From: a virus
Length of the DNA: 64,000 nucleotides
Reading direction: 5' to 3' (one strand)
IMG/VR virus record: IMGVR_UViG_3300045110_000102
Location: 1-64,000 of that record
Shown: positions 1-64,000 of the stretch, piece by piece
How positions within the stretch are numbered: the stretch's first letter is position 1
How the letters are laid out: the number at the start of each line of letters is the position of its first letter
Translations under genes and position numbers: made by a program
Notes under the pieces: generated by a model
What the model saw: only the letters and a program-made list of their open reading frames with translations
What the model was told of the DNA's origin: nothing
Databases searched by the model: none

Positions 1-933
1 CGGTCCGAAGAGATCACGCGTCGGCACGTGCGAGGCGCGATGCTGTCGCCGCCGGGATGGTTGAGCGAGATCATCGAGCGCGCGATTGCCAAGGGCATCG
101 AGCAGGCGGGTCAGGAGTTGAAGGCTACGCTCGATCATCTCGATCCGCTCGCGGTTCAGCAGTTGCACACGTTCGCTGCGGTGAACGAGGTCAAGGGCAT
201 TGCCAACGAGAGCAACCGGCGCATCGTGCGTCATATCGCGGACGCGATGGAAGCGAAGCAGTCGCCTGATGAATTGATGCGAGAAGTGCGTGCCACACTG
301 GAGAAGATCACACGCTATCGACTCAACATGCTGGTCAACACCGGAGTCGTGCGCGCCGTCAACGCAGGCAAGCTGTTCGCGTACGAGGATCAGGGTGTTC
401 GGCAGGTCGGCATCATCCCCGAGTGGATGCCGCAGATGGTGCATCGTGATCACATACACGACGCCAAGAGAAAAAAGCCAGCAGCACAGACCCGCACCGA
501 CATCACTCCAGAAGAAGATGAGACGCGCTACAAGTTCATGTCGCGCTGCGTGGACGAGCTTGGTGATGAGGACGAGTGCCAGTTGCTCTGGGAATTGGCG
601 CAGGATGATGTGGCGAGCAAGCCGCGCAAGTCGCGCTATAAGCGGGAAGCGAAGTCATCGCGCACGCAGCAGCGACGCGAGAAGGCTGAGCGAGAGCTTG
701 AGGCGCGGCTTCAAGGTGGTGTCGGCATTCTCACGGCAGGTGATGACAAGGTCTGCGACGATTGCAACGACATCGCTGCGCAAGCTCCGTACACGATAGA
801 TAAAGCGCGCGATCTGATTCCGGCGCATCCGAATTGTCGCTGCGCGTTCGTGCCGTACGATGACGAGCGCTACGCGCCAATCGATGAGATGGAAGAGCTT
901 TCCGAACAGATCGAGGAATTGTTCGGTGAGTGA
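1..933 (+). CDS. Phage head morphogenesis protein, MuF / SPP1 gp7-like (5' end outside window)
   Basis: A minor head protein of the MuF/SPP1 gp7 type, which sits at the portal and helps DNA packaging or head completion. The frame is open to the left edge, so the start probably lies outside; a GTG at base 28 is the first start codon seen. The body is helical and charged. The C-terminus carries the family signature VCDDC, then about 25 residues on HPNCRC, followed by PY, a Cys/His cluster typical of the MuF C-terminal region. The next gene starts at a GTG inside its last codons, so the two are translationally coupled. A second protein at 18977-19582 shares the same Cys motif. Family assignment is from motif and position. 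Confidence 0.75.
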   Translation, partial: RSEEITRRHVRGAMLSPPGWLSEIIERAIAKGIEQAGQELKATLDHLDPLAVQQLHTFAAVNEVKGIANESNRRIVRHIADAMEAKQSPDELMREVRATLEKITRYRLNMLVNTGVVRAVNAGKLFAYEDQGVRQVGIIPEWMPQMVHRDHIHDAKRKKPAAQTRTDITPEEDETRYKFMSRCVDELGDEDECQLLWELAQDDVASKPRKSRYKREAKSSRTQQRREKAERELEARLQGGVGILTAGDDKVCDDCNDIAAQAPYTIDKARDLIPAHPNCRCAFVPYDDERYAPIDEMEELSEQIEELFGE

Positions 934-1108
934 TTTGCAGCGCGGCTATCTGCCCGACGGCAAGGACCGACAGCATCCGGTGAAAGACCCTGATGACCGT
1001 GAGCAGGTGTCGGCACCGGCGCTGTGGCGTAACCCGGGAATCCGGACTTGGTACAGCACGGTTAATTATCCGAACGTGCCTACCGGTCCGGTGATCGATG
1101 TCAGATGA
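926..1108 (+). CDS. Small hypothetical protein (60 aa)
   Basis: A short gene between the MuF-type gene and the collagen-like gene. The GTG start overlaps the preceding stop by 8 bases and its own stop overlaps the next ATG, so all three are coupled. The sequence is polar with Tyr/Trp/Pro near the C-terminus ([17 protein letters not shown]). It resembles the short N-terminal pieces of tail-fibre proteins, but I do not recognise a family. Confidence 0.55.
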
Positions 1109-4100
1109 CAAGTCAAAGGCAAAGATGCGCGGCTTCGTGGTGCAGAATTCTGCATCGCAGTCGCCGCCTGTCGATCCGCTTGATCCACTCGTCTGGCTGA
1201 TCAATCGCCTGCACGTTGATGAAGATGATCAACCGCTGCAGGAAGGAATCTTTTCTAACTACAACGACGACATCGTTGTCGAAGTAGACGAAGGCACGCT
1301 GGTTGGGCGCACCTCTCCAGCACGCGGGCCTGCTCAGCGCATCGTCGTCGCGTCCCCCCTGACGCTTGAAGACGGTGTGCTGACGGGCACGCCCGGCGGC
1401 GAGCAAGGTCCGCAAGGTCCTATCGGTCCGCAGGGTCCAATCGGTGCGACCGGTCAGCAAGGCGCGAAGGGCGACAAGGGCGATCAAGGTGTGCCCGGTC
1501 CGCAGGGGCCGAAGGGCAACGACGGTCAACGCGGTGCGCAAGGCGAGCGCGGCGCTGCAGGTCCGCAAGGTCCGAAGGGCGAGAGCGGCCCGCAAGGCCC
1601 GAAGGGCGATGTCGGTTTGCCCGGCGCGCCCGGTCCGCAAGGCGAAGACTCAACGGTGCCCGGCCCGCCGGGTGCAACAGGTGCGCAAGGTCCGCGCGGT
1701 CCCGCAGGTCCGCAGGGTGCAGCGTCAACGATCCCGGGACCGCAAGGCCCGCAGGGACCGCAAGGCGAGATCGGTCCTGCAGGTCCTGTCGGCGCTGACT
1801 CAACGGTGCCCGGTCCTGCAGGTCCTGCAGGTGCAGCAGGTGCGCAAGGCGAGCCCGGCCCGAGCGGTGCGGACTCAACGGTGCCGGGTCCTCCCGGTGC
1901 GATTGGTCCCGCTGGTCCGCAGGGATTGCAAGGTGATCAAGGCCCCGTCGGTCCGCAAGGATTGCAGGGCGTGCCCGGCGCTGAAGGCGCGGCATCAACA
2001 GTGCCGGGGCCTGAAGGCCCGCAGGGTGTGCAAGGTCCTGCAGGCGCTGATGGCGTCGATGGTGTTGATGGAGTCGATGGCGCACCCGGCGCGCAAGGTC
2101 CCGCTGGTGCCGAAGGTCCTGCAGGGCAACTCGGCGCGAAGGGCGATCAGGGCGACATGGGGCCGCAAGGTCCCGCTGGTGTGCCCGGCGCTCAAGGCGC
2201 GCAAGGCCCGCAGGGATTGCAAGGGCCGGAAGGCTCGCAAGGTGTCGCTGGTGCTGACTCAACAGTGCCCGGACCAGAGGGACCGCAAGGCGTCGCTGGT
2301 CCTGCGGGCGCGCAAGGCGCGCAAGGTGTTGCTGGTGTCGCTGGCCCGCAAGGTGCGAAGGGCGATGCAGGTGCCGACGGCCCGCAAGGTGTTGCTGGTG
2401 CCGATGGTGCTGACAGTGTTGTGCCGGGGCCGATGGGTCCTGCAGGCGCGCAAGGTGTGCAAGGCGTTGCAGGTCCCGCAGGTCCTGCAGGTGTGCAAGG
2501 TGAGAAGGGCGACACCGGTCCTGCAGGTGCTGATGGCGTCGGCGAAGTTGATGAAGCTCCGCTCGACGGAAAGATTTACGGACGCGTCAACGCGACGTGG
2601 ACCGAAGTCATCCACACCGGTGAAGGTGGCGGTGGTGAACAGGGTCCTGCAGGTCCGATGGGTCCTGCCGGTCCGCAAGGCGAGCCCGGTCAAGACGGCG
2701 TCGATGGAGAGCACGGCGTCGATGGCGCTCCCGGTGTGCAAGGCCCGATGGGTCCGCAAGGTCCCGCAGGTGCCGACGGCATCGACGGTGAAGACGGCGC
2801 AACAGGTGCGCCGGGAGCGCAGGGACCGAAGGGCGACACGGGTGCAGCAGGTCGCGACGGTGTCGATGGTGTAGACGGCGCGCCGGGCGAGCAAGGCGTT
2901 CAAGGTCCGAAGGGCGATCAAGGCGCGAGCGTCGTCGGTCCTGCTGGTCCGGCTGGCCCGCAAGGATTGCAAGGCCCGCAAGGTCTGCCCGGCGTCAAGG
3001 GTGCTGACGGTGTCGATGGTGTCGATGGTACGCCGGGCGCTGAAGGTCCGCGCGGCATCCAAGGCCCGCAAGGCGTACAGGGTGAGCCGGGTCCGATAGG
3101 TCCGCGCGGTGCCGACGGTGCTGATGGTGACGACGGCGCAGCAGGCGCGCAGGGACCGCAGGGCGCGCAAGGTCTGCAAGGTCCTCCGGGCGTCGCTGGT
3201 GCGGACTCGACCGTGCCGGGACCGCAAGGGCCGAAGGGTGATCAAGGTCAACAGGGCGCGCCCGGTGTTGATGGAGCGCAGGGTCCCGCAGGTGTCGCGG
3301 GTGCTGCAGGTGCCGACGGTGTGGACGGCGCGCCGGGCGAGCCCGGCGCTGATGGTGCCGACGGTGCCGATGGGCTGAACGGTCCGCCCGGATCGCGCGG
3401 CCCGCAAGGTGTGCAAGGCCCGCCCGGGATGGCGGGTGCGGAAGGTCCGCAAGGCGTACAGGGTCCCGAAGGTCCTGCAGGTCCGGAAGGTCCTGCATCG
3501 ACGGTCCCGGGGCCAGAAGGACCGGCGGGCCTTCCCGGTCCGGCTGGTCCCGTGGGTCCGCAAGGCCCGCAGGGTGTGCAGGGTTATCAGGGGCCGAAGG
3601 GCGACGCAGGCCCGCAAGGTGAAAGCGGTGCACAAGGCGAGCCCGGTGTTGACGGCGCTGACTCAACAGTACCGGGACCGCAGGGCGAATCGGGACCGCA
3701 AGGTGAACAAGGTGAGACCGGACCGCAGGGGCCGATAGGTCCGCAGGGTCCGCAAGGTTGGCAGGGTGAAGCGGGCGAAGTGCCCGAGGCTCCTGTCGAT
3801 GGCCGCATCTACGGTCGCATCAATCGCACGTGGCAAGAGGTCGTTCACGGCGAAGGCGGTGGCGGCGCAGCGCGCGTCATCATCTCCGACACTGCGCCAG
3901 CGAATGCAGTGCACGGCGATCTGTGGTGGCGTTCATCGTCTGGCACGATGTTCGTTCGCTTCGATGACGGGTCGAGCGCGCAATGGGTTGTCGAAGCGCA
4001 GTGGCCGATCATCACGAGCGACACGCCGCCGCAAGGCGTGCGCGTCAACACGCTGTGGTTCAAGTCCGCGACGCGTCAGACATTCATCCTCTATCAGGAT

Positions 4101-4331
4101 GCAAGCTCGACGCAGTGGATCGAGATCAGTGGTCCGTCTGGTCAAGCGTTGATCAGCGACACTCCGCCAGCCAACGCGCCGCAGGGTGCGTTCTGGTGGA
4201 GTTCAGCGAGTGGCGCGCTGTTCGTTCGCTACGGTTCGATATGGGCGCAGGCAATCATGCCTGCTGCAGAGAGTCCGACAATAGCGATGCTGCTCGCGCG
4301 CATCGAAGCGCTCGAAGCGAGACTCACGTGA
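1098..4331 (+). CDS. Collagen-like repeat phage structural protein (tail fibre / adhesin)
   Basis: A 1077-residue protein. About 98 N-terminal residues of non-repeat sequence may anchor it to the virion. Then come two long Gly-X-Y collagen blocks (about residues 99-480 and 514-890) rich in GPQGP, GADG and GVDG triplets. A higher-order repeat, (A/D)STVPGPxGP, recurs about ten times. Each block is followed by a short module of the form EAPxDGxxYGRxNxTW. The C-terminus has three copies of a 40-residue unit (SDTxPxxAxxGxxWW) and ends in a short coiled coil ([12 protein letters not shown]). Collagen-like blocks are known in phage fibres as trimeric stalks, so this is likely a trimeric fibre or capsid decoration. 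The same small modules occur in the next gene. Its position inside the head module is unusual. Confidence 0.8.
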
Positions 4332-4344
4332 CGGAGAATGTTTG

Positions 4345-7257
4345 ATGGCGATGGATTTTCCGGACAACCCAACTGTCGGCGATGTCTATGGCCCGTACAC
4401 GTGGGACGGAGAGAAGTGGGTGACGATGTCGAGCGGCGGCGGTTCGACCGGCGGCATCACGCAGCAGGAAGCCGACGCGCGCTATGTCAATGTCGTGGGT
4501 GATCAGATGACCGGCGATCTCTCGTTTGAAAGTGCAAGCACGGACTCGCCAGCGAAGATCGTCGGCAAGGTCGGCGGCGTGGTGCGTTGGTCGATGAAGA
4601 TCGGCGGCACCGATCCTGCGAAGCTGCCGGGCGTCGAGTCGATGTTCGAGATCGATGTGCACAACGAAGACGGCAGCGTGAAGGGTCCCGCGCTGGTGGT
4701 CGATCCGTACGGCAACATCCATGTGCCGTACACGCTCGCGGTGCTCGGCAATTCTTGGTTCGCTGCAGGTGTGCGGCTCGGCAAAGACCCGACAGACAAT
4801 CTCGATGCAGTGACCAAGCAGTACGCCGATGGACTGGTGATCGAAGCCGGTGGCATGCCCGATGCGCCGAGCGATGCGCTGACATACGGACGACACGCGG
4901 CGACGTGGGAGTCCGTGTTCAGTCTCTCACGTGGCGGCACTGTCGCTGCAAGTGCTGGTGTCCGCTTCGCTGGCGACACGCAGTTCGATGGCCAGATCAA
5001 CGCGATGGGCGATCTCGAAGTCGCTGGCACCGCGCGCATGTACACCGATCCGGTGTTGCCGGAAGACCTTGCGCACAAGGCCTATGTCGATGCCGCTATC
5101 GCAGCAGGCGGAGGCAGTGGCGGTGGCGGTGGCGACTATCTTCCGCTCACTGGTGGCACGCTCACTGGCAAACTGATCGGAGCGCAGAGCGCAGAGGGCC
5201 GCGCCGATCCGATGATCGCGTTCGGCGATGGCTCAAGCGGCATCGCGTATCACGAGACGCGCGACGCTATCGCGATGTACTCGGTTAGCTGCGTGGTGAA
5301 CGGCATTCCGATCTGGACTGCGTTCTCCGACAAGAGTTGGGGCACGCAGTTCTGGCGACCGTGGCGCAGTTCGGTGATTGAAGAAGGCATGGCCGCGCCT
5401 GCGTACTCGTGGGCGGGCAACAGCAACAGCGGCATGTATAGCGAGGACGGCTCGTCTTCGGTTGGCTTCTCTGTCGCTGGCAGCGAGAAGCTGAAGCTGA
5501 TGACGGGCTCGATCCAAGTCGCGCCCGATATTCACTTCACGCTCGGCATGGACCCTGCTGATCCGATGAGCGCGGCGACGAAGCAGTACGTCGATGCGCA
5601 AGTCGCAGCAGGTGGTGGCGGCGGCACCGGCGGCGTGCCCGAGGCTCCTTCCGATGGAAAGCTCTACGGCAGAAAAGATGTTGCGTGGTCGGAGATCGTC
5701 GGCGGCGGCGGACTGCCCGACGCGCCGAGCAATGACGGCTACTACGGTCGGCACAACGGCAATTGGCAGCAGGTGCTCTCGATCAACGGCGGCGGCATCT
5801 CCGGCAATCTGTCGATAGGTGGACAGCTACAGGTTACGTCTTCCGTCTTCGCCAAAGTGTTCGAGGCGTGGGGCGATTCGCTCTACACCCACGGCGGCTA
5901 CGTTGGACTCTACAAGACCGCAGCCGGATTGAACGCGCGCGTCTATGGCGGACTCAATGACGAAGTGCGTCGGTGGGACGTCACGCTCGGCAACGAAGAG
6001 ATCGAGACGCCACTTACGAACACCGGCTCGAACTTCGAGATCGCATCGTATGACGATCTCGGCGAGCGTCGCATCGTCGCGAAGTTTGATCGTGCGACCG
6101 GGCTCGGCACCGTGTCCGGCAATCCTGTCAATGCGCTCGGCATCGCGACCAAGCAGTACGTTGACAGCAACGCAGGCGGCGGCGGTGGCGCATCGGTGAT
6201 CGCATCCGACACGATGCCGGTCGGCGCTGCGAACAACGTGCTGTGGTGGGACTCGACGCGAGGCAAGCTCTTCATCAACTACGCTGACGCGGACTCGACG
6301 CAGTTCGTCGAAGCCGTGAAGCTGCCGCCGCAGGTCGAGCCCGGCATCGAAGAAGCTCCGGTTGACTCCTCCGACATTCCGTACGCGCGCCGCAGGAATC
6401 GCTGGGTGCGCGTGCCGATGAAGGGGCACATCTGGGGGCTCAGTGTCTACGCTAGCAACACCGCGAACCCGGGCCTCGAAGGCGCTGATCCGCAGTTGCA
6501 GATGGCGGAGGGCTTCGGTGTCACCGGTGGTGAAGCGGTGGACAAGTGGGGCCGCTTCGTGATGCCTGACGGCGGCGGCTGGAAGGGCATGGGTCCGTTC
6601 GAAGAAGGCCGACAAGGTGCGGGCGGTCTGTGGTCATCGAGCGGTGACTACGTCGTGAAGCCCGATCAATGGTATCGCGTCTATCTGATCGGCAAGGATA
6701 ACGGCGAGACCGATCTTTGCTACACGCTCGAAGACTTCTGGCAACCGCCGACGGGCTTCACCGCGTATCGCCGCATCGGTATGGTGAAGACGAAGGCCGC
6801 AGGCATCGTCGGCATCCGCGCGTTTCACGCTGGCGGGCAAGGCGTCAACTATTGGTTCGATCCTCCGTGCGATCAACTGATCGCCAACCACACGGTCGGC
6901 GTGCCGAACAACGGCCTGCTCTTGTCCGCACCAGACGTCTACGGTGCAGAGGCGTTCGGCACCATCACGCTTGAGTGCGGCTCAACGCCCGGCGCGCATC
7001 TGCTCTATCCATCGGATCAGTTGTTTCAAGGCGGACCGCCTGTGCCGCTATCAAATGGCGGCGATCAATACTGGACGATCTCGGCGAACACGATGGGGCG
7101 CGCGACCGCGCAGTGGAATCTGCCGGTGTATTCCGCGACGCATCCGAGGAACGCAGGCTTCATCAACTCGCAGCATTCGACAACAAGCACCGACGTCGTG
7201 CGCATCTTCACGCGCGGCTGGGTTGATCCGCGCGGCGCAGACAAAGATCAGGATTGA
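4345..7257 (+). CDS. Tail-fibre-like protein with TKQYVD repeats
   Basis: A 970-residue fibre-type protein. ATG 4345 is chosen because GGAG lies about 8 bases upstream; a TTG is one codon earlier. The N-terminus has GDVYGPYTWDGEKW, shared with the next gene, and MTGDLSF. Four tail-fibre repeats of the TKQYVD/HKAYVD kind occur near residues 156, 243, 412 and 601. They alternate with Gly-rich hinges and four APSDxxxYGR modules also found in the collagen-like protein. Near residues 620-660 is one copy of the DTMPxxxxxxLWW unit of the upstream gene. The C-terminal 300 residues are unique and probably form the receptor-binding tip. Function is by analogy with modular phage fibres. Confidence 0.75.
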   Translation: MAMDFPDNPTVGDVYGPYTWDGEKWVTMSSGGGSTGGITQQEADARYVNVVGDQMTGDLSFESASTDSPAKIVGKVGGVVRWSMKIGGTDPAKLPGVESMFEIDVHNEDGSVKGPALVVDPYGNIHVPYTLAVLGNSWFAAGVRLGKDPTDNLDAVTKQYADGLVIEAGGMPDAPSDALTYGRHAATWESVFSLSRGGTVAASAGVRFAGDTQFDGQINAMGDLEVAGTARMYTDPVLPEDLAHKAYVDAAIAAGGGSGGGGGDYLPLTGGTLTGKLIGAQSAEGRADPMIAFGDGSSGIAYHETRDAIAMYSVSCVVNGIPIWTAFSDKSWGTQFWRPWRSSVIEEGMAAPAYSWAGNSNSGMYSEDGSSSVGFSVAGSEKLKLMTGSIQVAPDIHFTLGMDPADPMSAATKQYVDAQVAAGGGGGTGGVPEAPSDGKLYGRKDVAWSEIVGGGGLPDAPSNDGYYGRHNGNWQQVLSINGGGISGNLSIGGQLQVTSSVFAKVFEAWGDSLYTHGGYVGLYKTAAGLNARVYGGLNDEVRRWDVTLGNEEIETPLTNTGSNFEIASYDDLGERRIVAKFDRATGLGTVSGNPVNALGIATKQYVDSNAGGGGGASVIASDTMPVGAANNVLWWDSTRGKLFINYADADSTQFVEAVKLPPQVEPGIEEAPVDSSDIPYARRRNRWVRVPMKGHIWGLSVYASNTANPGLEGADPQLQMAEGFGVTGGEAVDKWGRFVMPDGGGWKGMGPFEEGRQGAGGLWSSSGDYVVKPDQWYRVYLIGKDNGETDLCYTLEDFWQPPTGFTAYRRIGMVKTKAAGIVGIRAFHAGGQGVNYWFDPPCDQLIANHTVGVPNNGLLLSAPDVYGAEAFGTITLECGSTPGAHLLYPSDQLFQGGPPVPLSNGGDQYWTISANTMGRATAQWNLPVYSATHPRNAGFINSQHSTTSTDVVRIFTRGWVDPRGADKDQD

Positions 7258-7262
7258 TCATC

Positions 7263-10200
7263 ATGGGATATAATTTTCCGAGCGCACCGATCTACGGCGA
7301 AGTCTACGAAGACTATGCGTGGGACGGCGAGAAGTGGATGTGCGGCAAGCTCTCCGCGCCCGGCTGGGTGCCGCAGGGCGCGCTGGTGCACATCGAATTC
7401 TATGGCGGCGTCGCGCGCGCGTGGGACGGCACCGGACTGCTCGATGGTGTCGGCATCAGTGCGCTGCTCGGCAACGATCCGAACGCGGGCATGTGGAGCG
7501 GCGGCAGCGAGTACTCGCCCGATGGCGTGACCGAGAACGGCTACGACTACAACGCATTCAACGGCAGCTACTACGCACCAGCGGCAGTCGGCGTGCTGAA
7601 GGCGCTGCTGCCGAACGCGCTCACCTATGTGGTGACGTGCAACTTCGATGAGTGGTACGCGGAAATGTACATGGCGCTGATTCCGGAAGGCGCTGACACC
7701 GGCAACGTCGAGATATGGTCAACGGTCGGCGGCAACATCGCTGCGTATACCGACAGCGGCGTGGGCCTTGAGCTTCCCGGCGCGTACAACACCGAGCCCG
7801 GCGTCTTCAAACAGAACCGCATCGCGTTCACGCATCGACCGCCGATTGATGGCGCAGAGGGATTGCTTGCGATCTCGGCGAACGGTAGCGAGGCGGTGCA
7901 GGCACCGCTGACCGGCGCTGACTTCCTCGGCGGACTGAACTCATCGTGGTACATCGACAACATCCCGCTGCACGCGATCACGATCTACGAAGAGCAGCCG
8001 GTCGAAGCGCTGCAGGTGCTGAGCAATCTTCACCTCGCGCCAGAGATCAGAGCGCTCACGCCGCGCGATGTCGAGATCAGCGGCGCTGCGTTCGAGCTAA
8101 CCGTGCAGGGCTTCTCGTTTGATGAAGCCGCAGTCGTGCAGGTCGATGGCGTCGATGTGCCGACGGTGTACTCCAGCGCAACGGTCTTGACCGCGACGCT
8201 GCAGGGCTCGGTGACGACGGCAACGGTGCAAGTCACCGTCAAGGGCGGCGATGCGCGCGTGAGCAACGCGCACGAAGTCGCGTTCTACGACAGGATCACC
8301 GGTCCGACGTGGGCGCTCGGCGCATCGGTGTTCATCGATCTGATCAAGCCCGGTCGCGTGTGGACCGGCACCGAAGTGCTCGACGCAGACGCCGCGACAG
8401 GCATCGGACTCTTCCTCGGCCACGACGATGCGACCAACGCGTATGTCGGCGGATCGTACACGTGCTACGACCAGCGCGTGGTGCAGATCGAGGGCTACAA
8501 TTCAAGCTGGCTCAACGGCACCAATCGCATCCCGGCATATCTCGACGCGATCAAGGAGTATCTGCTCAGCACCGAGGGCGCGACGCTGCAGGTGACGACG
8601 CGCACCACCGCAGGCTGGTGGGTGAAGCGACCGAAGCTCGTGTTCACGTCGAACAATGCGGCGAACTACATCACGGTGCAGCAGGCTGCTGCTGCCTACA
8701 CTCTCACGGCGCGCGCTGGTCCGCTCAACCTGACGGCAGATGGCTGCTTCGTCGAGCCAACGGGCGAGAGCTATGAGCAGTACATTCGCAATCGCTTCGC
8801 GCTGACGCTCGCGGGCACGCGCTTGGAGTTCGCAGCGAATGGCGTCGCCGCCAGCTTGGTCAGTGCAACGCTCACCGAGGCGGACCGTCCGTCAGCGAAC
8901 CCGCTGACCGGCATCGTTGAGGATGGCTACAACATCGAGAGCATTGCGCTCTATGCGCCGCTGCCCGACACCACGGGGCTCGTTGAACTGAGTTCGCTGG
9001 ATGCGACCGCACCGCCTGCGCTGGTGCCGACGCTGACCGGCATCAGCCCAGCGACCGGCGAGACTGGCGGCGCGGCCTTCACGCTTACCGCGACTGGCAC
9101 CAACTTCACCGCGACCAGCGTCATCAACGCTGGCAGCATCGATGTGGCGACGACGTTCGTCAGCGACACGACGTTGACCGCGAGCCTCACGCCGCCTTTG
9201 ATCGACGGCAACGTGCTGGTGCTCGTGAAGGATGGCGCGGCAACTACCACAGGGTTTGAGATTGTCTTCACGACGCCGATGCCTGCGCCTGACTGGGTGC
9301 CGGAAGGCGCGGAGGTCTTCATTGAATTCACCGGCGCAGGGACCGCGCGCGCATGGGATGGTGTTGCGGAGTACGACGCGGCGACGATTGAAGGCGCGCT
9401 GCTCGGCAAAGATGCCGACAGCGACATGTGGAATTACGACAGCCTCTACGATCCGGCAGCGATCACCGATCTCGGCTACGATTATTATTCTGTCAGTGCG
9501 GCGTACGCTCCAGCGGCGCTCGGCAAACTGAAGCAGATGCTGGCGGAAGGCCTGACGCTGGTCATCAAGTACGGGCTCAACAGTCTCCACAACGATCCGT
9601 ACCTCGCGTTCAACAGCGGCCAGCCGTCAGCCATCGAGATAAGTCTTAGCGTCGCCGAGGTCGTCAGCGTCTATTCGCCGAACGGCAGAGTGACTCTTGT
9701 CGGCCAAGCCTTTGACCAAGCGACCGCTGATGGCGAGCGCTATCCGAACGTGATCGCGTACACGCTGACGCCGACGCGCTCTGAAATCTCGATCAACGGC
9801 ATGCAGGCGAAGGCCGAGAATATGGGGCAAATCGATTTCCCCAACGGTCCGCCGACCGGGCTCTATCTCGACGGCGGCGACATCGTGAGCATCGCTGCGT
9901 ATCCACCGCAAGCGAAGGAGCAGTTGCCGCTGCTGAGCGCGGTGCCGGTCAAGGCCTACTCGGTGATGCCCGTGGAAGTGCCGATCAACACCACCATCGT
10001 CGAAGTCACCGTCAAGGGTGCCAACTTCTTCAACTGCGTCGTGCAGGTCGATGGCATCGATCAGCCGAACATCTTCACGGACAGCCCGACGTCAATCAGG
10101 ATGGTCTCTTGGAATTCCGGCATGACCGTCGGCGAAGAGAGAGTTGTCACGGTCAGAAACATCCTGACCGACGAGGTGTCGAGCGCAGTGCTGATGAGGC

Positions 10201-12338
10201 AGTTCGATCCGGCGGTTGGTCCGAGTTGGCTTCCTCCCGGCGCGCTGATGCACATCGACTTCCTTGTGCCGCGCGCATGGGACGGCGTTGTCGATGTGGT
10301 CTTGTCAGCGAGCAGCATCGGCTATCAATGCCTCGGCAACGATCCCAACACGAACGCTTATCTCGCACCGCTCACCACCGGCTACGATTACGAGCGCATC
10401 GAGGCGACCGGCTATTACTATCACGAGACGTGGCCGCTCCCGGCGTACATCTCAAGCATGCGTCAAGCCGTGCTCGCCGATTGCACGGTGGTGATCACGC
10501 TTGCATCGCAGAGCGATAGCGCTCCTCCGGAGATCGCGTTCGTCTCTGCTGATGGACTCACTGGCATCGTTGCCGGGACCAACGGCACAGCGGACATGAC
10601 GGTGACGTCACGGCGCGGCCCGCTCGCTCTGTCGGTGCCGGGTGCGTGGGTTGTGCCGACGTCGGCGGAGTATGTTCGCAACCGCTATGCGTTCACATCC
10701 ACGGCGGGGCGGTTCGAGATTGCGGTGAACGGCTCGGCTGCTGCCGCTGGTGTGGTCGATGCGACCGACCGCGATGCGACGGTGGTTGCCATTGCGAACA
10801 AGGGCGCGAACATCGAGAGCATCACGGTGTATCCGCCGCTCGCGGACGTCACCGGCTTGTCGGAGTTGAGTTCTCTGACAGAAGCGCCACCGCCAACAGG
10901 TGGCAAGCCTGAGTGGGTGCCTGCAGATGCGACGCTCTACATCGACTTCCTGAACGGCGGGCGCGCTTGGGATGGCACCAACGAACTCGACGCTGCAGGC
11001 ATCGGCGCGCTGCTCGGTGCTGATGCTGGGGTGACTGGCACGGTCGCCTTCAATCCTGCGTGGATCGAGACCCACGGATTGAATCCACCAGCCTATGAGA
11101 CGTTCGCGTTCCTCGGCGCAGCAAATGCCGCGCTGTTTCCCGCTGGATCACTCGTGATGGGTTGGCGGCACGACGCGACGCTGACGGGGAGGCCCGAGAT
11201 CACGCTGTACTCGGCGGACAACAGCAAGAGCATGCGGTTCTATCATCCCGACAACACGTGGTACATGTACGGCACCGGCGGCACGCTCTACGGAAGCGAT
11301 GGTCCGGTCGATCACAGTCTGAACCTTGCGCCGAACGCTGGCGGCCTGACGTACAGCGGCACGGGCGACGGCGTTGATGTTCACATCTCGGCGAACAACG
11401 CGGTGCAACTCACCATCCCGGTTGGCGAGGTGAACATCCCGGCGGCTTCGCCGATGGTGAAGGGCAAGATTTCATCGAGCCACATCACCAGCCTCGCGTT
11501 CTATCCAGTGCTCGCCGATCTCGCGCCGGTGACAACGCCTGATCCGCCAGCGGACCCGAACATTCTGCCGCTGCCTCTGATCCACATCGACTTCCTCGCA
11601 GACACTGCGACGAACGCCGGTGCGACTGTCGGCATCGCTTCGCTGCTCGGCACCGACAACATCGCGCAGAATAGCGGGATGCCGAACAGCTACAACGCGG
11701 CGCTCAACCTCGGACCGACCGGCTACTGCACTGGCTCCGATACTACGTGGTGCGGCTTCATCAGCGCAGCCAAGACGGCGATGACCGAGGGCGCGACGAT
11801 TGTCTACAAGATACTCGTCGATGGCGCGGGCTTCCCGCTCCAGAACATCACGCACGGCTACTACTCCAACCAAGCGGCGGCGCGGAGTCTCAAGGCGATC
11901 TTGGATCACACGCTGACGACGCTGAAGCTGCAGGGCGATGACGGAGTCTTGTGGGTGGATGAGTCGGACGCTGGTGCGATCAGTGTCGTCGTCGGTGAGA
12001 TCAACACGGTTGCTCTGCAGATAATCCACACCGCGAACTCTATGGACTCGATCATGTGGGTCTCGGTGAACGGCCAGCCCGCCTTCGGCAGCATTCTCCC
12101 GAAGACCAACGCGTCATGGTCCTTCGCCTACACTCTGTTCGCGAGTGGCAAGAACCGCATCCAGTCGATTGATATCTACAAGAACATCGGAGTCGCTCCG
12201 GCGATGCTGCCAGCGCTGAGCGCGCCGCCAGCAGCAGCGACCGCACAACAGGTTCGCCGCGTGCACGACACGTGGAAAGAAGGACGACGCAACGCCAACA
12301 TCGGCAAGCGCAACAAGAGAGGACGCAATGCAAGATAA
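7263..12338 (+). CDS. Giant repeat protein with IPT/TIG-like domains (putative adhesin)
   Basis: At 1691 residues this is the largest protein in the window. ATG 7263 has AGGA upstream; an in-frame TTG lies three codons earlier. It begins with GEVYEDYAWDGEKW, the same leader motif as the preceding fibre. Six diverged copies of a roughly 230-330-residue unit start near residues 38, 353, 680, 992, 1221 and 1436; each opens with a strand-like GAxVxIxF and mostly RAWDG. Between the early units are three immunoglobulin-like IPT/TIG-type segments (about 257-342, 589-669 and 897-979). The tail is basic. IPT/TIG domains are common in bacterial surface and adhesive proteins. Likely a long virion-attached fibre or adhesin; exact role unknown. 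Confidence 0.65.
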   Translation: MGYNFPSAPIYGEVYEDYAWDGEKWMCGKLSAPGWVPQGALVHIEFYGGVARAWDGTGLLDGVGISALLGNDPNAGMWSGGSEYSPDGVTENGYDYNAFNGSYYAPAAVGVLKALLPNALTYVVTCNFDEWYAEMYMALIPEGADTGNVEIWSTVGGNIAAYTDSGVGLELPGAYNTEPGVFKQNRIAFTHRPPIDGAEGLLAISANGSEAVQAPLTGADFLGGLNSSWYIDNIPLHAITIYEEQPVEALQVLSNLHLAPEIRALTPRDVEISGAAFELTVQGFSFDEAAVVQVDGVDVPTVYSSATVLTATLQGSVTTATVQVTVKGGDARVSNAHEVAFYDRITGPTWALGASVFIDLIKPGRVWTGTEVLDADAATGIGLFLGHDDATNAYVGGSYTCYDQRVVQIEGYNSSWLNGTNRIPAYLDAIKEYLLSTEGATLQVTTRTTAGWWVKRPKLVFTSNNAANYITVQQAAAAYTLTARAGPLNLTADGCFVEPTGESYEQYIRNRFALTLAGTRLEFAANGVAASLVSATLTEADRPSANPLTGIVEDGYNIESIALYAPLPDTTGLVELSSLDATAPPALVPTLTGISPATGETGGAAFTLTATGTNFTATSVINAGSIDVATTFVSDTTLTASLTPPLIDGNVLVLVKDGAATTTGFEIVFTTPMPAPDWVPEGAEVFIEFTGAGTARAWDGVAEYDAATIEGALLGKDADSDMWNYDSLYDPAAITDLGYDYYSVSAAYAPAALGKLKQMLAEGLTLVIKYGLNSLHNDPYLAFNSGQPSAIEISLSVAEVVSVYSPNGRVTLVGQAFDQATADGERYPNVIAYTLTPTRSEISINGMQAKAENMGQIDFPNGPPTGLYLDGGDIVSIAAYPPQAKEQLPLLSAVPVKAYSVMPVEVPINTTIVEVTVKGANFFNCVVQVDGIDQPNIFTDSPTSIRMVSWNSGMTVGEERVVTVRNILTDEVSSAVLMRQFDPAVGPSWLPPGALMHIDFLVPRAWDGVVDVVLSASSIGYQCLGNDPNTNAYLAPLTTGYDYERIEATGYYYHETWPLPAYISSMRQAVLADCTVVITLASQSDSAPPEIAFVSADGLTGIVAGTNGTADMTVTSRRGPLALSVPGAWVVPTSAEYVRNRYAFTSTAGRFEIAVNGSAAAAGVVDATDRDATVVAIANKGANIESITVYPPLADVTGLSELSSLTEAPPPTGGKPEWVPADATLYIDFLNGGRAWDGTNELDAAGIGALLGADAGVTGTVAFNPAWIETHGLNPPAYETFAFLGAANAALFPAGSLVMGWRHDATLTGRPEITLYSADNSKSMRFYHPDNTWYMYGTGGTLYGSDGPVDHSLNLAPNAGGLTYSGTGDGVDVHISANNAVQLTIPVGEVNIPAASPMVKGKISSSHITSLAFYPVLADLAPVTTPDPPADPNILPLPLIHIDFLADTATNAGATVGIASLLGTDNIAQNSGMPNSYNAALNLGPTGYCTGSDTTWCGFISAAKTAMTEGATIVYKILVDGAGFPLQNITHGYYSNQAAARSLKAILDHTLTTLKLQGDDGVLWVDESDAGAISVVVGEINTVALQIIHTANSMDSIMWVSVNGQPAFGSILPKTNASWSFAYTLFASGKNRIQSIDIYKNIGVAPAMLPALSAPPAAATAQQVRRVHDTWKEGRRNANIGKRNKRGRNAR

Positions 12339-12621
12339 TCGAATGAGTGAGCGGCTCAGCCAGAAGGTTGAGACCAACGTGCGGCAGATGATCGGCGATC
12401 TGACGATGCAGACCATCGTGCTGAAGAGCATGCTGGAATTGCAGGGCGAGCAGCAGAACCCGAACCAGCCGAACCCTGCACCTCCGCCGCCGCAGCCGGT
12501 GCCGCCGAACCCGGGCGAGCAGCCCGGACGCAAGGACCCGGAGCCGCCGCCGCCTGCGCCGGAGCACGCCGCATCGGTGACGCGCGGCAATGGCAAGGCG
12601 TCAGGGCAGCTTAACCGATGA
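12328..12621 (+). CDS. Hypothetical protein with Pro-rich tail (97 aa)
   Basis: Overlaps the end of the giant repeat gene by 11 bases. The N-terminal 45 residues look helical and amphipathic (MSERLSQKVETNVRQMIGDL); the rest is a proline/asparagine/glutamine linker (PNPAPPPPQPVPPNP) and a short polar end. It ends four bases into the next gene (ATGA overlap). The helix-plus-linker layout suggests a small structural or chaperone protein for the preceding fibres. No family recognised. Confidence 0.6.
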   Translation: MQDNRMSERLSQKVETNVRQMIGDLTMQTIVLKSMLELQGEQQNPNQPNPAPPPPQPVPPNPGEQPGRKDPEPPPPAPEHAASVTRGNGKASGQLNR

Positions 12622-13070
12622 CCATCACCACCAGCGTTGATGCAACGTGGCGCGTCGGGCGTGTCGAGATCGATACGCCTCACGACGCGGCTGGCACCGT
12701 GCGCGGCGTGACAGAGGTGACGATCTCGGAGCCGAGCGGTCAACAGCGCGGCGGTCGCACGACCTATGGTGCGATCCCGGGTGAAGCCACCTCGCGCAAC
12801 AACGCCGACGTGATGGACGACGAAGTCGAGGTCGCCGGTGGCACCAAGATCAGTTGGCGTCTCATCATGGAAGCGATGCCGCTGTTCATCGAGAAGTGGC
12901 GCATGGAGGACATCGAGAATCCTCCGGCGCGCATGATCCCGCAGCGGGGCATGCAGACGACTCCTGTCCCCGAGCTTGGTCCGAAGCCAGTCGGACCGGA
13001 AGGACTCCCGCCGCCGCGAGTCCCTCCCGTGAAGCAAGAAGGCGAGTCCCCCGTGAGCTTCAACGGGTGA
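12618..13070 (+). CDS. Hypothetical protein (150 aa)
   Basis: Starts in the ATGA overlap with the previous gene. The N-terminal half is strand-rich and polar. The middle has a short helical stretch (RLIMEAMPLFIEKWRMEDIE) followed by a proline-rich end (GLPPPRVPPVKQEG). No signal peptide or membrane segment. It lies between the adhesin cassette and the prohead protease, so a virion or assembly role is plausible but not shown. Confidence 0.6.
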   Translation: MTITTSVDATWRVGRVEIDTPHDAAGTVRGVTEVTISEPSGQQRGGRTTYGAIPGEATSRNNADVMDDEVEVAGGTKISWRLIMEAMPLFIEKWRMEDIENPPARMIPQRGMQTTPVPELGPKPVGPEGLPPPRVPPVKQEGESPVSFNG

Positions 13071-13073
13071 CGC

Positions 13074-13490
13074 ATGGAAGAAGAGGGCCGGGTGGAGAAG
13101 GCGTTCAACGTCATCAGGTCGATGAGCCTGACGAACGTGCTCATCATGCTGTTGATGGTGCTGATCGCGATCCCGGCCTACTTCGCCTATCGCTTCATGA
13201 CCGACGTCGCCTTCCGACGTGAGTTCATGTCGTCGGCGATCATCCTCGACATGCATGCGCCGTGCATCGTGCTGGAGGGTCACCGCTACGGTGCGCAGGC
13301 GCGGCACAGCGTGTTCATCGTCTACGGTCTCGACGGTCGCAACGAGAAGCTGCTCGGGCTGCGCGCACCGGGAGAGGTGTCCGGCCCCGAACTGACCGGG
13401 TTGTGCAGTCGCGTCACCGAGCTTGCCGAGCAGATCAAAGAGTTCAGGCGCAAGGAAGAACTGGCCGCGCCACCTGAGAAGGACAAGTAG
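13074..13490 (+). CDS. Single-pass membrane protein (138 aa)
   Basis: One clear transmembrane helix near residues 19-40 (TNVLIMLLMVLIAIPAYFAY) after a charged N-terminus. Then comes a soluble domain with two Cys residues and a Lys/Glu-rich end. It has no signal peptide or lipobox. It lies directly before the protease-scaffold gene with a 1-base gap to its ATG. A membrane protein inside a head module is unexpected; it may belong functionally with the adhesin cassette. No family recognised. Confidence 0.6.
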   Translation: MEEEGRVEKAFNVIRSMSLTNVLIMLLMVLIAIPAYFAYRFMTDVAFRREFMSSAIILDMHAPCIVLEGHRYGAQARHSVFIVYGLDGRNEKLLGLRAPGEVSGPELTGLCSRVTELAEQIKEFRRKEELAAPPEKDK

Positions 13491-13491
13491 C

Positions 13492-14676
13492 ATGCCCAAC
13501 TTCGAAGAGATGTTCGCGCTCGACTCGGTGATGTTCAGCGATGAGAAGTACAAGATGCGGCAGACGAAGGACGGCTACCTCGTCTGCCAGCCGCGCGTCG
13601 CGCGCACCGGAATTCAAATCTACAACGGCGCTGAAGTCGGCAGGCCTGACCTGAAGACGGTTCGCGTCTATCGCCCCGAGACCGAGGTGATGGCGAACGA
13701 TGCTGTGGTCTCGCTGGCTGGCAAGCCAATCACCATCGAGCATCCTGCTCAGCCGGTCACTGCGGAGACGTGGAAGCGAGATGCCGTCGGCTACGTGGGG
13801 AGCGAGATTCTCCGCGATGGTGAATTCATTCGCGTGCCGCTGCACCTGATGGACGCTGAAGCCATCAAGGAAGTGCGCGGCGGCAGAAGTCAACTGTCGG
13901 TCGGCTACAGCGCCGAGCTTCAGTGGGGCGATGGCGTCTCGCCAAACGGCGAGAAGTACGACGTCACGCAAACTTCTATCCGTGCCAACCATGTTGCGAT
14001 CACCCATACCGCTCGTGGTGGACCCAAGCTGCGTATGGGTGACAACGACACTCAGAACAGGAGAAAGACAATGGCTACGAGAACCATTCAGGTGGACGGC
14101 ATCTCTGTTGAGATGGAAGAGCGCGATGTGCAGGTCGTCGAGCGCACAATCGCCAAGCTGCAGGGCGAAGTCACGGCAGCGCAAGCCGCTCTCGCGACTG
14201 CGCAGACCACGATGCAGAACGACGTCGCGGCAGCGAAGACCGAGACCGCGAACGCGAAGGCCGAGGTGCAGACCAAGGTCGCCGAGATCGCAACGCTGCA
14301 GAAGCAACTCGGCGATGCGAAGCTGACACCGCAGGCGCTCGACAAGTTGGTCACTGATCGTGTTGCCACCGTGCAGCGCGCGAAGGCGATCATCGGCGAT
14401 GCGCTTGTGATCGACGGCAAGACCGACGCCGACATGCGCAAGCAGGTCGTGCTCGCGAAGATGGGCGACACCGCCAAAGATTGGAATGACGACATGATCA
14501 ATGCGTCGTTCAACACGCTGGCGGTTGCTGACACCAGCAACAACGGCGCTGGCCTGCATCAGGTGATCAGCGTGCTTCGTCACTCCGACAACTCTGGCGC
14601 TGATCCTCGACAGGCGGCGTACACGCAGTATGAGACCGACCTGCAGAATCGCTGGAAGGGCAAGGCCGCTTCCTAA
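13492..14676 (+). CDS. Prohead protease-scaffold fusion (DUF2213-type)
   Basis: A 394-residue protein. Residues 1-180 match the DUF2213 prohead protease type. They carry the herpesvirus-assemblin-like pattern of catalytic candidates: His84 (TIEHP), Ser136 (SQLSVGYSAEL) and His167 (NHVAITHTARGG). Residues about 194-320 form a long Ala/Gln/Lys coiled coil typical of an internal scaffold, and the end is polar. The protease cleaves scaffold and capsid proteins during head maturation. ATG 13492 follows the preceding stop at once; an earlier in-frame start exists but would overlap the upstream gene. A strong internal ribosome site lies before Met194. The cement and major capsid genes follow, as in many phages. 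Confidence 0.8.
   Translation: MPNFEEMFALDSVMFSDEKYKMRQTKDGYLVCQPRVARTGIQIYNGAEVGRPDLKTVRVYRPETEVMANDAVVSLAGKPITIEHPAQPVTAETWKRDAVGYVGSEILRDGEFIRVPLHLMDAEAIKEVRGGRSQLSVGYSAELQWGDGVSPNGEKYDVTQTSIRANHVAITHTARGGPKLRMGDNDTQNRRKTMATRTIQVDGISVEMEERDVQVVERTIAKLQGEVTAAQAALATAQTTMQNDVAAAKTETANAKAEVQTKVAEIATLQKQLGDAKLTPQALDKLVTDRVATVQRAKAIIGDALVIDGKTDADMRKQVVLAKMGDTAKDWNDDMINASFNTLAVADTSNNGAGLHQVISVLRHSDNSGADPRQAAYTQYETDLQNRWKGKAAS
14059..14073 (+). promoter_or_regulatory. Internal Shine-Dalgarno and start codon for scaffold
   Basis: AGGAG, 7-base spacer (AAAGACA), ATG. It is as good as the best ribosome sites in this genome although it lies within a coding region. The codons around it encode a polar linker between protease and coiled coil. 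Confidence 0.65.
14071..14676 (+). CDS. Scaffold protein from internal start (nested, in frame)
   Basis: Inside the protease gene, AGGAG at 14059-14063 sits 7 bases before the in-frame ATG for Met194. Translation there would yield a separate 201-residue coiled-coil scaffold, sharing its C-terminus with the protease fusion. This repeats the lambda C/Nu3 arrangement, in which far more scaffold than protease is needed. The start is seen in sequence; actual use is inferred. Confidence 0.6.
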   Translation: MATRTIQVDGISVEMEERDVQVVERTIAKLQGEVTAAQAALATAQTTMQNDVAAAKTETANAKAEVQTKVAEIATLQKQLGDAKLTPQALDKLVTDRVATVQRAKAIIGDALVIDGKTDADMRKQVVLAKMGDTAKDWNDDMINASFNTLAVADTSNNGAGLHQVISVLRHSDNSGADPRQAAYTQYETDLQNRWKGKAAS

Positions 14677-14732
14677 CCACCTTTCACCCGGGTGCACGCA
14701 CCCAAACGCTTTGAAAGCGAGGAGTAATTCAA

Positions 14733-15332
14733 ATGGCTGACACCAACACTGAGACCCGTCCTGACCAGACGGTGCGGCCCGGCGACGTCACTGTCGTGAC
14801 GCGAAGGAGCGCGGAAGGGAAAGAGATTTCCAAGTATGAGTATCCGACGGCTGCACCGCACGGCGTGCCGCAGGAGGAATTCCCTTCGACGATGAAGCCG
14901 GGCGTGCACGGCATGATCAATCGCATGGTTGATTACAATGCCGTGACGCGCACGGCGCAGGATGCGCCCATCGGCGTGGGCTGCGCTGTCACGCAATCGA
15001 CGGCGGAAGATGGCGGCGCACTCGCAGGCGGCGCGGTCAACAGCTTCGTTGGCATCACGATCCTCGATCCGACCATCGTGCAGCCGACGACTGCAGCCGC
15101 TCTTCCTCCGAACACCTATCCGCAATATGCGAGCATGGGTGTGCTGACCAAGGGCGAGATTTTCATCCAGCAGGACACGGTCGCAACGTTGCCCGGCGAG
15201 CCGGTGTTCTACGACATCGCATCCGGCGTGCTCAGCAACGCTGGCGGCGCTGGCCCGATTCCCGGCGCGCGCTGGAAGTACAACCGCCCGGCGGGCGGGC
15301 TCAACGTCGTGCAACTCGGCATCCAGACCTGA
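14733..15332 (+). CDS. Capsid cement / decoration protein
   Basis: A 199-residue protein placed between scaffold and major capsid gene, where phages of this capsid type encode a structural cement protein. It is rich in Gly, Ala, Thr and Pro with short strands (GVLTKGEIFIQQD, GEPVFYDIASGVLS) and a conserved-looking SFVGITI segment, all typical of the small beta-rich cement fold. GAGGAG about 9 bases before the ATG gives a strong start. Assigned from position and composition rather than an exact motif. Confidence 0.65.
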   Translation: MADTNTETRPDQTVRPGDVTVVTRRSAEGKEISKYEYPTAAPHGVPQEEFPSTMKPGVHGMINRMVDYNAVTRTAQDAPIGVGCAVTQSTAEDGGALAGGAVNSFVGITILDPTIVQPTTAAALPPNTYPQYASMGVLTKGEIFIQQDTVATLPGEPVFYDIASGVLSNAGGAGPIPGARWKYNRPAGGLNVVQLGIQT

Positions 15333-15388
15333 CGCGCGGTCTCGACGCTTCTTAAACCTCAAGCGATCACACCCGTCAGGAGGCGGAA

Positions 15389-16354
15389 ATGAACTATCAG
15401 ATGTTCGGAAGAGACGCGCAGACCAGCGCGTATAACTACGTCGTCAATCAGACGTCGGTCATCGAAGCGCAGGTGGTGAAGATTCAATATCCGGATGTGC
15501 AATATCCGGACCTTGTGCCCGTCGATACCAACACCGGCAATGAGTGGGTGAAGTCGATCACCTACTTCAGCGCCGACATGGTTGGTGCTGCGGATTGGTT
15601 TCACCACACTGCACTCGACGTGCCGCTCGCTGAACTGACCCGCGACAAGTTCGAGCGCGGGATCGAGATGGCAGCGATTGGTTATCGCTACACGCTCGAA
15701 GAGGTAGCCACGGCGATGAACACGCCGGGGCTCAATCTCCCTGCAGACAAGGCGGCAGCGTGCCGTCGTGCCTACGAGGAATTCGTTGACAACATTGCGC
15801 TGCGCGGATCGACCCTGAAGAACATGCAGGGGCTGATCAACTCGACGCTGGTGCTGGCAACGACCGCTCCGGCAGACGGCGCTGGCGGTGCTGGTTCAAG
15901 CACGGCGTGGGCCGACAAGAGCAATCAGCAGATCATTCGCGACATCAACACTACGTTGACCGGCGTCGCGACTGGTACGAACTGGCTGTACTACGCCGAC
16001 ACGATACTGCTTCCGCCGGAGGTTCTGGTGGGCATGGCCGGGCGCATCATCGAGTACACATCGATGACGCTGCTCGACTGGATCAAGCAGTACAACGTGC
16101 TCACCGTGCAGACCAACAGGCCGATCACCATCGCTGGTGTGCGCGGGCTGGAGACTGCAGGCCTCGGCGGCACCGCTCGCATGGTCGCTTATCGCAAGGA
16201 CCCGCAGGTGGTGAAGATGTGGATTCCGATGCCGCATCACTTCCTGCCAGTGTGGCAGCGTGGTCCTCTGGTGTTCGACGTCCCCGGCATCTTCCGGCTC
16301 GGTGGCGTTGAGATCAGGATGCCAGCCGCGATGCGGTATCTCGACGGCATCTAA
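15389..16354 (+). CDS. Major capsid protein (DUF2184 / HK97-like type)
   Basis: A 321-residue protein matching the DUF2184-type major capsid proteins that pair with DUF2213 proteases and DUF4054 connectors. Visible features are the N-terminal arm (YQMFGRDAQTSAYNYVVNQT), an amphipathic spine-like helix near residues 83-135, a Gly/Ala loop, and a strand-rich C-terminus (WIPMPHHFLPVWQRGPLVF). AGGAGG lies 6 bases before the ATG, consistent with very high expression. It should form the icosahedral shell. Confidence 0.8.
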   Translation: MNYQMFGRDAQTSAYNYVVNQTSVIEAQVVKIQYPDVQYPDLVPVDTNTGNEWVKSITYFSADMVGAADWFHHTALDVPLAELTRDKFERGIEMAAIGYRYTLEEVATAMNTPGLNLPADKAAACRRAYEEFVDNIALRGSTLKNMQGLINSTLVLATTAPADGAGGAGSSTAWADKSNQQIIRDINTTLTGVATGTNWLYYADTILLPPEVLVGMAGRIIEYTSMTLLDWIKQYNVLTVQTNRPITIAGVRGLETAGLGGTARMVAYRKDPQVVKMWIPMPHHFLPVWQRGPLVFDVPGIFRLGGVEIRMPAAMRYLDGI

Positions 16355-16454
16355 CAAGGTGGCGGGCCGGGAGTCCCTGCCCGACTACCCAACTGTTCAC
16401 AGCGAGTCCACGCTTGGGGCTTTTCCGCCTCGAACATCTTAGCAGGAGAATCAA

Positions 16455-16748
16455 ATGGCGAAGGTTAAGAACACTGGTCGCGGGCCTGTCGGCTTCTTCG
16501 ACGAGCACGGCAAGCAGATCACGATCAAGCCCGGCGAGGAAGCCGAGTTCAACATGACCGAGGCTGACTACAAGAAGGTCGAAGAGCTTCTTGGCGACGC
16601 ACCGGACCCGAAGCCGTACGAGATCAGCGGCGGGCACGGCGGCGTTGCGAAGAAGAAGCCGGAGCAGAAGCCGCAGCCGAAGCATGAGTCCTCGCTCGGG
16701 CAGGCGCAGAAGCCAGCACAGCAGCAGCCGCAACCGAAGAAGGATTGA
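16455..16748 (+). CDS. Small head protein with Lys/Gln/Pro tail (97 aa)
   Basis: The first 60 residues form a compact strand-rich unit (GPVGFFDEHGKQITIKPGEE) that resembles small phage head proteins placed after the capsid gene. The rest is a low-complexity Lys/Gln/Pro tail. AGGAG lies 7 bases before the ATG. Specific function not recognised. Confidence 0.6.
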   Translation: MAKVKNTGRGPVGFFDEHGKQITIKPGEEAEFNMTEADYKKVEELLGDAPDPKPYEISGGHGGVAKKKPEQKPQPKHESSLGQAQKPAQQQPQPKKD

Positions 16749-16753
16749 CCGCG

Positions 16754-17257
16754 ATGGCGTGGCCGGTCGCACCAGTCACACCGGGGCTCCGCAATCCGAC
16801 GCTGCCGCCGACCGTCTCGGAATTCAGGAAGATGTTTCCGGAGTTCGATGAGGTGTCGGACGAGCACGTGCAGGTGTATCTCGACATCGGCTGTTCGTGG
16901 ATTGATCCGAGCTTCTGGTTCAGCCCCGACGCCAAGGTCGCAGCGATGTTCGCCGCCGCGCATTATCTCTCGATGCACGACAAGGCCAGCGGCGGCGAAC
17001 TCACTGGCAGCACCGGCGGCGGCGTGACTCCGCCCGGCGGCGCAGTCGATCCTGAACTCGGCAAGATATGGGTGAAGAGCGTTCGCTTCCGCGACCGGTC
17101 CGTCACCTATGATCGCGTCTCACTCACCGACCAGAAGAAGACCAACGGTGCCGACGCCACCAAGACAGCGTCATCTGAATTCTGGAATGCAACGCTCTAC
17201 GGTCAACTCTATCTGTCGTACCGCAGGCGCAACGTCTCTCATGTGGCGGTGATCTGA
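16754..17257 (+). CDS. Head-tail connector, DUF4054-type
   Basis: A 167-residue protein. The pattern FRKMFPEFDEVSDEHVQVYL, a Ala-rich helix (AAMFAAAHYLSM), and a C-terminal Phe/Trp/Tyr cluster (FWNATLYGQLYLSYRR) match the DUF4054 adaptor type, an HK97 gp6-like ring protein that docks on the portal. ATG 16754 is preferred to a TTG three codons upstream because AAGGA lies at a normal distance. The neighbours (capsid, then head-closure genes) agree. Confidence 0.75.
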   Translation: MAWPVAPVTPGLRNPTLPPTVSEFRKMFPEFDEVSDEHVQVYLDIGCSWIDPSFWFSPDAKVAAMFAAAHYLSMHDKASGGELTGSTGGGVTPPGGAVDPELGKIWVKSVRFRDRSVTYDRVSLTDQKKTNGADATKTASSEFWNATLYGQLYLSYRRRNVSHVAVI

Positions 17258-17258
17258 G

Positions 17259-17642
17259 ATGGAATATGTGCACACTGTAAAACGCATGCGCATGACGGCG
17301 GTGTTGCAGGCCATCGACGGCGGCAACTCACCGGGACAGATCGAGCTTCGCACCGCTGATCGAATGATCCTCGCGACGCTGATCATGCAGCGCCCGAGCT
17401 TCTATCTGGTCGGCGATGATCTGGTGTTGACTGCGCCGTGCACCGGTTGGGTCACGGTCAAGGGCGAGGCTGTGATCGGCACCATCACCGATGGCAGCGG
17501 CAACATCTGCATCGACGACATGAGCATCGGCGTCGATGTCACTGAAGACAACGTGCACGACTACGAGATTGTGCTCGACGACAACATGCTCGAAGTCGGC
17601 AATCAGGTCACCATCGTCACGGCGACAATCGAACATGGCTGA
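17259..17642 (+). CDS. Putative head-tail joining protein (127 aa)
   Basis: Predominantly strand-forming sequence (GWVTVKGEAVIGTITDGSG, VTIVTATIEHG) with acidic loops. It follows the connector gene by one base and overlaps the next gene by 8. Phage neck modules often have a small beta protein here. No family recognised with certainty. Confidence 0.55.
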   Translation: MEYVHTVKRMRMTAVLQAIDGGNSPGQIELRTADRMILATLIMQRPSFYLVGDDLVLTAPCTGWVTVKGEAVIGTITDGSGNICIDDMSIGVDVTEDNVHDYEIVLDDNMLEVGNQVTIVTATIEHG

Positions 17643-18060
17643 CGTCGAGAAGGACACGACAGAGCTTGACGATCAGGTGGACGCGGTGTGGGGCGAGGCA
17701 GTGGTGCTGCGCCCGATGAAGTCCATCAGCGGCGGCTATCGTGAAGCGCTGCCCGATCCCGAGCGGATCGAGGTGATCGCGAAGGGCATCTACGATCAGG
17801 GACGCGGTGCTCCGGTCGAGACCGGCGGCGGCATGGCGCATCGGCAAGCGACGGTGGACTCGACGTTGTCGATCCGTCACGAGCCGGTCGATAAGTGCAA
17901 GCTGCGCAAAGGTGATCGGGTTTATTTTCCGGTGCGGAAGGAAACGCACGAGGTGACATTCATCTTCGATGATCCCGGCGGACGACCCGACGTGCACCTC
18001 GTGCGCGTGCTCGAAGAGGACGACGTGCCGGTGGTGAATCCATTGAGGTCTTCTCGATGA
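17635..18060 (+). CDS. Putative head closure / neck protein (141 aa)
   Basis: ATG 17635 overlaps the end of the preceding gene; earlier in-frame starts lie deep inside it and lack a ribosome site. The C-terminal half looks like a small beta barrel (GDRVYFPVRKETHEVTFIF) as in head-closure proteins. The stop overlaps the next ATG by 4 bases. Role inferred from position. Confidence 0.55.
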   Translation: MADVEKDTTELDDQVDAVWGEAVVLRPMKSISGGYREALPDPERIEVIAKGIYDQGRGAPVETGGGMAHRQATVDSTLSIRHEPVDKCKLRKGDRVYFPVRKETHEVTFIFDDPGGRPDVHLVRVLEEDDVPVVNPLRSSR

Positions 18061-18977
18061 GCATCATCCGCATGCTGACGCGGCTGACTGCAGTCTCGGC
18101 GCTGCGCGGCAGGACGTGGGCGGCGGATCGCGTGTTCGACTCCGACAACACGCCGCTGAGCCAAGCGCTGACGCTGAACGAAGCGGCCAAGCCTTACATC
18201 GTGGTGTTCACTGATGCCGACAATCGCCCGGACATCGGCAACACCGATCTGTTCATCGGTCGCCGCGAGGTCACGCTGACGCTGGAGATCGGCGTCGCGT
18301 CGAAGATCGAGGGCGAGGTCGGCAAGGAGGAGATCAAGATTCCCCTGACCGACGAAGGCATGGAAGTCGCGCTCGACATGGTCGAGGACCAAGCGATGGC
18401 CACGCTGTGGGGCGACCCGCAGGGTGACTGGTCCGAACTGCTGAAGGGGCTGGTGCTGCGCGTTGATCGCGTCGCTGGCCAGCGCGGTGCATCGACGACG
18501 CGAGACCGTCGCTGGGCGGCGCGGCAGGTGTCGTTCATCTGCGATGTAGTGAGCGATCTGCCGCCGGGTGTGCCGGTGCCGCACGATCATCCGATCAGAT
18601 TGTTCTGCGATGTCTCGAAGGCGAATCCCGAGGCGCAGATGCAGCCCATCGCCAAGATATGCGAAGCGCTGATCAGCCGCGAGGCTGCGCCGAAGTGGGA
18701 GCAGGTGCAGGCGTGGATGGGTGTGCGACGGATCGGGCTGCGCGCCATCGGTCAAGCGCCGCTGGCTGCTGACATGCCGGGACTGCGCGCGACGCTGCAT
18801 GGCGACGACCTGACCGACAAGCACGGCGAGGCACCGATCCTGCGCAAGATCACGCACGACGACATGCAGATGGAGACGCATCCGAAGATCGGCCTCAACG
18901 ATGAATTCGCAATCGAGACCAACGTTGCGCTGATCAAGCCGAAGCCGCCGAAGGACAAGATCGAAGCGGACGATTGA
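18057..18977 (+). CDS. Putative neck / tail terminator-region protein (306 aa)
   Basis: Starts in an ATGA overlap. The N-terminal part has a helix and paired strands (REVTLTLEIGVASKIEGEVG), an arrangement seen in tail-completion proteins. The middle has RDRRWAARQVSFICDVVSDL, and the C-terminus ends in Lys/Pro/Asp-rich sequence. Its place between head closure and the baseplate hub suggests a connector role. The family is not one I can name. Confidence 0.5.
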   Translation: MSIIRMLTRLTAVSALRGRTWAADRVFDSDNTPLSQALTLNEAAKPYIVVFTDADNRPDIGNTDLFIGRREVTLTLEIGVASKIEGEVGKEEIKIPLTDEGMEVALDMVEDQAMATLWGDPQGDWSELLKGLVLRVDRVAGQRGASTTRDRRWAARQVSFICDVVSDLPPGVPVPHDHPIRLFCDVSKANPEAQMQPIAKICEALISREAAPKWEQVQAWMGVRRIGLRAIGQAPLAADMPGLRATLHGDDLTDKHGEAPILRKITHDDMQMETHPKIGLNDEFAIETNVALIKPKPPKDKIEADD

Positions 18978-19582
18978 TGGCTGGGCTCAACCTCTTCATC
19001 GACACGACAGAGCTTGTCGAGTTCTCGGACAAGATGAAGAAGGCGGAGAAGGTCACCAAGCCGATCATCGCCGCAGGCATCAACGAAGTCGGTGATGGGT
19101 TTGTCTCCGTGCTCACGACCAGCGTCGCGCGATCAAGCGGCATGGACCCGGAGTCGGTGCGCGGGCTGCTCCGTGTCAAGCGCGCGAACCGGAGCAACCT
19201 TGAATACGTCGTGACGATGGACGAGTCCCTGATCGCGGGCAACGCCATCGAAGGCAAGCGCGAGAGCCGCGACTTCGGCAGGCGCGACCCTGAAGAACTG
19301 GTGATCATCGTCTCGAAGAAGGACGATCTTGTCTGCATGGATTGCGAAGAGCTTGCAGCGTCCGGGCCGATGCCGATGGAGATCGCGCGGCAGCACGTGC
19401 CGAAGCACAAGAACTGCCGCTGCATGATCCTGCCCTACGTGCGACCGGGCCGACGCCTGCAGGTGGAGAGAAGCAGAGGGCTCGGACGACCGAAGGGCGA
19501 TGACAGTCTGACATTGCGCCAACTGGCGCAAACGTTCCTCGACAAGACGGCAACCTCGATAAGAATCGAGATCACCAAATGA
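18977..19582 (+). CDS. Neck-region protein with MuF-like Cys motif
   Basis: ATG 18977 overlaps the previous stop by one base. The N-terminal half is helical and resembles HK97 gp10-type neck proteins (FSDKMKKAEKVTKPIIAAGI). The C-terminal part carries VCMDCEELAASGP, then HKNCRCMILPY. This is nearly the same arrangement of two Cys, His and two Cys as in the MuF-type protein at the start of the window (VCDDC ... HPNCRC ... PY). The two genes may share a zinc-binding module. The overall role is probably in the neck. Confidence 0.6.
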   Translation: MAGLNLFIDTTELVEFSDKMKKAEKVTKPIIAAGINEVGDGFVSVLTTSVARSSGMDPESVRGLLRVKRANRSNLEYVVTMDESLIAGNAIEGKRESRDFGRRDPEELVIIVSKKDDLVCMDCEELAASGPMPMEIARQHVPKHKNCRCMILPYVRPGRRLQVERSRGLGRPKGDDSLTLRQLAQTFLDKTATSIRIEITK

Positions 19583-20274
19583 GCGACAAGTACCAGAAGC
19601 TGCTGCAGCAACTCGCTGATCTCCGCCGTCAGATGGCGGACACGCACCAGAGCGGCACCGTGCACGAGGTGAAGGGCACGAAGCTGCGGATGATGATGGG
19701 CAAGGACAAGGACGGCAAAGAGATTCTGAGTCCGTGGCTCAACACCTCGAACCATCGCGGCGGCGCGACCGAGCAGCGCTTCTACAAGAAGGGACAGACG
19801 CTGGCGATGATCTGTCCTAACGGCGACGTCTCGCAGGGCATGATCGCGCCGTACGCGCCGAGCAAGGAGTTCAAGACGCCGGAGCATGCCGACGGCAGCG
19901 GGCAGGATGAGGAGTCGTATCAACTCGACGACTATCGCGCGAAGCAGACGAAGGAAGGTTACGACAACTGGCTGCAGCCCGATGACTCGAAGGATCAGAA
20001 GGGCGGACAGCAAGGCGGTCAGCAGGGCGGCGGTGGTGGTGGCAAGAAGCAGCAGAAGGGCCACACCGGCGGCGACAAGGCGGTGATGAAGAGCCGCATG
20101 AACAAGGACGGTGGCATCACGCATCGCGTCGGCAAAGATGCGCGGCTGATGGCGCACAAGGAAGGCACGAAGATGCGCATGGCATCTGACTGGGTGGTGG
20201 TGAAGAAGGGCAAGATCATCTTCAGCCGACCACCGATCCTCGGCAAGGACCCGATCAAGAACGACGACAAGTAA
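19579..20274 (+). CDS. Baseplate assembly protein V-like (central spike)
   Basis: A 231-residue protein. Residues 25-95 match the gpV/Mu gp45 OB-fold pattern: GTVHEVKGTKLRMMMG, then SPWLNTSNHRGGATEQRF and GDVSQGMIAPY. This is followed by a Gly/Gln-rich linker and a C-terminal repetitive, strand-like region (MKSRMNKDGGITHRVGKDAR) that fits the trimeric spike shaft. The protein punctures the outer membrane when the sheath contracts. It overlaps the previous gene by 4 bases and begins the baseplate cluster. Confidence 0.8.
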   Translation: MSDKYQKLLQQLADLRRQMADTHQSGTVHEVKGTKLRMMMGKDKDGKEILSPWLNTSNHRGGATEQRFYKKGQTLAMICPNGDVSQGMIAPYAPSKEFKTPEHADGSGQDEESYQLDDYRAKQTKEGYDNWLQPDDSKDQKGGQQGGQQGGGGGGKKQQKGHTGGDKAVMKSRMNKDGGITHRVGKDARLMAHKEGTKMRMASDWVVVKKGKIIFSRPPILGKDPIKNDDK

Positions 20275-20291
20275 ACCAACAGGAGACAGCA

Positions 20292-20822
20292 ATGCCTACA
20301 CCAGAACAGCGAGCGGTCATTCTATCGAGCGAGCGTAACGCCCCGCGTCGGCAGGTGATCTTGCAGAAGTATTACGTCTACGACCCGGGCGTGCGCGCCA
20401 ACGATGAACTCGGCGGACTTCGTGTGCGCGATGAGAACGACGGCAAGGGACTGTTCGTCCTCGCCGCTCCGCAGATGATCCAGTACTGGATCGATCAGGG
20501 CTTGATGGGCGAGAAGCCGGTCGGTGAAATCTCCGACGCGGGCAAGAAGCTGCTCAACCAGATCACGCGCGGTCGCACCGAGAATCCGGATGAGACGCCG
20601 CCGCATCTGCCGAAGTACGACCGCATGATCCAGTCGGGATCGCCGGGCTCGGCGCTGAAGGAGCCGGTCTCGGTCGCGCGTCGCAAGCAGATGCAGAAGG
20701 CGAAGAAGGGCAACGACCGCGAAGCGAAGCGCAAGACGCCGGAGCAGCGTGGCCGCGTTGCGCCGACACCTCCGCGCAACGAAGCACCGAAGCCGCCGAT
20801 CATGGGCACGCCTGCGGAGTAG
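20292..20822 (+). CDS. Hypothetical baseplate-cluster protein (176 aa)
   Basis: AGGAGA about 7 bases before the ATG. The N-terminal half is a mixed domain (KYYVYDPGVRANDELGGLRV); the C-terminal half is a basic, Pro-rich, probably disordered tail (KKGNDREAKRKTPEQRGRV). It lies between the V-like and gp25/W-like baseplate genes. No family recognised. Confidence 0.6.
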   Translation: MPTPEQRAVILSSERNAPRRQVILQKYYVYDPGVRANDELGGLRVRDENDGKGLFVLAAPQMIQYWIDQGLMGEKPVGEISDAGKKLLNQITRGRTENPDETPPHLPKYDRMIQSGSPGSALKEPVSVARRKQMQKAKKGNDREAKRKTPEQRGRVAPTPPRNEAPKPPIMGTPAE

Positions 20823-20825
20823 TAC

Positions 20826-21383
20826 GTGGCCGACAATCCCTACTACGACGTCAACGAGGAGATGTGGCCAGACCTGAAGTATGGCCGCATCGTTCTCCAC
20901 CCGGTCCGCATTGGAATGGATCGCTACACCGGCAAGATGCTGACCGGGTGGAATCACGTCGTCCAAAGCATGGTGCTGATCTTCGCGACACGGTTTCACG
21001 AGCGTGTGCTGCGTCGCTGGGTCGGCTCATTCGTCCCGCATCTAATCGGCAACAACGCGACCGAGACCACCATCGCGCGGTTCTACTGGGCGATTGCAAC
21101 GGGGCTCGATCTCTGGGAGCCGAACTATCGCATTCAGCGTGTGCGCGTCGGCAATCGCGACAGCGGCTCATCGCTGACATCTACTGAAGAGCTTCGCACC
21201 GGTCATCTCACCACGTCGATGGATGGCGTCTATCGTCCGCGCGGTCACCTCGGCAACGACGATCCAGAAGTGCGCCGGGCCATCGGTCTGACGTCGCGCG
21301 GTTATAATTTGTGGGAGCGCCAGCCCGGCTACATTCAGGGCGCGCCGCCTGATCTCATTGGTGAGCCGGGGAGAACGCCTTGA
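20826..21383 (+). CDS. Baseplate wedge protein, gpW / T4 gp25-like
   Basis: Starts at GTG. The core MDRYTGKMLTGWNHVVQS, followed by FATRFHERVLRRWVGSFVPH, is the gp25/W signature, in which an Arg-rich segment and RxxGS seed the sheath. This protein starts sheath polymerisation at the baseplate. The C-terminus has an extra 60-residue polar region (RGHLGNDDPEVRRAIGL). It sits between the V-like and J-like genes in the usual order. The stop overlaps the next start by 4 bases. Confidence 0.75.
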   Translation: MADNPYYDVNEEMWPDLKYGRIVLHPVRIGMDRYTGKMLTGWNHVVQSMVLIFATRFHERVLRRWVGSFVPHLIGNNATETTIARFYWAIATGLDLWEPNYRIQRVRVGNRDSGSSLTSTEELRTGHLTTSMDGVYRPRGHLGNDDPEVRRAIGLTSRGYNLWERQPGYIQGAPPDLIGEPGRTP

Positions 21384-22342
21384 GCGACGTGTTCGATTAT
21401 CTCAATCCATCGCGCAGCGGACAGTCACTGACTGATCGGCTGAGCGAGCGCATCTCTGTGCTCGTGCCTGCGAACCTGCAGCCGATGGTCGTGCTGGAGA
21501 AGATCAACGTCGAGCAGATTCTCGCCGACCGCATGGCGCGACTGAAGGCGCTGTGGGCGAAGTACGATCCGCCGATGGCGGCGCAGTACGACGTCGAGAA
21601 CCTTGAGTTCGATCCGATCAAGATCAACCAAGAGGCCTGCAGCTACTTTGAATTGATGCTACGGGATCGCGTGAACCAAGCCGCACGCGCGATCACGCTG
21701 GCGTACGCGATCAGCACCGATCTCGATGCTATCGCGTCACGCTATCCCGGCGGTGTGCCGCGTCTCGAAGGCGAGAGCGATGATCGATATCGTCGCCGCA
21801 TCTGGCTGTCGCCGAACACGCTGAGCCCGCACGGCACCGCCGAGGCGTACGAGTTCTGGGCGCTGACCGCATCGCCGGAATTCCGCGACGTCACCGCGAT
21901 GCGCATGGTGATGCACGACTACTATCCGACGATCCTGATCACCTGCCTGATGGAGCCGCCAGCCGATCCGGAGCCGACACAGGAAATACTGGTGCGCACG
22001 CGCGCGTACATCCACGATCTTTCACGGCAAGGGCTCACCGATGTGATCTCGGTCAACCCGCCGAAGGTCAAGCACATCAACTACAAGATCGCGGTGTGGC
22101 TCTATCCCGGTGCGATGCCTGATCAGACGCTTGAGAAGATGAAGGACCGCGTCTTCAAGCTGATCGATAATCAGTACTGGCTCGGCCACGATCATTCGCT
22201 GATGGCGATCAACGCCGCGTGCGCGCTGCAGGGCGTGCATCACGTGGACATTCTCGAACCGACCGACGACGTCTTCGTCGGACCTGACTGGGTGATCAAG
22301 GTGGACAATGTGAGCGTGCTCATCGCCGGGCGCGCCATATGA
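21380..22342 (+). CDS. Baseplate protein J-like
   Basis: A 320-residue protein of the gpJ/Mu gp47 baseplate family. Recognisable features are the acidic N-terminus, a mid-region ending in GVPRLEGESDDRYRRRIWLS (the GESD(D/E)xxRxR signature that follows the 'not all x' loop) and the C-terminal strand domain. It links the central hub to the wedge. It is coupled to the neighbours by 4-base overlaps on both sides, in the order W-J-I. Confidence 0.8.
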   Translation: MSDVFDYLNPSRSGQSLTDRLSERISVLVPANLQPMVVLEKINVEQILADRMARLKALWAKYDPPMAAQYDVENLEFDPIKINQEACSYFELMLRDRVNQAARAITLAYAISTDLDAIASRYPGGVPRLEGESDDRYRRRIWLSPNTLSPHGTAEAYEFWALTASPEFRDVTAMRMVMHDYYPTILITCLMEPPADPEPTQEILVRTRAYIHDLSRQGLTDVISVNPPKVKHINYKIAVWLYPGAMPDQTLEKMKDRVFKLIDNQYWLGHDHSLMAINAACALQGVHHVDILEPTDDVFVGPDWVIKVDNVSVLIAGRAI

Positions 22343-23796
22343 GCGACATCGTCACTGAGGGACTCATTCAGGCACCGGGCGCGAAGCTGCTCTATCGCGC
22401 ATCGACCGGGCTTGAGAAGGCGATGGCCGACGTCGATGGCGAGCGGCTGATCGGCACCTATGCCGAGATCATCATCGACCAGTGGGACCCGTACCGCATC
22501 AGCTACACGAACCTGCCCTATCTCGCGTATGCGATGGGCACGCTGCTGTGGGAGGATGGCTGGAGCGAGAGCACGCAGCGCGAATGGACTGCGGTGCAGT
22601 TCACCTTCAAGAGCCTGCGCGGCACGCTCGCTGGCATCGAGATGGCGCTGGAATATTCCGGTCGCGACTTCTCGCCGCCGCAAGGTTACACGGTGCAAGA
22701 GGCGCTACGACCGCCGCAAGCGTTCTTCGCTTCGCCCGGTCTTACCAAGGAGGAGTTCGATTTCTGGATTCACAAGATGCCGGAGATCAGGATCACGTTC
22801 TCCGAGGGCGTCGGCTGGGACAGCGAAGACGTCCTGTTCTGCGGTGACGGTGGCGCTCAGTGGTTCGTCGGGCTTGATGATGGTGAGGCGCTGCATGGTC
22901 GCAAGGCTTTCCTTCGAGTGCGCGGCAAAGATATCCCGTTGCAGGTTTACACGTTCACCAAGGAGATCAACAGCAAGGTCTCGATTGACTACGAGCGCAT
23001 CTGCATTCCCGGCCTCGCCGGTCCAGCGTTCACGCAAGACGACTTCGTCAACGACGAGAACTTCGTCTGCGCTGAACTGAAAGTGCCGCAGCTTGTCACG
23101 GTGCGGATCGACGGCAGCTACGATCACGAACAGAGCGCGCTGCATCTCGACACGGTCGTGCCCGGCATGGACCCGATTGATGTGCGCTACGAACGCGACA
23201 GCGACATCGGCTGGGGCAACAGCTTCTTCTTCGTCGGCGATTGGTCTGATCATCGCAACACGCTGGAGCGTGACGATCCGCACCCATCGCATCCGATTGA
23301 GATCGCGCCGCCGATCACGCCAGAGCATCCGATAGCTTATCCGGAGTCAGGTCTGCCGACACAGCCGCCGCCGCTCCCGACGCAACCGGTGCCGATTGTC
23401 TACTACGCTGACGCTGGCTTCGATGCCGCGCGCATGTTGGCTGACCGCATCTTCCTGAACGATCCGGCGATTGCTGCGGCGATCACCGGCGGCGTCTCAT
23501 TCGTTGGTGTCGATTATGTCTCGTGGCCGCAGTACACGGCTGACCTGATGATCGACCTGCATATGAATGATGATTTCTGGAGTTGGTTCGCTGACGAAGG
23601 CTACACGAACGACGATAACTACTTCGCCAGTCACGTTGATCTACAAGACTTCGACCGCGCATGCCGCGCTGTCGTCGTCGCACAAGCGCTGCGAGATCGA
23701 GTGCGCACCGCCTATGACCCGACACGCTTAATCGAACTTCGCGAACGCGCTTGGACAGAAACCACGGTTGATCAGCAGGTCCCGAACTTGCTTTGA
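22339..23796 (+). CDS. Tail protein I-like
   Basis: A 485-residue protein. Residues about 25-110 match the P2 gpI family: IIIDQWDPYRISYTNLPYLAY, then a Trp-rich stretch and FKSLRGTLAGIEMALEY. This family joins the wedge to the fibres. The remainder is longer than in P2, with a Pro-rich linker (PTQPPPLPTQPVP) near residues 335-350 and a further domain. It starts in an ATGA overlap with the J-like gene. Confidence 0.75.
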   Translation: MSDIVTEGLIQAPGAKLLYRASTGLEKAMADVDGERLIGTYAEIIIDQWDPYRISYTNLPYLAYAMGTLLWEDGWSESTQREWTAVQFTFKSLRGTLAGIEMALEYSGRDFSPPQGYTVQEALRPPQAFFASPGLTKEEFDFWIHKMPEIRITFSEGVGWDSEDVLFCGDGGAQWFVGLDDGEALHGRKAFLRVRGKDIPLQVYTFTKEINSKVSIDYERICIPGLAGPAFTQDDFVNDENFVCAELKVPQLVTVRIDGSYDHEQSALHLDTVVPGMDPIDVRYERDSDIGWGNSFFFVGDWSDHRNTLERDDPHPSHPIEIAPPITPEHPIAYPESGLPTQPPPLPTQPVPIVYYADAGFDAARMLADRIFLNDPAIAAAITGGVSFVGVDYVSWPQYTADLMIDLHMNDDFWSWFADEGYTNDDNYFASHVDLQDFDRACRAVVVAQALRDRVRTAYDPTRLIELRERAWTETTVDQQVPNLL

Positions 23797-23809
23797 GGAG
23801 AGACAGCAG

Positions 23810-26212
23810 ATGGAACGCAAAGTAAATATTCAGGACTGGCAGAAGGTCACGGTCGAAGACTTTAACAACTTCGGTCTTTTCCCCCGCGCGTCCTTCGATC
23901 ACATCGTCGTCGATACGCTGATCCCCGACATGGCCTTCACCGGCTTCGCTGTCGTGCAGACAGCACCGGCTGTGGTGACGGTCGGCAGCGGTCGGCTCTA
24001 TCACGCTGGTCTTGTGTTCTACAACGACAACGAAGGCGGCACCTCGCTCGATCTGCTCAGCGTGCTGCCGGTGGTGACGCGGCGCTATGTCGGCGTGGTC
24101 GCATGGGGCCAAGAGATCGAGACGGACACCGAGCCGCGAACGTTCCTCACCGATCCGGTGACGCGCGCGACTGTGGCGCGTGTTGTCTCCACCGAGTCGC
24201 GGCGCTGGACGAACATCTCCACCGTGGTCGGCGCTGAAGGTCCTGACCCGCAGAAGCCAGCCATCGCATCGAATACGCTGGTGGTGGCGTGGATACTTCT
24301 CGACTCGACCGGCATCGTTGCGATCCAGATGGTTGAAGACAATCGCGCGCCGAACCTGCGCGATCTCGACAACCGCATGAACGAGAACGATGCATGGCGC
24401 ATCCGCACGACGTCGCGCCTCGATACGCTGGCGACCGATCTCGCCGCGCTGGCTGCACGTCTCGCTGGCACCGCATCGATGCAACTGGCGCTGCGGCTTG
24501 CCGCAGACATCGCGCGCGTGAAGGAGGAGCTTAATCTCCCCGACAGCTACACCTCATGGGGCGCGGATCACTTCCTGACCAACGACGAGTCCGACGTGCA
24601 CGACGTGCCGCCGAACCCGGACTACATCGCCAAGGTCGAGGAGGGCATTCGCTTCCCGAACGCTGCAGAGCGCGACTCGCAGATGTCGCTGTTGAACCCG
24701 CTCGATCCGGCGGTGATCAATCAGGCGAACTTCGTGCTGCCGCTCTATCACGAGAAGACACGGCTCGAAGTGCTCGGCAACGACAGCGAGTTGTCGATCT
24801 CGCAGTATCAATTCCAAACCATCTCTTGGGAATTGTGCACGAAGACCCGCACGCGCATCCGCTTTGGCACGCCGATGTATGTTTGCTACAACGGCTGCTG
24901 GTGGTTCGCGCCATCCGGTCAGGACTGGCAAACGTCAATCGGCATGGGCGAATGGGCGAACGGCTTCGGCGGCTCGACCGGCATGACGCCGAACACCGAT
25001 CTGATCTACGATCCGATCCGCAACATCCTGACGCGTGGCACCGAGACATTCCAAATCCTTGACGTGCAGGATGTCTCGACGCACACCGTGCTGCGCATCG
25101 CGCAGTTCTGGGTCGATGAGATCATCGACTCCTACTACTGGCGGCAGATCATCACCGTTGAAGGTCTCAGCGGTTCGGTGGTGGCGCAGTCGTTCCTGAA
25201 CTCGCAGGGCGGCTGGCTGACGTCGGTGGAATTGTTCTTCACGCGCATCGCCACATCCGGCGACGTGCACGCGCTGATCGTCGAGTGCAACGACGTCGGC
25301 GCGCCGAACTATCAGAAGGTGATCGCACGCTCGACCATCGTGTCGGACCTGCTGCGCTCGCCACCGTTCGCGACGAAGATCGGATTCCTTCCGACCTATC
25401 TGGCGAAGGGCAAGCGCTACGCTGTCGTGCTGCAGACGCCCGGCAATCACTTCGTGTCGCTGGTGCACAACAACAAGTTCGCGCAGGGCTCGCTGTTCAC
25501 ATCGACGGACGGCGCGTGGGCCTCGGGCGACCTGACCAAGGACATCGCACTGCGGCTGAACTTCGCGGAGTTCGAGTCCACCCGCTGCACCGTGCAACTG
25601 GCTGGCCTCGAATTGAATGGCGGCATCGCGGCCATCGATCTCAACTTCGATTCGACGCGTCCGCCGGGCACCACGATCTCATTCGAGATTCAGCACAACG
25701 GCGTGTGGGTGCCGCTCGGCTACTACGACAGCAATCCGCTGGTCGCGTTGCCGCCGCTGCTGCCACTGCGCTGCATCCTTGTCGGCACCACCGATGAGAT
25801 GCCGGGCATCGGCGTCGCTGCGAATTCGCGCTCGCTGACGTCGCGGCCTCGCAATGACTTCCGTCACATCTCGACGGTGCGGACGATGCCGAACCCGGTC
25901 AACACGGTCTACGTGGACTTCCGGCTCGACGCGTGGCGCGGTGAAGACAGTGCTGGCTACGAGTACCACACCTTCACGCCAGCGCTGTTGATCGGTGCGG
26001 GCTTCCAGAACGTGGTGCCGCCTGCAGTGATCGAGGATGAAGTCGCGCCGGACGATCCGACAGGATTGCGTCGTCGCTGCATCTGGGACCTTGCGTCGTT
26101 CGGTGGCACACCGATCACGGCTTACAAGATCAGATGCGAGGGCTGGTCGGACAACGCGCTCGCGCTGTTCCACGTTTCCGAGCGTGTCGATATCGGCATC
26201 AACCTCATGTGA
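23810..26212 (+). CDS. Large baseplate/fibre-attachment protein (800 aa)
   Basis: ATG 23810 is chosen for GAGGAG 9 bases upstream; an in-frame start 14 codons earlier overlaps the previous gene. The N-terminal 150 residues are strand-rich. A heptad-like helix follows near 195-250 (RTTSRLDTLATDLAALAARL), then several beta-rich domains with many Trp and Tyr residues. The layout (N-terminal platform, coiled coil, beta domains) fits a protein that joins fibres to the baseplate, such as the DUF4815-type tail proteins, but I cannot assign it firmly. Confidence 0.6.
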   Translation: MERKVNIQDWQKVTVEDFNNFGLFPRASFDHIVVDTLIPDMAFTGFAVVQTAPAVVTVGSGRLYHAGLVFYNDNEGGTSLDLLSVLPVVTRRYVGVVAWGQEIETDTEPRTFLTDPVTRATVARVVSTESRRWTNISTVVGAEGPDPQKPAIASNTLVVAWILLDSTGIVAIQMVEDNRAPNLRDLDNRMNENDAWRIRTTSRLDTLATDLAALAARLAGTASMQLALRLAADIARVKEELNLPDSYTSWGADHFLTNDESDVHDVPPNPDYIAKVEEGIRFPNAAERDSQMSLLNPLDPAVINQANFVLPLYHEKTRLEVLGNDSELSISQYQFQTISWELCTKTRTRIRFGTPMYVCYNGCWWFAPSGQDWQTSIGMGEWANGFGGSTGMTPNTDLIYDPIRNILTRGTETFQILDVQDVSTHTVLRIAQFWVDEIIDSYYWRQIITVEGLSGSVVAQSFLNSQGGWLTSVELFFTRIATSGDVHALIVECNDVGAPNYQKVIARSTIVSDLLRSPPFATKIGFLPTYLAKGKRYAVVLQTPGNHFVSLVHNNKFAQGSLFTSTDGAWASGDLTKDIALRLNFAEFESTRCTVQLAGLELNGGIAAIDLNFDSTRPPGTTISFEIQHNGVWVPLGYYDSNPLVALPPLLPLRCILVGTTDEMPGIGVAANSRSLTSRPRNDFRHISTVRTMPNPVNTVYVDFRLDAWRGEDSAGYEYHTFTPALLIGAGFQNVVPPAVIEDEVAPDDPTGLRRRCIWDLASFGGTPITAYKIRCEGWSDNALALFHVSERVDIGINLM

Positions 26213-26230
26213 TCAGGGAGAACTCAACAG

Positions 26231-26716
26231 ATGGCTACCGATAGATTCCCACAGCGCAACGCGACGATGCCGATGAGCGAAGAGCGCATCAGAGCCGCGC
26301 GCGCCAAGCTCGATCCCGGTCATGCATCACCGGCGAACTACCCGGCATCTGACGGCAAAGGATCGCGCCGCGAGATACGCAAGGGCGAGTGGCTCGATGA
26401 TCGCGTGATCACACCGAACGCACGCCCGACACCGTCGCCGCACAATCCTCCGCCGCTGCCAGACAAGCGAGAGCTTCCGGCGTCGTACGATCCGGCGATG
26501 GTGTACAACGTCAAGTTCGGCTCGCCTTGTCAGTATGTCGGGCGCATTCTCAATCCCGGTCGCGCGTACAAGATGACCGGCAATGTCTGCGCCGATCCGA
26601 ACGTGCAGCCGAAGATCATCGACGCAGTGCTGATCGGGCCGACACCAGCGCCGCCCGATGTCGGACCGACCACGACGAAGAGCGTCGCGCCAACCACGGC
26701 AAAGAAGAAGGCCTGA
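26231..26716 (+). CDS. Hypothetical tail-cluster protein (161 aa)
   Basis: GGGAGA upstream of the ATG. The N-terminal 90 residues are polar and Pro-rich. The C-terminal domain (VKFGSPCQYVGRILNPGRAY) resembles short phage beta modules, and the end is Thr/Lys-rich. It lies between two large fibre-related genes. No family recognised. Confidence 0.6.
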   Translation: MATDRFPQRNATMPMSEERIRAARAKLDPGHASPANYPASDGKGSRREIRKGEWLDDRVITPNARPTPSPHNPPPLPDKRELPASYDPAMVYNVKFGSPCQYVGRILNPGRAYKMTGNVCADPNVQPKIIDAVLIGPTPAPPDVGPTTTKSVAPTTAKKKA

Positions 26717-26719
26717 CCG

Positions 26720-28555
26720 ATGGCACTGAAGCGGCTCGATGAAGAGTTCGAACTGAAGCCCGGCACGCAGTTGCTTCCGTACATGAAGCGATTGCTGCCG
26801 TCGCTTGAGGCTCGCTTCCAAGACTTGGAAGAAGTGGACCGCATGCTGACCAAGATCGGCGAGGACATTCGTGCGGCGGCATTGCTGCGCATGAATGACA
26901 TCCTGATCCCGGCAACCGAAGACATCCTCGCGGTCACCAAGCTCGGCTTCCTGCTCGCTCCGATCTCGACACCGTACACGCTCGTGCTCGGCTACATGGC
27001 GATGTACGTTGACGAAGGCGTGCAGCGCGACACGTTCACGCCGTCGCCTTATCTGATCATCGAGCACGTCGATGCGCCAGACGATTACGCCATCGCGCGG
27101 CTGGTCAACTACGATCAGAAGACCGGCATTCTTGAAGTGAACATCACGGCGATCCACGGCTCGCCCGGTCCGCATCCCTACATGGTGTCATCGACGCCGG
27201 GCATGGCGGATTCAGCGAAGCTCTACCACGACGCCATCACGCCGATGCACGAAGTGGTGGTGTCTGACCACGAGGAGGTGGTCTTCCTGCACGCCGAGAT
27301 CATGGCCGCAGCGCAAGCGCTGGCGGAGTCTGGTCTCGATGCTTACGCGTTCATTCGACGCGACGGCACCGTGCCGTTCGAGGCGCTGCAGGTTGGTCTC
27401 GCGCCGCCGTCGAACGCGAACGACAACTACATTCCGACCAGCGGATGGGTGCGCTCGCGCATCGTCGAGTACGTCAACACGGCGGTGAAGAAGACCGGCG
27501 ATGTGATGACCGGTCCGCTCACGATCCCGGCGTATCCGACGCAAGACGCGCACGCTGCCAGCAAGAAGTATGTCGATGATGCGTTCGGTGCTGGCGGCAC
27601 GATGCGCGGCGACCTGACGATCAACGACAGCTATCCTTCGCTGCTGATGAAGCCGACAGGCCCGCAGCAGGATCGATTGCTCGAAGGTCTCAACTATGAC
27701 GGCGCGCGCCGGTGGGTGATGGCGCTCGGCGATGGCTCTGACGACTTCGCGCTGTATCGCTACGGCGACGCGGGCAACTATCTCGGCACCGGGCTGCACA
27801 TCCGGCGCAGCGATGGCGGCGTGACGCTCGGGCCGATCTCCACCGGCTATCTCTCGAACGTCGGCGGCATGAACATCGACGGCGATCTTTATCTCCATCG
27901 CGGCACCAGCGGCACCGGCGTGGTCTTCCTCAATCACACCGGCAGCGCGTATCACTATTGGGACGGCGCGACGCACACCTTCACCGGTGGCGGCGGCGCG
28001 TTCCACGGTGGCATGAACGTGCATCACCTGAACTGCTACAGCATCAGCACGCAGGGACACTGGACGACGACGTGGGGAATGACGTCGCACGGGCCGATAG
28101 ACATCAACGGCGCGCTGACCATCCGTGGCGACATGGTCTTGGAGAGTCCGAACGCGAACTACATTCGGTTCTGGGATGGCACATGGGGCAACATGTACAT
28201 CCACCACAACGACGACAACATCGGCTTCCTCGGTCACGACGGCGGTTGGCGCGCGTACGTCAACAACTCCTCGCAGATGTGGCTCGGCGCGTACGGATGG
28301 ATTCACGACTACGTCAACAACACCGCGAGCCATCATGCGTGGACGGCAGCGAACCATCGCTACAATGAAGTGGTCTACAGGATTCGCTTCGCGCATCTCG
28401 GCGACGTGCAGCACTACTACAACCAATTGCAGGAGCCGTGGGGCGCAGGCGTGATCACCGGCATCACCGGTTGCTACTCGTCCTACTACGTGATCGGTCG
28501 CTATCGGCAATGCCACATGATGATCGCGGGCGGCTGGTACGCTGCAAGCTACTGA
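26720..28555 (+). CDS. Tail fibre protein (611 aa)
   Basis: The N-terminal 240 residues resemble an attachment domain. Near residues 255-290 is the fibre repeat KKTGDVMTGPLTI with HAASKKYVDDAFG, related to the TKQYVD repeats of the fibre at 4345. The C-terminal 300 residues are rich in Gly, His, Tyr and Trp with alternating polar pattern (GNMYIHHNDDNIGFLGHDGG), typical of a beta-helical receptor-binding shaft and tip. Likely the main side fibre, since it sits in the usual post-baseplate position. A small gene follows that could be its chaperone. Confidence 0.75.
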   Translation: MALKRLDEEFELKPGTQLLPYMKRLLPSLEARFQDLEEVDRMLTKIGEDIRAAALLRMNDILIPATEDILAVTKLGFLLAPISTPYTLVLGYMAMYVDEGVQRDTFTPSPYLIIEHVDAPDDYAIARLVNYDQKTGILEVNITAIHGSPGPHPYMVSSTPGMADSAKLYHDAITPMHEVVVSDHEEVVFLHAEIMAAAQALAESGLDAYAFIRRDGTVPFEALQVGLAPPSNANDNYIPTSGWVRSRIVEYVNTAVKKTGDVMTGPLTIPAYPTQDAHAASKKYVDDAFGAGGTMRGDLTINDSYPSLLMKPTGPQQDRLLEGLNYDGARRWVMALGDGSDDFALYRYGDAGNYLGTGLHIRRSDGGVTLGPISTGYLSNVGGMNIDGDLYLHRGTSGTGVVFLNHTGSAYHYWDGATHTFTGGGGAFHGGMNVHHLNCYSISTQGHWTTTWGMTSHGPIDINGALTIRGDMVLESPNANYIRFWDGTWGNMYIHHNDDNIGFLGHDGGWRAYVNNSSQMWLGAYGWIHDYVNNTASHHAWTAANHRYNEVVYRIRFAHLGDVQHYYNQLQEPWGAGVITGITGCYSSYYVIGRYRQCHMMIAGGWYAASY

Positions 28556-28564
28556 GGATTAACG

Positions 28565-29002
28565 ATGCTGGAATATATCGATCACGGCGACTGGGTTGCC
28601 TACAGGCCGGAGAAACACTGGCTGTTTGATCACAATCCGAGAGTGATGTTCTGCAAGCGCGTGTCCGATGGCGTTGATTGGTACGACTATCGCAGAGAGG
28701 TCGGCATCGCGACGTCAGTGTCGCTGAAGATGACGCTGAAGCAGTTCGAGGGTCGCTGGCAGGTGATGACCACGAACCGCGAAGGCGAGATGATCTGGCC
28801 GGAGAACACCAAGCTGATCGAGTTCGATTACGACGGCGAAGATCACGAGCGACTGTGGCGCAAGTTCTTCGATCTGAAGACGCGCGAATTCACCGATCCC
28901 GAGCCAATGTCGGAGCGACCGTTCGTCGAAGCGCTCGCGAAGGAGCTTGGCGTCGATCAGGACAAGCTCATCAAATTCTTGGAAGGGAGCCGACATGGCT
29001 GA
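28565..29002 (+). CDS. Hypothetical protein, possible fibre assembly factor (145 aa)
   Basis: AGGA precedes the ATG. The N-terminal half is strand-rich with many aromatic residues; the C-terminal half is acidic and helical (FVEALAKELGVDQDKLIKFL). Its place immediately after the fibre gene suggests a fibre chaperone, but no known chaperone signature is visible. Confidence 0.5.
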   Translation: MLEYIDHGDWVAYRPEKHWLFDHNPRVMFCKRVSDGVDWYDYRREVGIATSVSLKMTLKQFEGRWQVMTTNREGEMIWPENTKLIEFDYDGEDHERLWRKFFDLKTREFTDPEPMSERPFVEALAKELGVDQDKLIKFLEGSRHG

Positions 29003-29288
29003 CATAGCTTTCTTTGAAGGGCGACAGACAAATCAGATTCCTGTCGCGCACGAGGTCTGGCCAAAGTCACCGCTGACGATGACGGCGATGACGATGGAGT
29101 GCAATCCTGTTGGGCAGGTGGTGGTGACGCCTATTGTGCAGGATCAGAACGTCGGCGACTACGTACGCGAGATTCGCATCTTCTCACTGGCATCGGCTGG
29201 TGTTGAGCCGAGGCTGTTGCTTGCAGTCAAGATGCACGGACTCACCGTCAAGCAGCTAGAGATCATCACGCCACCAAGCACGATGTAG
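28995..29288 (+). CDS. Hypothetical protein (97 aa)
   Basis: ATG 28995 has GGAAGGGAG just upstream and overlaps the previous gene by 8 bases. Small, strand-rich, no membrane segment (VVVTPIVQDQNVGDYVREIR). It precedes the sheath gene. No family recognised. Confidence 0.55.
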   Translation: MADIAFFEGRQTNQIPVAHEVWPKSPLTMTAMTMECNPVGQVVVTPIVQDQNVGDYVREIRIFSLASAGVEPRLLLAVKMHGLTVKQLEIITPPSTM

Positions 29289-29319
29289 ATTCCCCCCGCT
29301 CACAAATAAGGAGACGACA

Positions 29320-31089
29320 ATGGGCGATCCGGTATTTGGTATTAGCATTCGCAAAGTCGATGAAGGCGCGCGGCCCGTACTTGCCGCCGACCTTTCCACC
29401 ATCGGACTCATCGGTCCCTCACCGCTGGCCGATCAGGTTATCTATCCGCTCGACACTCCGGTGTTCCTGAACTCGAACGATCACAACAAGACGAAGAAGC
29501 TCGGCTACTCCGGCTACCTCGCCGACGCTGTGCGCGCGATCAACGATCAGCTTGGCGAGACGCAGTTCGCTGGCCGCATCGTTGTGATCCGCACTGCGCA
29601 GGGCACCGACCCTGATCCCGCACTGGCGCTGCAGCAGACCATCAGCAACATCGCTGGCGACTCGCTGCAGGGCACCGGCATGTGGGCGTTCCTCAAGTCT
29701 GCAGCGAAGCTCGGCTTCACGCCGCGCATCCTGCTTGCGCCCGGCTACACCTCGCAGATGGCGAACGGCATCGGCAGGATCGAGCGCACCGCGCCCGGCC
29801 AGAACTACGTGATGGATCATCTCTATCCCATCGAGTTCGAGGGCGGCGGCATCAACGTGGTGCCCGCGACCGGCCACGCCATCGGCATGAGCAACGGCAC
29901 GCTCGGCCCGGTGGTGCTCGAACTGCCCGGCGCTTGGTACGACAGCCCGCCGACGGTGGTCGTTCCTCCGCCCGGCTACACCTGCACGGCTGCGGCCATC
30001 GGGACCGGTGGTCTCGGCTATACGGTCGGCGAGCAACTGATGATGCCTGACAACGTCATCCTCAACGTTGACTCGATTGATGACGTCGGCGGCAACGGCG
30101 CGATCCTCACAGCGAGCGTCGTCAATGCTGGCTTCATCGTCGGCACCACCGCGCCGCCGACGGTGCCGGTCGAGCCGCTGTCATCGACTGGTGCTGGCAC
30201 CGGCGCGACCTTCACCGAGACGTGGGACGTGAGCGGCGAGCTTGCAGCGTACGAAGCCGAGGTGATGGCGGGTGCGAATCCGATCGTCGCCAGCGCGACG
30301 CCGATCTGCAATCAGTTGCTCGGTCACATGATCGTCGAGAGCGCAGGCTCTTCGATGCAGAACGACTTCGACTGGCGTGAGACGATGCAGAGCCATCGCC
30401 TGATCGCACTGTCGGGCGGCTGTCGTGTGATGGACCCGATCACGTCGTACATCGTGATCCGTCCGCTCGCGCCGCGTATGGCTGGCATCATGATCCGTCG
30501 CGATCACGAGACCGGCGCGCCGTTCCACTCTGCGGCGAACCAAGCGGTGCAGGGCATCGTCAGCCCGAACCGCGACATCGGATTCAATCTGACCGACAGC
30601 GCGAACGAAGCGCAGGAGTTGCTCGGAGCGAACATCGGTGTGCTGGTGCGTGGCGAGATCGGCGACGACTTCGCAATCGCGTCGGGCGGCTTCGTGCTGA
30701 TCTCGACCGACAACGTCGGCGAAGACCCGATTTGGCAAATGTATAATGTCATGAGAGGACGCGATTACATTCACCTCGGGATGCTCAAGACGCTGCGCTT
30801 CTATCTCGGTCGCTACAACATCATCGGTCACACGGTGCAGGCGATCCTGAACACCATGCAGTTCTTCCTGCGCGACCTGCATGCCGATCAGCACATCCTC
30901 GGCTACAAGGTGAACTTCCGCACCGAGGGCAACTCGCCGGAGCAGATCAGGCTCGGCCATCTCACCGTCGGCTTCAAGGCAGAAGAGCCGCCGGTCCTCA
31001 AGCATCTCACCATCGAGTCTTCGCGCTATCGCGAAGCCATCGACGAGATGGTCGCCGATCTCGCAACGCAGTTGAATCTCGCTGCGTAA
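29320..31089 (+). CDS. Contractile tail sheath protein
   Basis: A 589-residue protein of the gpFI/Mu L sheath family. The N-terminus GISIRKVDEGARPVLAADLS is followed by a domain with FAGRIVVIRTAQGTD and ISNIAGDSLQGTGMW. The C-terminal half has the sheath core: VIRPLAPRMAGIMIRRDHET, then RGRDYIHLGMLKTLRFYLGR and a helix-strand end. An insertion domain of about 110 residues near 190-300 is rich in Gly, Thr and Val. It polymerises around the tube and contracts on infection. AAGGAGA lies 8 bases before the ATG. Confidence 0.88.
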   Translation: MGDPVFGISIRKVDEGARPVLAADLSTIGLIGPSPLADQVIYPLDTPVFLNSNDHNKTKKLGYSGYLADAVRAINDQLGETQFAGRIVVIRTAQGTDPDPALALQQTISNIAGDSLQGTGMWAFLKSAAKLGFTPRILLAPGYTSQMANGIGRIERTAPGQNYVMDHLYPIEFEGGGINVVPATGHAIGMSNGTLGPVVLELPGAWYDSPPTVVVPPPGYTCTAAAIGTGGLGYTVGEQLMMPDNVILNVDSIDDVGGNGAILTASVVNAGFIVGTTAPPTVPVEPLSSTGAGTGATFTETWDVSGELAAYEAEVMAGANPIVASATPICNQLLGHMIVESAGSSMQNDFDWRETMQSHRLIALSGGCRVMDPITSYIVIRPLAPRMAGIMIRRDHETGAPFHSAANQAVQGIVSPNRDIGFNLTDSANEAQELLGANIGVLVRGEIGDDFAIASGGFVLISTDNVGEDPIWQMYNVMRGRDYIHLGMLKTLRFYLGRYNIIGHTVQAILNTMQFFLRDLHADQHILGYKVNFRTEGNSPEQIRLGHLTVGFKAEEPPVLKHLTIESSRYREAIDEMVADLATQLNLAA

Positions 31090-31100
31090 TATTCTCACCC

Positions 31101-31163
31101 GTTCGGGCAGCACGAACTGACGTGCTTAAAACTGTAGGGACGACTGCAAGCGTCCGCCCGAAC
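31101..31163 (+). ncRNA. Possible three-way-junction RNA element between sheath and tube genes
   Basis: The intergenic sequence can fold as an outer stem (GTTCGGGC 31101-31108 with GCCCGAAC 31156-31163) enclosing two hairpins: GCACG/CGTGC (31110-31125) and GGACG/CGTCC (31138-31155). All three stems are perfect Watson-Crick. It lies 12 bases after the sheath stop and about 10 bases before the tube ribosome site. It could set the sheath-to-tube ratio, protect an mRNA end or be a processing site. It is not followed by a T tract. Confidence 0.4.
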
Positions 31164-31185
31164 ACTTCTTGAAAGGAATGATTCA

Positions 31186-31770
31186 ATGGCAAACCTCGGC
31201 ACTATCTACGTGATGGAGTCCGCGAACCTGATCGTCGGCGACCGTGGCAACAACGGCTCGGCGGCGGGTATCTCGACGCATCTCGTGCTGCAAGAGTTGA
31301 AGCTCCCGATGCTGGAGGAGAACAACGTTGACCACGCACCCGGCGGCGCGCCGGTGGCAATCGAGATTCCCACGCACATCAACAAGCTCGAAGCGACGTT
31401 CAACCTCGCTGGCTGGGACCCGATGATCATGGGCAAGATCGGGCGAGAGGGATACGAGCATCACGTCTTCACCGCGTACGGACTGATCAGGGATCGTCGT
31501 ACCTCGACGGCGCTGCAGGCCATCGCGGTGATGCAGGGTCGGCTCGGTCGCGTCAATCCGACCGCGTTCTCGAAGGGCAACCTGATGGCGCACGAGTACT
31601 CGATCAAGACCATCGTGCACTATGAACTGTGGATGCAGATGTCGGCGGAGGACAAGGACCCGACCGAGATTTACTGGTGGGACTTCTTCACCTCGCGTCT
31701 GCGCAGTGGTCGCGAAGAACTCACCGACCGCATGGTCAACGTGCTCGCGATCCCGGCGAACCCGGTCTAA
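31186..31770 (+). CDS. Major tail tube protein
   Basis: A 194-residue protein matching the P2 gpFII tube family: LVLQELKLPMLEENNVDHAP, then IEIPTHINKLEATFNLAGWD, and a C-terminal EIYWWDFFTSRLRSGREEL. It forms hexameric rings inside the sheath through which DNA passes. AAAGGA lies 9 bases upstream. A folded intergenic element precedes it. Confidence 0.87.
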   Translation: MANLGTIYVMESANLIVGDRGNNGSAAGISTHLVLQELKLPMLEENNVDHAPGGAPVAIEIPTHINKLEATFNLAGWDPMIMGKIGREGYEHHVFTAYGLIRDRRTSTALQAIAVMQGRLGRVNPTAFSKGNLMAHEYSIKTIVHYELWMQMSAEDKDPTEIYWWDFFTSRLRSGREELTDRMVNVLAIPANPV

Positions 31771-31773
31771 GCG

Positions 31774-31941
31774 ATGGCGATGACAGTCGCGCAATTGATT
31801 GCCGAGCTTCAGAAGATGGAGGTCGGCAAGCGCGTCGTCGTCGCAGATCGCGACGGCGCGGGCGGTCACGAGGACATCGAGTTCATCGACAAGCGAGTCG
31901 ATAGGGGCGAAGACGTCGTCGCGATCTGGTTTCACCATTAA
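31774..31941 (+). CDS. Small tail-cluster protein (55 aa)
   Basis: A short gene four bases after the tube stop. The product begins MAMTVAQLIAELQKMEVGKR and ends VVAIWFHH. A helix followed by paired strands (RVVVADRDG, EFIDKRV) is a common tiny phage fold. It fills the space between tube and chaperone genes exactly, supporting reality. Function unknown. Confidence 0.6.
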   Translation: MAMTVAQLIAELQKMEVGKRVVVADRDGAGGHEDIEFIDKRVDRGEDVVAIWFHH

Positions 31942-31952
31942 CGGGAGCGGCA

Positions 31953-32408
31953 GTGATCACGCACAATAAGATGGGCGGTCGCACCGTCGAGCTATTCATT
32001 CCGTTCGAGCACGGCGGCAAGAAGATCGAGAAGATCACCTTCTCGCCGCTGCTGCTCGGGCACGTGCTGCGCTGGAATGAAGGCGCGTGGAAAACCATGA
32101 TCGGCTTGCTGGTCGAGCTTGCCGACGTGGACGAGACAGTCGTTCGCGGTTTGCGCTATCCGGACGCCGACCGGATCATGGAGACGTTCCTCGGCATGCT
32201 GACGCCGGAGATACGCGACGACATCGGCAACAACCGCATCCCGACTCCGTTCAACGCCGACGAAGATGTCGAGGCTGCGATGCGAGCGGTCGCGGCAGGA
32301 CAGACGGCGAATGGCGGCGACGATGGTCAGGGGCTCGACCCATCCCTGATGCGTGGCCCGGGCGTGCCGCTGCCGGAAGCTGGATTCGATCTGAGCGAAG
32401 AACCCTGA
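31953..32408 (+). CDS. Tail assembly chaperone (gpE-like)
   Basis: GTG start 12 bases after the preceding stop. A 151-residue protein between tube and tape measure, the invariant position of tail assembly chaperones. A strand-rich N-terminus is followed by helices (GLLVELADVDETVVRGLRYP, RIMETFLGMLTPEIRDDI) like the P2 E and Mu gp41 type. The C-terminus is an acidic, Gly/Pro-rich tail. I looked for the usual programmed frameshift and found no convincing slippery site before the stop. It should coat the tape measure during assembly. Confidence 0.65.
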   Translation: MITHNKMGGRTVELFIPFEHGGKKIEKITFSPLLLGHVLRWNEGAWKTMIGLLVELADVDETVVRGLRYPDADRIMETFLGMLTPEIRDDIGNNRIPTPFNADEDVEAAMRAVAAGQTANGGDDGQGLDPSLMRGPGVPLPEAGFDLSEEP

Positions 32409-32421
32409 AAGGGTTTGAACG

Positions 32422-35400
32422 ATGGGCGCTAACGACCAAGAGACAACGGTCCGCATCACCGCCGAGGACAACACCAGCAAAGCGGTGACGTCTATCGGCG
32501 CGCGGTTCTATGCCCTGCACAAGGAAGCGCAGGCGATGTTCCGTGGCTACGCTGACGGCGCGCTGGTCAGCACCAAGTCCATCGAGATGTTCGCGAAGAA
32601 GAACAAGACCACCTTCGATGAAGCCTTCCAGCAGATGCAGAAGCTGCACGACGCCGAGAACAAAGCGTTCAAGGCGCGGCAGGACGCTGCCGCCAACACG
32701 GACAAGGACAACACGAAGCAGGCGGCTGGCGCGAAGGGTGTCGCCAAAGAACTGGCGGGGATGGCCGCGCGCTATCTGTCGGTCGCCGCTGCCGTCGATA
32801 TCGTGCGGCGTTCGTTCCTCGGCTTTGCCGACTTCGACAAGAAGATGCGGCTGATCCAGAACGGCACCGACGCGACCAAGGAGCAGATGAAGGAATTCTC
32901 CGCTGTCATCAAGCAGGTCTCGGCGGAGACCGGCGCAAGTCTCGACGACGTCGCCGAAGGCTTCAAGACATTGCAGGAGACCGCGAACCTCTCGCTCGCC
33001 GAGACGCAGAAGATATTGCCGGAGCTTGCGGTGCAGGCCGATGGCATGGGCGTCAGCGTCACGCAGCTTGGTCGGCTGATGGGCGAGATGATGCGCAACT
33101 TCAACATCCCGGCTGCGGATGCCAGCCGCGCGATGGAGATCATCTCGCACGGCGCGCGCAAGCTCGGGCTCAACGTCGGCGATCTCGGCCCGGCGATCTC
33201 TGGTCTCACGTCGTCGATGGCGGAGTGGGGATACACCGGGGCCGAAGGTGCGGCGCGCATGGTCGCGATGCTCGGCGAAGCGCGCAAGGCGACCGGCGAT
33301 TCCTCGAAGGCCGCGCAGGTTCTCAGCAACATCTTCGAGAAGCTCGGCTCGGGACAACTGGCAGAAGCGCTCGGCAAGAATCCGCAGATGCTCTACAAGC
33401 AACTGAAGGAGATTCAAGCCGCAGGCGGCGACGTCATGGGCGCGATTGTCGCCATGATGGAAAAGGCGACCGATCAGCGCAAGGTGGCTGAAGCCATCGG
33501 CGTTCGCGACATCAAGGTCGTGCGCAAGCTGACCGAGTCGTGGGGCGACATGACCGGCAAGATCACCGAAGCGAAGAACGCGCAAGGTGGTTACGCTGCA
33601 GGATTGAACACGCTCAACAGCGCGCAGGGTCGCGTCAATCAGTTGATGGCGAGCATCGTCGAGTTGATGAACTCGCTCGGCGCACTGCTCGATGCGCTCG
33701 GCGCAACCACCGCACTGAAGTTTCTCGCCGATCAGATCATGGCCGCAGTCAAAGGCATGGAGCGTCTGACCGAGTTGTGGAAGTGGATCACCGGGCAGGA
33801 GATCAAGAAGCCCGAATGGATTCCGCAGAGCGGCGCGGAGTTCAGGCATCGGCTGTGGGGCTCGCGCGAGTATGGCGGCTTCGGCGAATTGAAGCGACCG
33901 TGGGATCGCGAGAAGAACGCGCCGGGCATGACGAAGGAAGAGAAGGCGGCGGAGCAGAAGCGCATCGAGTCGATGTCGCCGCAAGAGAAGGCGCTGTACG
34001 AGCAGGGCTTGAAGCGCCAGCGCGAACTGAACCAGCAGATCGAGACCACGACCGGCAACATCAAGAAGATGTCGTTCGCGTTGCCGGACACGCCGGGCTT
34101 CAAGGTGTGGAAGACCGCGCTCGGTGTCCCGCAAGGCGGCGGCGCTCCGAGTGCTGGCTATGGTGGCAGCGGCGATGCGTCGGTGCTTCCTGCATCGTAC
34201 TCGCCGGGCGGCGGTCTCGTGCATCGCGCGAGCTACGGCGGCGGCGACGGCACGCCAATCGGCAATGCATTCTCGCGCGCGAACGCGATGGGCGCGGGCA
34301 CACGCAACGTCGTGGACTTCGCTGCGGCGCGCGCGCGTCGCGTGTCGTATGGCGGCAGCGCGGACGCGCGCACGCTCGATGCTGATTATCATCCCGGCGA
34401 AGGCGGTTACCTCGGCGGGCCGGGCGGCGGTGTCGGCCCCGGCTACGGTGGGCACGGTGCAGGCGGTCCGGGCATCCCCGGCATGGAGCGCGCTGGTCCC
34501 GGCGGCTATGGCTCATCCTATGGCGGCGGCAGTCAACCGCAGATGACGGGGCGCGGATCGTCGCTGCCGGGCGCTGGCGGAGAGCGCACGCACGCGAGCC
34601 TTCCACCACCGAGCGGACCGCAGTCGCCGACTGAACCGTCTGGTGCCGTCGATGAGCACGGGCACGCGCACACCGGTGTCGGCGGCTATAACTTCATGGG
34701 CAGCGAACGCGCACGGAGGATGGGTTACAACATCCAGCACGGAAGCCGCGAAGCGCAGATGCCGTTCGCGACTGGCATTCCGAAGGATGCATACGGCGGC
34801 AGGCTGTCAACGATCCGCGCGAACAAGTACGCCGGACCGGACATGGCGGGCTTCCTGAAAGACCTGCACGAGGCTGGCGCGCCGCTCGATCAATTCGCTG
34901 GTGCCTACGTCAACAAGCCACGGCAACACGGCTACGGCAACGCGCTCGACATCGAGACCGGCTTCGGCAGCGGACCGGACAACAGTCCAAAGCTCCACGC
35001 GTGGGCGATGAAGAACCCGGAGCTATTCAAGAAGATTCAAGCGCAGCGTCATATGCGCAACCTCGATCCGACATCCGGATCGACGGTGAAGGATTGGGGA
35101 CACTTCGAGTGGACGCCGACCGGCAGAGCGCCAGTGGGCCAGACGCAGACCGCGTCCGCCGATGCAGCAAACCCGATGGGTACGCCTGACACTGCGCCAG
35201 CGGCGGGCGGAACGGCATCAGGAGACTTCAAAGGGAATCGCGTCAACCAAGACGTCCTGAAGACGCGCATTCAACAAGCCAACTCCGAATGGATGAAGGA
35301 CCCCAAGAATCAACAGAAGATTTTCCGAACGCTTCAGGCTGAAGGCGGCGGCAACATAGCTGCCAACTTGGAGCAGATGTCGAACTACGCAGCGTCCAGA

Positions 35401-36138
35401 AACAAGAGCCTGCAACAGGTTGTGGAAGCTCGGGGCACCAAACAATTCTATGGTCCGCTTCGGCGTTTCCACGGTGATCCCGGCGCAGGGCGAATGATGC
35501 CGCATGAGCGTGATGCGTACAACAGCGCATGGACTCCACAGAAGCAGGCGGCGTGGGACAAGGCCAGCAACGAGGTGTTCTCTGGCGGGTCCAACAGAAT
35601 CAATTACGCAACCGATCAAGGAACGGTCGGCGATCCGAACTATGACCCGAACAGGATGACCAACGTCGGCGGCAATATGTTCGGTGTTCAACCGGGCACT
35701 GGAAAGTGGGTTAGTGCGCAGCGAGGTAAGCCACAAGTCGAAGGTCCAGTCACCGCTGTCGCCGAAGCGCCGAAGACTGAGACGCCAGCGACGACGCAGA
35801 CTGCAGAGGCAGGGCAAGACAACACGCCGCTCGGTCGCGCGTTCGCAGCGAGCCAACGCAGCAGGACGCGCGGCATTACCAGAGACCCGGTGCACGATGC
35901 TCAGATGGAGCGCCATCGCGAGGAGACCGAGGCGCTGAAGAAGAAGGACGCCGCAGCACCAGCGGAGGAGCCGTCGATCCCAGAGCGAGCGAAGAACGAA
36001 GTCGAGAAGCCGCTGCAGATGAATGTCAAGGTCAACCAGAACGACGTGCAATTCGCGCGCTCATCGATGAAGCGACAGGCTGATCGTGAGGTGCGCGAAG
36101 CGCGGTGGAGTTCGTACAGCGACATAGGTGCTGCATGA
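32422..36138 (+). CDS. Tape measure protein with embedded M15-type peptidase domain
   Basis: A 1238-residue protein. The N-terminal 400 residues match tape measure proteins (AAVDIVRRSFLGFADFDKKM, then QVSAETGASLDDVAEGFKTL and AGGDVMGAIVAMMEKAT), followed by an Ala/Leu-rich membrane-like segment. Residues about 560-760 are a Gly/Tyr/Pro-rich low-complexity spacer. Residues about 800-900 form a D,D-carboxypeptidase-like M15 domain: His836-x6-Asp843 (HGYGNALD) and Trp892-x-His894 (WGHFE), the zinc-ligand pattern SxHxxGxAxD...WxH. The end is polar with a Gln/Lys-rich tail. It sets tail length and probably cuts peptidoglycan cross-links during DNA entry. Confidence 0.82.
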   Translation: MGANDQETTVRITAEDNTSKAVTSIGARFYALHKEAQAMFRGYADGALVSTKSIEMFAKKNKTTFDEAFQQMQKLHDAENKAFKARQDAAANTDKDNTKQAAGAKGVAKELAGMAARYLSVAAAVDIVRRSFLGFADFDKKMRLIQNGTDATKEQMKEFSAVIKQVSAETGASLDDVAEGFKTLQETANLSLAETQKILPELAVQADGMGVSVTQLGRLMGEMMRNFNIPAADASRAMEIISHGARKLGLNVGDLGPAISGLTSSMAEWGYTGAEGAARMVAMLGEARKATGDSSKAAQVLSNIFEKLGSGQLAEALGKNPQMLYKQLKEIQAAGGDVMGAIVAMMEKATDQRKVAEAIGVRDIKVVRKLTESWGDMTGKITEAKNAQGGYAAGLNTLNSAQGRVNQLMASIVELMNSLGALLDALGATTALKFLADQIMAAVKGMERLTELWKWITGQEIKKPEWIPQSGAEFRHRLWGSREYGGFGELKRPWDREKNAPGMTKEEKAAEQKRIESMSPQEKALYEQGLKRQRELNQQIETTTGNIKKMSFALPDTPGFKVWKTALGVPQGGGAPSAGYGGSGDASVLPASYSPGGGLVHRASYGGGDGTPIGNAFSRANAMGAGTRNVVDFAAARARRVSYGGSADARTLDADYHPGEGGYLGGPGGGVGPGYGGHGAGGPGIPGMERAGPGGYGSSYGGGSQPQMTGRGSSLPGAGGERTHASLPPPSGPQSPTEPSGAVDEHGHAHTGVGGYNFMGSERARRMGYNIQHGSREAQMPFATGIPKDAYGGRLSTIRANKYAGPDMAGFLKDLHEAGAPLDQFAGAYVNKPRQHGYGNALDIETGFGSGPDNSPKLHAWAMKNPELFKKIQAQRHMRNLDPTSGSTVKDWGHFEWTPTGRAPVGQTQTASADAANPMGTPDTAPAAGGTASGDFKGNRVNQDVLKTRIQQANSEWMKDPKNQQKIFRTLQAEGGGNIAANLEQMSNYAASRNKSLQQVVEARGTKQFYGPLRRFHGDPGAGRMMPHERDAYNSAWTPQKQAAWDKASNEVFSGGSNRINYATDQGTVGDPNYDPNRMTNVGGNMFGVQPGTGKWVSAQRGKPQVEGPVTAVAEAPKTETPATTQTAEAGQDNTPLGRAFAASQRSRTRGITRDPVHDAQMERHREETEALKKKDAAAPAEEPSIPERAKNEVEKPLQMNVKVNQNDVQFARSSMKRQADREVREARWSSYSDIGAA

Positions 36139-36383
36139 GAGACCAAGACTGGGTCGTCACCTTCAAGGTTGAAACGCGTCAAGGCACATCGATCACCGAG
36201 TTCTATCGTGGCTCGCGCAACGAGTGCCTGCGCATCAAGGAGATGAGCACCAGCGGCGGCTCTGATGATCAGCAGGCAACGCGCGGCTGGCGCGCCATCG
36301 CCGGGCTTGCGCAGGAGTGGGACGACTTCATCGACCACGAGAGTCCGGTCGAGGTGTTTGCTGTTGCGATGATGGGGCGGTGA
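36135..36383 (+). CDS. Small tail protein (82 aa)
   Basis: ATG 36135 is in an ATGA overlap with the tape measure stop. The sequence (WVVTFKVETRQGTSITEFY) is strand-rich at the N-terminus, helical at the C-terminus. It lies between tape measure and U-like genes. No family recognised. Confidence 0.55.
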   Translation: MRDQDWVVTFKVETRQGTSITEFYRGSRNECLRIKEMSTSGGSDDQQATRGWRAIAGLAQEWDDFIDHESPVEVFAVAMMGR

Positions 36384-36387
36384 TCGA

Positions 36388-37011
36388 ATGGCGAACTGGG
36401 TTCTGTTTCAATGGGGGCCGATTCAATTTCAGGTCTTTCCGTTCAACGTCAACGAGATGTCGCATCACACCGGTGCTGACTGGGCGAAGAAGGAGATCGC
36501 CGGTGCCGCGATGTATCGCGAGTGGGTTGGTGAGAACGACGAGCAGATCACGCTGAAGGGCCGCGTCTTCCCGCACTTCTTCGCGCGCGCTGCGTACACG
36601 CGCAAGATCAGACAGCCAGTGGTCGGCGGCGGAGCGGTGATGACCGTATCGCCCGACGAGAACAATCCGGTCGGCGGGCTGTTGCAGCAGCACACCGGCG
36701 GCGACTTCGCCAACAGCGGCGGGCTCACGCATCTCGACGTGATCGACAACATGCGCAGGCTCGGTCAGGCGCACGTGCTGATCCGTGGCGATGGCTGGCA
36801 CTTCGGCTGGTTCATCATCGAGACGCTCAATCGCGGACACTCGCTGATCGCGCCCGACGGCATCGGCCAGATGATCGAGTTCGAGGCGAGCTTCCAACGC
36901 GTGCCGATCCCGAACGACGGCGCGTCGAACTATGGACAGATCACGGGATCGGGTGGCGTGCAGAACGAAGCACCGTCACCGGCACCAGCGCCGCCGGACA
37001 GGTTCGCATGA
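36388..37011 (+). CDS. Tail protein U-like
   Basis: A 207-residue protein of the P2 gpU type: VLFQWGPIQFQVFPFNVNEM at the N-terminus, ENDEQITLKGRVFPHFF in the middle, then a Gly-rich loop and DGWHFGWFIIETLNRGHS, the GxxxGxWxIxxI-like strand pair before the end. gpU is a tail completion or baseplate-end protein. It precedes X and D as in P2. The end is Pro/Ala-rich. Confidence 0.78.
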   Translation: MANWVLFQWGPIQFQVFPFNVNEMSHHTGADWAKKEIAGAAMYREWVGENDEQITLKGRVFPHFFARAAYTRKIRQPVVGGGAVMTVSPDENNPVGGLLQQHTGGDFANSGGLTHLDVIDNMRRLGQAHVLIRGDGWHFGWFIIETLNRGHSLIAPDGIGQMIEFEASFQRVPIPNDGASNYGQITGSGGVQNEAPSPAPAPPDRFA

Positions 37012-37325
37012 CAGTCTCATCCTATGACGTGGTGACAGTCTCATCCGACTACATCACCGCCGACAGCATTCTGTGGAAGCGCTATCGCAACCGCGCGCCG
37101 AAGATGATCGAGCAGATGATGGATGACAATCCGCACCTCGCGAAGTGTCATCGCTATTCGCCGTTCCTTCCGGTCGGCACCGTGGTCCGCATCCCGATTG
37201 ACTTCGGCGTCTTGAGCGGCGCGCCGCAGCGCAAGAACACGGTCGTGCTGTGGGGCACGACTGGCGAGAGCGATCCGGAGCAGCAGATGTATCAAGGGAC
37301 ACGGAAGCCGGGGGAAGTGGTGTAG
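37008..37325 (+). CDS. Tail protein X-like (LysM-type)
   Basis: A 105-residue protein. The pattern ADSILWKRYRNRAPKMIEQM, then DNPHLAKCHRYSPFLPVGTV and VRIP, is the gpX/LysM form (helix, NPxL, Pxxxpvgtxvxlp). It connects hub and tube, possibly touching peptidoglycan. It starts in an ATGA overlap with the U-like gene and ends directly before D. Confidence 0.78.
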   Translation: MTVSSYDVVTVSSDYITADSILWKRYRNRAPKMIEQMMDDNPHLAKCHRYSPFLPVGTVVRIPIDFGVLSGAPQRKNTVVLWGTTGESDPEQQMYQGTRKPGEVV

Positions 37326-38903
37326 ATGGCTGAGCATCAAGGTCCGCGTCGTCGCGCTGCATGTCACATCTGGGTCGCTGGCAAAGACGTGTCGGCGCGG
37401 CTGTCGCCGTATCTGATCTCGGTGCAGGTGATCGACTCGCTGTCTGAGATGCCTCAGTGCAACATCGAACTCGATGACCGCAATGCGGAGCTACAGATTC
37501 CGCCGGATGGCGATCCGATATACGTCGCGCTCGGCTGGGCAGGTGAAGGCCCGCGACTGTTTGAAGGCGGTCGCGGCAAGACGTTCGAGCACACCGCGAG
37601 CCTCGGGCTCATGGCTGGAGAGAAGGAAGCCGCGTGGGGCGGTCCCGGTATGGTGCCGGTGTTCATTGGATGGGTGACGTCGGTCGAGTCAGGCTTCGGT
37701 CGTCGTGGCGGCGGTCGTCGATTGTGGATCGAGGCCAAAGGCAACAACGACAAGAGCACGACGAAGGAGCTTCAACGTGGACACGTCGGAGAAGGAAAAC
37801 AGGAGGACGGTGGGGGAGGCTCTCAAGGAGGTGGGAGTGGCGGCGGCGCGGGTGGCTCGGGCGGCGGTGCGGGTGCTGGTGGCGGTGGTCAAATCCCAAT
37901 GCAGACGGCTCTCACGCAAGTGTTCGCGAAGTCCGGACTGAGCGTGAAGCTCTCGCCGCAGATGGCGAAGATCAAGCGCGACTATTGGAATTGGAATGAC
38001 TCGCCGATGAACCTCGGGCGACGTCTCGCCGAAGAGAACGGCGGCTTCTTCACGATCTCGAACAACATCGCATCGATGGTCGGCAAGGGTGAGTTCACCA
38101 ACGCCGACGGCACACCGATGCCGAACGTCGAGGCGGTGTGGGGCGTCAACCTGATCGGCTGGCGCATCAAGCCGTACACCTCGCGGCCACAGTACGGCGG
38201 CGCTGCTGCGCGGCACTTCGACTTCATGGAAGCTGCGTGGAAGACCGTCGAAGGAAAGGTCGGCGGCTCGACACCGTTCGGCGGAGCCGGTGCCATCGCG
38301 CATCAGATCGCATCGGTGGCTGACTCCGCAACCGCCGAGCAGAACAACGCGGGCGCTGCGGGCGATGCATCGAGCAATCGCGGGCACGGCTGGGTGCTGC
38401 TCAACGGCGAACCGAACTGCAAGGCTGGCGGCATGGTGACGATTGTCGGCGCGCGGCCCGGCATCGACTGCACCTATCTGATCGAGCAGGCCGAGCACAA
38501 CTACACGCGCGGCGTCGGCTATACCACGCGCTGCAACGTGATGTACCCGACGCCGATCCCGACCGATTGGGGATGGAGCAACGACCCGGGCATGGGAAAG
38601 ATTCCGACCGAGCGCGACAAGACGGTCGAGGAGAAGAAGGCCGACGTCGAGAAGAAGGCGGCGGACGAGCGCGCCGCAGAGATCGAGGAGGAGAAGAAGG
38701 CCATCGAAGAGCGGCAGCGCAGAGCCGATCAGGCGTTCATCGAAGAGCGCGCCAACTCAGACTTCGTCCCCGGGCGCGCGCCGTTCGATAATTACTGGGG
38801 ATGGATGAGCGGCGAGCCTAGCGCGCGCGACATCGCGGCGGCAAAGCTCTGGTACGAGCGCCGCAATCAGGCGCTGCCGCCTGCGTGGCAGAAGTATCAA
38901 TAG
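37326..38903 (+). CDS. Tail protein D-like baseplate hub
   Basis: A 525-residue protein of the P2 gpD / T4 gp27-like hub family. The N-terminal domain has VSARLSPYLISVQVIDSLSE and ECNIELDDRN-like strands, then VFIGWVTSVESGFGRRGGGR. A Gly/Ser linker near 160-190 is followed by the second hub domain (ALTQVFAKSGLSVKLS, WNDSPMNLGRRLAEENGGFF). The C-terminus has a Lys/Glu-rich helix (KTVEEKKADVEKKAADERAA) and a short end. The hub carries the V-type spike. It directly follows the X-like gene. Confidence 0.8.
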   Translation: MAEHQGPRRRAACHIWVAGKDVSARLSPYLISVQVIDSLSEMPQCNIELDDRNAELQIPPDGDPIYVALGWAGEGPRLFEGGRGKTFEHTASLGLMAGEKEAAWGGPGMVPVFIGWVTSVESGFGRRGGGRRLWIEAKGNNDKSTTKELQRGHVGEGKQEDGGGGSQGGGSGGGAGGSGGGAGAGGGGQIPMQTALTQVFAKSGLSVKLSPQMAKIKRDYWNWNDSPMNLGRRLAEENGGFFTISNNIASMVGKGEFTNADGTPMPNVEAVWGVNLIGWRIKPYTSRPQYGGAAARHFDFMEAAWKTVEGKVGGSTPFGGAGAIAHQIASVADSATAEQNNAGAAGDASSNRGHGWVLLNGEPNCKAGGMVTIVGARPGIDCTYLIEQAEHNYTRGVGYTTRCNVMYPTPIPTDWGWSNDPGMGKIPTERDKTVEEKKADVEKKAADERAAEIEEEKKAIEERQRRADQAFIEERANSDFVPGRAPFDNYWGWMSGEPSARDIAAAKLWYERRNQALPPAWQKYQ

Positions 38904-38915
38904 GGAGATTCACCC

Positions 38916-39557
38916 ATGACAACCATCGTCATCAGTTCGGGGCATGGAGCCAAGGTGCCGGGCGCGGACGGCATCATCAACGAAGTGCAGCAGGCCCGAC
39001 GCGTCGTTGATGCGCTGGCTGCGGAGTTGGAGTCGCGTGAGGTCAACGTGATCGTGTTTCACGACGACACCTCGACCAGTCAGGGCGAGAACCTCAACAC
39101 CATCGTTGCGGCGCATAATCGCGAGACGCGCGATCTCGACATCAGCGTGCACTTCAATGCGTTCGAGCAGCGCGAGGGTCCGGTCGGCACGGAGGTCTGG
39201 TACATCAGCCAGAAGAATCTCGCCGCGCAATTGTCGGCAGCGATGGCTGACGGTGGTGACTTCATTGATCGCGGCGCGAAGTACACCGATGATTTGAAGT
39301 TTCTCAACTCGACGAATAAGCCAGCCGTGCTGCTTGAGGTCTGCTTCGTGGACAGCGAGGAGGACTGCCGACTGTACGAGATGAACTTCACCACCATCAT
39401 CGAAGCGCTGGCTGACGTGTTCGCCGAGGGCGAGGAAGAGATCACCGAGCCGGTGCCGCCGCCGGGCGAAGAGATCATCCCGCCGCGCGTGGACATCTCG
39501 GTCAGCGGTGATGTGCTGATCTACGTCAACGGCGATCAGGTCGGCACGAAGGGTTGA
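38916..39557 (+). CDS. N-acetylmuramoyl-L-alanine amidase (Amidase_3)
   Basis: A 213-residue endolysin-type protein. Zinc ligands are visible in the Amidase_3 order: His10 (SSGHG), Glu23 (INE), His79 (SVHFNA); the catalytic Glu is Glu141 (LLEVCFV). It cuts the amide bond between the glycan strand and the stem peptide. There is no signal peptide. The last 50 residues are a Pro-rich linker and a short strand pair (DISVSGDVLIYVNGDQVG). GGGAGA lies upstream. It starts the lysis cluster and is followed by a second lysin. Confidence 0.85.
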   Translation: MTTIVISSGHGAKVPGADGIINEVQQARRVVDALAAELESREVNVIVFHDDTSTSQGENLNTIVAAHNRETRDLDISVHFNAFEQREGPVGTEVWYISQKNLAAQLSAAMADGGDFIDRGAKYTDDLKFLNSTNKPAVLLEVCFVDSEEDCRLYEMNFTTIIEALADVFAEGEEEITEPVPPPGEEIIPPRVDISVSGDVLIYVNGDQVGTKG

Positions 39558-39561
39558 AGCC

Positions 39562-40125
39562 ATGCCAAATGAAACGCTGGTCATCTCCGTCGCTGGCGCG
39601 AACCTGATCAAGCACTTCGAGTCGTGTTTGAAGAAGAGCGGGCCGGATCGATTCACCGCATATAAATGTCCAGCGGGAGTCGCCACCATCGGATGGGGCA
39701 CGACATCGGAGAACGGGCACAAGATCACGATGGGTCTGGTGTGGTCGCAAGCGCAATGCGATGCCGCGTTCCTCAACGACATGCACGTCTTCGAGTCCGA
39801 CGTGCGCCGTCTCGTCAAGGTGAAGCTGGAGCAGTGGCAGTTCGATTCGCTCGTGAGCTTTTCATATAACTGCGGGGCCGGTGCGTTCGCTGGTTCGACT
39901 CTGTTGAAGAAGGTGAACGCGCAGGACTTCGATGCGGCGGCGCTGGAGTTTCACAAGTGGTGCAAGGCGAAGGGCAAGAAGCTCGATGGGCTTGTGCGCC
40001 GACGCGCGAGCGAGTCGCTGTTGTTTCAGAACATTGCGGATGAAGACTACGACGGCAAGCCTGACAAGATCATCAAGCCGCTCGATGATCCTATGCCGCA
40101 ACATGTGGACAAGCCGTCTCATTGA
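39562..40125 (+). CDS. Endolysin, GH24 lysozyme
   Basis: A 187-residue lysozyme of the phage GH24 family, which hydrolyses the glycan chain. Glu20 (IKHFES) is the catalytic acid. The family's Asp/Cys and Thr sites appear as Cys36 (YKCPAGVATIGWG) and Thr48 (WGTT), the P22-like E-C-T version. The structural motif VSFSYNCGAGAF and the C-terminal LVRRRASESLLF are typical. There is no signal or anchor segment, so export would depend on a holin. The C-terminal 30 residues are a polar extension. Confidence 0.87.
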   Translation: MPNETLVISVAGANLIKHFESCLKKSGPDRFTAYKCPAGVATIGWGTTSENGHKITMGLVWSQAQCDAAFLNDMHVFESDVRRLVKVKLEQWQFDSLVSFSYNCGAGAFAGSTLLKKVNAQDFDAAALEFHKWCKAKGKKLDGLVRRRASESLLFQNIADEDYDGKPDKIIKPLDDPMPQHVDKPSH

Positions 40126-40138
40126 AGGAGTACTGCTT

Positions 40139-40309
40139 ATGACACTCGGTCTCGCATTCTGGATCATCATGCTCATCTGGTTCGTGTTCGGCGGGCTGGT
40201 TCACTTCGGCATGGTTGCTGCTGCCTACACTGGCGTCGGCACGCTGTTGCTGTTCGTGCTGTTCCTGATCTTGGGATGGCAGGTGTTCGGCGCGCCGCTG
40301 CATAAATGA
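40139..40309 (+). CDS. Small membrane protein, putative holin (56 aa)
   Basis: AAGGAG is 8 bases before the ATG. The product is almost wholly hydrophobic, with two predicted membrane helices (LAFWIIMLIWFVFGGLVHFG and TGVGTLLLFVLFLILGW) and a short polar end. Size, two helices and position directly after two lysins fit a class II holin. No family match is certain. Confidence 0.6.
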   Translation: MTLGLAFWIIMLIWFVFGGLVHFGMVAAAYTGVGTLLLFVLFLILGWQVFGAPLHK

Positions 40310-40476
40310 GCGCGACGCTATGGGGCGTGGTGGTCGCAGCCCTGCTCGCTGTCGTGGTGTTGCTGTGGTCTACCGGCGCGCTTCGATCACCGACCCTGCC
40401 CGATGATCGCAAGTCGCAAGTCGATCCGCTGCCGCCGTATCCGAGCGGCCCGCCGTCGATCTGCAAAGGATGTTGA
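40306..40476 (+). CDS. Small membrane-anchored protein (56 aa), possible lysis accessory
   Basis: Starts in an ATGA overlap with the holin candidate. One membrane helix at the N-terminus (WGVVVAALLAVVVLLW), then a Pro-rich tail ending in ICKGC. It might be a spanin-like or antiholin protein, but the sequence is too short to tell. Confidence 0.5.
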   Translation: MSATLWGVVVAALLAVVVLLWSTGALRSPTLPDDRKSQVDPLPPYPSGPPSICKGC

Positions 40477-40568
40477 GTTTGTGCTGGCTCTCGATCATCG
40501 TCGCGCTGATGGCTGGCGGGATCGCGGGCGTACTGGCGATGGCTGTCGTGAAGATCGCGAAGGACTGA
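40470..40568 (+). CDS. Tiny membrane peptide (32 aa)
   Basis: ATG overlaps the previous gene by 7 bases and AAAGG touches it. The product (MLSLCWLSIIVALMAGGIAG, then VLAMAVVKIAKD) is a single hydrophobic helix with a basic end. It stops two bases before the operon terminator. Real expression is uncertain. Confidence 0.35.
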   Translation: MLSLCWLSIIVALMAGGIAGVLAMAVVKIAKD

Positions 40569-40569
40569 A

Positions 40570-40600
40570 GGCCCGGGCTCATCACCCGGGCCTTTTTATT
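40570..40600 (+). terminator. Rho-independent terminator of the late operon
   Basis: Perfect 8-bp stem GGCCCGGG/CCCGGGCC with a 7-base loop, followed by TTTTTATT. It ends the long rightward late transcription unit and faces leftward genes that begin to its right. Confidence 0.85.
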
Positions 40601-40655
40601 TGTCAATCGCGTTAATCGTGTTGCCGCTAATTCTCCGCCACGATTAGCGCCACGA

Positions 40656-41300
40656 TTACGCCGTGACGGTGCGCCGTCGGCGTGCGAGCGCGAGCAGACC
40701 ACCGCACGCTGCGATGAGTCCGGGGATGCCAGCGCCAGCGACGGGGCCGGGCACTGCAAGCGGCGTGACGTCGATGCGATAGTGCTCGAAGTCAGTGATC
40801 GTGCCGCCGACATTTACGAGGTCGAGGTCCCAGATGCGTTCGCCGTTGATCGCTTGGAAGTCGAATCCGTTCTGTCCGTTGCCGAGAGCGTAGCCGCCGA
40901 AGTTAAAGTTCTTGAAGGTGCCGTCAGCTTCCAGCGCGGTGACGTGGAAGAACATACTGCCGCTGCCTTTGATGGAAAAGATTTCCCGCGTGACAGCAAG
41001 CTGTCCGATGTTGTCGCGATCAAAGATCGAGATGTCGAGGTCGGACGTGTTCACGATCTTGATGTCGTTTCCATTTGCAGCGCCGCTGAACGCGCCGTTG
41101 CCAGAGAGATCGCGGAAGCGCACCACCTCATCGTTCTGTCCGTTGAGCCGACCGAGGATCAGGTTGGTGCTGGCGATGTTGGTGAAGATGACGTTGTTGC
41201 CGGTGCCGCCTTGACCGGTGGTGTCGATGATGATGTCGGCGAAGGCTGGCGTTGCCAACGCAGTGAGGATCGCCGCGAGGGCGAGCAGCTTGGTCTTCAT
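40656..41300 (-). CDS. Secreted protein with PEP-CTERM-like C-terminus (VPGPxxGAGxPGL type)
   Basis: A 214-residue protein read leftward. The Met start at 41300 gives a classic signal peptide (MKTKLLALAAILTALATPAFA, cleavage after AFA near residue 21); longer versions upstream lack it. The mature part is beta-rich and acidic (NNVIFTNI, LGRLNGQNDEVVRFRD, ANGNDIKI, FEHYRIDV). The C-terminus is VPGPVAGAGIPGL, a hydrophobic stretch, then RRRR: the tripartite sorting signal read by exosortase-like enzymes. It is clearly homologous along its length to the protein at 50891-51550. Surface attachment on the host, or modification of its envelope, is inferred. No exosortase gene is in the window. Confidence 0.8.
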   Translation of the reverse strand: MKTKLLALAAILTALATPAFADIIIDTTGQGGTGNNVIFTNIASTNLILGRLNGQNDEVVRFRDLSGNGAFSGAANGNDIKIVNTSDLDISIFDRDNIGQLAVTREIFSIKGSGSMFFHVTALEADGTFKNFNFGGYALGNGQNGFDFQAINGERIWDLDLVNVGGTITDFEHYRIDVTPLAVPGPVAGAGIPGLIAACGGLLALARRRRTVTA

Positions 41301-41406
41301 GGGGAGCCCCTTGGTGTCAGTGTTTGCAAACGTGACCGGCGAACGGTACGCGCGCCGAGGTGCGCGAGCCAGCCGCATATTCTGGACACTGTGGACGGCA
41401 TAACTC
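41301..41406. other. Intergenic region upstream of the leftward PEP-CTERM gene
   Basis: Holds the leader of the secreted-protein gene. One copy of the CTCCTACGTGGGG motif covers its right end (41404-41416) and includes the stop codon of the neighbouring zinc-ribbon gene. Read leftward, GAATAT at 41374-41379 could be a -10 box, but no good -35 box is seen. Confidence 0.35.
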
Positions 41407-41703
41407 CTACGTGGGGCGCGTCCGGCCCGGCGGGACAGGGACCCTGACCGACCTTGCCGCCTCAATGGCTCGTTTCCCGGCGGCATCTGCCGCGTCCATG
41501 AGTTGCTGAAGCTCGACCCATGTCACCGTAGCGCCCGGGGCCGAGGCCTCTCCAGCCCCCGCGCTGCTGATCCTGCGGGCCTTCCACGCCCGGGCTCTCC
41601 CGGCGGTCACCCGGCGGCGGTGGCACCTCGGACAGGTCGCCCGGCGAATCGCCCCCACGGGCTTCCAGCGGCGGTGACAGGCCTCACAAATCAGCAGGGT
41701 CAT
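41407..41703 (-). CDS. Zinc-ribbon protein (98 aa)
   Basis: Read leftward from ATG 41703. The N-terminus MTLLICEACHRRWKPVGA, then CPRC, gives a Cys4 zinc ribbon (CxxC...CxxC). It is followed by a basic region and an Ala-rich helix (LQQLMDAADAAGKRAIEAAR). A GTG 13 codons upstream is the alternative start. Zinc ribbons of this size often bind nucleic acid. The gene is divergent from the Pro/Gly-rich gene on its right. Confidence 0.55.
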   Translation of the reverse strand: MTLLICEACHRRWKPVGAIRRATCPRCHRRRVTAGRARAWKARRISSAGAGEASAPGATVTWVELQQLMDAADAAGKRAIEAARSVRVPVPPGRTRPT

Positions 41704-41762
41704 GGTCCGGTCGCGATCTCTCGTTAGCCCCTGTAGGGTCACTCAAACCCAAGGGAGAGCCT

Positions 41763-42293
41763 ATGCCTTACGTCACTGGATTCCTGAACGTTCACGAGGG
41801 CGGACAGCCCGACAACGCGCTGCCGGGTGGCGGCGGTCACCCATCGCAGGGACTGCCCGGCCACGGTCACCCGGGCCAAGGCCTGCCGATGCCGCCCAGC
41901 GGGACGCTGCCTGCGCCGCCGCCCGGCATGTGGCCGCCGCCGTCGCTCGGCAACCCGATCCTGCCAGCACCTCCCGGCACGCCGCCCGGCACCATCTGGC
42001 CATCGCCGGGACTCCCCGATCATCCGAGCAACGTGCTCCCGGGTGGCGGACACGCGAGCGGCCAGCCGATCCCGCCGCCGCCCGGCGGATCGATTGACAA
42101 CACGCTGCCGAGCGCGCCGCCGCAGGCAGGCAACGGTCTGCCGTCGAAGACCTACTGGATGATTTGCTACGCGCCGAATCTCGGATGGAAGTACGTCGCG
42201 GTCGATCCGTCGCTGACGCCCGGCCAAGGCTTGCCGCCTGCATCGGGCTCGATTGACAACACGCTGCCGCAGGCACCAGCGCCGAAGAAGTAG
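41763..42293 (+). CDS. Pro/Gly-rich low-complexity protein (176 aa)
   Basis: AAGGGAGAG about 5 bases before the ATG. Residues 15-125 are Pro, Gly, Asn and Leu repeats (GHGHPGQGLPMPPSG, GGHASGQPIPPPPGG). GSIDNTLP occurs twice, flanking a short globular segment with aromatic residues (TYWMICYAPNLGWKYVAVDP). It is an isolated rightward gene among leftward ones, with a strong ribosome site. No signal peptide. Function unknown; it may be a morphon or transferred gene. Confidence 0.6.
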   Translation: MPYVTGFLNVHEGGQPDNALPGGGGHPSQGLPGHGHPGQGLPMPPSGTLPAPPPGMWPPPSLGNPILPAPPGTPPGTIWPSPGLPDHPSNVLPGGGHASGQPIPPPPGGSIDNTLPSAPPQAGNGLPSKTYWMICYAPNLGWKYVAVDPSLTPGQGLPPASGSIDNTLPQAPAPKK

Positions 42294-42320
42294 AACATCA
42301 CGCACTTCGTCAACGCATTG

Positions 42321-42349
42321 GGCCAGCATCGGAAATATCCGTGCTGGCC
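42321..42349. terminator. Hairpin between convergent genes
   Basis: GGCCAGCA and TGCTGGCC pair around an inner CGGA/TCCG stem with a 4-base AATA loop. It lies between the rightward Pro/Gly-rich gene and the end of the leftward early operon and touches the latter's stop codon. There is no long T tract on either strand, so termination would be weak or need other factors. Confidence 0.45.
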
Positions 42350-42615
42350 TATTGCTTCCGGCCTGTCCCGGTGATGTGCGTGGTGTTGCTCTTGATCCAC
42401 TCGACCATGTCATCGCGCAGCACAAATCCCTCAAGCTGCTCGGCGAAGGCGTGCGCCTGTCCGATGCGATCCTGCTTGCCCTTGTCGGTCGAGATGATCT
42501 GGCACGCGACCGCCAGCGTCAGCGCGGTGCACGCTTCCGCGTTGTCCTCGCCAGCGAGGAGACCGTTGATCTGATCGACCAGCCGCACGACGTAGTCTTG
42601 TCGCTCATCGCTCAT
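42349..42615 (-). CDS. Hypothetical early protein (88 aa)
   Basis: Last gene of the leftward early operon; ATG 42615 overlaps the stop of the gene before it. Helical and acidic, starting MSDERQDYVVRLVDQINGLL. The N-terminal half resembles that of the 78-residue protein two genes upstream (Ala/Cys-rich: TALTLAVACQII versus IMALAACIAWGL), suggesting related small proteins. Function unknown. Confidence 0.55.
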   Translation of the reverse strand: MSDERQDYVVRLVDQINGLLAGEDNAEACTALTLAVACQIISTDKGKQDRIGQAHAFAEQLEGFVLRDDMVEWIKSNTTHITGTGRKQ

Positions 42616-43001
42616 GTCTTCGGTCCTACGAGGAAGGTTGGAGGGGCGGGGATCGGCATGCGCAGCGAGCGCCACATGTGCAAGCAGTGCGGATGGAAGT
42701 TCACGTGCAGCGACTTCGGCGGATGATACTGCACGACCAGTTCTTCTTCCGCCCAGAAGATGTCCTTGACGAAGCACATCTCCTCCCACGTCGGACAGCG
42801 TTCCTCGCACGAGACCGACACGTGCTCCCATCCGTTCTCCTCATCGATGCCGCTCGATATCGCGAGCAACAGCGTCGTGCCGCCGCCCTTGACTGGCGCG
42901 AGCAGCTTGAACATTCCGGCGAGTCCATAGCTGTCGTCGCTCGCCATGTCGCCGGTGCGAACGCGGTTCGCCTGTAGCACCAGTGGAATGTAACGCCTCA
43001 C
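42612..43001 (-). CDS. DUF7694-like protein (129 aa)
   Basis: GTG 43001 overlaps the previous stop by four bases (GTGA). The core WEHVSVSCEERCPTWEEMCF, then VKDIFWAEEELVVQYHPPKS and CLHMWR, is a compact Trp/Cys/His-rich domain I recall from many phage and plasmid proteins as DUF7694. Its function is not known. It sits among small early proteins downstream of recombination genes. Confidence 0.6.
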   Translation of the reverse strand: MRRYIPLVLQANRVRTGDMASDDSYGLAGMFKLLAPVKGGGTTLLLAISSGIDEENGWEHVSVSCEERCPTWEEMCFVKDIFWAEEELVVQYHPPKSLHVNFHPHCLHMWRSLRMPIPAPPTFLVGPKT

Positions 43002-43234
43002 CCGTTCACCGCTGGCTTCATGTTGCTGTTTGCGTCGATGAAGTGATCCATCAGGCTGCGCATCTTGATGCGCTCCTTGTCTGGCATCCGCTTCAGTCCC
43101 CACGCGATGCACGCAGCAAGCGCCATGATGCTGTCGCCGGTGGTCTCACCCTCCAGTACGTCGCCGATCCTCGTTGCCAGCGCGTTCATGTGCGCGGCCT
43201 GCTCCTGCGGTGTGCGCTTCTGATTGTCTGTCAT
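42998..43234 (-). CDS. Hypothetical early protein (78 aa)
   Basis: ATG 43234 gives MTDNQKRTPQEQAAHMNALA, then an Ala-rich helix and a basic segment (KRMPDKERIKMRSLMDHFID). All-helical; possibly a small host-interaction protein. It overlaps the next gene by GTGA. Similar in pattern to the 88-residue protein that ends the operon. Confidence 0.55.
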   Translation of the reverse strand: MTDNQKRTPQEQAAHMNALATRIGDVLEGETTGDSIMALAACIAWGLKRMPDKERIKMRSLMDHFIDANSNMKPAVNG

Positions 43235-43241
43235 CACGCGC

Positions 43242-43673
43242 TCACTGCTTCGTGCCGGGATCGTACGCGTCGAGGAGCTTGTCGAGCCCTTGATCGGCGA
43301 CACTACATTCATCAACGAGGCGGCGATGGGCAACGTCTCGCGTGATCTTACCATCGCGAAGCTCGTGCATAATGCCGTTGACCTTAGCCATATTGCTCGC
43401 GATCTCTTCATTGCTGAGTTCATCCTTCACGTTGCTCTCCTTGTGCTGTCTGATCTGCTCTTCGAATATTCGCATCACGTCAGTGGTCGCGACGCCGTTG
43501 CTGATGCGGCTCGCCATGCCGCTCTGATCCCCGTACGGAAACACGAGCAGGATGAATCCGTTGTTGCGCTCGCCGCCGGTTGCGACCTTCTCGCCATTGA
43601 GAATCCGATCCAGCGCAGCCGCGAGGTTCTGCATCGCCTCGCTCATCGTCATCTCGATTCCGTCTTCGCTCAC
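43242..43673 (-). CDS. Hypothetical early protein (143 aa)
   Basis: GTG 43673 overlaps the previous stop (GTGA); an internal ATG eight codons on is an alternative. Helical N-terminus (MSEAMQNLAAALDRILNGEK), a short strand (FILLVFPYGD), then a long charged helix region (IRQHKESNVKDELSNEEIAS). No known motif. Confidence 0.55.
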   Translation of the reverse strand: MSEDGIEMTMSEAMQNLAAALDRILNGEKVATGGERNNGFILLVFPYGDQSGMASRISNGVATTDVMRIFEEQIRQHKESNVKDELSNEEIASNMAKVNGIMHELRDGKITRDVAHRRLVDECSVADQGLDKLLDAYDPGTKQ

Positions 43674-43951
43674 AGTTCTTCTCCGTCCGAGTGATCCTTC
43701 TTCAGCGTCTCCAGTTCGGCTGAGACGCGCGTCGCGATGATCGAGTTGGTCGCGCGGTCCTCGGTCAGGTCGAAGCGTTTCTCTTTGTGCTTCGAGTACG
43801 CGATGATGTACCAGCGCATCTCGTCCATCTTGTACATCTTGCCGAGCGGCACCGTTGCGGTCTCGCCCATCTTCAATCGCTTGAGGATGTTGTGCACATA
43901 CTCCGACATCGTCTCCAGCTTCTGCTTCTGCTCCTGCCACGGCTCCATCAT
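43670..43951 (-). CDS. Hypothetical early protein (93 aa)
   Basis: ATGATG start; the first ATG overlaps the previous stop. The N-terminal helix is followed by a domain with many Lys, Met and aromatic residues (GKMYKMDEMRWYIIAYSKHK) and an acidic end. Function unknown. Confidence 0.55.
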   Translation of the reverse strand: MMEPWQEQKQKLETMSEYVHNILKRLKMGETATVPLGKMYKMDEMRWYIIAYSKHKEKRFDLTEDRATNSIIATRVSAELETLKKDHSDGEEL

Positions 43952-44154
43952 CTGTACTCCTCGATGCTGGTCGGCTGACCCATCAGCGTGATGTTGACCG
44001 AACCCTTCTTGAGTTGACCGAGGATGCTATCGGCAAGGTCGTTCGCCTTCTCGACGGTGCTAGCAACGAAGATCAGCCGCACCTCGCGGCCAATCACCTC
44101 GACGCGGACTCCCTTGCCGTAGTCGGGGTTGGTGAATTGTCGATCAGTCGCCAT
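43948..44154 (-). CDS. Hypothetical early protein (68 aa)
   Basis: Starts MATDRQFTNPDYGKGVRVEV at 44154, one base overlapping the previous stop. A strand-helix-strand miniature domain (VIGREVRLIFVASTVEKAND). Function unknown. Confidence 0.55.
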   Translation of the reverse strand: MATDRQFTNPDYGKGVRVEVIGREVRLIFVASTVEKANDLADSILGQLKKGSVNITLMGQPTSIEEYR

Positions 44155-44351
44155 CAGTAGTCCTTCCGCGTGGTCTCGATCTGGTAGGCAAGGTCGCGCA
44201 TCCTCTCGATGGTCTTCGGCACGTTGTTCACTCCGATGGTCATCACGGCGTACACCTCGCCGTCCTCCCTTTCCAAGTTGAAGTGAATCGCCGTGCACTT
44301 CGGATCGCTGCACAGGCCCATGATGAAGCTGTGCGCCAGTTCGGCTGTCAT
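44154..44351 (-). CDS. Hypothetical early protein (65 aa)
   Basis: The start is decided by the ribosome site: GGAGG lies 8 bases before ATG 44351 (MTAELAHSFIMGL), which also overlaps the previous stop as ATGA. An ATG five codons earlier has no such site. Strand-helix miniature domain (AVMTIGVNNVPKTIERMRDL) related in layout to the next gene. Function unknown. Confidence 0.55.
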   Translation of the reverse strand: MTAELAHSFIMGLCSDPKCTAIHFNLEREDGEVYAVMTIGVNNVPKTIERMRDLAYQIETTRKDY

Positions 44352-44740
44352 CGTCTGCACCTCCATGATTTGCCGCCGCGCGTGATCACCTTGCGCATGT
44401 GATGCCGTGTGCAGACGTCGCCGCGATCCGCAACGCGAGCGCGCGTGCGCTTCACTGGCGTTGGCTCATCATCGACCACGAGCACCGGCGGCACCTTCGA
44501 CTCCGGAGGATCGAGCACGATGCGCTCTGTCTTGACCGGCACCGGCTCGGTCGATGCGACCACCGGTCGCGCGATTTGAATCTCTCTGACCCTGTCCTGC
44601 TTCTTCAGCGGCTCGGCCTCGACCTGCAGGTTCGGCTTCGGCACCACGATGCGCTCGGCGCTTGGCACGCGCTGGATGGCGAACACCACCATCAGCGCGG
44701 CCAGAGCGGAGACGCCGAACCAAACACTACTCCGAGTCAA
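44348..44740 (-). CDS. Membrane-anchored protein with C-terminal Cys/His-basic motif (about 130 aa)
   Basis: One N-terminal membrane helix (VWFGVSALAALMVVFAI), a Pro/Val/Lys-rich spacer, and a C-terminal motif DVCTRHHMRKVITRGGKSWR with CRR at the end. The start is uncertain: TTG 44740 keeps the helix whole but has a weak ribosome site; ATG 44689 would cut into the helix. The basic Cys/His tail could bind nucleic acid at the membrane. Confidence 0.5.
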   Translation of the reverse strand: MTRSSVWFGVSALAALMVVFAIQRVPSAERIVVPKPNLQVEAEPLKKQDRVREIQIARPVVASTEPVPVKTERIVLDPPESKVPPVLVVDDEPTPVKRTRARVADRGDVCTRHHMRKVITRGGKSWRCRR

Positions 44741-44921
44741 TGGAGACCAGTGCAGATCGAACGAGAGCGGCTTCCACCGGATGGCCGTTCTCTTCCAGAA
44801 GGTTGATCGCGCTGTTGACGACTTCAACAAGCCGCCCATTGCGAGCGATGCTGCGCCGAAGTGCAGCGGCGAGATGCTCTCCGACTCGGAGCATGCGCTC
44901 GGTCCTCTCATCAGGCATCAT
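44727..44921 (-). CDS. Hypothetical early protein (64 aa)
   Basis: ATG 44921 overlaps the previous stop (ATGA). All-helical: RMLRVGEHLAAALRRSIARN, then a second helix with VVNSAINLLEENGHPVEAA. Looks like a small helical-bundle regulator; no family recognised. Confidence 0.55.
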   Translation of the reverse strand: MMPDERTERMLRVGEHLAAALRRSIARNGRLVEVVNSAINLLEENGHPVEAALVRSALVSIDSE

Positions 44922-45358
44922 CCCATCTTCTTCGTGAAGTCGTCGCACGCGTCGCGGATCGCCTTCGACAGATTGCTGGCTGTCTCGATCAGCAGCTTGG
45001 TGTGCTCGCCCTTGTTGCGTATCTGCTTCGCCGCTTCCTCGATGGTCTTGAGGTCGTGAAGCAACTCTGTCTGCGAAGCATCAAGCTGCGGCATCAGCGC
45101 CTTCACCATGTCGCCGAGCTTCTCGACCTGCTCCGCCGTGTGCTCGTACTGCGTCATCACCGCTTGCGCAGAGAGCTTGCCGAGATCGGGATTGTGCGCG
45201 TCGAGCATCGGGATGCCGTCCTCACGCGCGGGCGGCGGACGGCGCACCACTTCGGAGACTTCTTCTTCAAGCGTGCGCAGGTTGATGTGCTCGCGGCTGC
45301 GCGCCGGTGGGCGGACAGCGTTGCCGGTGCGCGGCAGTGTTGGCAGTTGTTCGTTCAT
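44918..45358 (-). CDS. Hypothetical coiled-coil early protein (146 aa)
   Basis: AAAGGAGCGACCGA precedes the ATG, one of the recurrent early leaders. The N-terminal 50 residues are Pro/Arg-rich. The rest is one long amphipathic helix region with few Gly or Pro (TQYEHTAEQVEKLGDMVKAL). Might oligomerise. Function unknown. Confidence 0.55.
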   Translation of the reverse strand: MNEQLPTLPRTGNAVRPPARSREHINLRTLEEEVSEVVRRPPPAREDGIPMLDAHNPDLGKLSAQAVMTQYEHTAEQVEKLGDMVKALMPQLDASQTELLHDLKTIEEAAKQIRNKGEHTKLLIETASNLSKAIRDACDDFTKKMG

Positions 45359-45379
45359 TCGGTCGCTCCTTTGATGCGT

Positions 45380-45556
45380 TCAGTTGTGTAGATAGGGGAG
45401 AAGATTATCAGGCACCTTCTTCTTGCCGTGCCGGTGCATGAAGTTGGCGAACATGCGGCACTGCGCGTCGATGCGTTCTTCGATTGGAAGCCTGCGCGAT
45501 TCCTTCAGCATCTCCATGAGCGCAGGCAGTTCTCTGATGGCGGCATCTTCGCTCAC
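45380..45556 (-). CDS. Small early protein (58 aa)
   Basis: GTG 45556 overlaps the previous stop (GTGA) and AAAGGA lies 8 bases before it. Helical and basic (LPALMEMLKESRRLPIEERI), ending in KKVPDNLLPYLHN. Function unknown. Confidence 0.5.
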   Translation of the reverse strand: MSEDAAIRELPALMEMLKESRRLPIEERIDAQCRMFANFMHRHGKKKVPDNLLPYLHN

Positions 45557-45879
45557 TGGTCGCTTCCTTTGATGCGTTGATATCTCGTGTAGTACTCGAT
45601 GCAGAGTTCGAAGGGATCGGGCACACCGTGTGCCGCCCACCATTCGAGTTCGTTGCCGTGCGCGTGCTGCGCCATGTGATGGTTGTGCTTCAGCGGCAAG
45701 GCCCAACGGTCATCGGGCTTGCCCCATCCCTTGTCTTTGCCGTGCTTGAATGACCGTGCGCGAAGATGCGCGGCATCACATGGCGGAGCTTGCAAGCAGC
45801 CGCACACGCAACGTTGCGAGCGCAGCCACTTGAGGTAGCCCGGATCACGCAGTGGCGGTTGCCGCTGCCGCAGTGTCAC
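45553..45879 (-). CDS. HNH / DUF968-type putative nuclease (108 aa)
   Basis: Cys24, Cys26 and Cys34, then His38 (CDAAHLR) and a second cluster LPLKHNHHMAQHAHG, followed by ELEWWAAHGVPDP. This matches the DUF968/HNH-like small zinc proteins encoded beside RecT or NinB-type genes in phages; they are thought to bind or cut recombination intermediates. GTG start overlaps the RecT stop. Catalytic activity is inferred only. Confidence 0.65.
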   Translation of the reverse strand: MTLRQRQPPLRDPGYLKWLRSQRCVCGCLQAPPCDAAHLRARSFKHGKDKGWGKPDDRWALPLKHNHHMAQHAHGNELEWWAAHGVPDPFELCIEYYTRYQRIKGSDQ

Positions 45880-46096
45880 CGGCGTTTGCCTTTGTTCGGC
45901 TCTTGCTTCGGCTTGCGGTCGGGCGGGAAGATGTCCGCTTGGACTTCGCCCTGCTGCTGCCCCGTGCCAGATGATCCGGCAGATTGTTCGCCATCCTTCG
46001 GATCGCCGCCGACAGCATCAGCGCTTCCGCCTTTGTCCGCACCGTCGTCGGCTCCAGCACGAGGCTGATCGCCCCGTCCTTCACCGACAGGTTCAT
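45845..46096 (-). CDS. Possible gene nested out of frame in the RecT tail (83 aa)
   Basis: Within the recT low-complexity tail, on the same strand but another frame, AAAGGAAG lies 7 bases before ATG 46096. This gives MNLSVKDGAISLVLEPTTVR and a helix (KAEALMLSAAIRRMANNLPD), followed by an Arg/Lys/Ser-rich end that runs past the recT stop. The N-terminal half looks like a normal folded protein, whereas the recT frame here is low-complexity, so this frame may be the one under selection. Confidence 0.4.
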   Translation of the reverse strand: MNLSVKDGAISLVLEPTTVRTKAEALMLSAAIRRMANNLPDHLARGSSRAKSKRTSSRPTASRSKSRTKANAGDTAAAATATA

Positions 46097-46922
46097 CACC
46101 ACTTCCTTTGACAACTTCATCTTTCACCTCTTCTTTGACGACGTCGGAATTGACTTCGCCTTCTATGATCGAGTTGCGAGCCGCTGCCTGCGTGGCAACG
46201 TGCTCGACGTCGAAGCCTCGATCTCCTGCCGCGCGAGCCGCCTTGGCGTCGCGAAGTTTCTGTGCGTAGGCCGCAACCTTGCTGATCGGCATATCGACCG
46301 CTATCGATCCGTCATCGAGTTCGTCCGGCGTGTAGACGCCGAGCAGCACTTCGCTGGCGAACAGTCGGCACCATTGCCGCACGGTCGAGTAAGCAAGCTG
46401 CACCTCGGGCACCGTCTCCCACAGTGGCGAGCCACCGTAGCCGCCACCATCCCTGCGCTTCGGTCGTGCGTCGAGCATCTCCTTCAGCGTCGGGCTGGTG
46501 TACTCGTGCGGCCTCTCTTCGCCCCTGAATAGGCCGGACACCTTGCAGCGGCGCTGATCGCCTTCGCCGAGTATCTCGTGCCGCAGCCGCGTCTTCAGCG
46601 GAGCGCGCGCGGTGATCACCGCATGCACAAGCTGCGCCTCGAACGCGATCCGCTCTTCGCCCTTGTTCACTACCTGATAGGACTTCTCAGCGACGGCGAA
46701 CGGGTCCATCTGCCAGCGCAGCGCGCGCGAGCAGATCGCGAGACAGCCGCCGGGATTGCCGCGCAGATAGCCCGGCACTGCCGAGCCGGAGACCGCCATC
46801 AACTTGGCGAACTCCATCACCTGTCCCATGTTCTCCAGCGCGATGCCGCCGATCTCGGCATTCACTGTGATCGGTGCAGCGATAGCACGATCAACACGCC
46901 TCTCGATTTCAGTCACGTCCAT
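45876..46922 (-). CDS. recT: RecT-like single-strand annealing protein
   Basis: A 348-residue protein. Residues 20-220 match the RecT annealase family: GGCLAICSRALRWQMDPFAV, then SYQVVNKGEERIAFEAQLVH, KVSGLFRGEERPHEY and EVQLAYSTVRQWCRLF. It pairs complementary single strands made by the partner exonuclease upstream, supporting recombination and replication. The last 110 residues are an acidic Gly/Asp/Lys low-complexity tail. A second reading frame inside that tail may encode another protein. GGAGCAAAG lies just before the ATG. Confidence 0.85.
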   Translation of the reverse strand: MDVTEIERRVDRAIAAPITVNAEIGGIALENMGQVMEFAKLMAVSGSAVPGYLRGNPGGCLAICSRALRWQMDPFAVAEKSYQVVNKGEERIAFEAQLVHAVITARAPLKTRLRHEILGEGDQRRCKVSGLFRGEERPHEYTSPTLKEMLDARPKRRDGGGYGGSPLWETVPEVQLAYSTVRQWCRLFASEVLLGVYTPDELDDGSIAVDMPISKVAAYAQKLRDAKAARAAGDRGFDVEHVATQAAARNSIIEGEVNSDVVKEEVKDEVVKGSGDEPVGEGRGDQPRAGADDGADKGGSADAVGGDPKDGEQSAGSSGTGQQQGEVQADIFPPDRKPKQEPNKGKRR

Positions 46923-46948
46923 AGTCTTTGCTCCGTTTGAGTTCAGAT

Positions 46949-47884
46949 TTACGCAAGGCCTTCAGCCTTCAGTCGAGCGTCGATGCGCGCGCGCTTCTCG
47001 ATGCCGATGCCGAGCGCATCAAGGTCACCCTCGCCCGGTCCCGGCCAATGACCGGCGTCGATGCACCGGCGCACCTCGCGCATTGCCCATCGGTTCATCT
47101 GCCGACCGCGTCCCAAGTCTTCCTCGACCAGCGGGACGGTGCGCGCGCAGTACGGGCTCGCGGTCTCGACGAACATTAGCATGAACGAAGCGAACGGCAG
47201 ACCGAGTCCCTCGCAGACTTCGCCGATCAGCGCGCCTTGCTGCTGATATCCGAGATCGTGGATCGACGCCTGCAGCGCGTACGATGTCACCTCGCGCGCA
47301 GTCTTGAGATCAACGAAGTCGTCTTCCGTCGGCGGGATCACGTCGGGCCGCACCTTGATCCAGAGTCCAGTCTCCTTGTCCTTCCAGAAGCCGGAACACT
47401 CGACGTAGCCAGACAGCAGACCTTCATCCACCAGCGGTTCGAGCTTGAGACTCTTCGCCATCTGCACGATGGACTTCAACTCCTTCACCGTGACGATCAC
47501 GCGGCCTTCGCGTGCTTGCCGCTCATTCCATTCCTGACAGGCGTGCGCGTTGTTATTCCACTTCTTCTCTTCACCGGTCTTGCGGTCGCGATAGGTCTCG
47601 GGCTGCGCGGTGAACTTCGCATCGAACTTGTCTTCGCCGAGCAGCAGGTGATGCGCCGCCGAGCCGAGCAGCATCGGTCGCGTCACTTCGCGCGCTTCAC
47701 TCTCTGGGTTCTCGCACCACTGCGCGTGCATGTGCTTCGCGCTCTTGCTCCAGAGCGTGCGCAGGTTCGATGATGACACCGTCGGACCGTCGCAGAGGTC
47801 GGCGCTGTGATAGCGCTCGATGGGGATGCCCGAGTACCAGCCGGGCTTGGTTATTTTCTTGCCAGTCCACTTCGTCACTTGCAC
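46949..47884 (-). CDS. RecE / PD-(D/E)XK-like exonuclease
   Basis: A 311-residue nuclease of the RecE-type (DUF3799-like) family. Visible signatures are GIPIERYHSADLCDGPTVSS at the N-terminus, MLLGSAAHHLLLGEDKF, then RPDVIPPTEDDFVDLKTARE, which holds the active-site D...DxK of PD-(D/E)XK enzymes, and YALQASIHDLGYQQQGALI. It should resect duplex ends to feed RecT. The GTG start has AAAGGAGCAACCAAG upstream. It is the first gene of the leftward early operon. Confidence 0.82.
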   Translation of the reverse strand: MQVTKWTGKKITKPGWYSGIPIERYHSADLCDGPTVSSSNLRTLWSKSAKHMHAQWCENPESEAREVTRPMLLGSAAHHLLLGEDKFDAKFTAQPETYRDRKTGEEKKWNNNAHACQEWNERQAREGRVIVTVKELKSIVQMAKSLKLEPLVDEGLLSGYVECSGFWKDKETGLWIKVRPDVIPPTEDDFVDLKTAREVTSYALQASIHDLGYQQQGALIGEVCEGLGLPFASFMLMFVETASPYCARTVPLVEEDLGRGRQMNRWAMREVRRCIDAGHWPGPGEGDLDALGIGIEKRARIDARLKAEGLA

Positions 47885-47928
47885 CTTGGTTGCTCCTTTG
47901 GTGTCGTCATAAATTGAGTCGAACGGCG

Positions 47929-47957
47929 ACCATAGCCTCTGGTCAATCCGTTTTCAA
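47929..47957 (-). promoter_or_regulatory. Sigma70-type promoter for the leftward early operon
   Basis: On the leftward strand, TTGAAA, 17 bases, TATGGT: five and four matches to the consensus boxes at ideal spacing. It lies about 45 bases before the exonuclease start. A GAGTC (GANTC) site falls at 47916-47920 in the initially transcribed region. Confidence 0.55.
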
Positions 47958-48008
47958 CCGGCTATTGTTAAACCTTCTATGGATTTTTCCAGAGGGTGAA
48001 CGAGAGAG

Positions 48009-48293
48009 ATGATGATGGGAGCACAGACCAATGGCTCTTCGCGCAAGCGGTTGCGCGGAGAGGTGATCAACCGCAGCAAGAACAGGGACAAGAAGCGCGA
48101 CGCGATCATGCGGACAGTCTTCGCGCGGCCCGGCTTTGCCAGCGAGATCGCCAAGCATCTGGGTGTTTCTCCACAGAATGTTTCTGCATGGAATCGCGTA
48201 CCGCCTCACCACGTGGTCGCGCTCGCGCCTATGCTGGGACTTCCGCCCGAGAAGATTCGCCCGGACATCTTCGGAGGGAGACGCAGGATTTGA
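48009..48293 (+). CDS. Small HTH regulator (Cro/YdaS-like)
   Basis: A 94-residue basic protein. Residues 42-85 (FASEIAKHLGVSPQNVSAWN, then VALAPMLGLPPEKIRPDIF) form a helix-turn-helix of the YdaS/Cro type. The N-terminus is Arg/Lys-rich. It is divergent from the recombination operon across a 124-base promoter region, the standard place for a phage early switch protein. Its binding sites are probably in that region. Confidence 0.7.
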   Translation: MMMGAQTNGSSRKRLRGEVINRSKNRDKKRDAIMRTVFARPGFASEIAKHLGVSPQNVSAWNRVPPHHVVALAPMLGLPPEKIRPDIFGGRRRI

Positions 48294-48736
48294 ATTGGAC
48301 CGATGCCGCCGATGCGATGCTGGTCAAGCTGTGGGATAGCGGAGCCTCGCTCGGCTACGTGGCGGATGGATTGTGCCTCGCTGGCTACGTGGTGAGCCGC
48401 AACTCTGTCGCCGGTCGTAAGCACCGATTGACACAGAAGGGCGTGGTCTTCCGGCGCGTCGGTCCACCGATCAGGAGCAAGCCACTACGACAGCCTATCA
48501 ACCAGCAACGGAGCAAACGAATGAACACCAAAGCAACTGACACTCCTGTCGAGCCGTTTGATCACAGTACTCACGAGGGCATCGAGTATCTGGAGAACAT
48601 TGATGGATGCAAGGCCATCCTCGGCAAGCGCGGCGGGGCGTGGATGTTGCCGATGGTGTGCGGACGACGGAGGACAAGCGGAGAGCCGTACTGCAACGAG
48701 CACCTGATGATCTACACCAACCAGCAAAGGAAATGA
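48290..48736 (+). CDS. GcrA-like cell-cycle regulator
   Basis: TTG 48290 overlaps the previous stop (TTGA) and gives a 148-residue protein. The N-terminus NWTDAADAMLVKLWDSGASL, then GLCLAGYVVSRNSVAGRKHR, is the GcrA HTH domain (WTdexxxLLkkLWxeG...TRNaVxGKxHRL). The C-terminus GCKAILGKRGGAWMLPMVCG, then EPYCNEHLMIY, matches the GcrA C-terminal Cys/His part that touches sigma70. GcrA activates GANTC-methylated promoters in alphaproteobacteria. A ribosome-site-like GGAGCAAACG before an internal ATG at 48521 could yield the C-terminal part alone. Confidence 0.7.
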   Translation: MNWTDAADAMLVKLWDSGASLGYVADGLCLAGYVVSRNSVAGRKHRLTQKGVVFRRVGPPIRSKPLRQPINQQRSKRMNTKATDTPVEPFDHSTHEGIEYLENIDGCKAILGKRGGAWMLPMVCGRRRTSGEPYCNEHLMIYTNQQRK

Positions 48737-48737
48737 C

Positions 48738-49196
48738 ATGGCCAAAGCAGCGAAGACCACTGAAGTCGAGATCACCGAGAAGATGGTGAACAAGTTCGTC
48801 GGCGACATTCTCGAACGACAGGAGCGAATTGAATCCGCGCGCGGCACGTACATGAATGCCGCGCGTCGTGAGCGTGAGGCGATGACGACGATCTACGAAG
48901 GCCTCGCTGCGCGTGGCGTATCGCAGAAGTCGGCGAAGACCGAGATCAAGATCATCAATGCGCTTGAGCGGATCAAGGGCTGGATGTCCGATCTCGAAGT
49001 CGAAGATCGCAAGATGGTGCAGCGGCTCGCGAAGGTGCAGGGCGACAAGAAGCAGTTGCTGTTGTTCGGCGAACTACCAGCCGCACCGAAGCCCGAGAAG
49101 AAGAGCAAGGAGAAGAAGCCAGCCGAGCCGGTGCAGACCGATCTCGTTGAAGCAACCGCCGCCGCTGGCGCTCCATCACTGTCGCTGGTGTCGTGA
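48738..49196 (+). CDS. Helical early protein (152 aa)
   Basis: GCAAAGGAAATGAC before the ATG. Residues 10-100 are strongly helical and charged (KFVGDILERQERIESARGTY, MSDLEVEDRKMVQRLAKVQG), a little like GapR/DUF2312 nucleoid proteins in pattern, but the key GapR sequence is not evident. The C-terminus is a Lys/Pro/Ala tail. Possibly DNA-associated. Function unknown. Confidence 0.5.
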   Translation: MAKAAKTTEVEITEKMVNKFVGDILERQERIESARGTYMNAARREREAMTTIYEGLAARGVSQKSAKTEIKIINALERIKGWMSDLEVEDRKMVQRLAKVQGDKKQLLLFGELPAAPKPEKKSKEKKPAEPVQTDLVEATAAAGAPSLSLVS

Positions 49197-49202
49197 GGGT
49201 CG

Positions 49203-49790
49203 ATGCTGGGTAAGGAAGCAAACGCTGGAAGAGCACCGATGCGCGACCGACCGGGGGACCGTTACGACACGGCACCTCCGGCGGTTCACGCGCTGATGTC
49301 TGTCGAGAAGCTACCGCACTACATCTGGGAGCCAGCCGCTGGCAAAGGCAACATCGTCAAGGTGCTCCGCGCCGCCGGGCACCACGTGATCGCCACCGAC
49401 ATCAGGAAGCGCGGCTGTCCGGATGCGACGCTGACCAACTTCCTTGATCCGCAAGAGACCTATCTTGCCGACTGCATCCTGACCAATCCTCCGTACTCAT
49501 ACGCGACGGAGTTCATCAGCCGGTCGCTGGGGCTCGCGCCGCTGGTGATCATGCTGCTGCGTCTCAACTACCTCGAAGGCGGGACGCCGAAGACCGCAGC
49601 CGGGCGCGAGCGTGCGCGGGTGCTCGACAGACTCTCACGTGTGCACGTGTTCTCCAATCGCCTGCCGATGATGCATCGCGCTGGCTGGAAGGGGCCGCGC
49701 GCATCGAGCGCCATCGCGTTTGCTTGGTACGTGTGGGATCGCGATCACGTGGGACCGACAACAATCGACCGCATCAGATGGGAGCAGTGA
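49203..49790 (+). CDS. DNA adenine methyltransferase-like protein
   Basis: A 195-residue protein. Motif I is EPAAGKGNIVKVL (residues 43-55) and motif IV is TNPPYSYA (94-101), the NPPY active site of N6-adenine methyltransferases. A Trp and ATDI segment fit the SAM pocket. It is short and has no clear target-recognition domain, resembling the small phage N6A-type enzymes. It follows the GcrA-like gene, which is notable because GcrA responds to adenine methylation, but nothing shows that this enzyme makes GANTC marks. Confidence 0.65.
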   Translation: MLGKEANAGRAPMRDRPGDRYDTAPPAVHALMSVEKLPHYIWEPAAGKGNIVKVLRAAGHHVIATDIRKRGCPDATLTNFLDPQETYLADCILTNPPYSYATEFISRSLGLAPLVIMLLRLNYLEGGTPKTAAGRERARVLDRLSRVHVFSNRLPMMHRAGWKGPRASSAIAFAWYVWDRDHVGPTTIDRIRWEQ

Positions 49791-49791
49791 C

Positions 49792-50826
49792 GTGGCAGTG
49801 GTGTGGACTGATCCGAGGAAGGCAGCGAAGGCTGCGGAGAAAAAGTACGACGCGTTGAATCACCTGCTGTTTCAGTTCGGCGTGAACAATCTCACTGCCG
49901 ATCAATTCTGGGGACAGATGAACCAGAACGGCTGGGGGCAATCAGACATCGACGCATGGTGCGCCGATTATTACCAGAGGAGCGCAGAGGAAGATGCAAA
50001 GCAAGAAGCCAAACGAGAAGAAGGGCGGCATGGGTCCGCGCGAACAACAGCTTCGCGATATGCGCGAGGCGCGAGCGGACAAGGCGGCGCGAGCGGGTCG
50101 CGAGATGAGAACGGCGCAGGCCAAGAAGTTGATCGACCAAACTATCACCAAGCCGAACAAGCCCGCGCGCAAGCCCGCCAAGCAGCGAAGGGCCTCGGGC
50201 AGGGGGAGGTGATCCATCTACGCGAGGAGCGCAAGCAGCGCGCGATTGTCGTTGGGCAGGCGCGCTACGACTTCGCTCAGCGCAACGGCTACCTCAACTC
50301 CGGCGCGATGCTGGAAGCTCTCCCGCAGTTCAGCATCGACGGCGCGGTCGGCGAGTGCGGCATCGGCGACCGCCTCGGTCTGGAGTGGCACGAGAACATC
50401 GGCAAGATCGACGGCATCGATGTCGGCACGATAATCGAGGTGCGCTCGCGACCGCCCGGCAAGGAGCTTGGCATCCGAGACAGTGACCGGCGCTTCCTGC
50501 CGCACGTGTTCGTGTGGGTCTACAAAGACTACAGCGTGCGGATACTCGGCTGGCTCTATGGCTTCGAAGGCATGCACGAGAAGGACAGCGAGCTTCACCG
50601 GCAGCGATGGAATGAGAATTCTTACTGTTGGTACAACCCACCGCCGTATCGCTCATTCGAATCTCTGGAGCGCATCATTGCAGACGAGACCAAGGTCGCG
50701 CGCATCTTGGCGAAGCACATCGAGGATGAACCGCGCCGCGAGGAGAAGCGGAGGATTGAACGAGCGAGGCAGCGAGAGAGAGCGGCGGCAGCAGCGGCGG
50801 CTGCTGAAGAACAAGGCGGGGCGTGA
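49792..50826 (+). CDS. Unknown early protein, long open frame (344 aa, possibly two genes)
   Basis: GTG 49792, then an uninterrupted frame. Residues 1-70 are a folded-looking N-terminal part (HLLFQFGVNNLTADQFWGQM); 70-140 are Gly/Arg/Ser low complexity overlapped by another gene; from about 140 on is a second domain (GYLNSGAMLEALPQFSIDGA, VFVWVYKDYSVRILGWLYGF) ending in an Arg/Glu/Ala helix. A GTG at 50209 overlaps the stop of the nested gene (GTGA), so the last part may be translated as a separate 205-residue protein and the first as a shorter one. Function unknown. Confidence 0.5.
   Translation: MAVVWTDPRKAAKAAEKKYDALNHLLFQFGVNNLTADQFWGQMNQNGWGQSDIDAWCADYYQRSAEEDAKQEAKREEGRHGSARTTASRYARGASGQGGASGSRDENGAGQEVDRPNYHQAEQARAQARQAAKGLGQGEVIHLREERKQRAIVVGQARYDFAQRNGYLNSGAMLEALPQFSIDGAVGECGIGDRLGLEWHENIGKIDGIDVGTIIEVRSRPPGKELGIRDSDRRFLPHVFVWVYKDYSVRILGWLYGFEGMHEKDSELHRQRWNENSYCWYNPPPYRSFESLERIIADETKVARILAKHIEDEPRREEKRRIERARQRERAAAAAAAAEEQGGA
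49994..50212 (+). CDS. Nested basic protein (72 aa) in another frame
   Basis: ATG 49994 has AGAGG about 3 bases upstream. The product (GPREQQLRDMREARADKAAR) is a highly basic, helical small protein with Lys/Pro/Arg end. Its stop overlaps a GTG of the other frame (GTGA), the coupling style used throughout this genome, which favours it as a true gene nested inside the longer frame. Confidence 0.45.
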   Translation: MQSKKPNEKKGGMGPREQQLRDMREARADKAARAGREMRTAQAKKLIDQTITKPNKPARKPAKQRRASGRGR

Positions 50827-50890
50827 TGCATCCCCGAGCGCAGGCGACTGCGCTCCACGATGCACCACCGCATCATCGAGGAGATACTAC

Positions 50891-51550
50891 ATGAGGAAGT
50901 TTCTATTAGCCTGCACTGCGCTGGCCGCGATGTCATTGCCTGCCAGCGCTTCGGTCACGTTCGAGTCCAAGCTCAGCGGTACGGGCGACAACGTGATCTT
51001 CAACTCCTTGAGCGGCGACGTCGCGCTTGGAAGTCTGAACGGTCAGCATCAAGGTCTCGTCGAGTTCAGGGCGCTCGATGTCTCGACATTCAATGCCGCT
51101 GCTAACGGCAACGACATCAAGATCAACGGCACCAACAATCTGCAGATCGAGGTGCATGATCAACTGAACTCGTTCGTCATCGGCACCACCACGCAGGTGT
51201 TCTCGGTGATCGGCACTGGCAACCTGTTCGCGTTCGTGCGTGCTGTTGACGCCAATGGAGTTGAAGAGCCGCTCTTCACCTTCGACCTTGGCGATCTCGG
51301 CAATGGCCACGCTCAGAACGGGTTCACGTTCCACGCCACCGACGGCGAGGTGATGACCCGGCTGACGTTGCTCGTTCAGGATGGCACGCTCACTGAGTTC
51401 GAGCACTACCGCATCGACGTTGGTGTGGTGCCGACGGCTGCAGTGCCTGAAGCATCGACGTGGGCGATGATGATCGCTGGCTTCATCGGCGTTGGTGGTC
51501 TGGCGATGCGCAAGCGTCGTCGCGAAGGTCTCACGTTCCGTCTCGCGTAA
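50891..51550 (+). CDS. Secreted protein with PEP-CTERM sorting signal
   Basis: A 219-residue protein. Signal peptide MRKFLLACTALAAMSLPASA (cleavage after ASA near residue 20). The mature domain is beta-rich (NVIFNSLSGDVALGSLNGQ, ANGNDIKINGTNN, FEHYRIDV) and is homologous throughout to the leftward gene at 40656-41300. The C-terminus has VPEASTWAMM at residues 185-194, a hydrophobic run, then RKRRR and eight more residues: the PEP-CTERM tripartite signal. Exosortase would anchor or release it at the cell surface. It sits among early genes, far from the structural operon, so it probably acts on the infected cell rather than the virion. Confidence 0.82.
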   Translation: MRKFLLACTALAAMSLPASASVTFESKLSGTGDNVIFNSLSGDVALGSLNGQHQGLVEFRALDVSTFNAAANGNDIKINGTNNLQIEVHDQLNSFVIGTTTQVFSVIGTGNLFAFVRAVDANGVEEPLFTFDLGDLGNGHAQNGFTFHATDGEVMTRLTLLVQDGTLTEFEHYRIDVGVVPTAAVPEASTWAMMIAGFIGVGGLAMRKRRREGLTFRLA

Positions 51551-51560
51551 ACGAAGCGAT

Positions 51561-51592
51561 AAGGCAGTGCCCGACGTGTCGGGTGCTGCCTT
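51561..51592 (+). terminator. Strong hairpin after the PEP-CTERM gene
   Basis: AAGGCAGTGCCCGAC pairs with GTCGGGTGCTGCCTT with two G-T wobbles. It is followed by GCAGCTTT, not a full T tract. It may be a partial terminator or an mRNA 3' stabiliser that separates the secreted-protein gene from the next gene. Confidence 0.5.
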
Positions 51593-51617
51593 GCAGCTTT
51601 GAGATAAAGGAGCAAGC

Positions 51618-53165
51618 ATGCTGCAGATTGTTGGATGGCTTCGCCAGAAGATCACCGCAGTCCTGTCCCGATACAAGCGCAAGACGATCCCACCGCCGCC
51701 AGTGCGAGCAACACCGAGGCCGCAACCAGAACCGAATTCAGAAGCCCCTGATGATCGCTTCGGCTACGGTCAGGAAGTGCCGCCCGGGCCGGAGCCTGAG
51801 CCGCCGCGCAAACGCGGACGCCCGGCAGTATCGGAAGAGATCAAGCTGCTTCGGAAGCGGCGTCTCAGTCACGACAAGTTCGTCACGCCACAAGGCGAGC
51901 TACCGCCGCCGGTCACGCGCGAGCCCAAGCCGCGCGTGGAGCGCGTCGAGTTGCCGCCGCTGCCCGAAGCTCCGCCGCCGAGGAAAACCTATGTGCGCGG
52001 CGTGCATCACGAAGACGCCGAGGATGTGCTGTACGACTCGACCGAGTTCTTCGGCATGTTCAACTTCAGAGACACGATCCTGCAGCAACTTGAACGCTAC
52101 TTCGTCTACCTCGCGCGCATGAAGAAGTACGACAAGGATTCCTACGGGCTCTATCGTCAGTACGGCGCAACGCTGCTGCCCTACATCGACACTGGCGCGC
52201 ATGACCGCCAAGGCATGAGCGAGGACGACAAGAAGAATCCACCGGGTCCGCTGCCGCTTATGCCGGAGTGGTTCAACCGCATGCGCCCGACGTTCGGCTG
52301 CTTCGTGTATGGCGCTGATCCCGAGACCGAGAAGTGGGAGCTTGTCAAAGACGCGGAGAAGAAGGGCTTCACGCGGTGGGTGCCGAAGTTCATGTACATC
52401 ACCAAGCACAAGAAGCCGCCGCCGACGCTGCAGATGAAGAGCGGCGGCGACATCTACTCGATGACCGTGTGGTGGGACCGACCGCATGATCCGACCAGCA
52501 AGCGCAAGTACGGCACGCCGACCGAGTTCGGAATGTTCGTCAGCAAGGACGGATCACAACTGATCGCGCTGCGCTCGCTGCGGACTCGCATCGTCAAGAT
52601 ATGGTCGAAGAAGCACAAGCAGAACGTTCGCTTCCCCGAGCGCGTGTGGGAGATACCCGACGAGTTCGAGTCGTGGGCGCGCAACAACGGCGAGGACGCG
52701 CAGCATTTTCTGGCGCGACTCTTCCTCACGTCGGTGGCGCGCATGTCGAACGTGCAGCGCGGCGTCGTGCGTGTCGCCGCCAGCAAGGACAACATGACCG
52801 CAGTGTTCTCGGTCAATCACGAGAAGATGGGATACTTCTTTCAGGATCGCGACATCCACATCGGCGACACCGGCGCGCGCAAGCGCATCTTCCACATGGT
52901 CAAGCCGCACACGCGCAGGGACGGGGCCGAGGTGCCGCTGCACTTCCGTGGCGAGCGCGAGTTCACGTGGGCTGGCTACGACGTGCGCATCACCGTGCCC
53001 GGGTGGGATCACCCGAACTTCGACGAGTTCGACGTCGGCACCATCGATGAGCACTGGCTTGATAAAAAGGAGTTGAAGGGGATGATGAACGAAGAAGAGC
53101 TTGGCCGCAGGCTGGCCGAGCGGATCAAGAAGGCGCAGCACGGGAGACACGATGGTCACCGATGA
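51618..53165 (+). CDS. Large unknown early protein with AT-hook-like motif (515 aa)
   Basis: AAAGGAGCAAGC before the ATG. Residues 25-120 are Pro/Arg/Glu-rich and include PPRKRGRPAVS near 63-71, an AT-hook-type minor-groove motif (GRP flanked by Arg/Lys). Residues 130-500 appear as one folded unit rich in Trp, Phe, Tyr and charged residues (FGMFNFRDTILQQLERYFVY, WARNNGEDAQHFLARLFLTS). The end is helical and basic. It overlaps the RuvC-like gene by 14 bases. Replication or host take-over role is possible. I do not recognise the family. Confidence 0.6.
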   Translation: MLQIVGWLRQKITAVLSRYKRKTIPPPPVRATPRPQPEPNSEAPDDRFGYGQEVPPGPEPEPPRKRGRPAVSEEIKLLRKRRLSHDKFVTPQGELPPPVTREPKPRVERVELPPLPEAPPPRKTYVRGVHHEDAEDVLYDSTEFFGMFNFRDTILQQLERYFVYLARMKKYDKDSYGLYRQYGATLLPYIDTGAHDRQGMSEDDKKNPPGPLPLMPEWFNRMRPTFGCFVYGADPETEKWELVKDAEKKGFTRWVPKFMYITKHKKPPPTLQMKSGGDIYSMTVWWDRPHDPTSKRKYGTPTEFGMFVSKDGSQLIALRSLRTRIVKIWSKKHKQNVRFPERVWEIPDEFESWARNNGEDAQHFLARLFLTSVARMSNVQRGVVRVAASKDNMTAVFSVNHEKMGYFFQDRDIHIGDTGARKRIFHMVKPHTRRDGAEVPLHFRGEREFTWAGYDVRITVPGWDHPNFDEFDVGTIDEHWLDKKELKGMMNEEELGRRLAERIKKAQHGRHDGHR

Positions 53166-53694
53166 ACGCTTCACTGGCACCGTGCTCGCACTCGATCTCG
53201 CAACCGTCGCTGGATGGGCGCTCGGCAAGCCGGGCTCGACTCCGAAGTTTGGCACCATGCGGTTCGGCAAGCCCGGCGCATCGCGCGCCTCGATCTATCG
53301 CGTCTTCCGCACGTGGATGGATGGATGGTCTGGCCCGGCGACGACGCCCGACCTGATCGTCTACGAGTTACCGATGCAGCCGCTGCACATGCGAGGCAAG
53401 ACTAGCATCGACACCAGCAAGATGTTGATCGGTCTCGCCGAGCATCTCGAAGAATGGTGCTTCGATGTTGTCGAGCTTCGCGAAGCAACGGTGGGTCAAG
53501 TGCGCTCGCACTTTATTGGGCAGAACCTGAAGTCGGAGTTCGCTAAGCCTGCGACGGTCGAGCGTTGCCAGATGTTGGGATGGAAGGTCAACAACACTGA
53601 CGAAGCTGACGCGTGCGCGCTGTGGGATTACCAGTGCGGATTCCTCCGGCCCGATCTCGCGCACAAGACCACGCCGCTATTCCGGCGCAGGTGA
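53152..53694 (+). CDS. RuvC-like Holliday junction resolvase
   Basis: A 180-residue protein with an RNase H-like fold pattern. Acidic active-site candidates are Asp15 (VLALDLATVAGWA), Glu72 (IVYELPM) and Asp150/Asp153 (NTDEADACALW), in RuvC order. It should resolve branched DNA before packaging. ATG 53152 has GGGAGA upstream and overlaps the preceding gene. It ends the first rightward early block. Confidence 0.78.
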   Translation: MVTDERFTGTVLALDLATVAGWALGKPGSTPKFGTMRFGKPGASRASIYRVFRTWMDGWSGPATTPDLIVYELPMQPLHMRGKTSIDTSKMLIGLAEHLEEWCFDVVELREATVGQVRSHFIGQNLKSEFAKPATVERCQMLGWKVNNTDEADACALWDYQCGFLRPDLAHKTTPLFRRR

Positions 53695-53732
53695 TTCGCG
53701 GGACGCGCGGGCCTCGCGCGCATCAACGCGCA

Positions 53733-53785
53733 TTCCTACGTGGGGAGTGACTCCTACGTGGGGAGCGGACGCGGCTACGTGGGGA
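53733..53785. repeat. Three direct repeats of CTACGTGGGGA
   Basis: Copies begin at 53736, 53754 and 53775. The 18- and 21-base spacing is near two helical turns, so proteins would bind on about one face. Single related copies occur at 41404, 60633 and 63033. Confidence 0.7.
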
Positions 53786-53935
53786 ACGTCATCAACGAAT
53801 AGCGGTGCGCTCGGGCGAATCACACCGCATCGTGAGTCAACCGAACTGTCCCGAATTGCCCGCTAATCTTTTTATGACCGGGAGGTGAAAAGGATTCGAC
53901 ACGCGCTGGCCGAGCGCGTCAGGGTCGCCACCGAG

Positions 53936-53976
53936 AAAAAAGAAGGGCGTCACCGGTTCACTGCCAGTGACGCCCT
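53936..53976 (-). terminator. Hairpin with T tract on the leftward strand
   Basis: AGGGCGTCAC and GTGACGCCCT form a perfect 10-bp stem around 13 bases. On the leftward strand it is followed by TCTTTTTTCT, a typical rho-independent terminator. There is no recognised leftward gene before it, so it may end an antisense or non-coding RNA from 54000-54300, or terminate weakly in both directions. Confidence 0.5.
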
Positions 53977-54334
53977 AATCCGAGACCTTTGTCTGAAGCA
54001 AAGGCTGGATGCATTCGCGCGAATAAATACCATCCGCGCCCTGCCATCAAGCATTTTCCCCAGATGAAGGTTCCTCGGTCGGTCACGTCGGCCAAGAACC
54101 TGTTGCTGTGGGATGACTGCTCGGAGGCTCCCGGTCCCAAACACAGCCCGCCGTGATCGTACTGCCCTGAGCCGTGGGGAACGTCAGCTATTGGGCTGGC
54201 CCTTTGTCCACTTTGGGACGGCTGAACCAAGCGAGGACAACGAGTACTTCGGGACCGACCAGCCGGGACAGACCCTGCTGGTTATCCTTGGAGGAAAGTG
54301 GATAGGAGTGTCTGGAATCTGAAAAGGAGCAACG

Positions 54335-54529
54335 ATGACGAAGCGAATGGACTGGCGCAAGACGCGCAAATTCGAAGCGCGCGAAGAGAAGTATTCACCG
54401 GGCAAGGTGCTCGACAATGGTCGAGTGATCCGCGACGCGCCGCGCGATAAACTCGATGAGCGCGCTCGCTACGTAGAGCGCGCGTGGCTGAAGAAGCAAG
54501 GGCTCGGCCCGAACCTGAAGAAACAATGA
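54335..54529 (+). CDS. Small basic early protein (64 aa)
   Basis: AAAAGGAGCAACG before the ATG, a strong start. Highly charged, helical (DWRKTRKFEAREEKYSPGKV) with many Arg and Lys residues. It may bind nucleic acid. Function unknown. Confidence 0.6.
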   Translation: MTKRMDWRKTRKFEAREEKYSPGKVLDNGRVIRDAPRDKLDERARYVERAWLKKQGLGPNLKKQ

Positions 54530-54533
54530 GGAC

Positions 54534-54563
54534 TTGAAAGATCGGGAGACAAGCGGCTATTGT
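54534..54563 (+). promoter_or_regulatory. Putative sigma70-type promoter
   Basis: TTGAAA (54534-54539), 18 bases, TATTGT (54558-54563). The -10 sits in CGGCTATTGT, a string that also occurs at 47959-47968 in the divergent control region. It lies just upstream of the next gene's leader CAAAGGAGCAACC. Confidence 0.5.
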
Positions 54564-54590
54564 AAGATCGTCAAAGGAGCAACCACGACG

Positions 54591-54902
54591 ATGATGAAAC
54601 AAATTCCATTGAGGACCTACGACCTACTCGGCGGCATTCACAATCAATCGCCGATGGGATTGACGACAGAGAAGCACTGGTTCGTGCACGATAGCGGACG
54701 CCTCGGCATCGTGCTGCTCGACAACATCGACAAGGACTGGTCGTTCGTTGCGCTGGCGCATGATCCGCGCAAGCCGCACGGCATGTCGTTCCGCTGCTAC
54801 GATGTTGGCGCGAGCTTCAATGCGCCTGACGAAGCGCGCGATGCGCTGGCCATCGCGCTCGATCAAGAACCCGATCCAGTCTTCTTCACGGAGTCGGTGT
54901 GA
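54591..54902 (+). CDS. Hypothetical early protein (103 aa)
   Basis: ATGATG start after CAAAGGAGCAACC. A small mixed domain (LTTEKHWFVHDSGRLGIVLL, DWSFVALAHDPRKPHGMSFR) with a short acidic C-terminal helix. It has its own promoter candidate. Function unknown. Confidence 0.6.
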   Translation: MMKQIPLRTYDLLGGIHNQSPMGLTTEKHWFVHDSGRLGIVLLDNIDKDWSFVALAHDPRKPHGMSFRCYDVGASFNAPDEARDALAIALDQEPDPVFFTESV

Positions 54903-55279
54903 TGCAGCACCACAACGAGTTGCTGCTCACGGTGGTGGAGAGGTTATCCGACGCGACCAACCTGCTCCGCATCATTCTTCGTGAACGAGGCGCTACCGGT
55001 GCGATACAAGAGATGCCGGTCGATGAGAGCTTCCTCGACAAGCGTATCGCAGAGATCGACTTCGGCTCGGCGACAACGAAGCTCCACTGGATGTGCTTCA
55101 GCCACTTCGACTGCATCAGCCTGAACGGCGACTATCGCACCACGCCAATCACCACTGTGCGCGATCTAATCTCGCACAGCGAGGATGAGATGCTTCGCGT
55201 CTACAACATCGGACGCATCACAACGAAGCGCATCAAGGCGGTGCTGGCTGCGCACGGCTTCCAACTGAGGGTGCACTGA
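54902..55279 (+). CDS. RNA polymerase alpha-CTD-like protein (125 aa)
   Basis: ATG 54902 overlaps the previous stop by one base with GGAG 8 bases upstream. The C-terminal 45 residues (TPITTVRDLISHSEDEMLRV, then YNIGRITTKRIKAVLAAHGF) match the helix-hairpin-helix domain of the RNA polymerase alpha subunit (TVxDLxxxxExExLxxxNxGxKSLxEIKxxLxxxGL). The N-terminal half is helical and unrelated. A phage protein of this form could mimic or compete with the host alpha C-terminal domain at promoters. Similar HhH folds occur in other DNA-binding proteins. Confidence 0.6.
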   Translation: MQHHNELLLTVVERLSDATNLLRIILRERGATGAIQEMPVDESFLDKRIAEIDFGSATTKLHWMCFSHFDCISLNGDYRTTPITTVRDLISHSEDEMLRVYNIGRITTKRIKAVLAAHGFQLRVH

Positions 55280-55443
55280 TGAACATTCCATCCCCGATCA
55301 AGGTCGCACGCAACACGTACCTCGTGCTCGACACGATACTGCTGCTGACGCTGCTCGGCTTCGCGCGCATCCTCAACTGGCTCGGGCTGATCCGTCTCGG
55401 CTGGGTCGTGATCCATTGGTGGCGAGGAGACCTGAAGCGATGA
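55279..55443 (+). CDS. Small membrane protein (54 aa)
   Basis: ATG overlaps the previous stop by one base and its own stop overlaps the primase ATG. One to two membrane segments (YLVLDTILLLTLLGFARILN, LGWVVIHWW) with a basic end. Function unknown. Confidence 0.55.
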   Translation: MNIPSPIKVARNTYLVLDTILLLTLLGFARILNWLGLIRLGWVVIHWWRGDLKR

Positions 55444-56387
55444 CACGCGACACCATCGAGAAGTCGTTCGGTCGCTGGCGTGAGATACTGCCAGCGCTCG
55501 GCGTGCCATCAGCGATCCTCACCAACAAGCACCAGCCCTGCCCGATCTGCGGCGGCACTGATCGCTTCCGCTTCACCGACCGCACAAGGTCCGGTGATTT
55601 TTTCTGCAGCATGTGCGGCGCTGGCAAGGGCATGCAGTTGCTGATGCGTGTGAAGGGTTGGGACTTCAAGCAGGCAGCGCGCGAGGTCGATGCGATCATC
55701 GGAAACCTGCCGCTGCCGCAGCAAGGGCCGGAGTTCTATGCGAGCAAGGCGGCGAACCCTGCATCACTGCGTCGCCTGTACGGCGAGAGCTTAGCGGTGA
55801 GCGCCGCTGATCCGGTGGCGAAGTATCTGAAGCGTCGCGGCATCACATCGACCAGCAAGGCGCTGCGCTACATCGAGCGCATGAAGCACCAGCCAACGCA
55901 GCGACACTACGCCGGGATGCTCGCGGTGTTCTCCGATGCCGCTGGCAAGGCGGCGACGTTGCACCGAACCTTCCTGACCGAGGACTTCGACAAGCTCTGC
56001 ACGATGTTCATGCCGGGCACGGTGCCGAACGGCGGCGCGATCAGGCTGGCGCGCGAGGCGGAGACGATGGGTATCGCCGAAGGCATCGAGACCGCACTGT
56101 CGGCGAGCGATCTTCACGGCATGCCAGTGTGGGCAACGACGTCGTCGGTGATGCTGGAGAAGTGGCAACCGCCAGCGATAGCTAAGCACGTGGTGATCTT
56201 CGGCGACAATGATCTGAGCTTCACCGGACAGGCGTCGGCGTTCACGCTGGCGAAGCGGCTGACGCTCGAAGCCGAGAAGAATAGGATCGAGCTACGCGTC
56301 TCGGTCGCGATCCCCGCCGTGCCGGGCTTCGATTGGAATGACGTGGTGATGGAAGATGATGCAGCGCTGAAGATGGAGGTCGCGTGA
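55440..56387 (+). CDS. DNA primase (zinc-ribbon plus TOPRIM)
   Basis: A 315-residue primase. ATG 55440 is in the ATGA overlap; AGGAGA lies just upstream. The N-terminal zinc ribbon has Cys34, Cys37, Cys56 and Cys59 (CPICGG ... FFCSMCG). The TOPRIM core has GIAEGIETALSASD (Glu214, Glu217) and VVIFGDNDLSFTGQ (Asp256, Asp258) as metal ligands. This matches P4-type/phage TOPRIM primases. It lacks a fused helicase; the helicase is two genes downstream. Confidence 0.83.
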   Translation: MTRDTIEKSFGRWREILPALGVPSAILTNKHQPCPICGGTDRFRFTDRTRSGDFFCSMCGAGKGMQLLMRVKGWDFKQAAREVDAIIGNLPLPQQGPEFYASKAANPASLRRLYGESLAVSAADPVAKYLKRRGITSTSKALRYIERMKHQPTQRHYAGMLAVFSDAAGKAATLHRTFLTEDFDKLCTMFMPGTVPNGGAIRLAREAETMGIAEGIETALSASDLHGMPVWATTSSVMLEKWQPPAIAKHVVIFGDNDLSFTGQASAFTLAKRLTLEAEKNRIELRVSVAIPAVPGFDWNDVVMEDDAALKMEVA

Positions 56388-56680
56388 TGAGCAAAGAGCG
56401 AGACATGAATCAACTGCGTGCGGTGTTGGAGGAGTTCGCGCGGCGCGAGCGCGAGCCGGACTATCCCGAGGCGCTGATCAATCTGATCGACGCAATGCGC
56501 GCCTACATCAAGATCGATGTCGCCATCGCTGACGAGCTATTGAGCGAAGGTCAGATCACGCGCACCGAGTACACCAAGGGGATGATCGAGACCAAGCAGT
56601 TGATGATGATCCTGCGCAAGTTCGAAGCGCACGGCATCGACCCATCGCTGCACGGTACGATCAAGGAGCCGCGCCGATGA
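56387..56680 (+). CDS. Hypothetical replication-cluster protein (97 aa)
   Basis: GGAGG 8 bases before ATG 56387; a GTG one codon earlier overlaps the primase stop. All-helical with a charged pattern (INLIDAMRAYIKIDVAIADE). It lies between primase and helicase, overlapping the helicase start, so it may be a helicase loader or a small partner. No family recognised. Confidence 0.55.
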   Translation: MSKERDMNQLRAVLEEFARREREPDYPEALINLIDAMRAYIKIDVAIADELLSEGQITRTEYTKGMIETKQLMMILRKFEAHGIDPSLHGTIKEPRR

Positions 56681-58236
56681 TGCTCCCGCTCGAAGATGTA
56701 GCACCAGCGAGTATCCTGCGGGATGATCAGGAGAACGCACTGCAGACGCTGCGCGAGGCGGTCGGTCGCCGCGAGCACCGCATCTGCATGCAGGCACCGA
56801 CCGGCTGGGGCAAGACCGTGTTCGCTGCTGCACTGGTGAACGCGGCGCACCAGCGCAACAAGAAGGTGATGTTCACGGTGCCAGCGATCTCACTGATCGA
56901 CCAGACCGTCGGCATGTTCGCGAAGCAAGGCATCCTCGAAGTCGGCGTGATCCAAGCCAATCACCACATGACGAACTGGGATATGCCGATCCAAGTCTGC
57001 AGCGTGCAGACGTTGATGAAGCGCAAGGCGATGCCGAGCGTTGACGTCGTGCTGATCGACGAGGTGCACATCTGGTTCAATGCTTACGAGAAGTGGCTCG
57101 GCACCGGCAAGGAAGGCGACACGGACCGCGTGCCAGAGTGGCGCGGCATCCCGGTGATCGGGCTCTCGGCAACACCGTGGAGCAAAGGGCTCGGCACGTG
57201 GTTCAGTCACTTCCACAAGGCAGCGACGATCCGCGAGATGATCGAGGCTGGCCATCTGTCGAACTTCAAAGTCTATGCGCCATCGCATCCGGACCTGTCG
57301 AACGTTCGCACCACCGGCGGCGACTATCAGATCGATGAACTGTCCGAAGCGATGCAGGAAGGCAGGCTCGTTGCCGACGCGGTTGATACGTGGCTGAAGC
57401 TCGGTGAAGGCAGGCCGACGCTTTGCTATGCGGTGGACCGCGCGCACGCGATGAAGCTCAAGCTGCAGTTCGAAGCGGCTGGTGTGCCGTGCGGATATCA
57501 GGATCACATGACATCGGATTCTGATCGAGCGTGGCTGCGCAAAGACTTCCACAGCGGCAAGCTCAAGGTGGTGTGCAACGTCGAGACGTTGACCACCGGC
57601 ATCGATTGGGATGTGCGATGCATCGTGCTGTGCCGACCGACGCGCAGCGACATGCTGTTCACGCAGATCATCGGACGCGGACTGCGCAACGCGCCGGGCA
57701 AGGATCACTGCTTGATCCTCGATCACTCCGACAATCACAACCGGCTCGGCTTCGTCACTGACATCGACGAGAGCTACGTCGGACTGCACGTCGGTCAGAC
57801 GCCGCGCCACGACAATCGCACCAAGGAGATCAGACTGCCGAAGGAGTGCCAGCAGTGCGGATATCTGAAGATGCCGAAGATGTCGCGCTGCCCGGCGTGC
57901 GGGTTCGTTGCGCAGGTGCTGAGCAACGTCGAGCCCGATGCTGGAGAGCTTCGCGAGTTGCAGCCGAAGCCACCGAAGCCGAAGGCGGAGATCGTTACCG
58001 TCGAGCAGAAGGGCGTGTTCTACGCCGAGCTTAAGGGCTACGCGATCAAGAAGGGTTACAAGAACGGCTGGGCCTATCACAAATATCGCGAGCGCTTCGG
58101 TGTTGCGCCAGCGGGTGTGATCGACAAGGTGCGACCGATCATGCCGACGCTCAGCACATTGAACTGGATCAAGCACATTCAGATTGCATTCGCTAAGTCG
58201 AAGACGCGAACGTGGGACGGCGCGCGAGGCGGGTGA
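56677..58236 (+). CDS. SF2 DEAD/DEAH-type helicase with zinc finger
   Basis: A 519-residue helicase. Motif I APTGWGKT (40-47), motif II DEVH (128-131), motif III SAT (164-166), motif VI QIIGRGLR (330-337): the order of superfamily 2, UvsW/DEAH-like. A Cys4 finger follows (Cys391, 394, 405, 408). The C-terminus is basic and helical. It likely unwinds replication or recombination intermediates. ATGATG start overlaps the gene before it. Confidence 0.83.
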   Translation: MMLPLEDVAPASILRDDQENALQTLREAVGRREHRICMQAPTGWGKTVFAAALVNAAHQRNKKVMFTVPAISLIDQTVGMFAKQGILEVGVIQANHHMTNWDMPIQVCSVQTLMKRKAMPSVDVVLIDEVHIWFNAYEKWLGTGKEGDTDRVPEWRGIPVIGLSATPWSKGLGTWFSHFHKAATIREMIEAGHLSNFKVYAPSHPDLSNVRTTGGDYQIDELSEAMQEGRLVADAVDTWLKLGEGRPTLCYAVDRAHAMKLKLQFEAAGVPCGYQDHMTSDSDRAWLRKDFHSGKLKVVCNVETLTTGIDWDVRCIVLCRPTRSDMLFTQIIGRGLRNAPGKDHCLILDHSDNHNRLGFVTDIDESYVGLHVGQTPRHDNRTKEIRLPKECQQCGYLKMPKMSRCPACGFVAQVLSNVEPDAGELRELQPKPPKPKAEIVTVEQKGVFYAELKGYAIKKGYKNGWAYHKYRERFGVAPAGVIDKVRPIMPTLSTLNWIKHIQIAFAKSKTRTWDGARGG

Positions 58237-58237
58237 T

Positions 58238-58876
58238 GTGAAACGAAGACGAGGAAGCCACAGCAAATCGAACTACGTCGTCGGGTACTTCTTCGACAGC
58301 CAGATCATTGATCGTGACTTCGATGACGACGAGCTTGATCTCGTAGCACTGCGCGACAGGATCACGGCGGGCAAGGCGGTCGCACTGCATCCAGATGGAG
58401 ATCGACGCGACACGATGGACGATCCGGTGCCGCTGCACAGTCACGTGCCGAACGGCGGATCGTACGCGGAATTCCCGAGCGTGTATCTGATCCTGAAGGA
58501 AGCGAAGGCGCAGCGCGAAGCTGACCGAGCACGGGACATCGAGCGCGAGAAGCGCAGGAAGGAGGTCGAGCAGATCACCACCACGCAGGTCGAGGAGCGC
58601 AAGCACAAGCCGTGGAAGCCGCCGCAGTGGGTGCCGAAGCCGTTCGATCCGCGCGAGTACGATTGGACGCCGGAGCAGGCGATGCTCAACAACATGCGGC
58701 TGAACGATCCGCTCGCGCCCGGCATCGCGCGCGTGTGGCAAGGCTACGTGATGATCAACGAAGGCGATACGAAGAACGCAACACTGGCAAATCACGATGT
58801 GCCGTGGCGCGAGGTGTGGAGAGGTCGTGGGAAAATCATTTACGAGAGGAGTATAAATTATGGCTGGGTTGGATGA
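58238..58876 (+). CDS. Hypothetical early protein (212 aa)
   Basis: GTG 58238 follows the helicase stop by one base. The N-terminal half is mixed (YVVGYFFDSQIIDRDFDDDE); residues 90-130 are a highly charged helix (KEAKAQREADRARDIEREKR); the C-terminus has Trp/Pro-rich sequence. Likely a replication accessory protein; no family recognised. Confidence 0.55.
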   Translation: MKRRRGSHSKSNYVVGYFFDSQIIDRDFDDDELDLVALRDRITAGKAVALHPDGDRRDTMDDPVPLHSHVPNGGSYAEFPSVYLILKEAKAQREADRARDIEREKRRKEVEQITTTQVEERKHKPWKPPQWVPKPFDPREYDWTPEQAMLNNMRLNDPLAPGIARVWQGYVMINEGDTKNATLANHDVPWREVWRGRGKIIYERSINYGWVG

Positions 58877-59186
58877 TGAGATGCAGTCAGCGCTCGAAGC
58901 TGACGGAGAGAAGCTGCGCCAGTTGACCGGCGAGGATCACGGGCCGTTCGAGCTACCTGAATTCTCGGTCTGGCAATTCCTGATCGACGGAACGCAGGAG
59001 AAGGTGCGCGACCATGTCACCGCGCGCGAAGCGGTCGAGGCCGCGCGTCATTACACCAACAACGTCGCGACGAAGATGGGGGTCACCGAGCGCGTGATCA
59101 TCACCGACGGCGGCGACGACTGCGTGTTCGAGTGGAAGAAGGAAGAGGGCATCACGTTCCCGCCAGAAGCAAAGGGGCGACGATGA
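58860..59186 (+). CDS. Hypothetical early protein (108 aa)
   Basis: GAGGAG about 8 bases before the ATG. Acidic; a helix (REAVEAARHYTNNVATKMGV) followed by strands (RVIITDGGDDCVFEWKKEEG). It overlaps the gene before it by 17 bases. Function unknown. Confidence 0.6.
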   Translation: MAGLDDEMQSALEADGEKLRQLTGEDHGPFELPEFSVWQFLIDGTQEKVRDHVTAREAVEAARHYTNNVATKMGVTERVIITDGGDDCVFEWKKEEGITFPPEAKGRR

Positions 59187-59488
59187 ACATCATTGAATAT
59201 CTGAAACGTCAGCGCGTGTTCTCGGAGCGGGCATTCGGCCCCGGCGACAGGGCGAAGGGAGTTGTGGATCACATCCGCAAGGAATTGGTGGAGGTTGAGC
59301 AAGACCCGCGCGATCTGAAAGAGTGGATCGACGTTGTGACGCTGGCGCTGGATGGCGCATGGCGGGCAGGCTTCTCGCCGGAACAGATCGCCGCTCAACT
59401 GGAAGCGACCCTCGCGCGCAATGAAGCCAGAGCGTGGCCCGATTGGCGCACCATGCCAGCAGACCAAGCAATCGAGCACATCCGATGA
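59183..59488 (+). CDS. dATP/dGTP pyrophosphohydrolase-like protein (DUF550)
   Basis: A 101-residue protein matching the DUF550 MazG-like family along its length: QRVFSERAFGPGDRAKGVVD, HIRKELVEVEQDPRDLKEWI, VTLALDGAWRAGF and WPDWRTMPADQAIEHIR. The acidic ExxE...ExxD residues of the EL-EV and EW-ID segments bind metal and nucleotide. It may remove dNTPs to shift nucleotide pools or use of modified bases. ATG is in an ATGA overlap with the preceding gene. Confidence 0.78.
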   Translation: MNIIEYLKRQRVFSERAFGPGDRAKGVVDHIRKELVEVEQDPRDLKEWIDVVTLALDGAWRAGFSPEQIAAQLEATLARNEARAWPDWRTMPADQAIEHIR

Positions 59489-59739
59489 GTCATCACACCA
59501 TCGAGTGGATCGACATGGAGAGGAAGCCGAAGGTCGCGCCGAACCCGGCGTATCCTGATGGCATCGACATCGACCTGTCGCGCGGTGCGGAGAAGACGTG
59601 CACCGTCGAGCTACCGTATCCGGCGAAGCGCATCGGCTACTACGTTGTCGCGTGCACCCAGTGCGACTTGCGCACCGGCATCACGACCGCCGGTCGCCCC
59701 GATGATCCGCGTTCAGTCAAACTGGAGTGCAAGCGATGA
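59485..59739 (+). CDS. Small zinc-binding-type protein (84 aa)
   Basis: ATGA overlap with the previous gene. The C-terminus has CTVELPYPAKRIGYYVVACT, then QCDLRTGITTAGRPDD and a final Cys, a possible Cys-based knuckle. Similar short 'C-x-x-C plus TTAGRPDDPR' proteins are common in alphaproteobacterial phages. Function unknown. Confidence 0.6.
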   Translation: MSHHTIEWIDMERKPKVAPNPAYPDGIDIDLSRGAEKTCTVELPYPAKRIGYYVVACTQCDLRTGITTAGRPDDPRSVKLECKR

Positions 59740-60044
59740 CGCACACGAAGGACCTGCTCGCCGACGAACTGATGAAGCTCGGCCTGATCAACATGAGTCT
59801 GCAGGCGCGCGGCGGCTACTACCACGACTTCCTGTCACCGCTGGCGACGCCGGAGATTCAACTCGTCAACGATCTGGCAGAGGCCGCGCGCAAGCGCAAC
59901 GACATCCGAGACCCGATCATGGAGTTGCGCCAGCGCGTGATCAATGGCGACTTCGATGCCAACCGCGAGGAGAGCGACGCGTGGGCGGCGAGCGAGGAAG
60001 GGCAGGATGCATTCCGCAGGCTGATCAGGGACAAGCCGTCGTGA
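59736..60044 (+). CDS. Hypothetical early protein (102 aa)
   Basis: ATGA overlap. Helical (NDLAEAARKRNDIRDPIMEL), acidic C-terminus. Function unknown. Confidence 0.55.
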   Translation: MTHTKDLLADELMKLGLINMSLQARGGYYHDFLSPLATPEIQLVNDLAEAARKRNDIRDPIMELRQRVINGDFDANREESDAWAASEEGQDAFRRLIRDKPS

Positions 60045-60301
60045 GCGTGATCGACCGGGTGTCGCTGTGGGATCAGATCGCGGAGGTGAAGCGCGAGATT
60101 GATCAGCGCAAGCGCGTATACGTTAGGATGATTGCGCAGGAGAAGATGACCAAGGCAGAAGCAGAGCGACGCATGACGGTGATGTGCGCTGTGCTGGCGA
60201 CGCTGGAGCGATTACGCGGGCTGGGCAACAAGATCAACGACGAAGGAGAGCCCAATGACTCACGAGGAGGAATTAAAAGCACTGCAGAAGACGGTCCTTG
60301 A
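60041..60301 (+). CDS. Hypothetical early protein (86 aa)
   Basis: GTG in a GTGA overlap. A helical hairpin with basic charge (IAEVKREIDQRKRVYVRMIA, AERRMTVMCAVLATLERLRG). Its last 47 bases overlap the next gene in another frame. Function unknown. Confidence 0.5.
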   Translation: MSVIDRVSLWDQIAEVKREIDQRKRVYVRMIAQEKMTKAEAERRMTVMCAVLATLERLRGLGNKINDEGEPNDSRGGIKSTAEDGP

Positions 60302-60500
60302 ATTCGAAGAGGTGGCGACACGAGTGGAGGAGAGGTTCACAACGGCCTACGATCCGACCGTTGAGAGCAAGCGGGTCAACGTCTCGATGGGATGGTGGCT
60401 GGTGATCAAGCGCCTCGGGCTGGCGATATGGATCAGCGACACGAAGCCGGAGATCACATCCGGCGACCTGTTGTCGATCAGCATCAAGAAGGTCCCTTGA
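60255..60500 (+). CDS. Hypothetical early protein (81 aa)
   Basis: AAGGAGAGCCCA precedes the ATG. An N-terminal acidic helix (EELKALQKTVLEFEEVATRV) and a strand domain with GWWLVIKRLGLAIWIS. Function unknown. Confidence 0.55.
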   Translation: MTHEEELKALQKTVLEFEEVATRVEERFTTAYDPTVESKRVNVSMGWWLVIKRLGLAIWISDTKPEITSGDLLSISIKKVP

Positions 60501-60717
60501 GATCGCAGCGGTGATCGCATAGGGTCCGGGCCTTCCAGCGGGCGAGACTTGGGTTTGAAGTTTGCTCCTTTGACCAAGACTCCGAGCGGACCGGAGGGGG
60601 CGGCGGCGCAAGCTGCTGCCCCTTCTGCGCGACTCCTACGTAGGGAACGTCATTGCAACCGGGGAGTTGAGGTCCCGGCGACATCCGTCGCCACCTTGAT
60701 CAAGGAAGGAAACGCAA
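60501..60717. other. Non-coding gap with one CTCCTACGTAGGGAACGTCAT motif
   Basis: Carries one copy of the recurrent motif (60633-60653) and, on the leftward strand, GTCAAAGGAGCAAAC at 60562-60576, a copy of the early leader with no sensible gene behind it. No clear promoter seen. Confidence 0.4.
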
Positions 60718-60918
60718 ATGACGAACCAGAATCTGAAGAGCGCCGCCGAACAGGTGAAGGCATCGCTCGACAAGATCACGCAGGCCAAGGACAACCCGCA
60801 GCAGATGCAGCAGGCGATCAACGACGCGAAGCAGAAGGTCGATCAGCTTGTGCAGCAGGCGGACCAAGGTTCACAGCAGGCTGGCAGCGGCGGACAGAGC
60901 CAAGGCCAGCAGCGCTAA
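60718..60918 (+). CDS. Gln-rich helical protein (66 aa)
   Basis: AAGGAAGGAAACGCAA before the ATG. A helical, Gln/Lys/Ala-rich protein (SAAEQVKASLDKITQAKDNP) with Gly/Ser/Gln end. It is the last rightward gene and stops next to a terminator. Such highly charged small proteins can be abundant nucleoid- or membrane-associated factors. Function unknown. Confidence 0.6.
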   Translation: MTNQNLKSAAEQVKASLDKITQAKDNPQQMQQAINDAKQKVDQLVQQADQGSQQAGSGGQSQGQQR

Positions 60919-60920
60919 TA

Positions 60921-60963
60921 AAAAAAGGCCCCCGACCACCACGCGGTGATCGGGGGCTTTTCA
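60921..60963. terminator. Terminator between convergent early operons
   Basis: GCCCCCGA and TCGGGGGC, extended by CACC/GGTG around a 4-base loop. It is flanked by A6 on the left and T4 on the right, so it can end transcription in both directions. Confidence 0.8.
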
Positions 60964-60966
60964 GTT

Positions 60967-61173
60967 TCAGTGATGCACGAGCGACATCACGTGTTCAGGT
61001 GTCAGATTATATCTCCTCATCACGAGCAGCAGCATCTCGACCGCAGCGGGGATCGAGTGCTTCTCAGCGATCCATTTCCGAACGGTGGTCTCGTTGACGT
61101 GGAAGAACGTCGCGGAGTCGATCTGCGTCAGCTTGAGATGAGAGATCGCGTCGCGATACTCATCGCCAGTCAT
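60967..61173 (-). CDS. HTH regulator (68 aa)
   Basis: Read leftward from ATG 61173. Nearly the whole protein is a helix-turn-helix: ISHLKLTQIDSATFFHVNET, then TVRKWIAEKHSIPAAVEMLL. This is the form of small Rhizobiales/phage regulators. It is the last gene of a leftward cluster. Target sites unknown. Confidence 0.65.
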   Translation of the reverse strand: MTGDEYRDAISHLKLTQIDSATFFHVNETTVRKWIAEKHSIPAAVEMLLLVMRRYNLTPEHVMSLVHH

Positions 61174-61187
61174 CGGTGCATTCCTTT

Positions 61188-61484
61188 TCAGTAGCGGCGT
61201 TGTGGATAGTAGGGCGCATGCGGTGGCGGCGGCGGGTCCGGGTATCGATTGACGGACACGTTGCTGCCGTAGATCGGATCGCGATATGGATCGACCGGAA
61301 CGCATTGCACGTTGGTCTTCATCTGCAGGCGCGCACCATTGATCGTCGCACTGGGCGGGACTTGGTATAGCGTCTGCGCGGCGTACTCGCAGGCCTCGCG
61401 TGAAGGCCAGTCGGTGTGGTTCGAATCGACAGACACGCTGCCGGTGTTCGACACCACGATCATCGCGTACATCAATCGCCACAT
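61188..61484 (-). CDS. Small protein with hydrophobic N-terminus (98 aa)
   Basis: AAGGGAGCACGACC before the ATG. The N-terminus MWRLMYAMIVVSNTGSVSVD is weakly hydrophobic and might be an export or anchor segment. The middle has two Cys (CEYAAQTL, QCVPVD) and the end is Pro/Tyr-rich. Probably exported or membrane-attached; not recognised. Confidence 0.5.
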   Translation of the reverse strand: MWRLMYAMIVVSNTGSVSVDSNHTDWPSREACEYAAQTLYQVPPSATINGARLQMKTNVQCVPVDPYRDPIYGSNVSVNRYPDPPPPPHAPYYPQRRY

Positions 61485-61756
61485 GGTCGTGCTCCCTTCC
61501 TTCGCTCCATGCTGACGATCTCCACCTTGCCGAACGCACCGAACACCGTCTTGACCACGCGGTTCATTGCCTCGTGGTCGCTGGTGTCGTCGTTCGTCAG
61601 GCTGTAGGCAGCGCCGGAGATCATGTCGGCGGCGACTGCCATCAACACGACCGCGACGTCTTCCTCGTCGTCGAGTAGCTGGGTGACCAGCATGACCGAC
61701 TTGCGTGCTCGCTCGACTGCGGTCTTCGCGAGGTCGTTGACAATTGCTTGGCTCAT
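61472..61756 (-). CDS. Hypothetical early protein (94 aa)
   Basis: AAGGAGCAACAGGAA before the ATG. All-helical (IVNDLAKTAVERARKSVMLV) with an acidic turn (LLDDEEDVAVVLMAVAADMI). Layout like a small dimeric regulator. It overlaps the gene after it by 13 bases. Function unknown. Confidence 0.55.
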   Translation of the reverse strand: MSQAIVNDLAKTAVERARKSVMLVTQLLDDEEDVAVVLMAVAADMISGAAYSLTNDDTSDHEAMNRVVKTVFGAFGKVEIVSMERRKGARPCGD

Positions 61757-61986
61757 TTCCTGTTGCTCCTTATGGTGCCGGTCTGCTGACCGAGCGGGTT
61801 GTAGATCGTGGTCGTGCCGTTGCTCGTGACCGCGCGCCCGGTGTTCTGACCGAGCGCGTTCGAGAACGTGGTGGTGTTGCCGCTGGTCACAGCGCGGCCA
61901 GTCTCACGACCCATCGAGTCGCGGAAGGTTTGCTGCTGCGCCAGCGCTGGCGAGCACAGCAGCATCAGTGCGAGGAGGACTCTCAT
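61753..61986 (-). CDS. Small secreted repeat protein (77 aa)
   Basis: Signal peptide MRVLLALMLLCSPALA (cleavage after ALA, residue 16). The mature part has three copies of a roughly 20-residue unit: RDSMGRETGRAVTSGNTTTF, then a second with ALGQNTGRAVTSN and a third with PLGQQTGT. Such secreted repeats occur in Rhizobiales genomes. Its role in a phage is unclear; a periplasmic or surface function is inferred. Confidence 0.6.
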   Translation of the reverse strand: MRVLLALMLLCSPALAQQQTFRDSMGRETGRAVTSGNTTTFSNALGQNTGRAVTSNGTTTIYNPLGQQTGTIRSNRK

Positions 61987-62537
61987 CGGGCGACCCACGG
62001 TCGGCGCGCCTTCGGCTTCGGGTTGGTCTTCGCGCGGGGCTTCTTCGTCGGCTGATCGAGCAGCCACTGCTGCCCGGCATCGAGGCCAAGCTCGTACAGC
62101 TTCGGCGCGGTGTGACGCGCGAAGAAGAAGTCGAGCACGCCATAGACGCCGTTGCGCAACGCCGCGCGCCGCACGTACGCGGTGGCGAACGGCACGCCGA
62201 AGTAGCCATAGACCTGACCGTTGTCTTCGATGGTCGGATCGACGACGACACCGTCGGCATCGACCAGCCACGCGTGATCGATGCCGACGCCGTGGATGTA
62301 GGCCTTGCCCTCGCAGTAGGTGAGGTCGGGATTCCACAGCGCGGTGTGCAGCGCGTTCATGAAGCAGCCGTGTCGCTCACCGCGCGGTCCATCGTACGTG
62401 TGAGGACCGATGCGATACGCGCGCGCGTGCGCCAGCATGAAGTCGTTGTAGACATTCGGCCCGAAGGCCTCCCGTCGGGTCTCGAAGTCGGCGCGCATGC
62501 CAACTTCAATCTCCTCCGGCGTGAGGGTGTTCATCAT
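61983..62537 (-). CDS. Putative Cys-His-Asp enzyme (184 aa)
   Basis: CAAAGGAGCAAAGACA before ATGATG. A candidate papain- or transglutaminase-like triad: Cys58 (GERHGCFMNALHTAL), His88 (IDHAWLVDADG) and Asp99 (VVVDPTIED), with YCEGKAYIHG between. The C-terminus is basic (KKPRAKTNPKPKARR). Proteins with the CxxNA...EGxA...HAW...VDxT pattern occur in many phages with unknown function. Protease or amidase activity is inferred only. Confidence 0.55.
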   Translation of the reverse strand: MMNTLTPEEIEVGMRADFETRREAFGPNVYNDFMLAHARAYRIGPHTYDGPRGERHGCFMNALHTALWNPDLTYCEGKAYIHGVGIDHAWLVDADGVVVDPTIEDNGQVYGYFGVPFATAYVRRAALRNGVYGVLDFFFARHTAPKLYELGLDAGQQWLLDQPTKKPRAKTNPKPKARRPWVAR

Positions 62538-62679
62538 TGTCTTTGCTCCTTTGATTGTTGATGTAGTGAAACAGTGCGACGCGGTCGTTGTCGTCGAGGC
62601 GCACGTCGCTGTAGGTCAGGGCTTCGATTCCTCGGCGCTGGAATAGTCTGGCCAGCGCTGCCAGTGTTCTCTCGTCCAT
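62506..62679 (-). CDS. Small early protein (57 aa)
   Basis: ATG 62679 has GGAGATGCA upstream. Helical (TLAALARLFQRRGIEALTYS) with an acidic, His-rich end. It overlaps the start of the Cys-His-Asp gene in another frame. Function unknown. Confidence 0.5.
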   Translation of the reverse strand: MDERTLAALARLFQRRGIEALTYSDVRLDDNDRVALFHYINNQRSKDNDEHPHAGGD

Positions 62680-62705
62680 TGCATCTCCGTGTCTGGTTGA
62701 TAGGT

Positions 62706-62801
62706 TCAGAACGCCTGTCGCATCATGAGCAATGCGACCACAAGCAGGACAGCAGAGAAGACGGCGACCGCCGCCATCGCTGTCACCTCTTCGGTCCACA
62801 T
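62706..62801 (-). CDS. Tiny membrane peptide (31 aa)
   Basis: ATG 62801 follows GGGGGA. The product MWTEEVTAMAAVAVFSAVLL, then VVALLMMRQAF is a single membrane helix with an acidic N-terminus. Common in phage early regions. Uncertain because of size. Confidence 0.35.
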   Translation of the reverse strand: MWTEEVTAMAAVAVFSAVLLVVALLMMRQAF

Positions 62802-62818
62802 GTCCGGGTCCCCCATAG

Positions 62819-62848
62819 AAAAGCCCGGCAGCGGGATTGCTGCCGGGC
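62819..62848 (-). terminator. Rho-independent terminator (leftward)
   Basis: GCCCGGCAGC and GCTGCCGGGC form a perfect 10-bp stem around 6 bases, followed on the leftward strand by TTTT. It lies 18 bases after the stop of the leftward gene 62867-63343. Confidence 0.7.
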
Positions 62849-62866
62849 CGAGTGCGTCGTTGGTCG

Positions 62867-63343
62867 TCAGCCGTTGTTGATCAGGTCGAGCGCCGCCTTG
62901 CCTGTCAACGGCATCTTGCGAGTCTCACCAGACTTCTTCGCCTTCATCTTCGCGATGCGGCCAGCCGCCTTCGCCTTCTTGACCGAGGCCTGCTCGGCCT
63001 TGATCTCATCGGCGACCGCAGCATCCTTCGCGCTCCTACGTAGGAACGTCGGGATATCGAGATCAACGTCGCGCGGTGGCGGCGTGATCGCGGCATGTGC
63101 CTTGACCGGCGGCACCACCGTGACCGGACCATGCGGCGGGTCAGCGATGAATGAACCGGTCGGAGGGTCCGCAACGAACTTCACTTCAGGCTCCGCCGCC
63201 AGCGCCGCGATCATCTTCGCGCGCGCCAGCCGCTTCGCTTCCTTCTCCAGCTTGGCGAGGTTCGTCATCGTCAGCTTGAGCTTCGTCTTGTTCTTCGCGA
63301 TCAGTCTCTCGACGTGATCGAGGTCGCGCTTCTTCTTTGCCAT
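62867..63343 (-). CDS. Lys-rich early protein (158 aa)
   Basis: CAAAGGAGCCAAC before the ATG. A basic coiled-coil-like N-terminus (KKKRDLDHVERLIAKNKTKL), a middle segment rich in Pro with ADPPTGSFIADPPHGP, and a Lys/Ala-rich C-terminal helix. One copy of the CTCCTACGTAGGAACGTC motif lies inside its coding region. It is probably DNA-associated. Function unknown. Confidence 0.55.
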   Translation of the reverse strand: MAKKKRDLDHVERLIAKNKTKLKLTMTNLAKLEKEAKRLARAKMIAALAAEPEVKFVADPPTGSFIADPPHGPVTVVPPVKAHAAITPPPRDVDLDIPTFLRRSAKDAAVADEIKAEQASVKKAKAAGRIAKMKAKKSGETRKMPLTGKAALDLINNG

Positions 63344-63524
63344 GTTGGCTCCTTTGATTGTCAAACAGCCCGCTCGACGAGCGAGCAGGTGAAGTGTAGC
63401 AAACGCACTTGCGCCAAATCGCGAGTCGAGCCGATGCGCATGCAGCAAACCACTGCAGCACAAGGGTCGAGCATCGCGATTTGGAAAACTTGACTCCGAT
63501 AAATACAGGGCGAGACGCGCGTGA
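63344..63524 (-). promoter_or_regulatory. Control region with 11-bp inverted repeat and extended -10
   Basis: CCAAATCGCGA (63414-63424) and TCGCGATTTGG (63474-63484) are perfect inverted copies 49 bases apart. On the leftward strand TGCTACACT, an extended -10 type sequence, lies at 63395-63403. A small dyad CGCTCG-A-CGAGCG (63371-63383) sits between it and the ribosome site. Likely promoter and operator of the Lys-rich protein gene. Confidence 0.45.
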
Positions 63525-63800
63525 TCAGCGCGGATCGTTATCGGAAACCACTGTGAGTGAAGGGGCGACGCTGACGGAAATATTTTTTCCGAGCGTCTCC
63601 TTCGCGATCTCACTGGCGCGGTCGAGCGCGCGAGCAAAGCCATCGTGCCAGCCCTCGCAGTACTCGCGAGCCATCCTGATCTTCAAGCACTGCTCGTCGC
63701 GGTTCTTGTAGCTCCAGCCGCGCACCTCAACGTCGTTGATGGTCACGGTGATCTCGCCTTCATCGTTGTCGATCAGGCGAGGGAAGTGTGGAGTGTTCAT
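63525..63800 (-). CDS. Hypothetical early protein (91 aa)
   Basis: GAAGGAGCAGACACG before ATG 63800. A strand N-terminus (EGEITVTINDVEVRGWSY), then helices (REYCEGWHDGFARALDRASE). Function unknown. Confidence 0.55.
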   Translation of the reverse strand: MNTPHFPRLIDNDEGEITVTINDVEVRGWSYKNRDEQCLKIRMAREYCEGWHDGFARALDRASEIAKETLGKNISVSVAPSLTVVSDNDPR

Positions 63801-64000
63801 CGTGTCTGCTCCTTCGGTGCAGCGTAGCGGGGGCGGAAGCAATGACGCAGCACGAATAGCTGGCGGTCGAGGTGTCGCTCGATGCCGACGATGTCGTGCA
63901 CGAAGTGCTCATCGGGAGAGTCGAGCAGATCGTTGAGACGCAGCGGCACCGCGAGATGCGTGGCCACAAGGTCCATCTTCACGTCGCGCTCTTCGCGATC
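63797..64000 (-). CDS. Hypothetical early protein, possibly cut by the window edge
   Basis: Read leftward; the frame is open to the right edge. The first start seen is GTG 63982 (ATG two codons on). The product contains LAVPLRLNDLLDSPDEHFVH and an Arg-rich end. Its stop overlaps the next ATG as ATGA. Full length and function unknown. Confidence 0.5.
   Translation of the reverse strand, partial: DREERDVKMDLVATHLAVPLRLNDLLDSPDEHFVHDIVGIERHLDRQLFVLRHCFRPRYAAPKEQTR

Follow-up and report, generated by a model that had tools for sequence, protein, structure and literature searches.

Exosortase-dependent sorting is a widespread and poorly understood surface system of Gram-negative bacteria. The closest described counterpart of the locus reported here is the PEP-CTERM/exosortase (EpsH) system (Haft et al. 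2006, PMC1569441), with which it shares a signal peptide, a C-terminal motif, a membrane helix and a basic end, in addition to matches with the general models and plausible hosts that carry both exosortases and EPS loci. The locus differs in being borne by a phage and in having PEA as its motif; the word phage does not appear in the text of PMC1569441. A second counterpart is the PEPxxWA-CTERM signal (NF035944) associated with XrtV (NF035943). The phage tail VPEASTWAMM resembles this signal and Bradyrhizobium homologs of the protein body carry PEPxxWA tails, although the phage protein scores 31.8 bits against a cut-off of 35. The FxDxF PEP-CTERM family (NF038126) is represented by another phage protein (L094, 11973-12545; 76.6 bits vs a cut-off of 50), whereas the protein studied here reaches 28.6 bits and hhalign finds no relation of its body to that group.

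Phage superinfection-exclusion proteins of the membrane or surface are comparable in that they are also phage proteins placed on the envelope of the infected cell. We know of no such protein that uses exosortase sorting, and none was found in the literature searched. A sequence-only reading of this DNA had stated that no phage system built on the exosortase pattern was known, and this agrees with our search of the open-access literature, which found none (subscription papers and preprints lay outside its scope). As far as the literature searched shows, use of exosortase sorting by a virus would here be described for the first time.

The gene, its neighbours and its product

The window, the whole stretch of 64,000 nucleotides that was analysed, is part of an 80,644-base IMG/VR virus record (80.6 kb) from a contractile-tailed soil phage. 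The record encodes a major head protein, a contractile sheath, a tape measure, two endolysins, a RecT-like protein, exonuclease VIII, a primase and a helicase; the rest of it contains ORFs that we read as terminase and portal, and Rhizobium phages are among the cultured phages with the most similar head proteins (about 46%). The ORF at 50891..51550 (+) is real, with an ATG start, GGAG upstream and a TAA stop, and encodes a 219-aa, predicted exported protein with a PEPxxWA-like C-terminal sorting tail. Its neighbours are an upstream early phage gene (49792..50826, +), a downstream early phage gene with no PHROG or Pfam match (51618..53165, +) and a RuvC-like Holliday junction resolvase gene (53152..53694, +); relatives of the first and last of these lie upstream and downstream, respectively, of the family gene in three other loci (L021, L022 and L099). 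A sorting signal of a bacterial kind could mean that host DNA was wrongly joined to the phage contig. However, phage genes lie on both sides, related neighbours recur in other viral contigs and relatives of the protein are found in 114 viral contigs, and this explanation was rejected as having a negligible probability.

The N-terminus, MRKFLLACTALAAMSLPASA|SVTF, is by eye a Sec-type signal peptide (aa 1-20; 50891..50950, +) with an ASA|S site, and a signal peptide is also present in aligned relatives. A lipoprotein reading was rejected, since the only Cys is at position 8, too near the start and unconserved in relatives, leaving no lipobox. The mature beta-sandwich domain (NGNDIKI ... FEHYRID; 50951..51439, +) forms the body of the phage family and is followed by the C-terminal sorting tail (aa 185-211; 51443..51523, +), the protein ending in AVPEASTWAMMIAGFIGVGGLAMRKRRREGLTFRLA, in which AVPEASTWAMM precedes a membrane helix and RKRRR. 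AlphaFold, given 55 family rows, returned an all-beta domain and then a single C-terminal helix at 188-218 (pLDDT 89.8), which together with RKRRR supplies the C-terminal helix and subsequent basic cluster required of PEP-CTERM proteins.

Among the general models, TIGR02595 was passed at 17.9 bits (cut-off 16) and PF07589 barely so at 20.8 bits (cut-off 20.7). The signal peptide, VPEASTWAMM, hydrophobic run and RKRRR described in the sequence-only reading are thus confirmed by sequence, general models and the modelled helix, and its view that a phage encodes a PEP-CTERM-type protein within its early region is supported, with two passing models and phage genes on either side. The HMM check that it proposed came out in favour for these two models and against for NF035944, missed by 3 bits; the score for NF038126 also lay below its cut-off of 50. 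Near-invariant Pro-Glu-Pro is absent from the protein, which has PEA instead, while PEP is seen in relatives such as L035, L040 and L070.

The tail is not a product of chance, because dN/dS against close relatives is 0.13-0.19, indicating purifying selection, all 80 complete viral relatives have a tripartite tail, and AlphaFold places a helix at 188-218. Simple membrane anchors, too, are built from a helix and a basic end, and together with the missed narrow model this would fit a plain membrane-anchored periplasmic protein whose likeness to a sorting signal is incidental. This is very unlikely, however, as distinct motif classes are kept in 80/80 relatives, are matched between genes of one phage, and are shared with bacterial secreted proteins in exosortase-bearing genomes. 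As for the body, its resemblance to carbohydrate-binding modules, CBM29 among them, was weak in a structure search (E about 2e-3, TM no higher than 0.43). The BFVD fold matches had low TM-scores and were for the most part fibre-like beta proteins, which we do not take as function, and a PDB sequence search gave no significant match.

A second family member and relatives in viruses and bacteria

The phage carries a second member of the family, absent from the earlier reading, at 40656..41300 (-). This paralog of 214 aa is 43% identical to the 219-aa protein and has a signal peptide, the same body and a tail of another class, so that the window phage holds one tail from each of two classes, PEPxxWA-like and VPGP. 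The paralog ends in VPGPVAGAGIPGLIAACGGLLALARRRR followed by TVTA; its tail (40659..40754, -) follows the pattern VPGPxxGAGxPGL and matched no NCBIfam model up to E = 1.

The paralog sits beyond two endolysin genes (38916..40125, +) on the opposite strand, and a terminator-like hairpin of 11 pairs followed by a T-rich run (40567..40595) lies between these genes and the convergent paralog gene; hairpin-type matches of this kind are not more frequent in the region than in shuffled sequence. Adjacency to endolysins would suit a lysis or release aid, loosening the EPS or the outer membrane as infection ends, and a gene group with an amidase-type endolysin was seen in the fetched DNA of 22 loci. 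By our own reading of the map, however, about 9 of 54 non-redundant contigs have that group at a distance of 4 kb or less, close to the expectation from position alone, and the gene at 50891..51550 sits in the early module, so we consider a role in lysis unlikely. The window also contains a proline/glycine-rich ORF at 41763..42293 (+) with repeated GQGLP-like units and no Pfam match. Elsewhere, a small protein with a hydrophobic end is often found near the family gene (18 loci, e.g. L047 10654-10920 and L084 7750-8046), the single member scanned having no PHROG match.

Restricted to the mature domain, a scan recovered relatives in 114 viral contigs, of which 80 were kept. The same alignment run as a pattern scan against 84,980 prokaryote genomes gave 131 pattern matches and none confirmed, a result which, given that the patterns of the viral and genome scans differ, points to a rarity of close relatives among sequenced genomes and does not amount to strict absence. 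A profile search of 120 Bradyrhizobium genomes found one distant body relative (E 2.9e-5, for one genome), whose protein found a second; both are PEPxxWA-type proteins with AVPEPSTWAMMILGFAGVGF tails, and hhalign supports body homology between them and the phage family (96.9%). The search against phage and Bradyrhizobiaceae proteins suggested earlier was productive for viral contigs and for these two Bradyrhizobium relatives, and unproductive for INPHARED, where tblastn with the 219-aa protein gave no match. With a VPGP relative as the query, blastn matches were short and confined to mycobacteriophages, and a class-wide profile search was empty, which shows little for a sample without a positive control. 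One cluster merged the window family with an FxDxF group; we rejected this merger, as hhalign finds no relation and single linkage probably produced it.

The rarity of close body relatives in sequenced genomes in the pattern scan also speaks against lysogenic conversion, in which the protein would give a lysogen a benefit such as biofilm or floc formation. Bacterial PEP-CTERM genes have been linked to floc formation (PMC9850573), and a tyrosine integrase is present in 7 of the 36 records searched. Against this, none was found in the record of the window phage or in the 28 others. The lysogen phenotype raised in the sequence-only reading is thus less likely for this phage, and we regard lysogenic conversion as rather unlikely.

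Tail classes across the phages

Sorting-type tails were found in 80 of 80 complete relatives and, by patterns of our own, were assigned to VPGP (54), PEPxxWA (14), VPLPA-like (9) and hybrid (3) classes. TIGR03370 (VPLPA-CTERM) stayed below its cut-off on the VPLPA-like tails scanned (e.g. 22.6 vs 25.35 bits for L044). The three hybrids (L081, L082 and L086) read AVPGPVAGVPEP..W, which resembles a PEPxxWA tail fused into one of the VPGP class, and the body of L086 is 91% identical to the window paralog.

Along the body tree, at least 10 switches of tail class are counted, against a minimum of 3. At the DNA level, the tails of L009 and L024 are 90% identical and their bodies 57%, while the signal peptides of the window gene and L012, a shared module, are 95% identical and their bodies 51%, the L012 signal peptide belonging to an unrelated phage secreted protein. 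These sequence comparisons show that signal peptide, body and tail have had separate histories. In 12 contigs that hold a second secreted gene with a recognised tail, the two tails are of the same class in 12/12 (permutation p about 3e-4, a guide only, as some of the contigs may be related and 8 are VPGP/VPGP).

The exact VPGP-tail DNA pattern occurs in 12 stretches of the genome collection, all of them MAGs, on contigs titled Bradyrhizobium (6), Alphaproteobacteria bacterium (5) and Acidobacteriaceae (1), and in at least 119 stretches of viral contigs. Among the viral matches listed, 85 of 86 are C-terminal and have a basic end; the bodies that bear them are of several unrelated kinds. In other viral records (L013-L020), PEPxxWA tails were also seen on unrelated bodies, and the genes for these proteins may be those of phages or of host DNA at the edge of a prophage.

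Matching tail classes within contigs and the same tail on several unrelated bodies would both be consistent with a decoy, whereby phage substrates flood the host exosortase and stop host PEP-CTERM proteins, and thus EPS or surface receptors, so that the body matters little. The bodies, however, are under strong purifying selection (the dN/dS range given above) and keep invariant residues at about 40% identity, and a decoy seems quite improbable to us.

Host exosortases and the proposed sorting route

Exosortases were found with PF09721 in 16 of 120 Bradyrhizobium genomes, a positive outcome of the plausible-host check proposed earlier. At least 9 PEPxxWA proteins occur in 14 of these 16 genomes, and at least 8 in only 2 of the 104 others. 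XrtV is the nearest type for the one Bradyrhizobium exosortase that was typed (310.6 bits vs a cut-off of 313, from a partial sequence), and we take XrtV to pair with PEPxxWA, also in view of their co-occurrence in Bradyrhizobium genomes. The tail type spans more than one genus, and Bradyrhizobium is a plausible host only. A model match to the phage protein and an exosortase in plausible hosts both speak against dropping the sequence-only reading.

The VPGP pattern was found in 3 of the 120 Bradyrhizobium genomes, and all three have a divergent, unnamed exosortase-family protein that is missed by PF09721 and found by TIGR04178 just above its cut-off. Homologs of this protein are present in 16 of the 120 genomes, with 56-100% identity in VPGP genomes and 26-50% elsewhere, and by eye the conserved Cys, Arg and His seem to be in place. 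In one genome (G060), the gene has in its vicinity EPS-export-like genes and a PrsT gene that passes TIGR02917, and is about 30-47 kb away from VPGP proteins. A small gene adjoins the divergent exosortase both there (G060:C2:2654000-2718000; L127, L128 and L149) and in G003:C491 (L150), with PrsT and EPS-type genes. The divergent protein of VPGP-bearing Bradyrhizobium is a candidate for a new exosortase class with its own signal. G002 encodes PEPxxWA as well as VPGP proteins, which makes it plausible that one host could sort the two tails of the window phage. No exosortase was found in 50 phage records, that of the window phage included, using PF09721, a model that misses the divergent type, on records many of which are fragments. 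The earlier suggestion that the phage would borrow a host exosortase is consistent with this result and with the enzymes of plausible hosts.

We consider it likely that 50891..51550 encodes a phage-made substrate of a host exosortase, with tails exchanged across phages to fit the host enzyme. Comparison supports well that a phage surface protein would be sorted in this way; we infer the cleavage itself, the benefit (exclusion or EPS remodelling) and the actual host. Judging from its position among recombination, primase and helicase genes, the protein would be made early in infection. It would then be exported by Sec through its signal peptide and, as sequence and model suggest, its C-terminal helix and RKRRR would anchor it in the inner membrane. 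A host XrtV-type exosortase may recognise VPEAST, cleave the protein and pass it to the outer surface or EPS, as the tail and the host co-occurrence suggest. Taken jointly, these four steps are in our view likely or slightly better than that. The beta-sandwich could finally act at the infected cell's surface, most likely by blocking further adsorption or changing the EPS layer, since early position, export and surface sorting make these the likeliest uses; that exclusion or EPS change is the purpose is a tentative proposal, to which we give somewhat less than an even chance. The paralog at 40656..41300 may follow the same route, its VPGP tail being read by a second, divergent host exosortase, and tails would be swapped across phages so as to fit the host enzyme.

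More broadly, and with only a slight lean in its favour, phages of soil Alphaproteobacteria may keep a modular display in which a phage-specific surface domain and other secreted proteins receive tails exchanged according to the host exosortase: XrtV for PEPxxWA, an XrtD-like enzyme for VPLPA, and the unnamed divergent enzyme for VPGP. On this view, host type would be readable from tail class, and the VPGP tails would mark a sorting class not yet described, served by an enzyme of its own and seen mainly in viruses to date. Repeated tail exchange would amount to a natural experiment on exosortase specificity. It points to an as yet unnamed enzyme as the partner of the VPGP tail, and tail class could serve as a sequence-based hint to the hosts of soil phages, many of which have yet to be named.

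Finally, we note that the phage record encodes a NusG-family protein (PF02357, 44.7 bits) outside the window (L139 8800-9447, equal to G000 about 71800-72447). NusG paralogs can act on bacterial surface-polysaccharide operons, and it is possible that this phage gene is linked to the same EPS theme.
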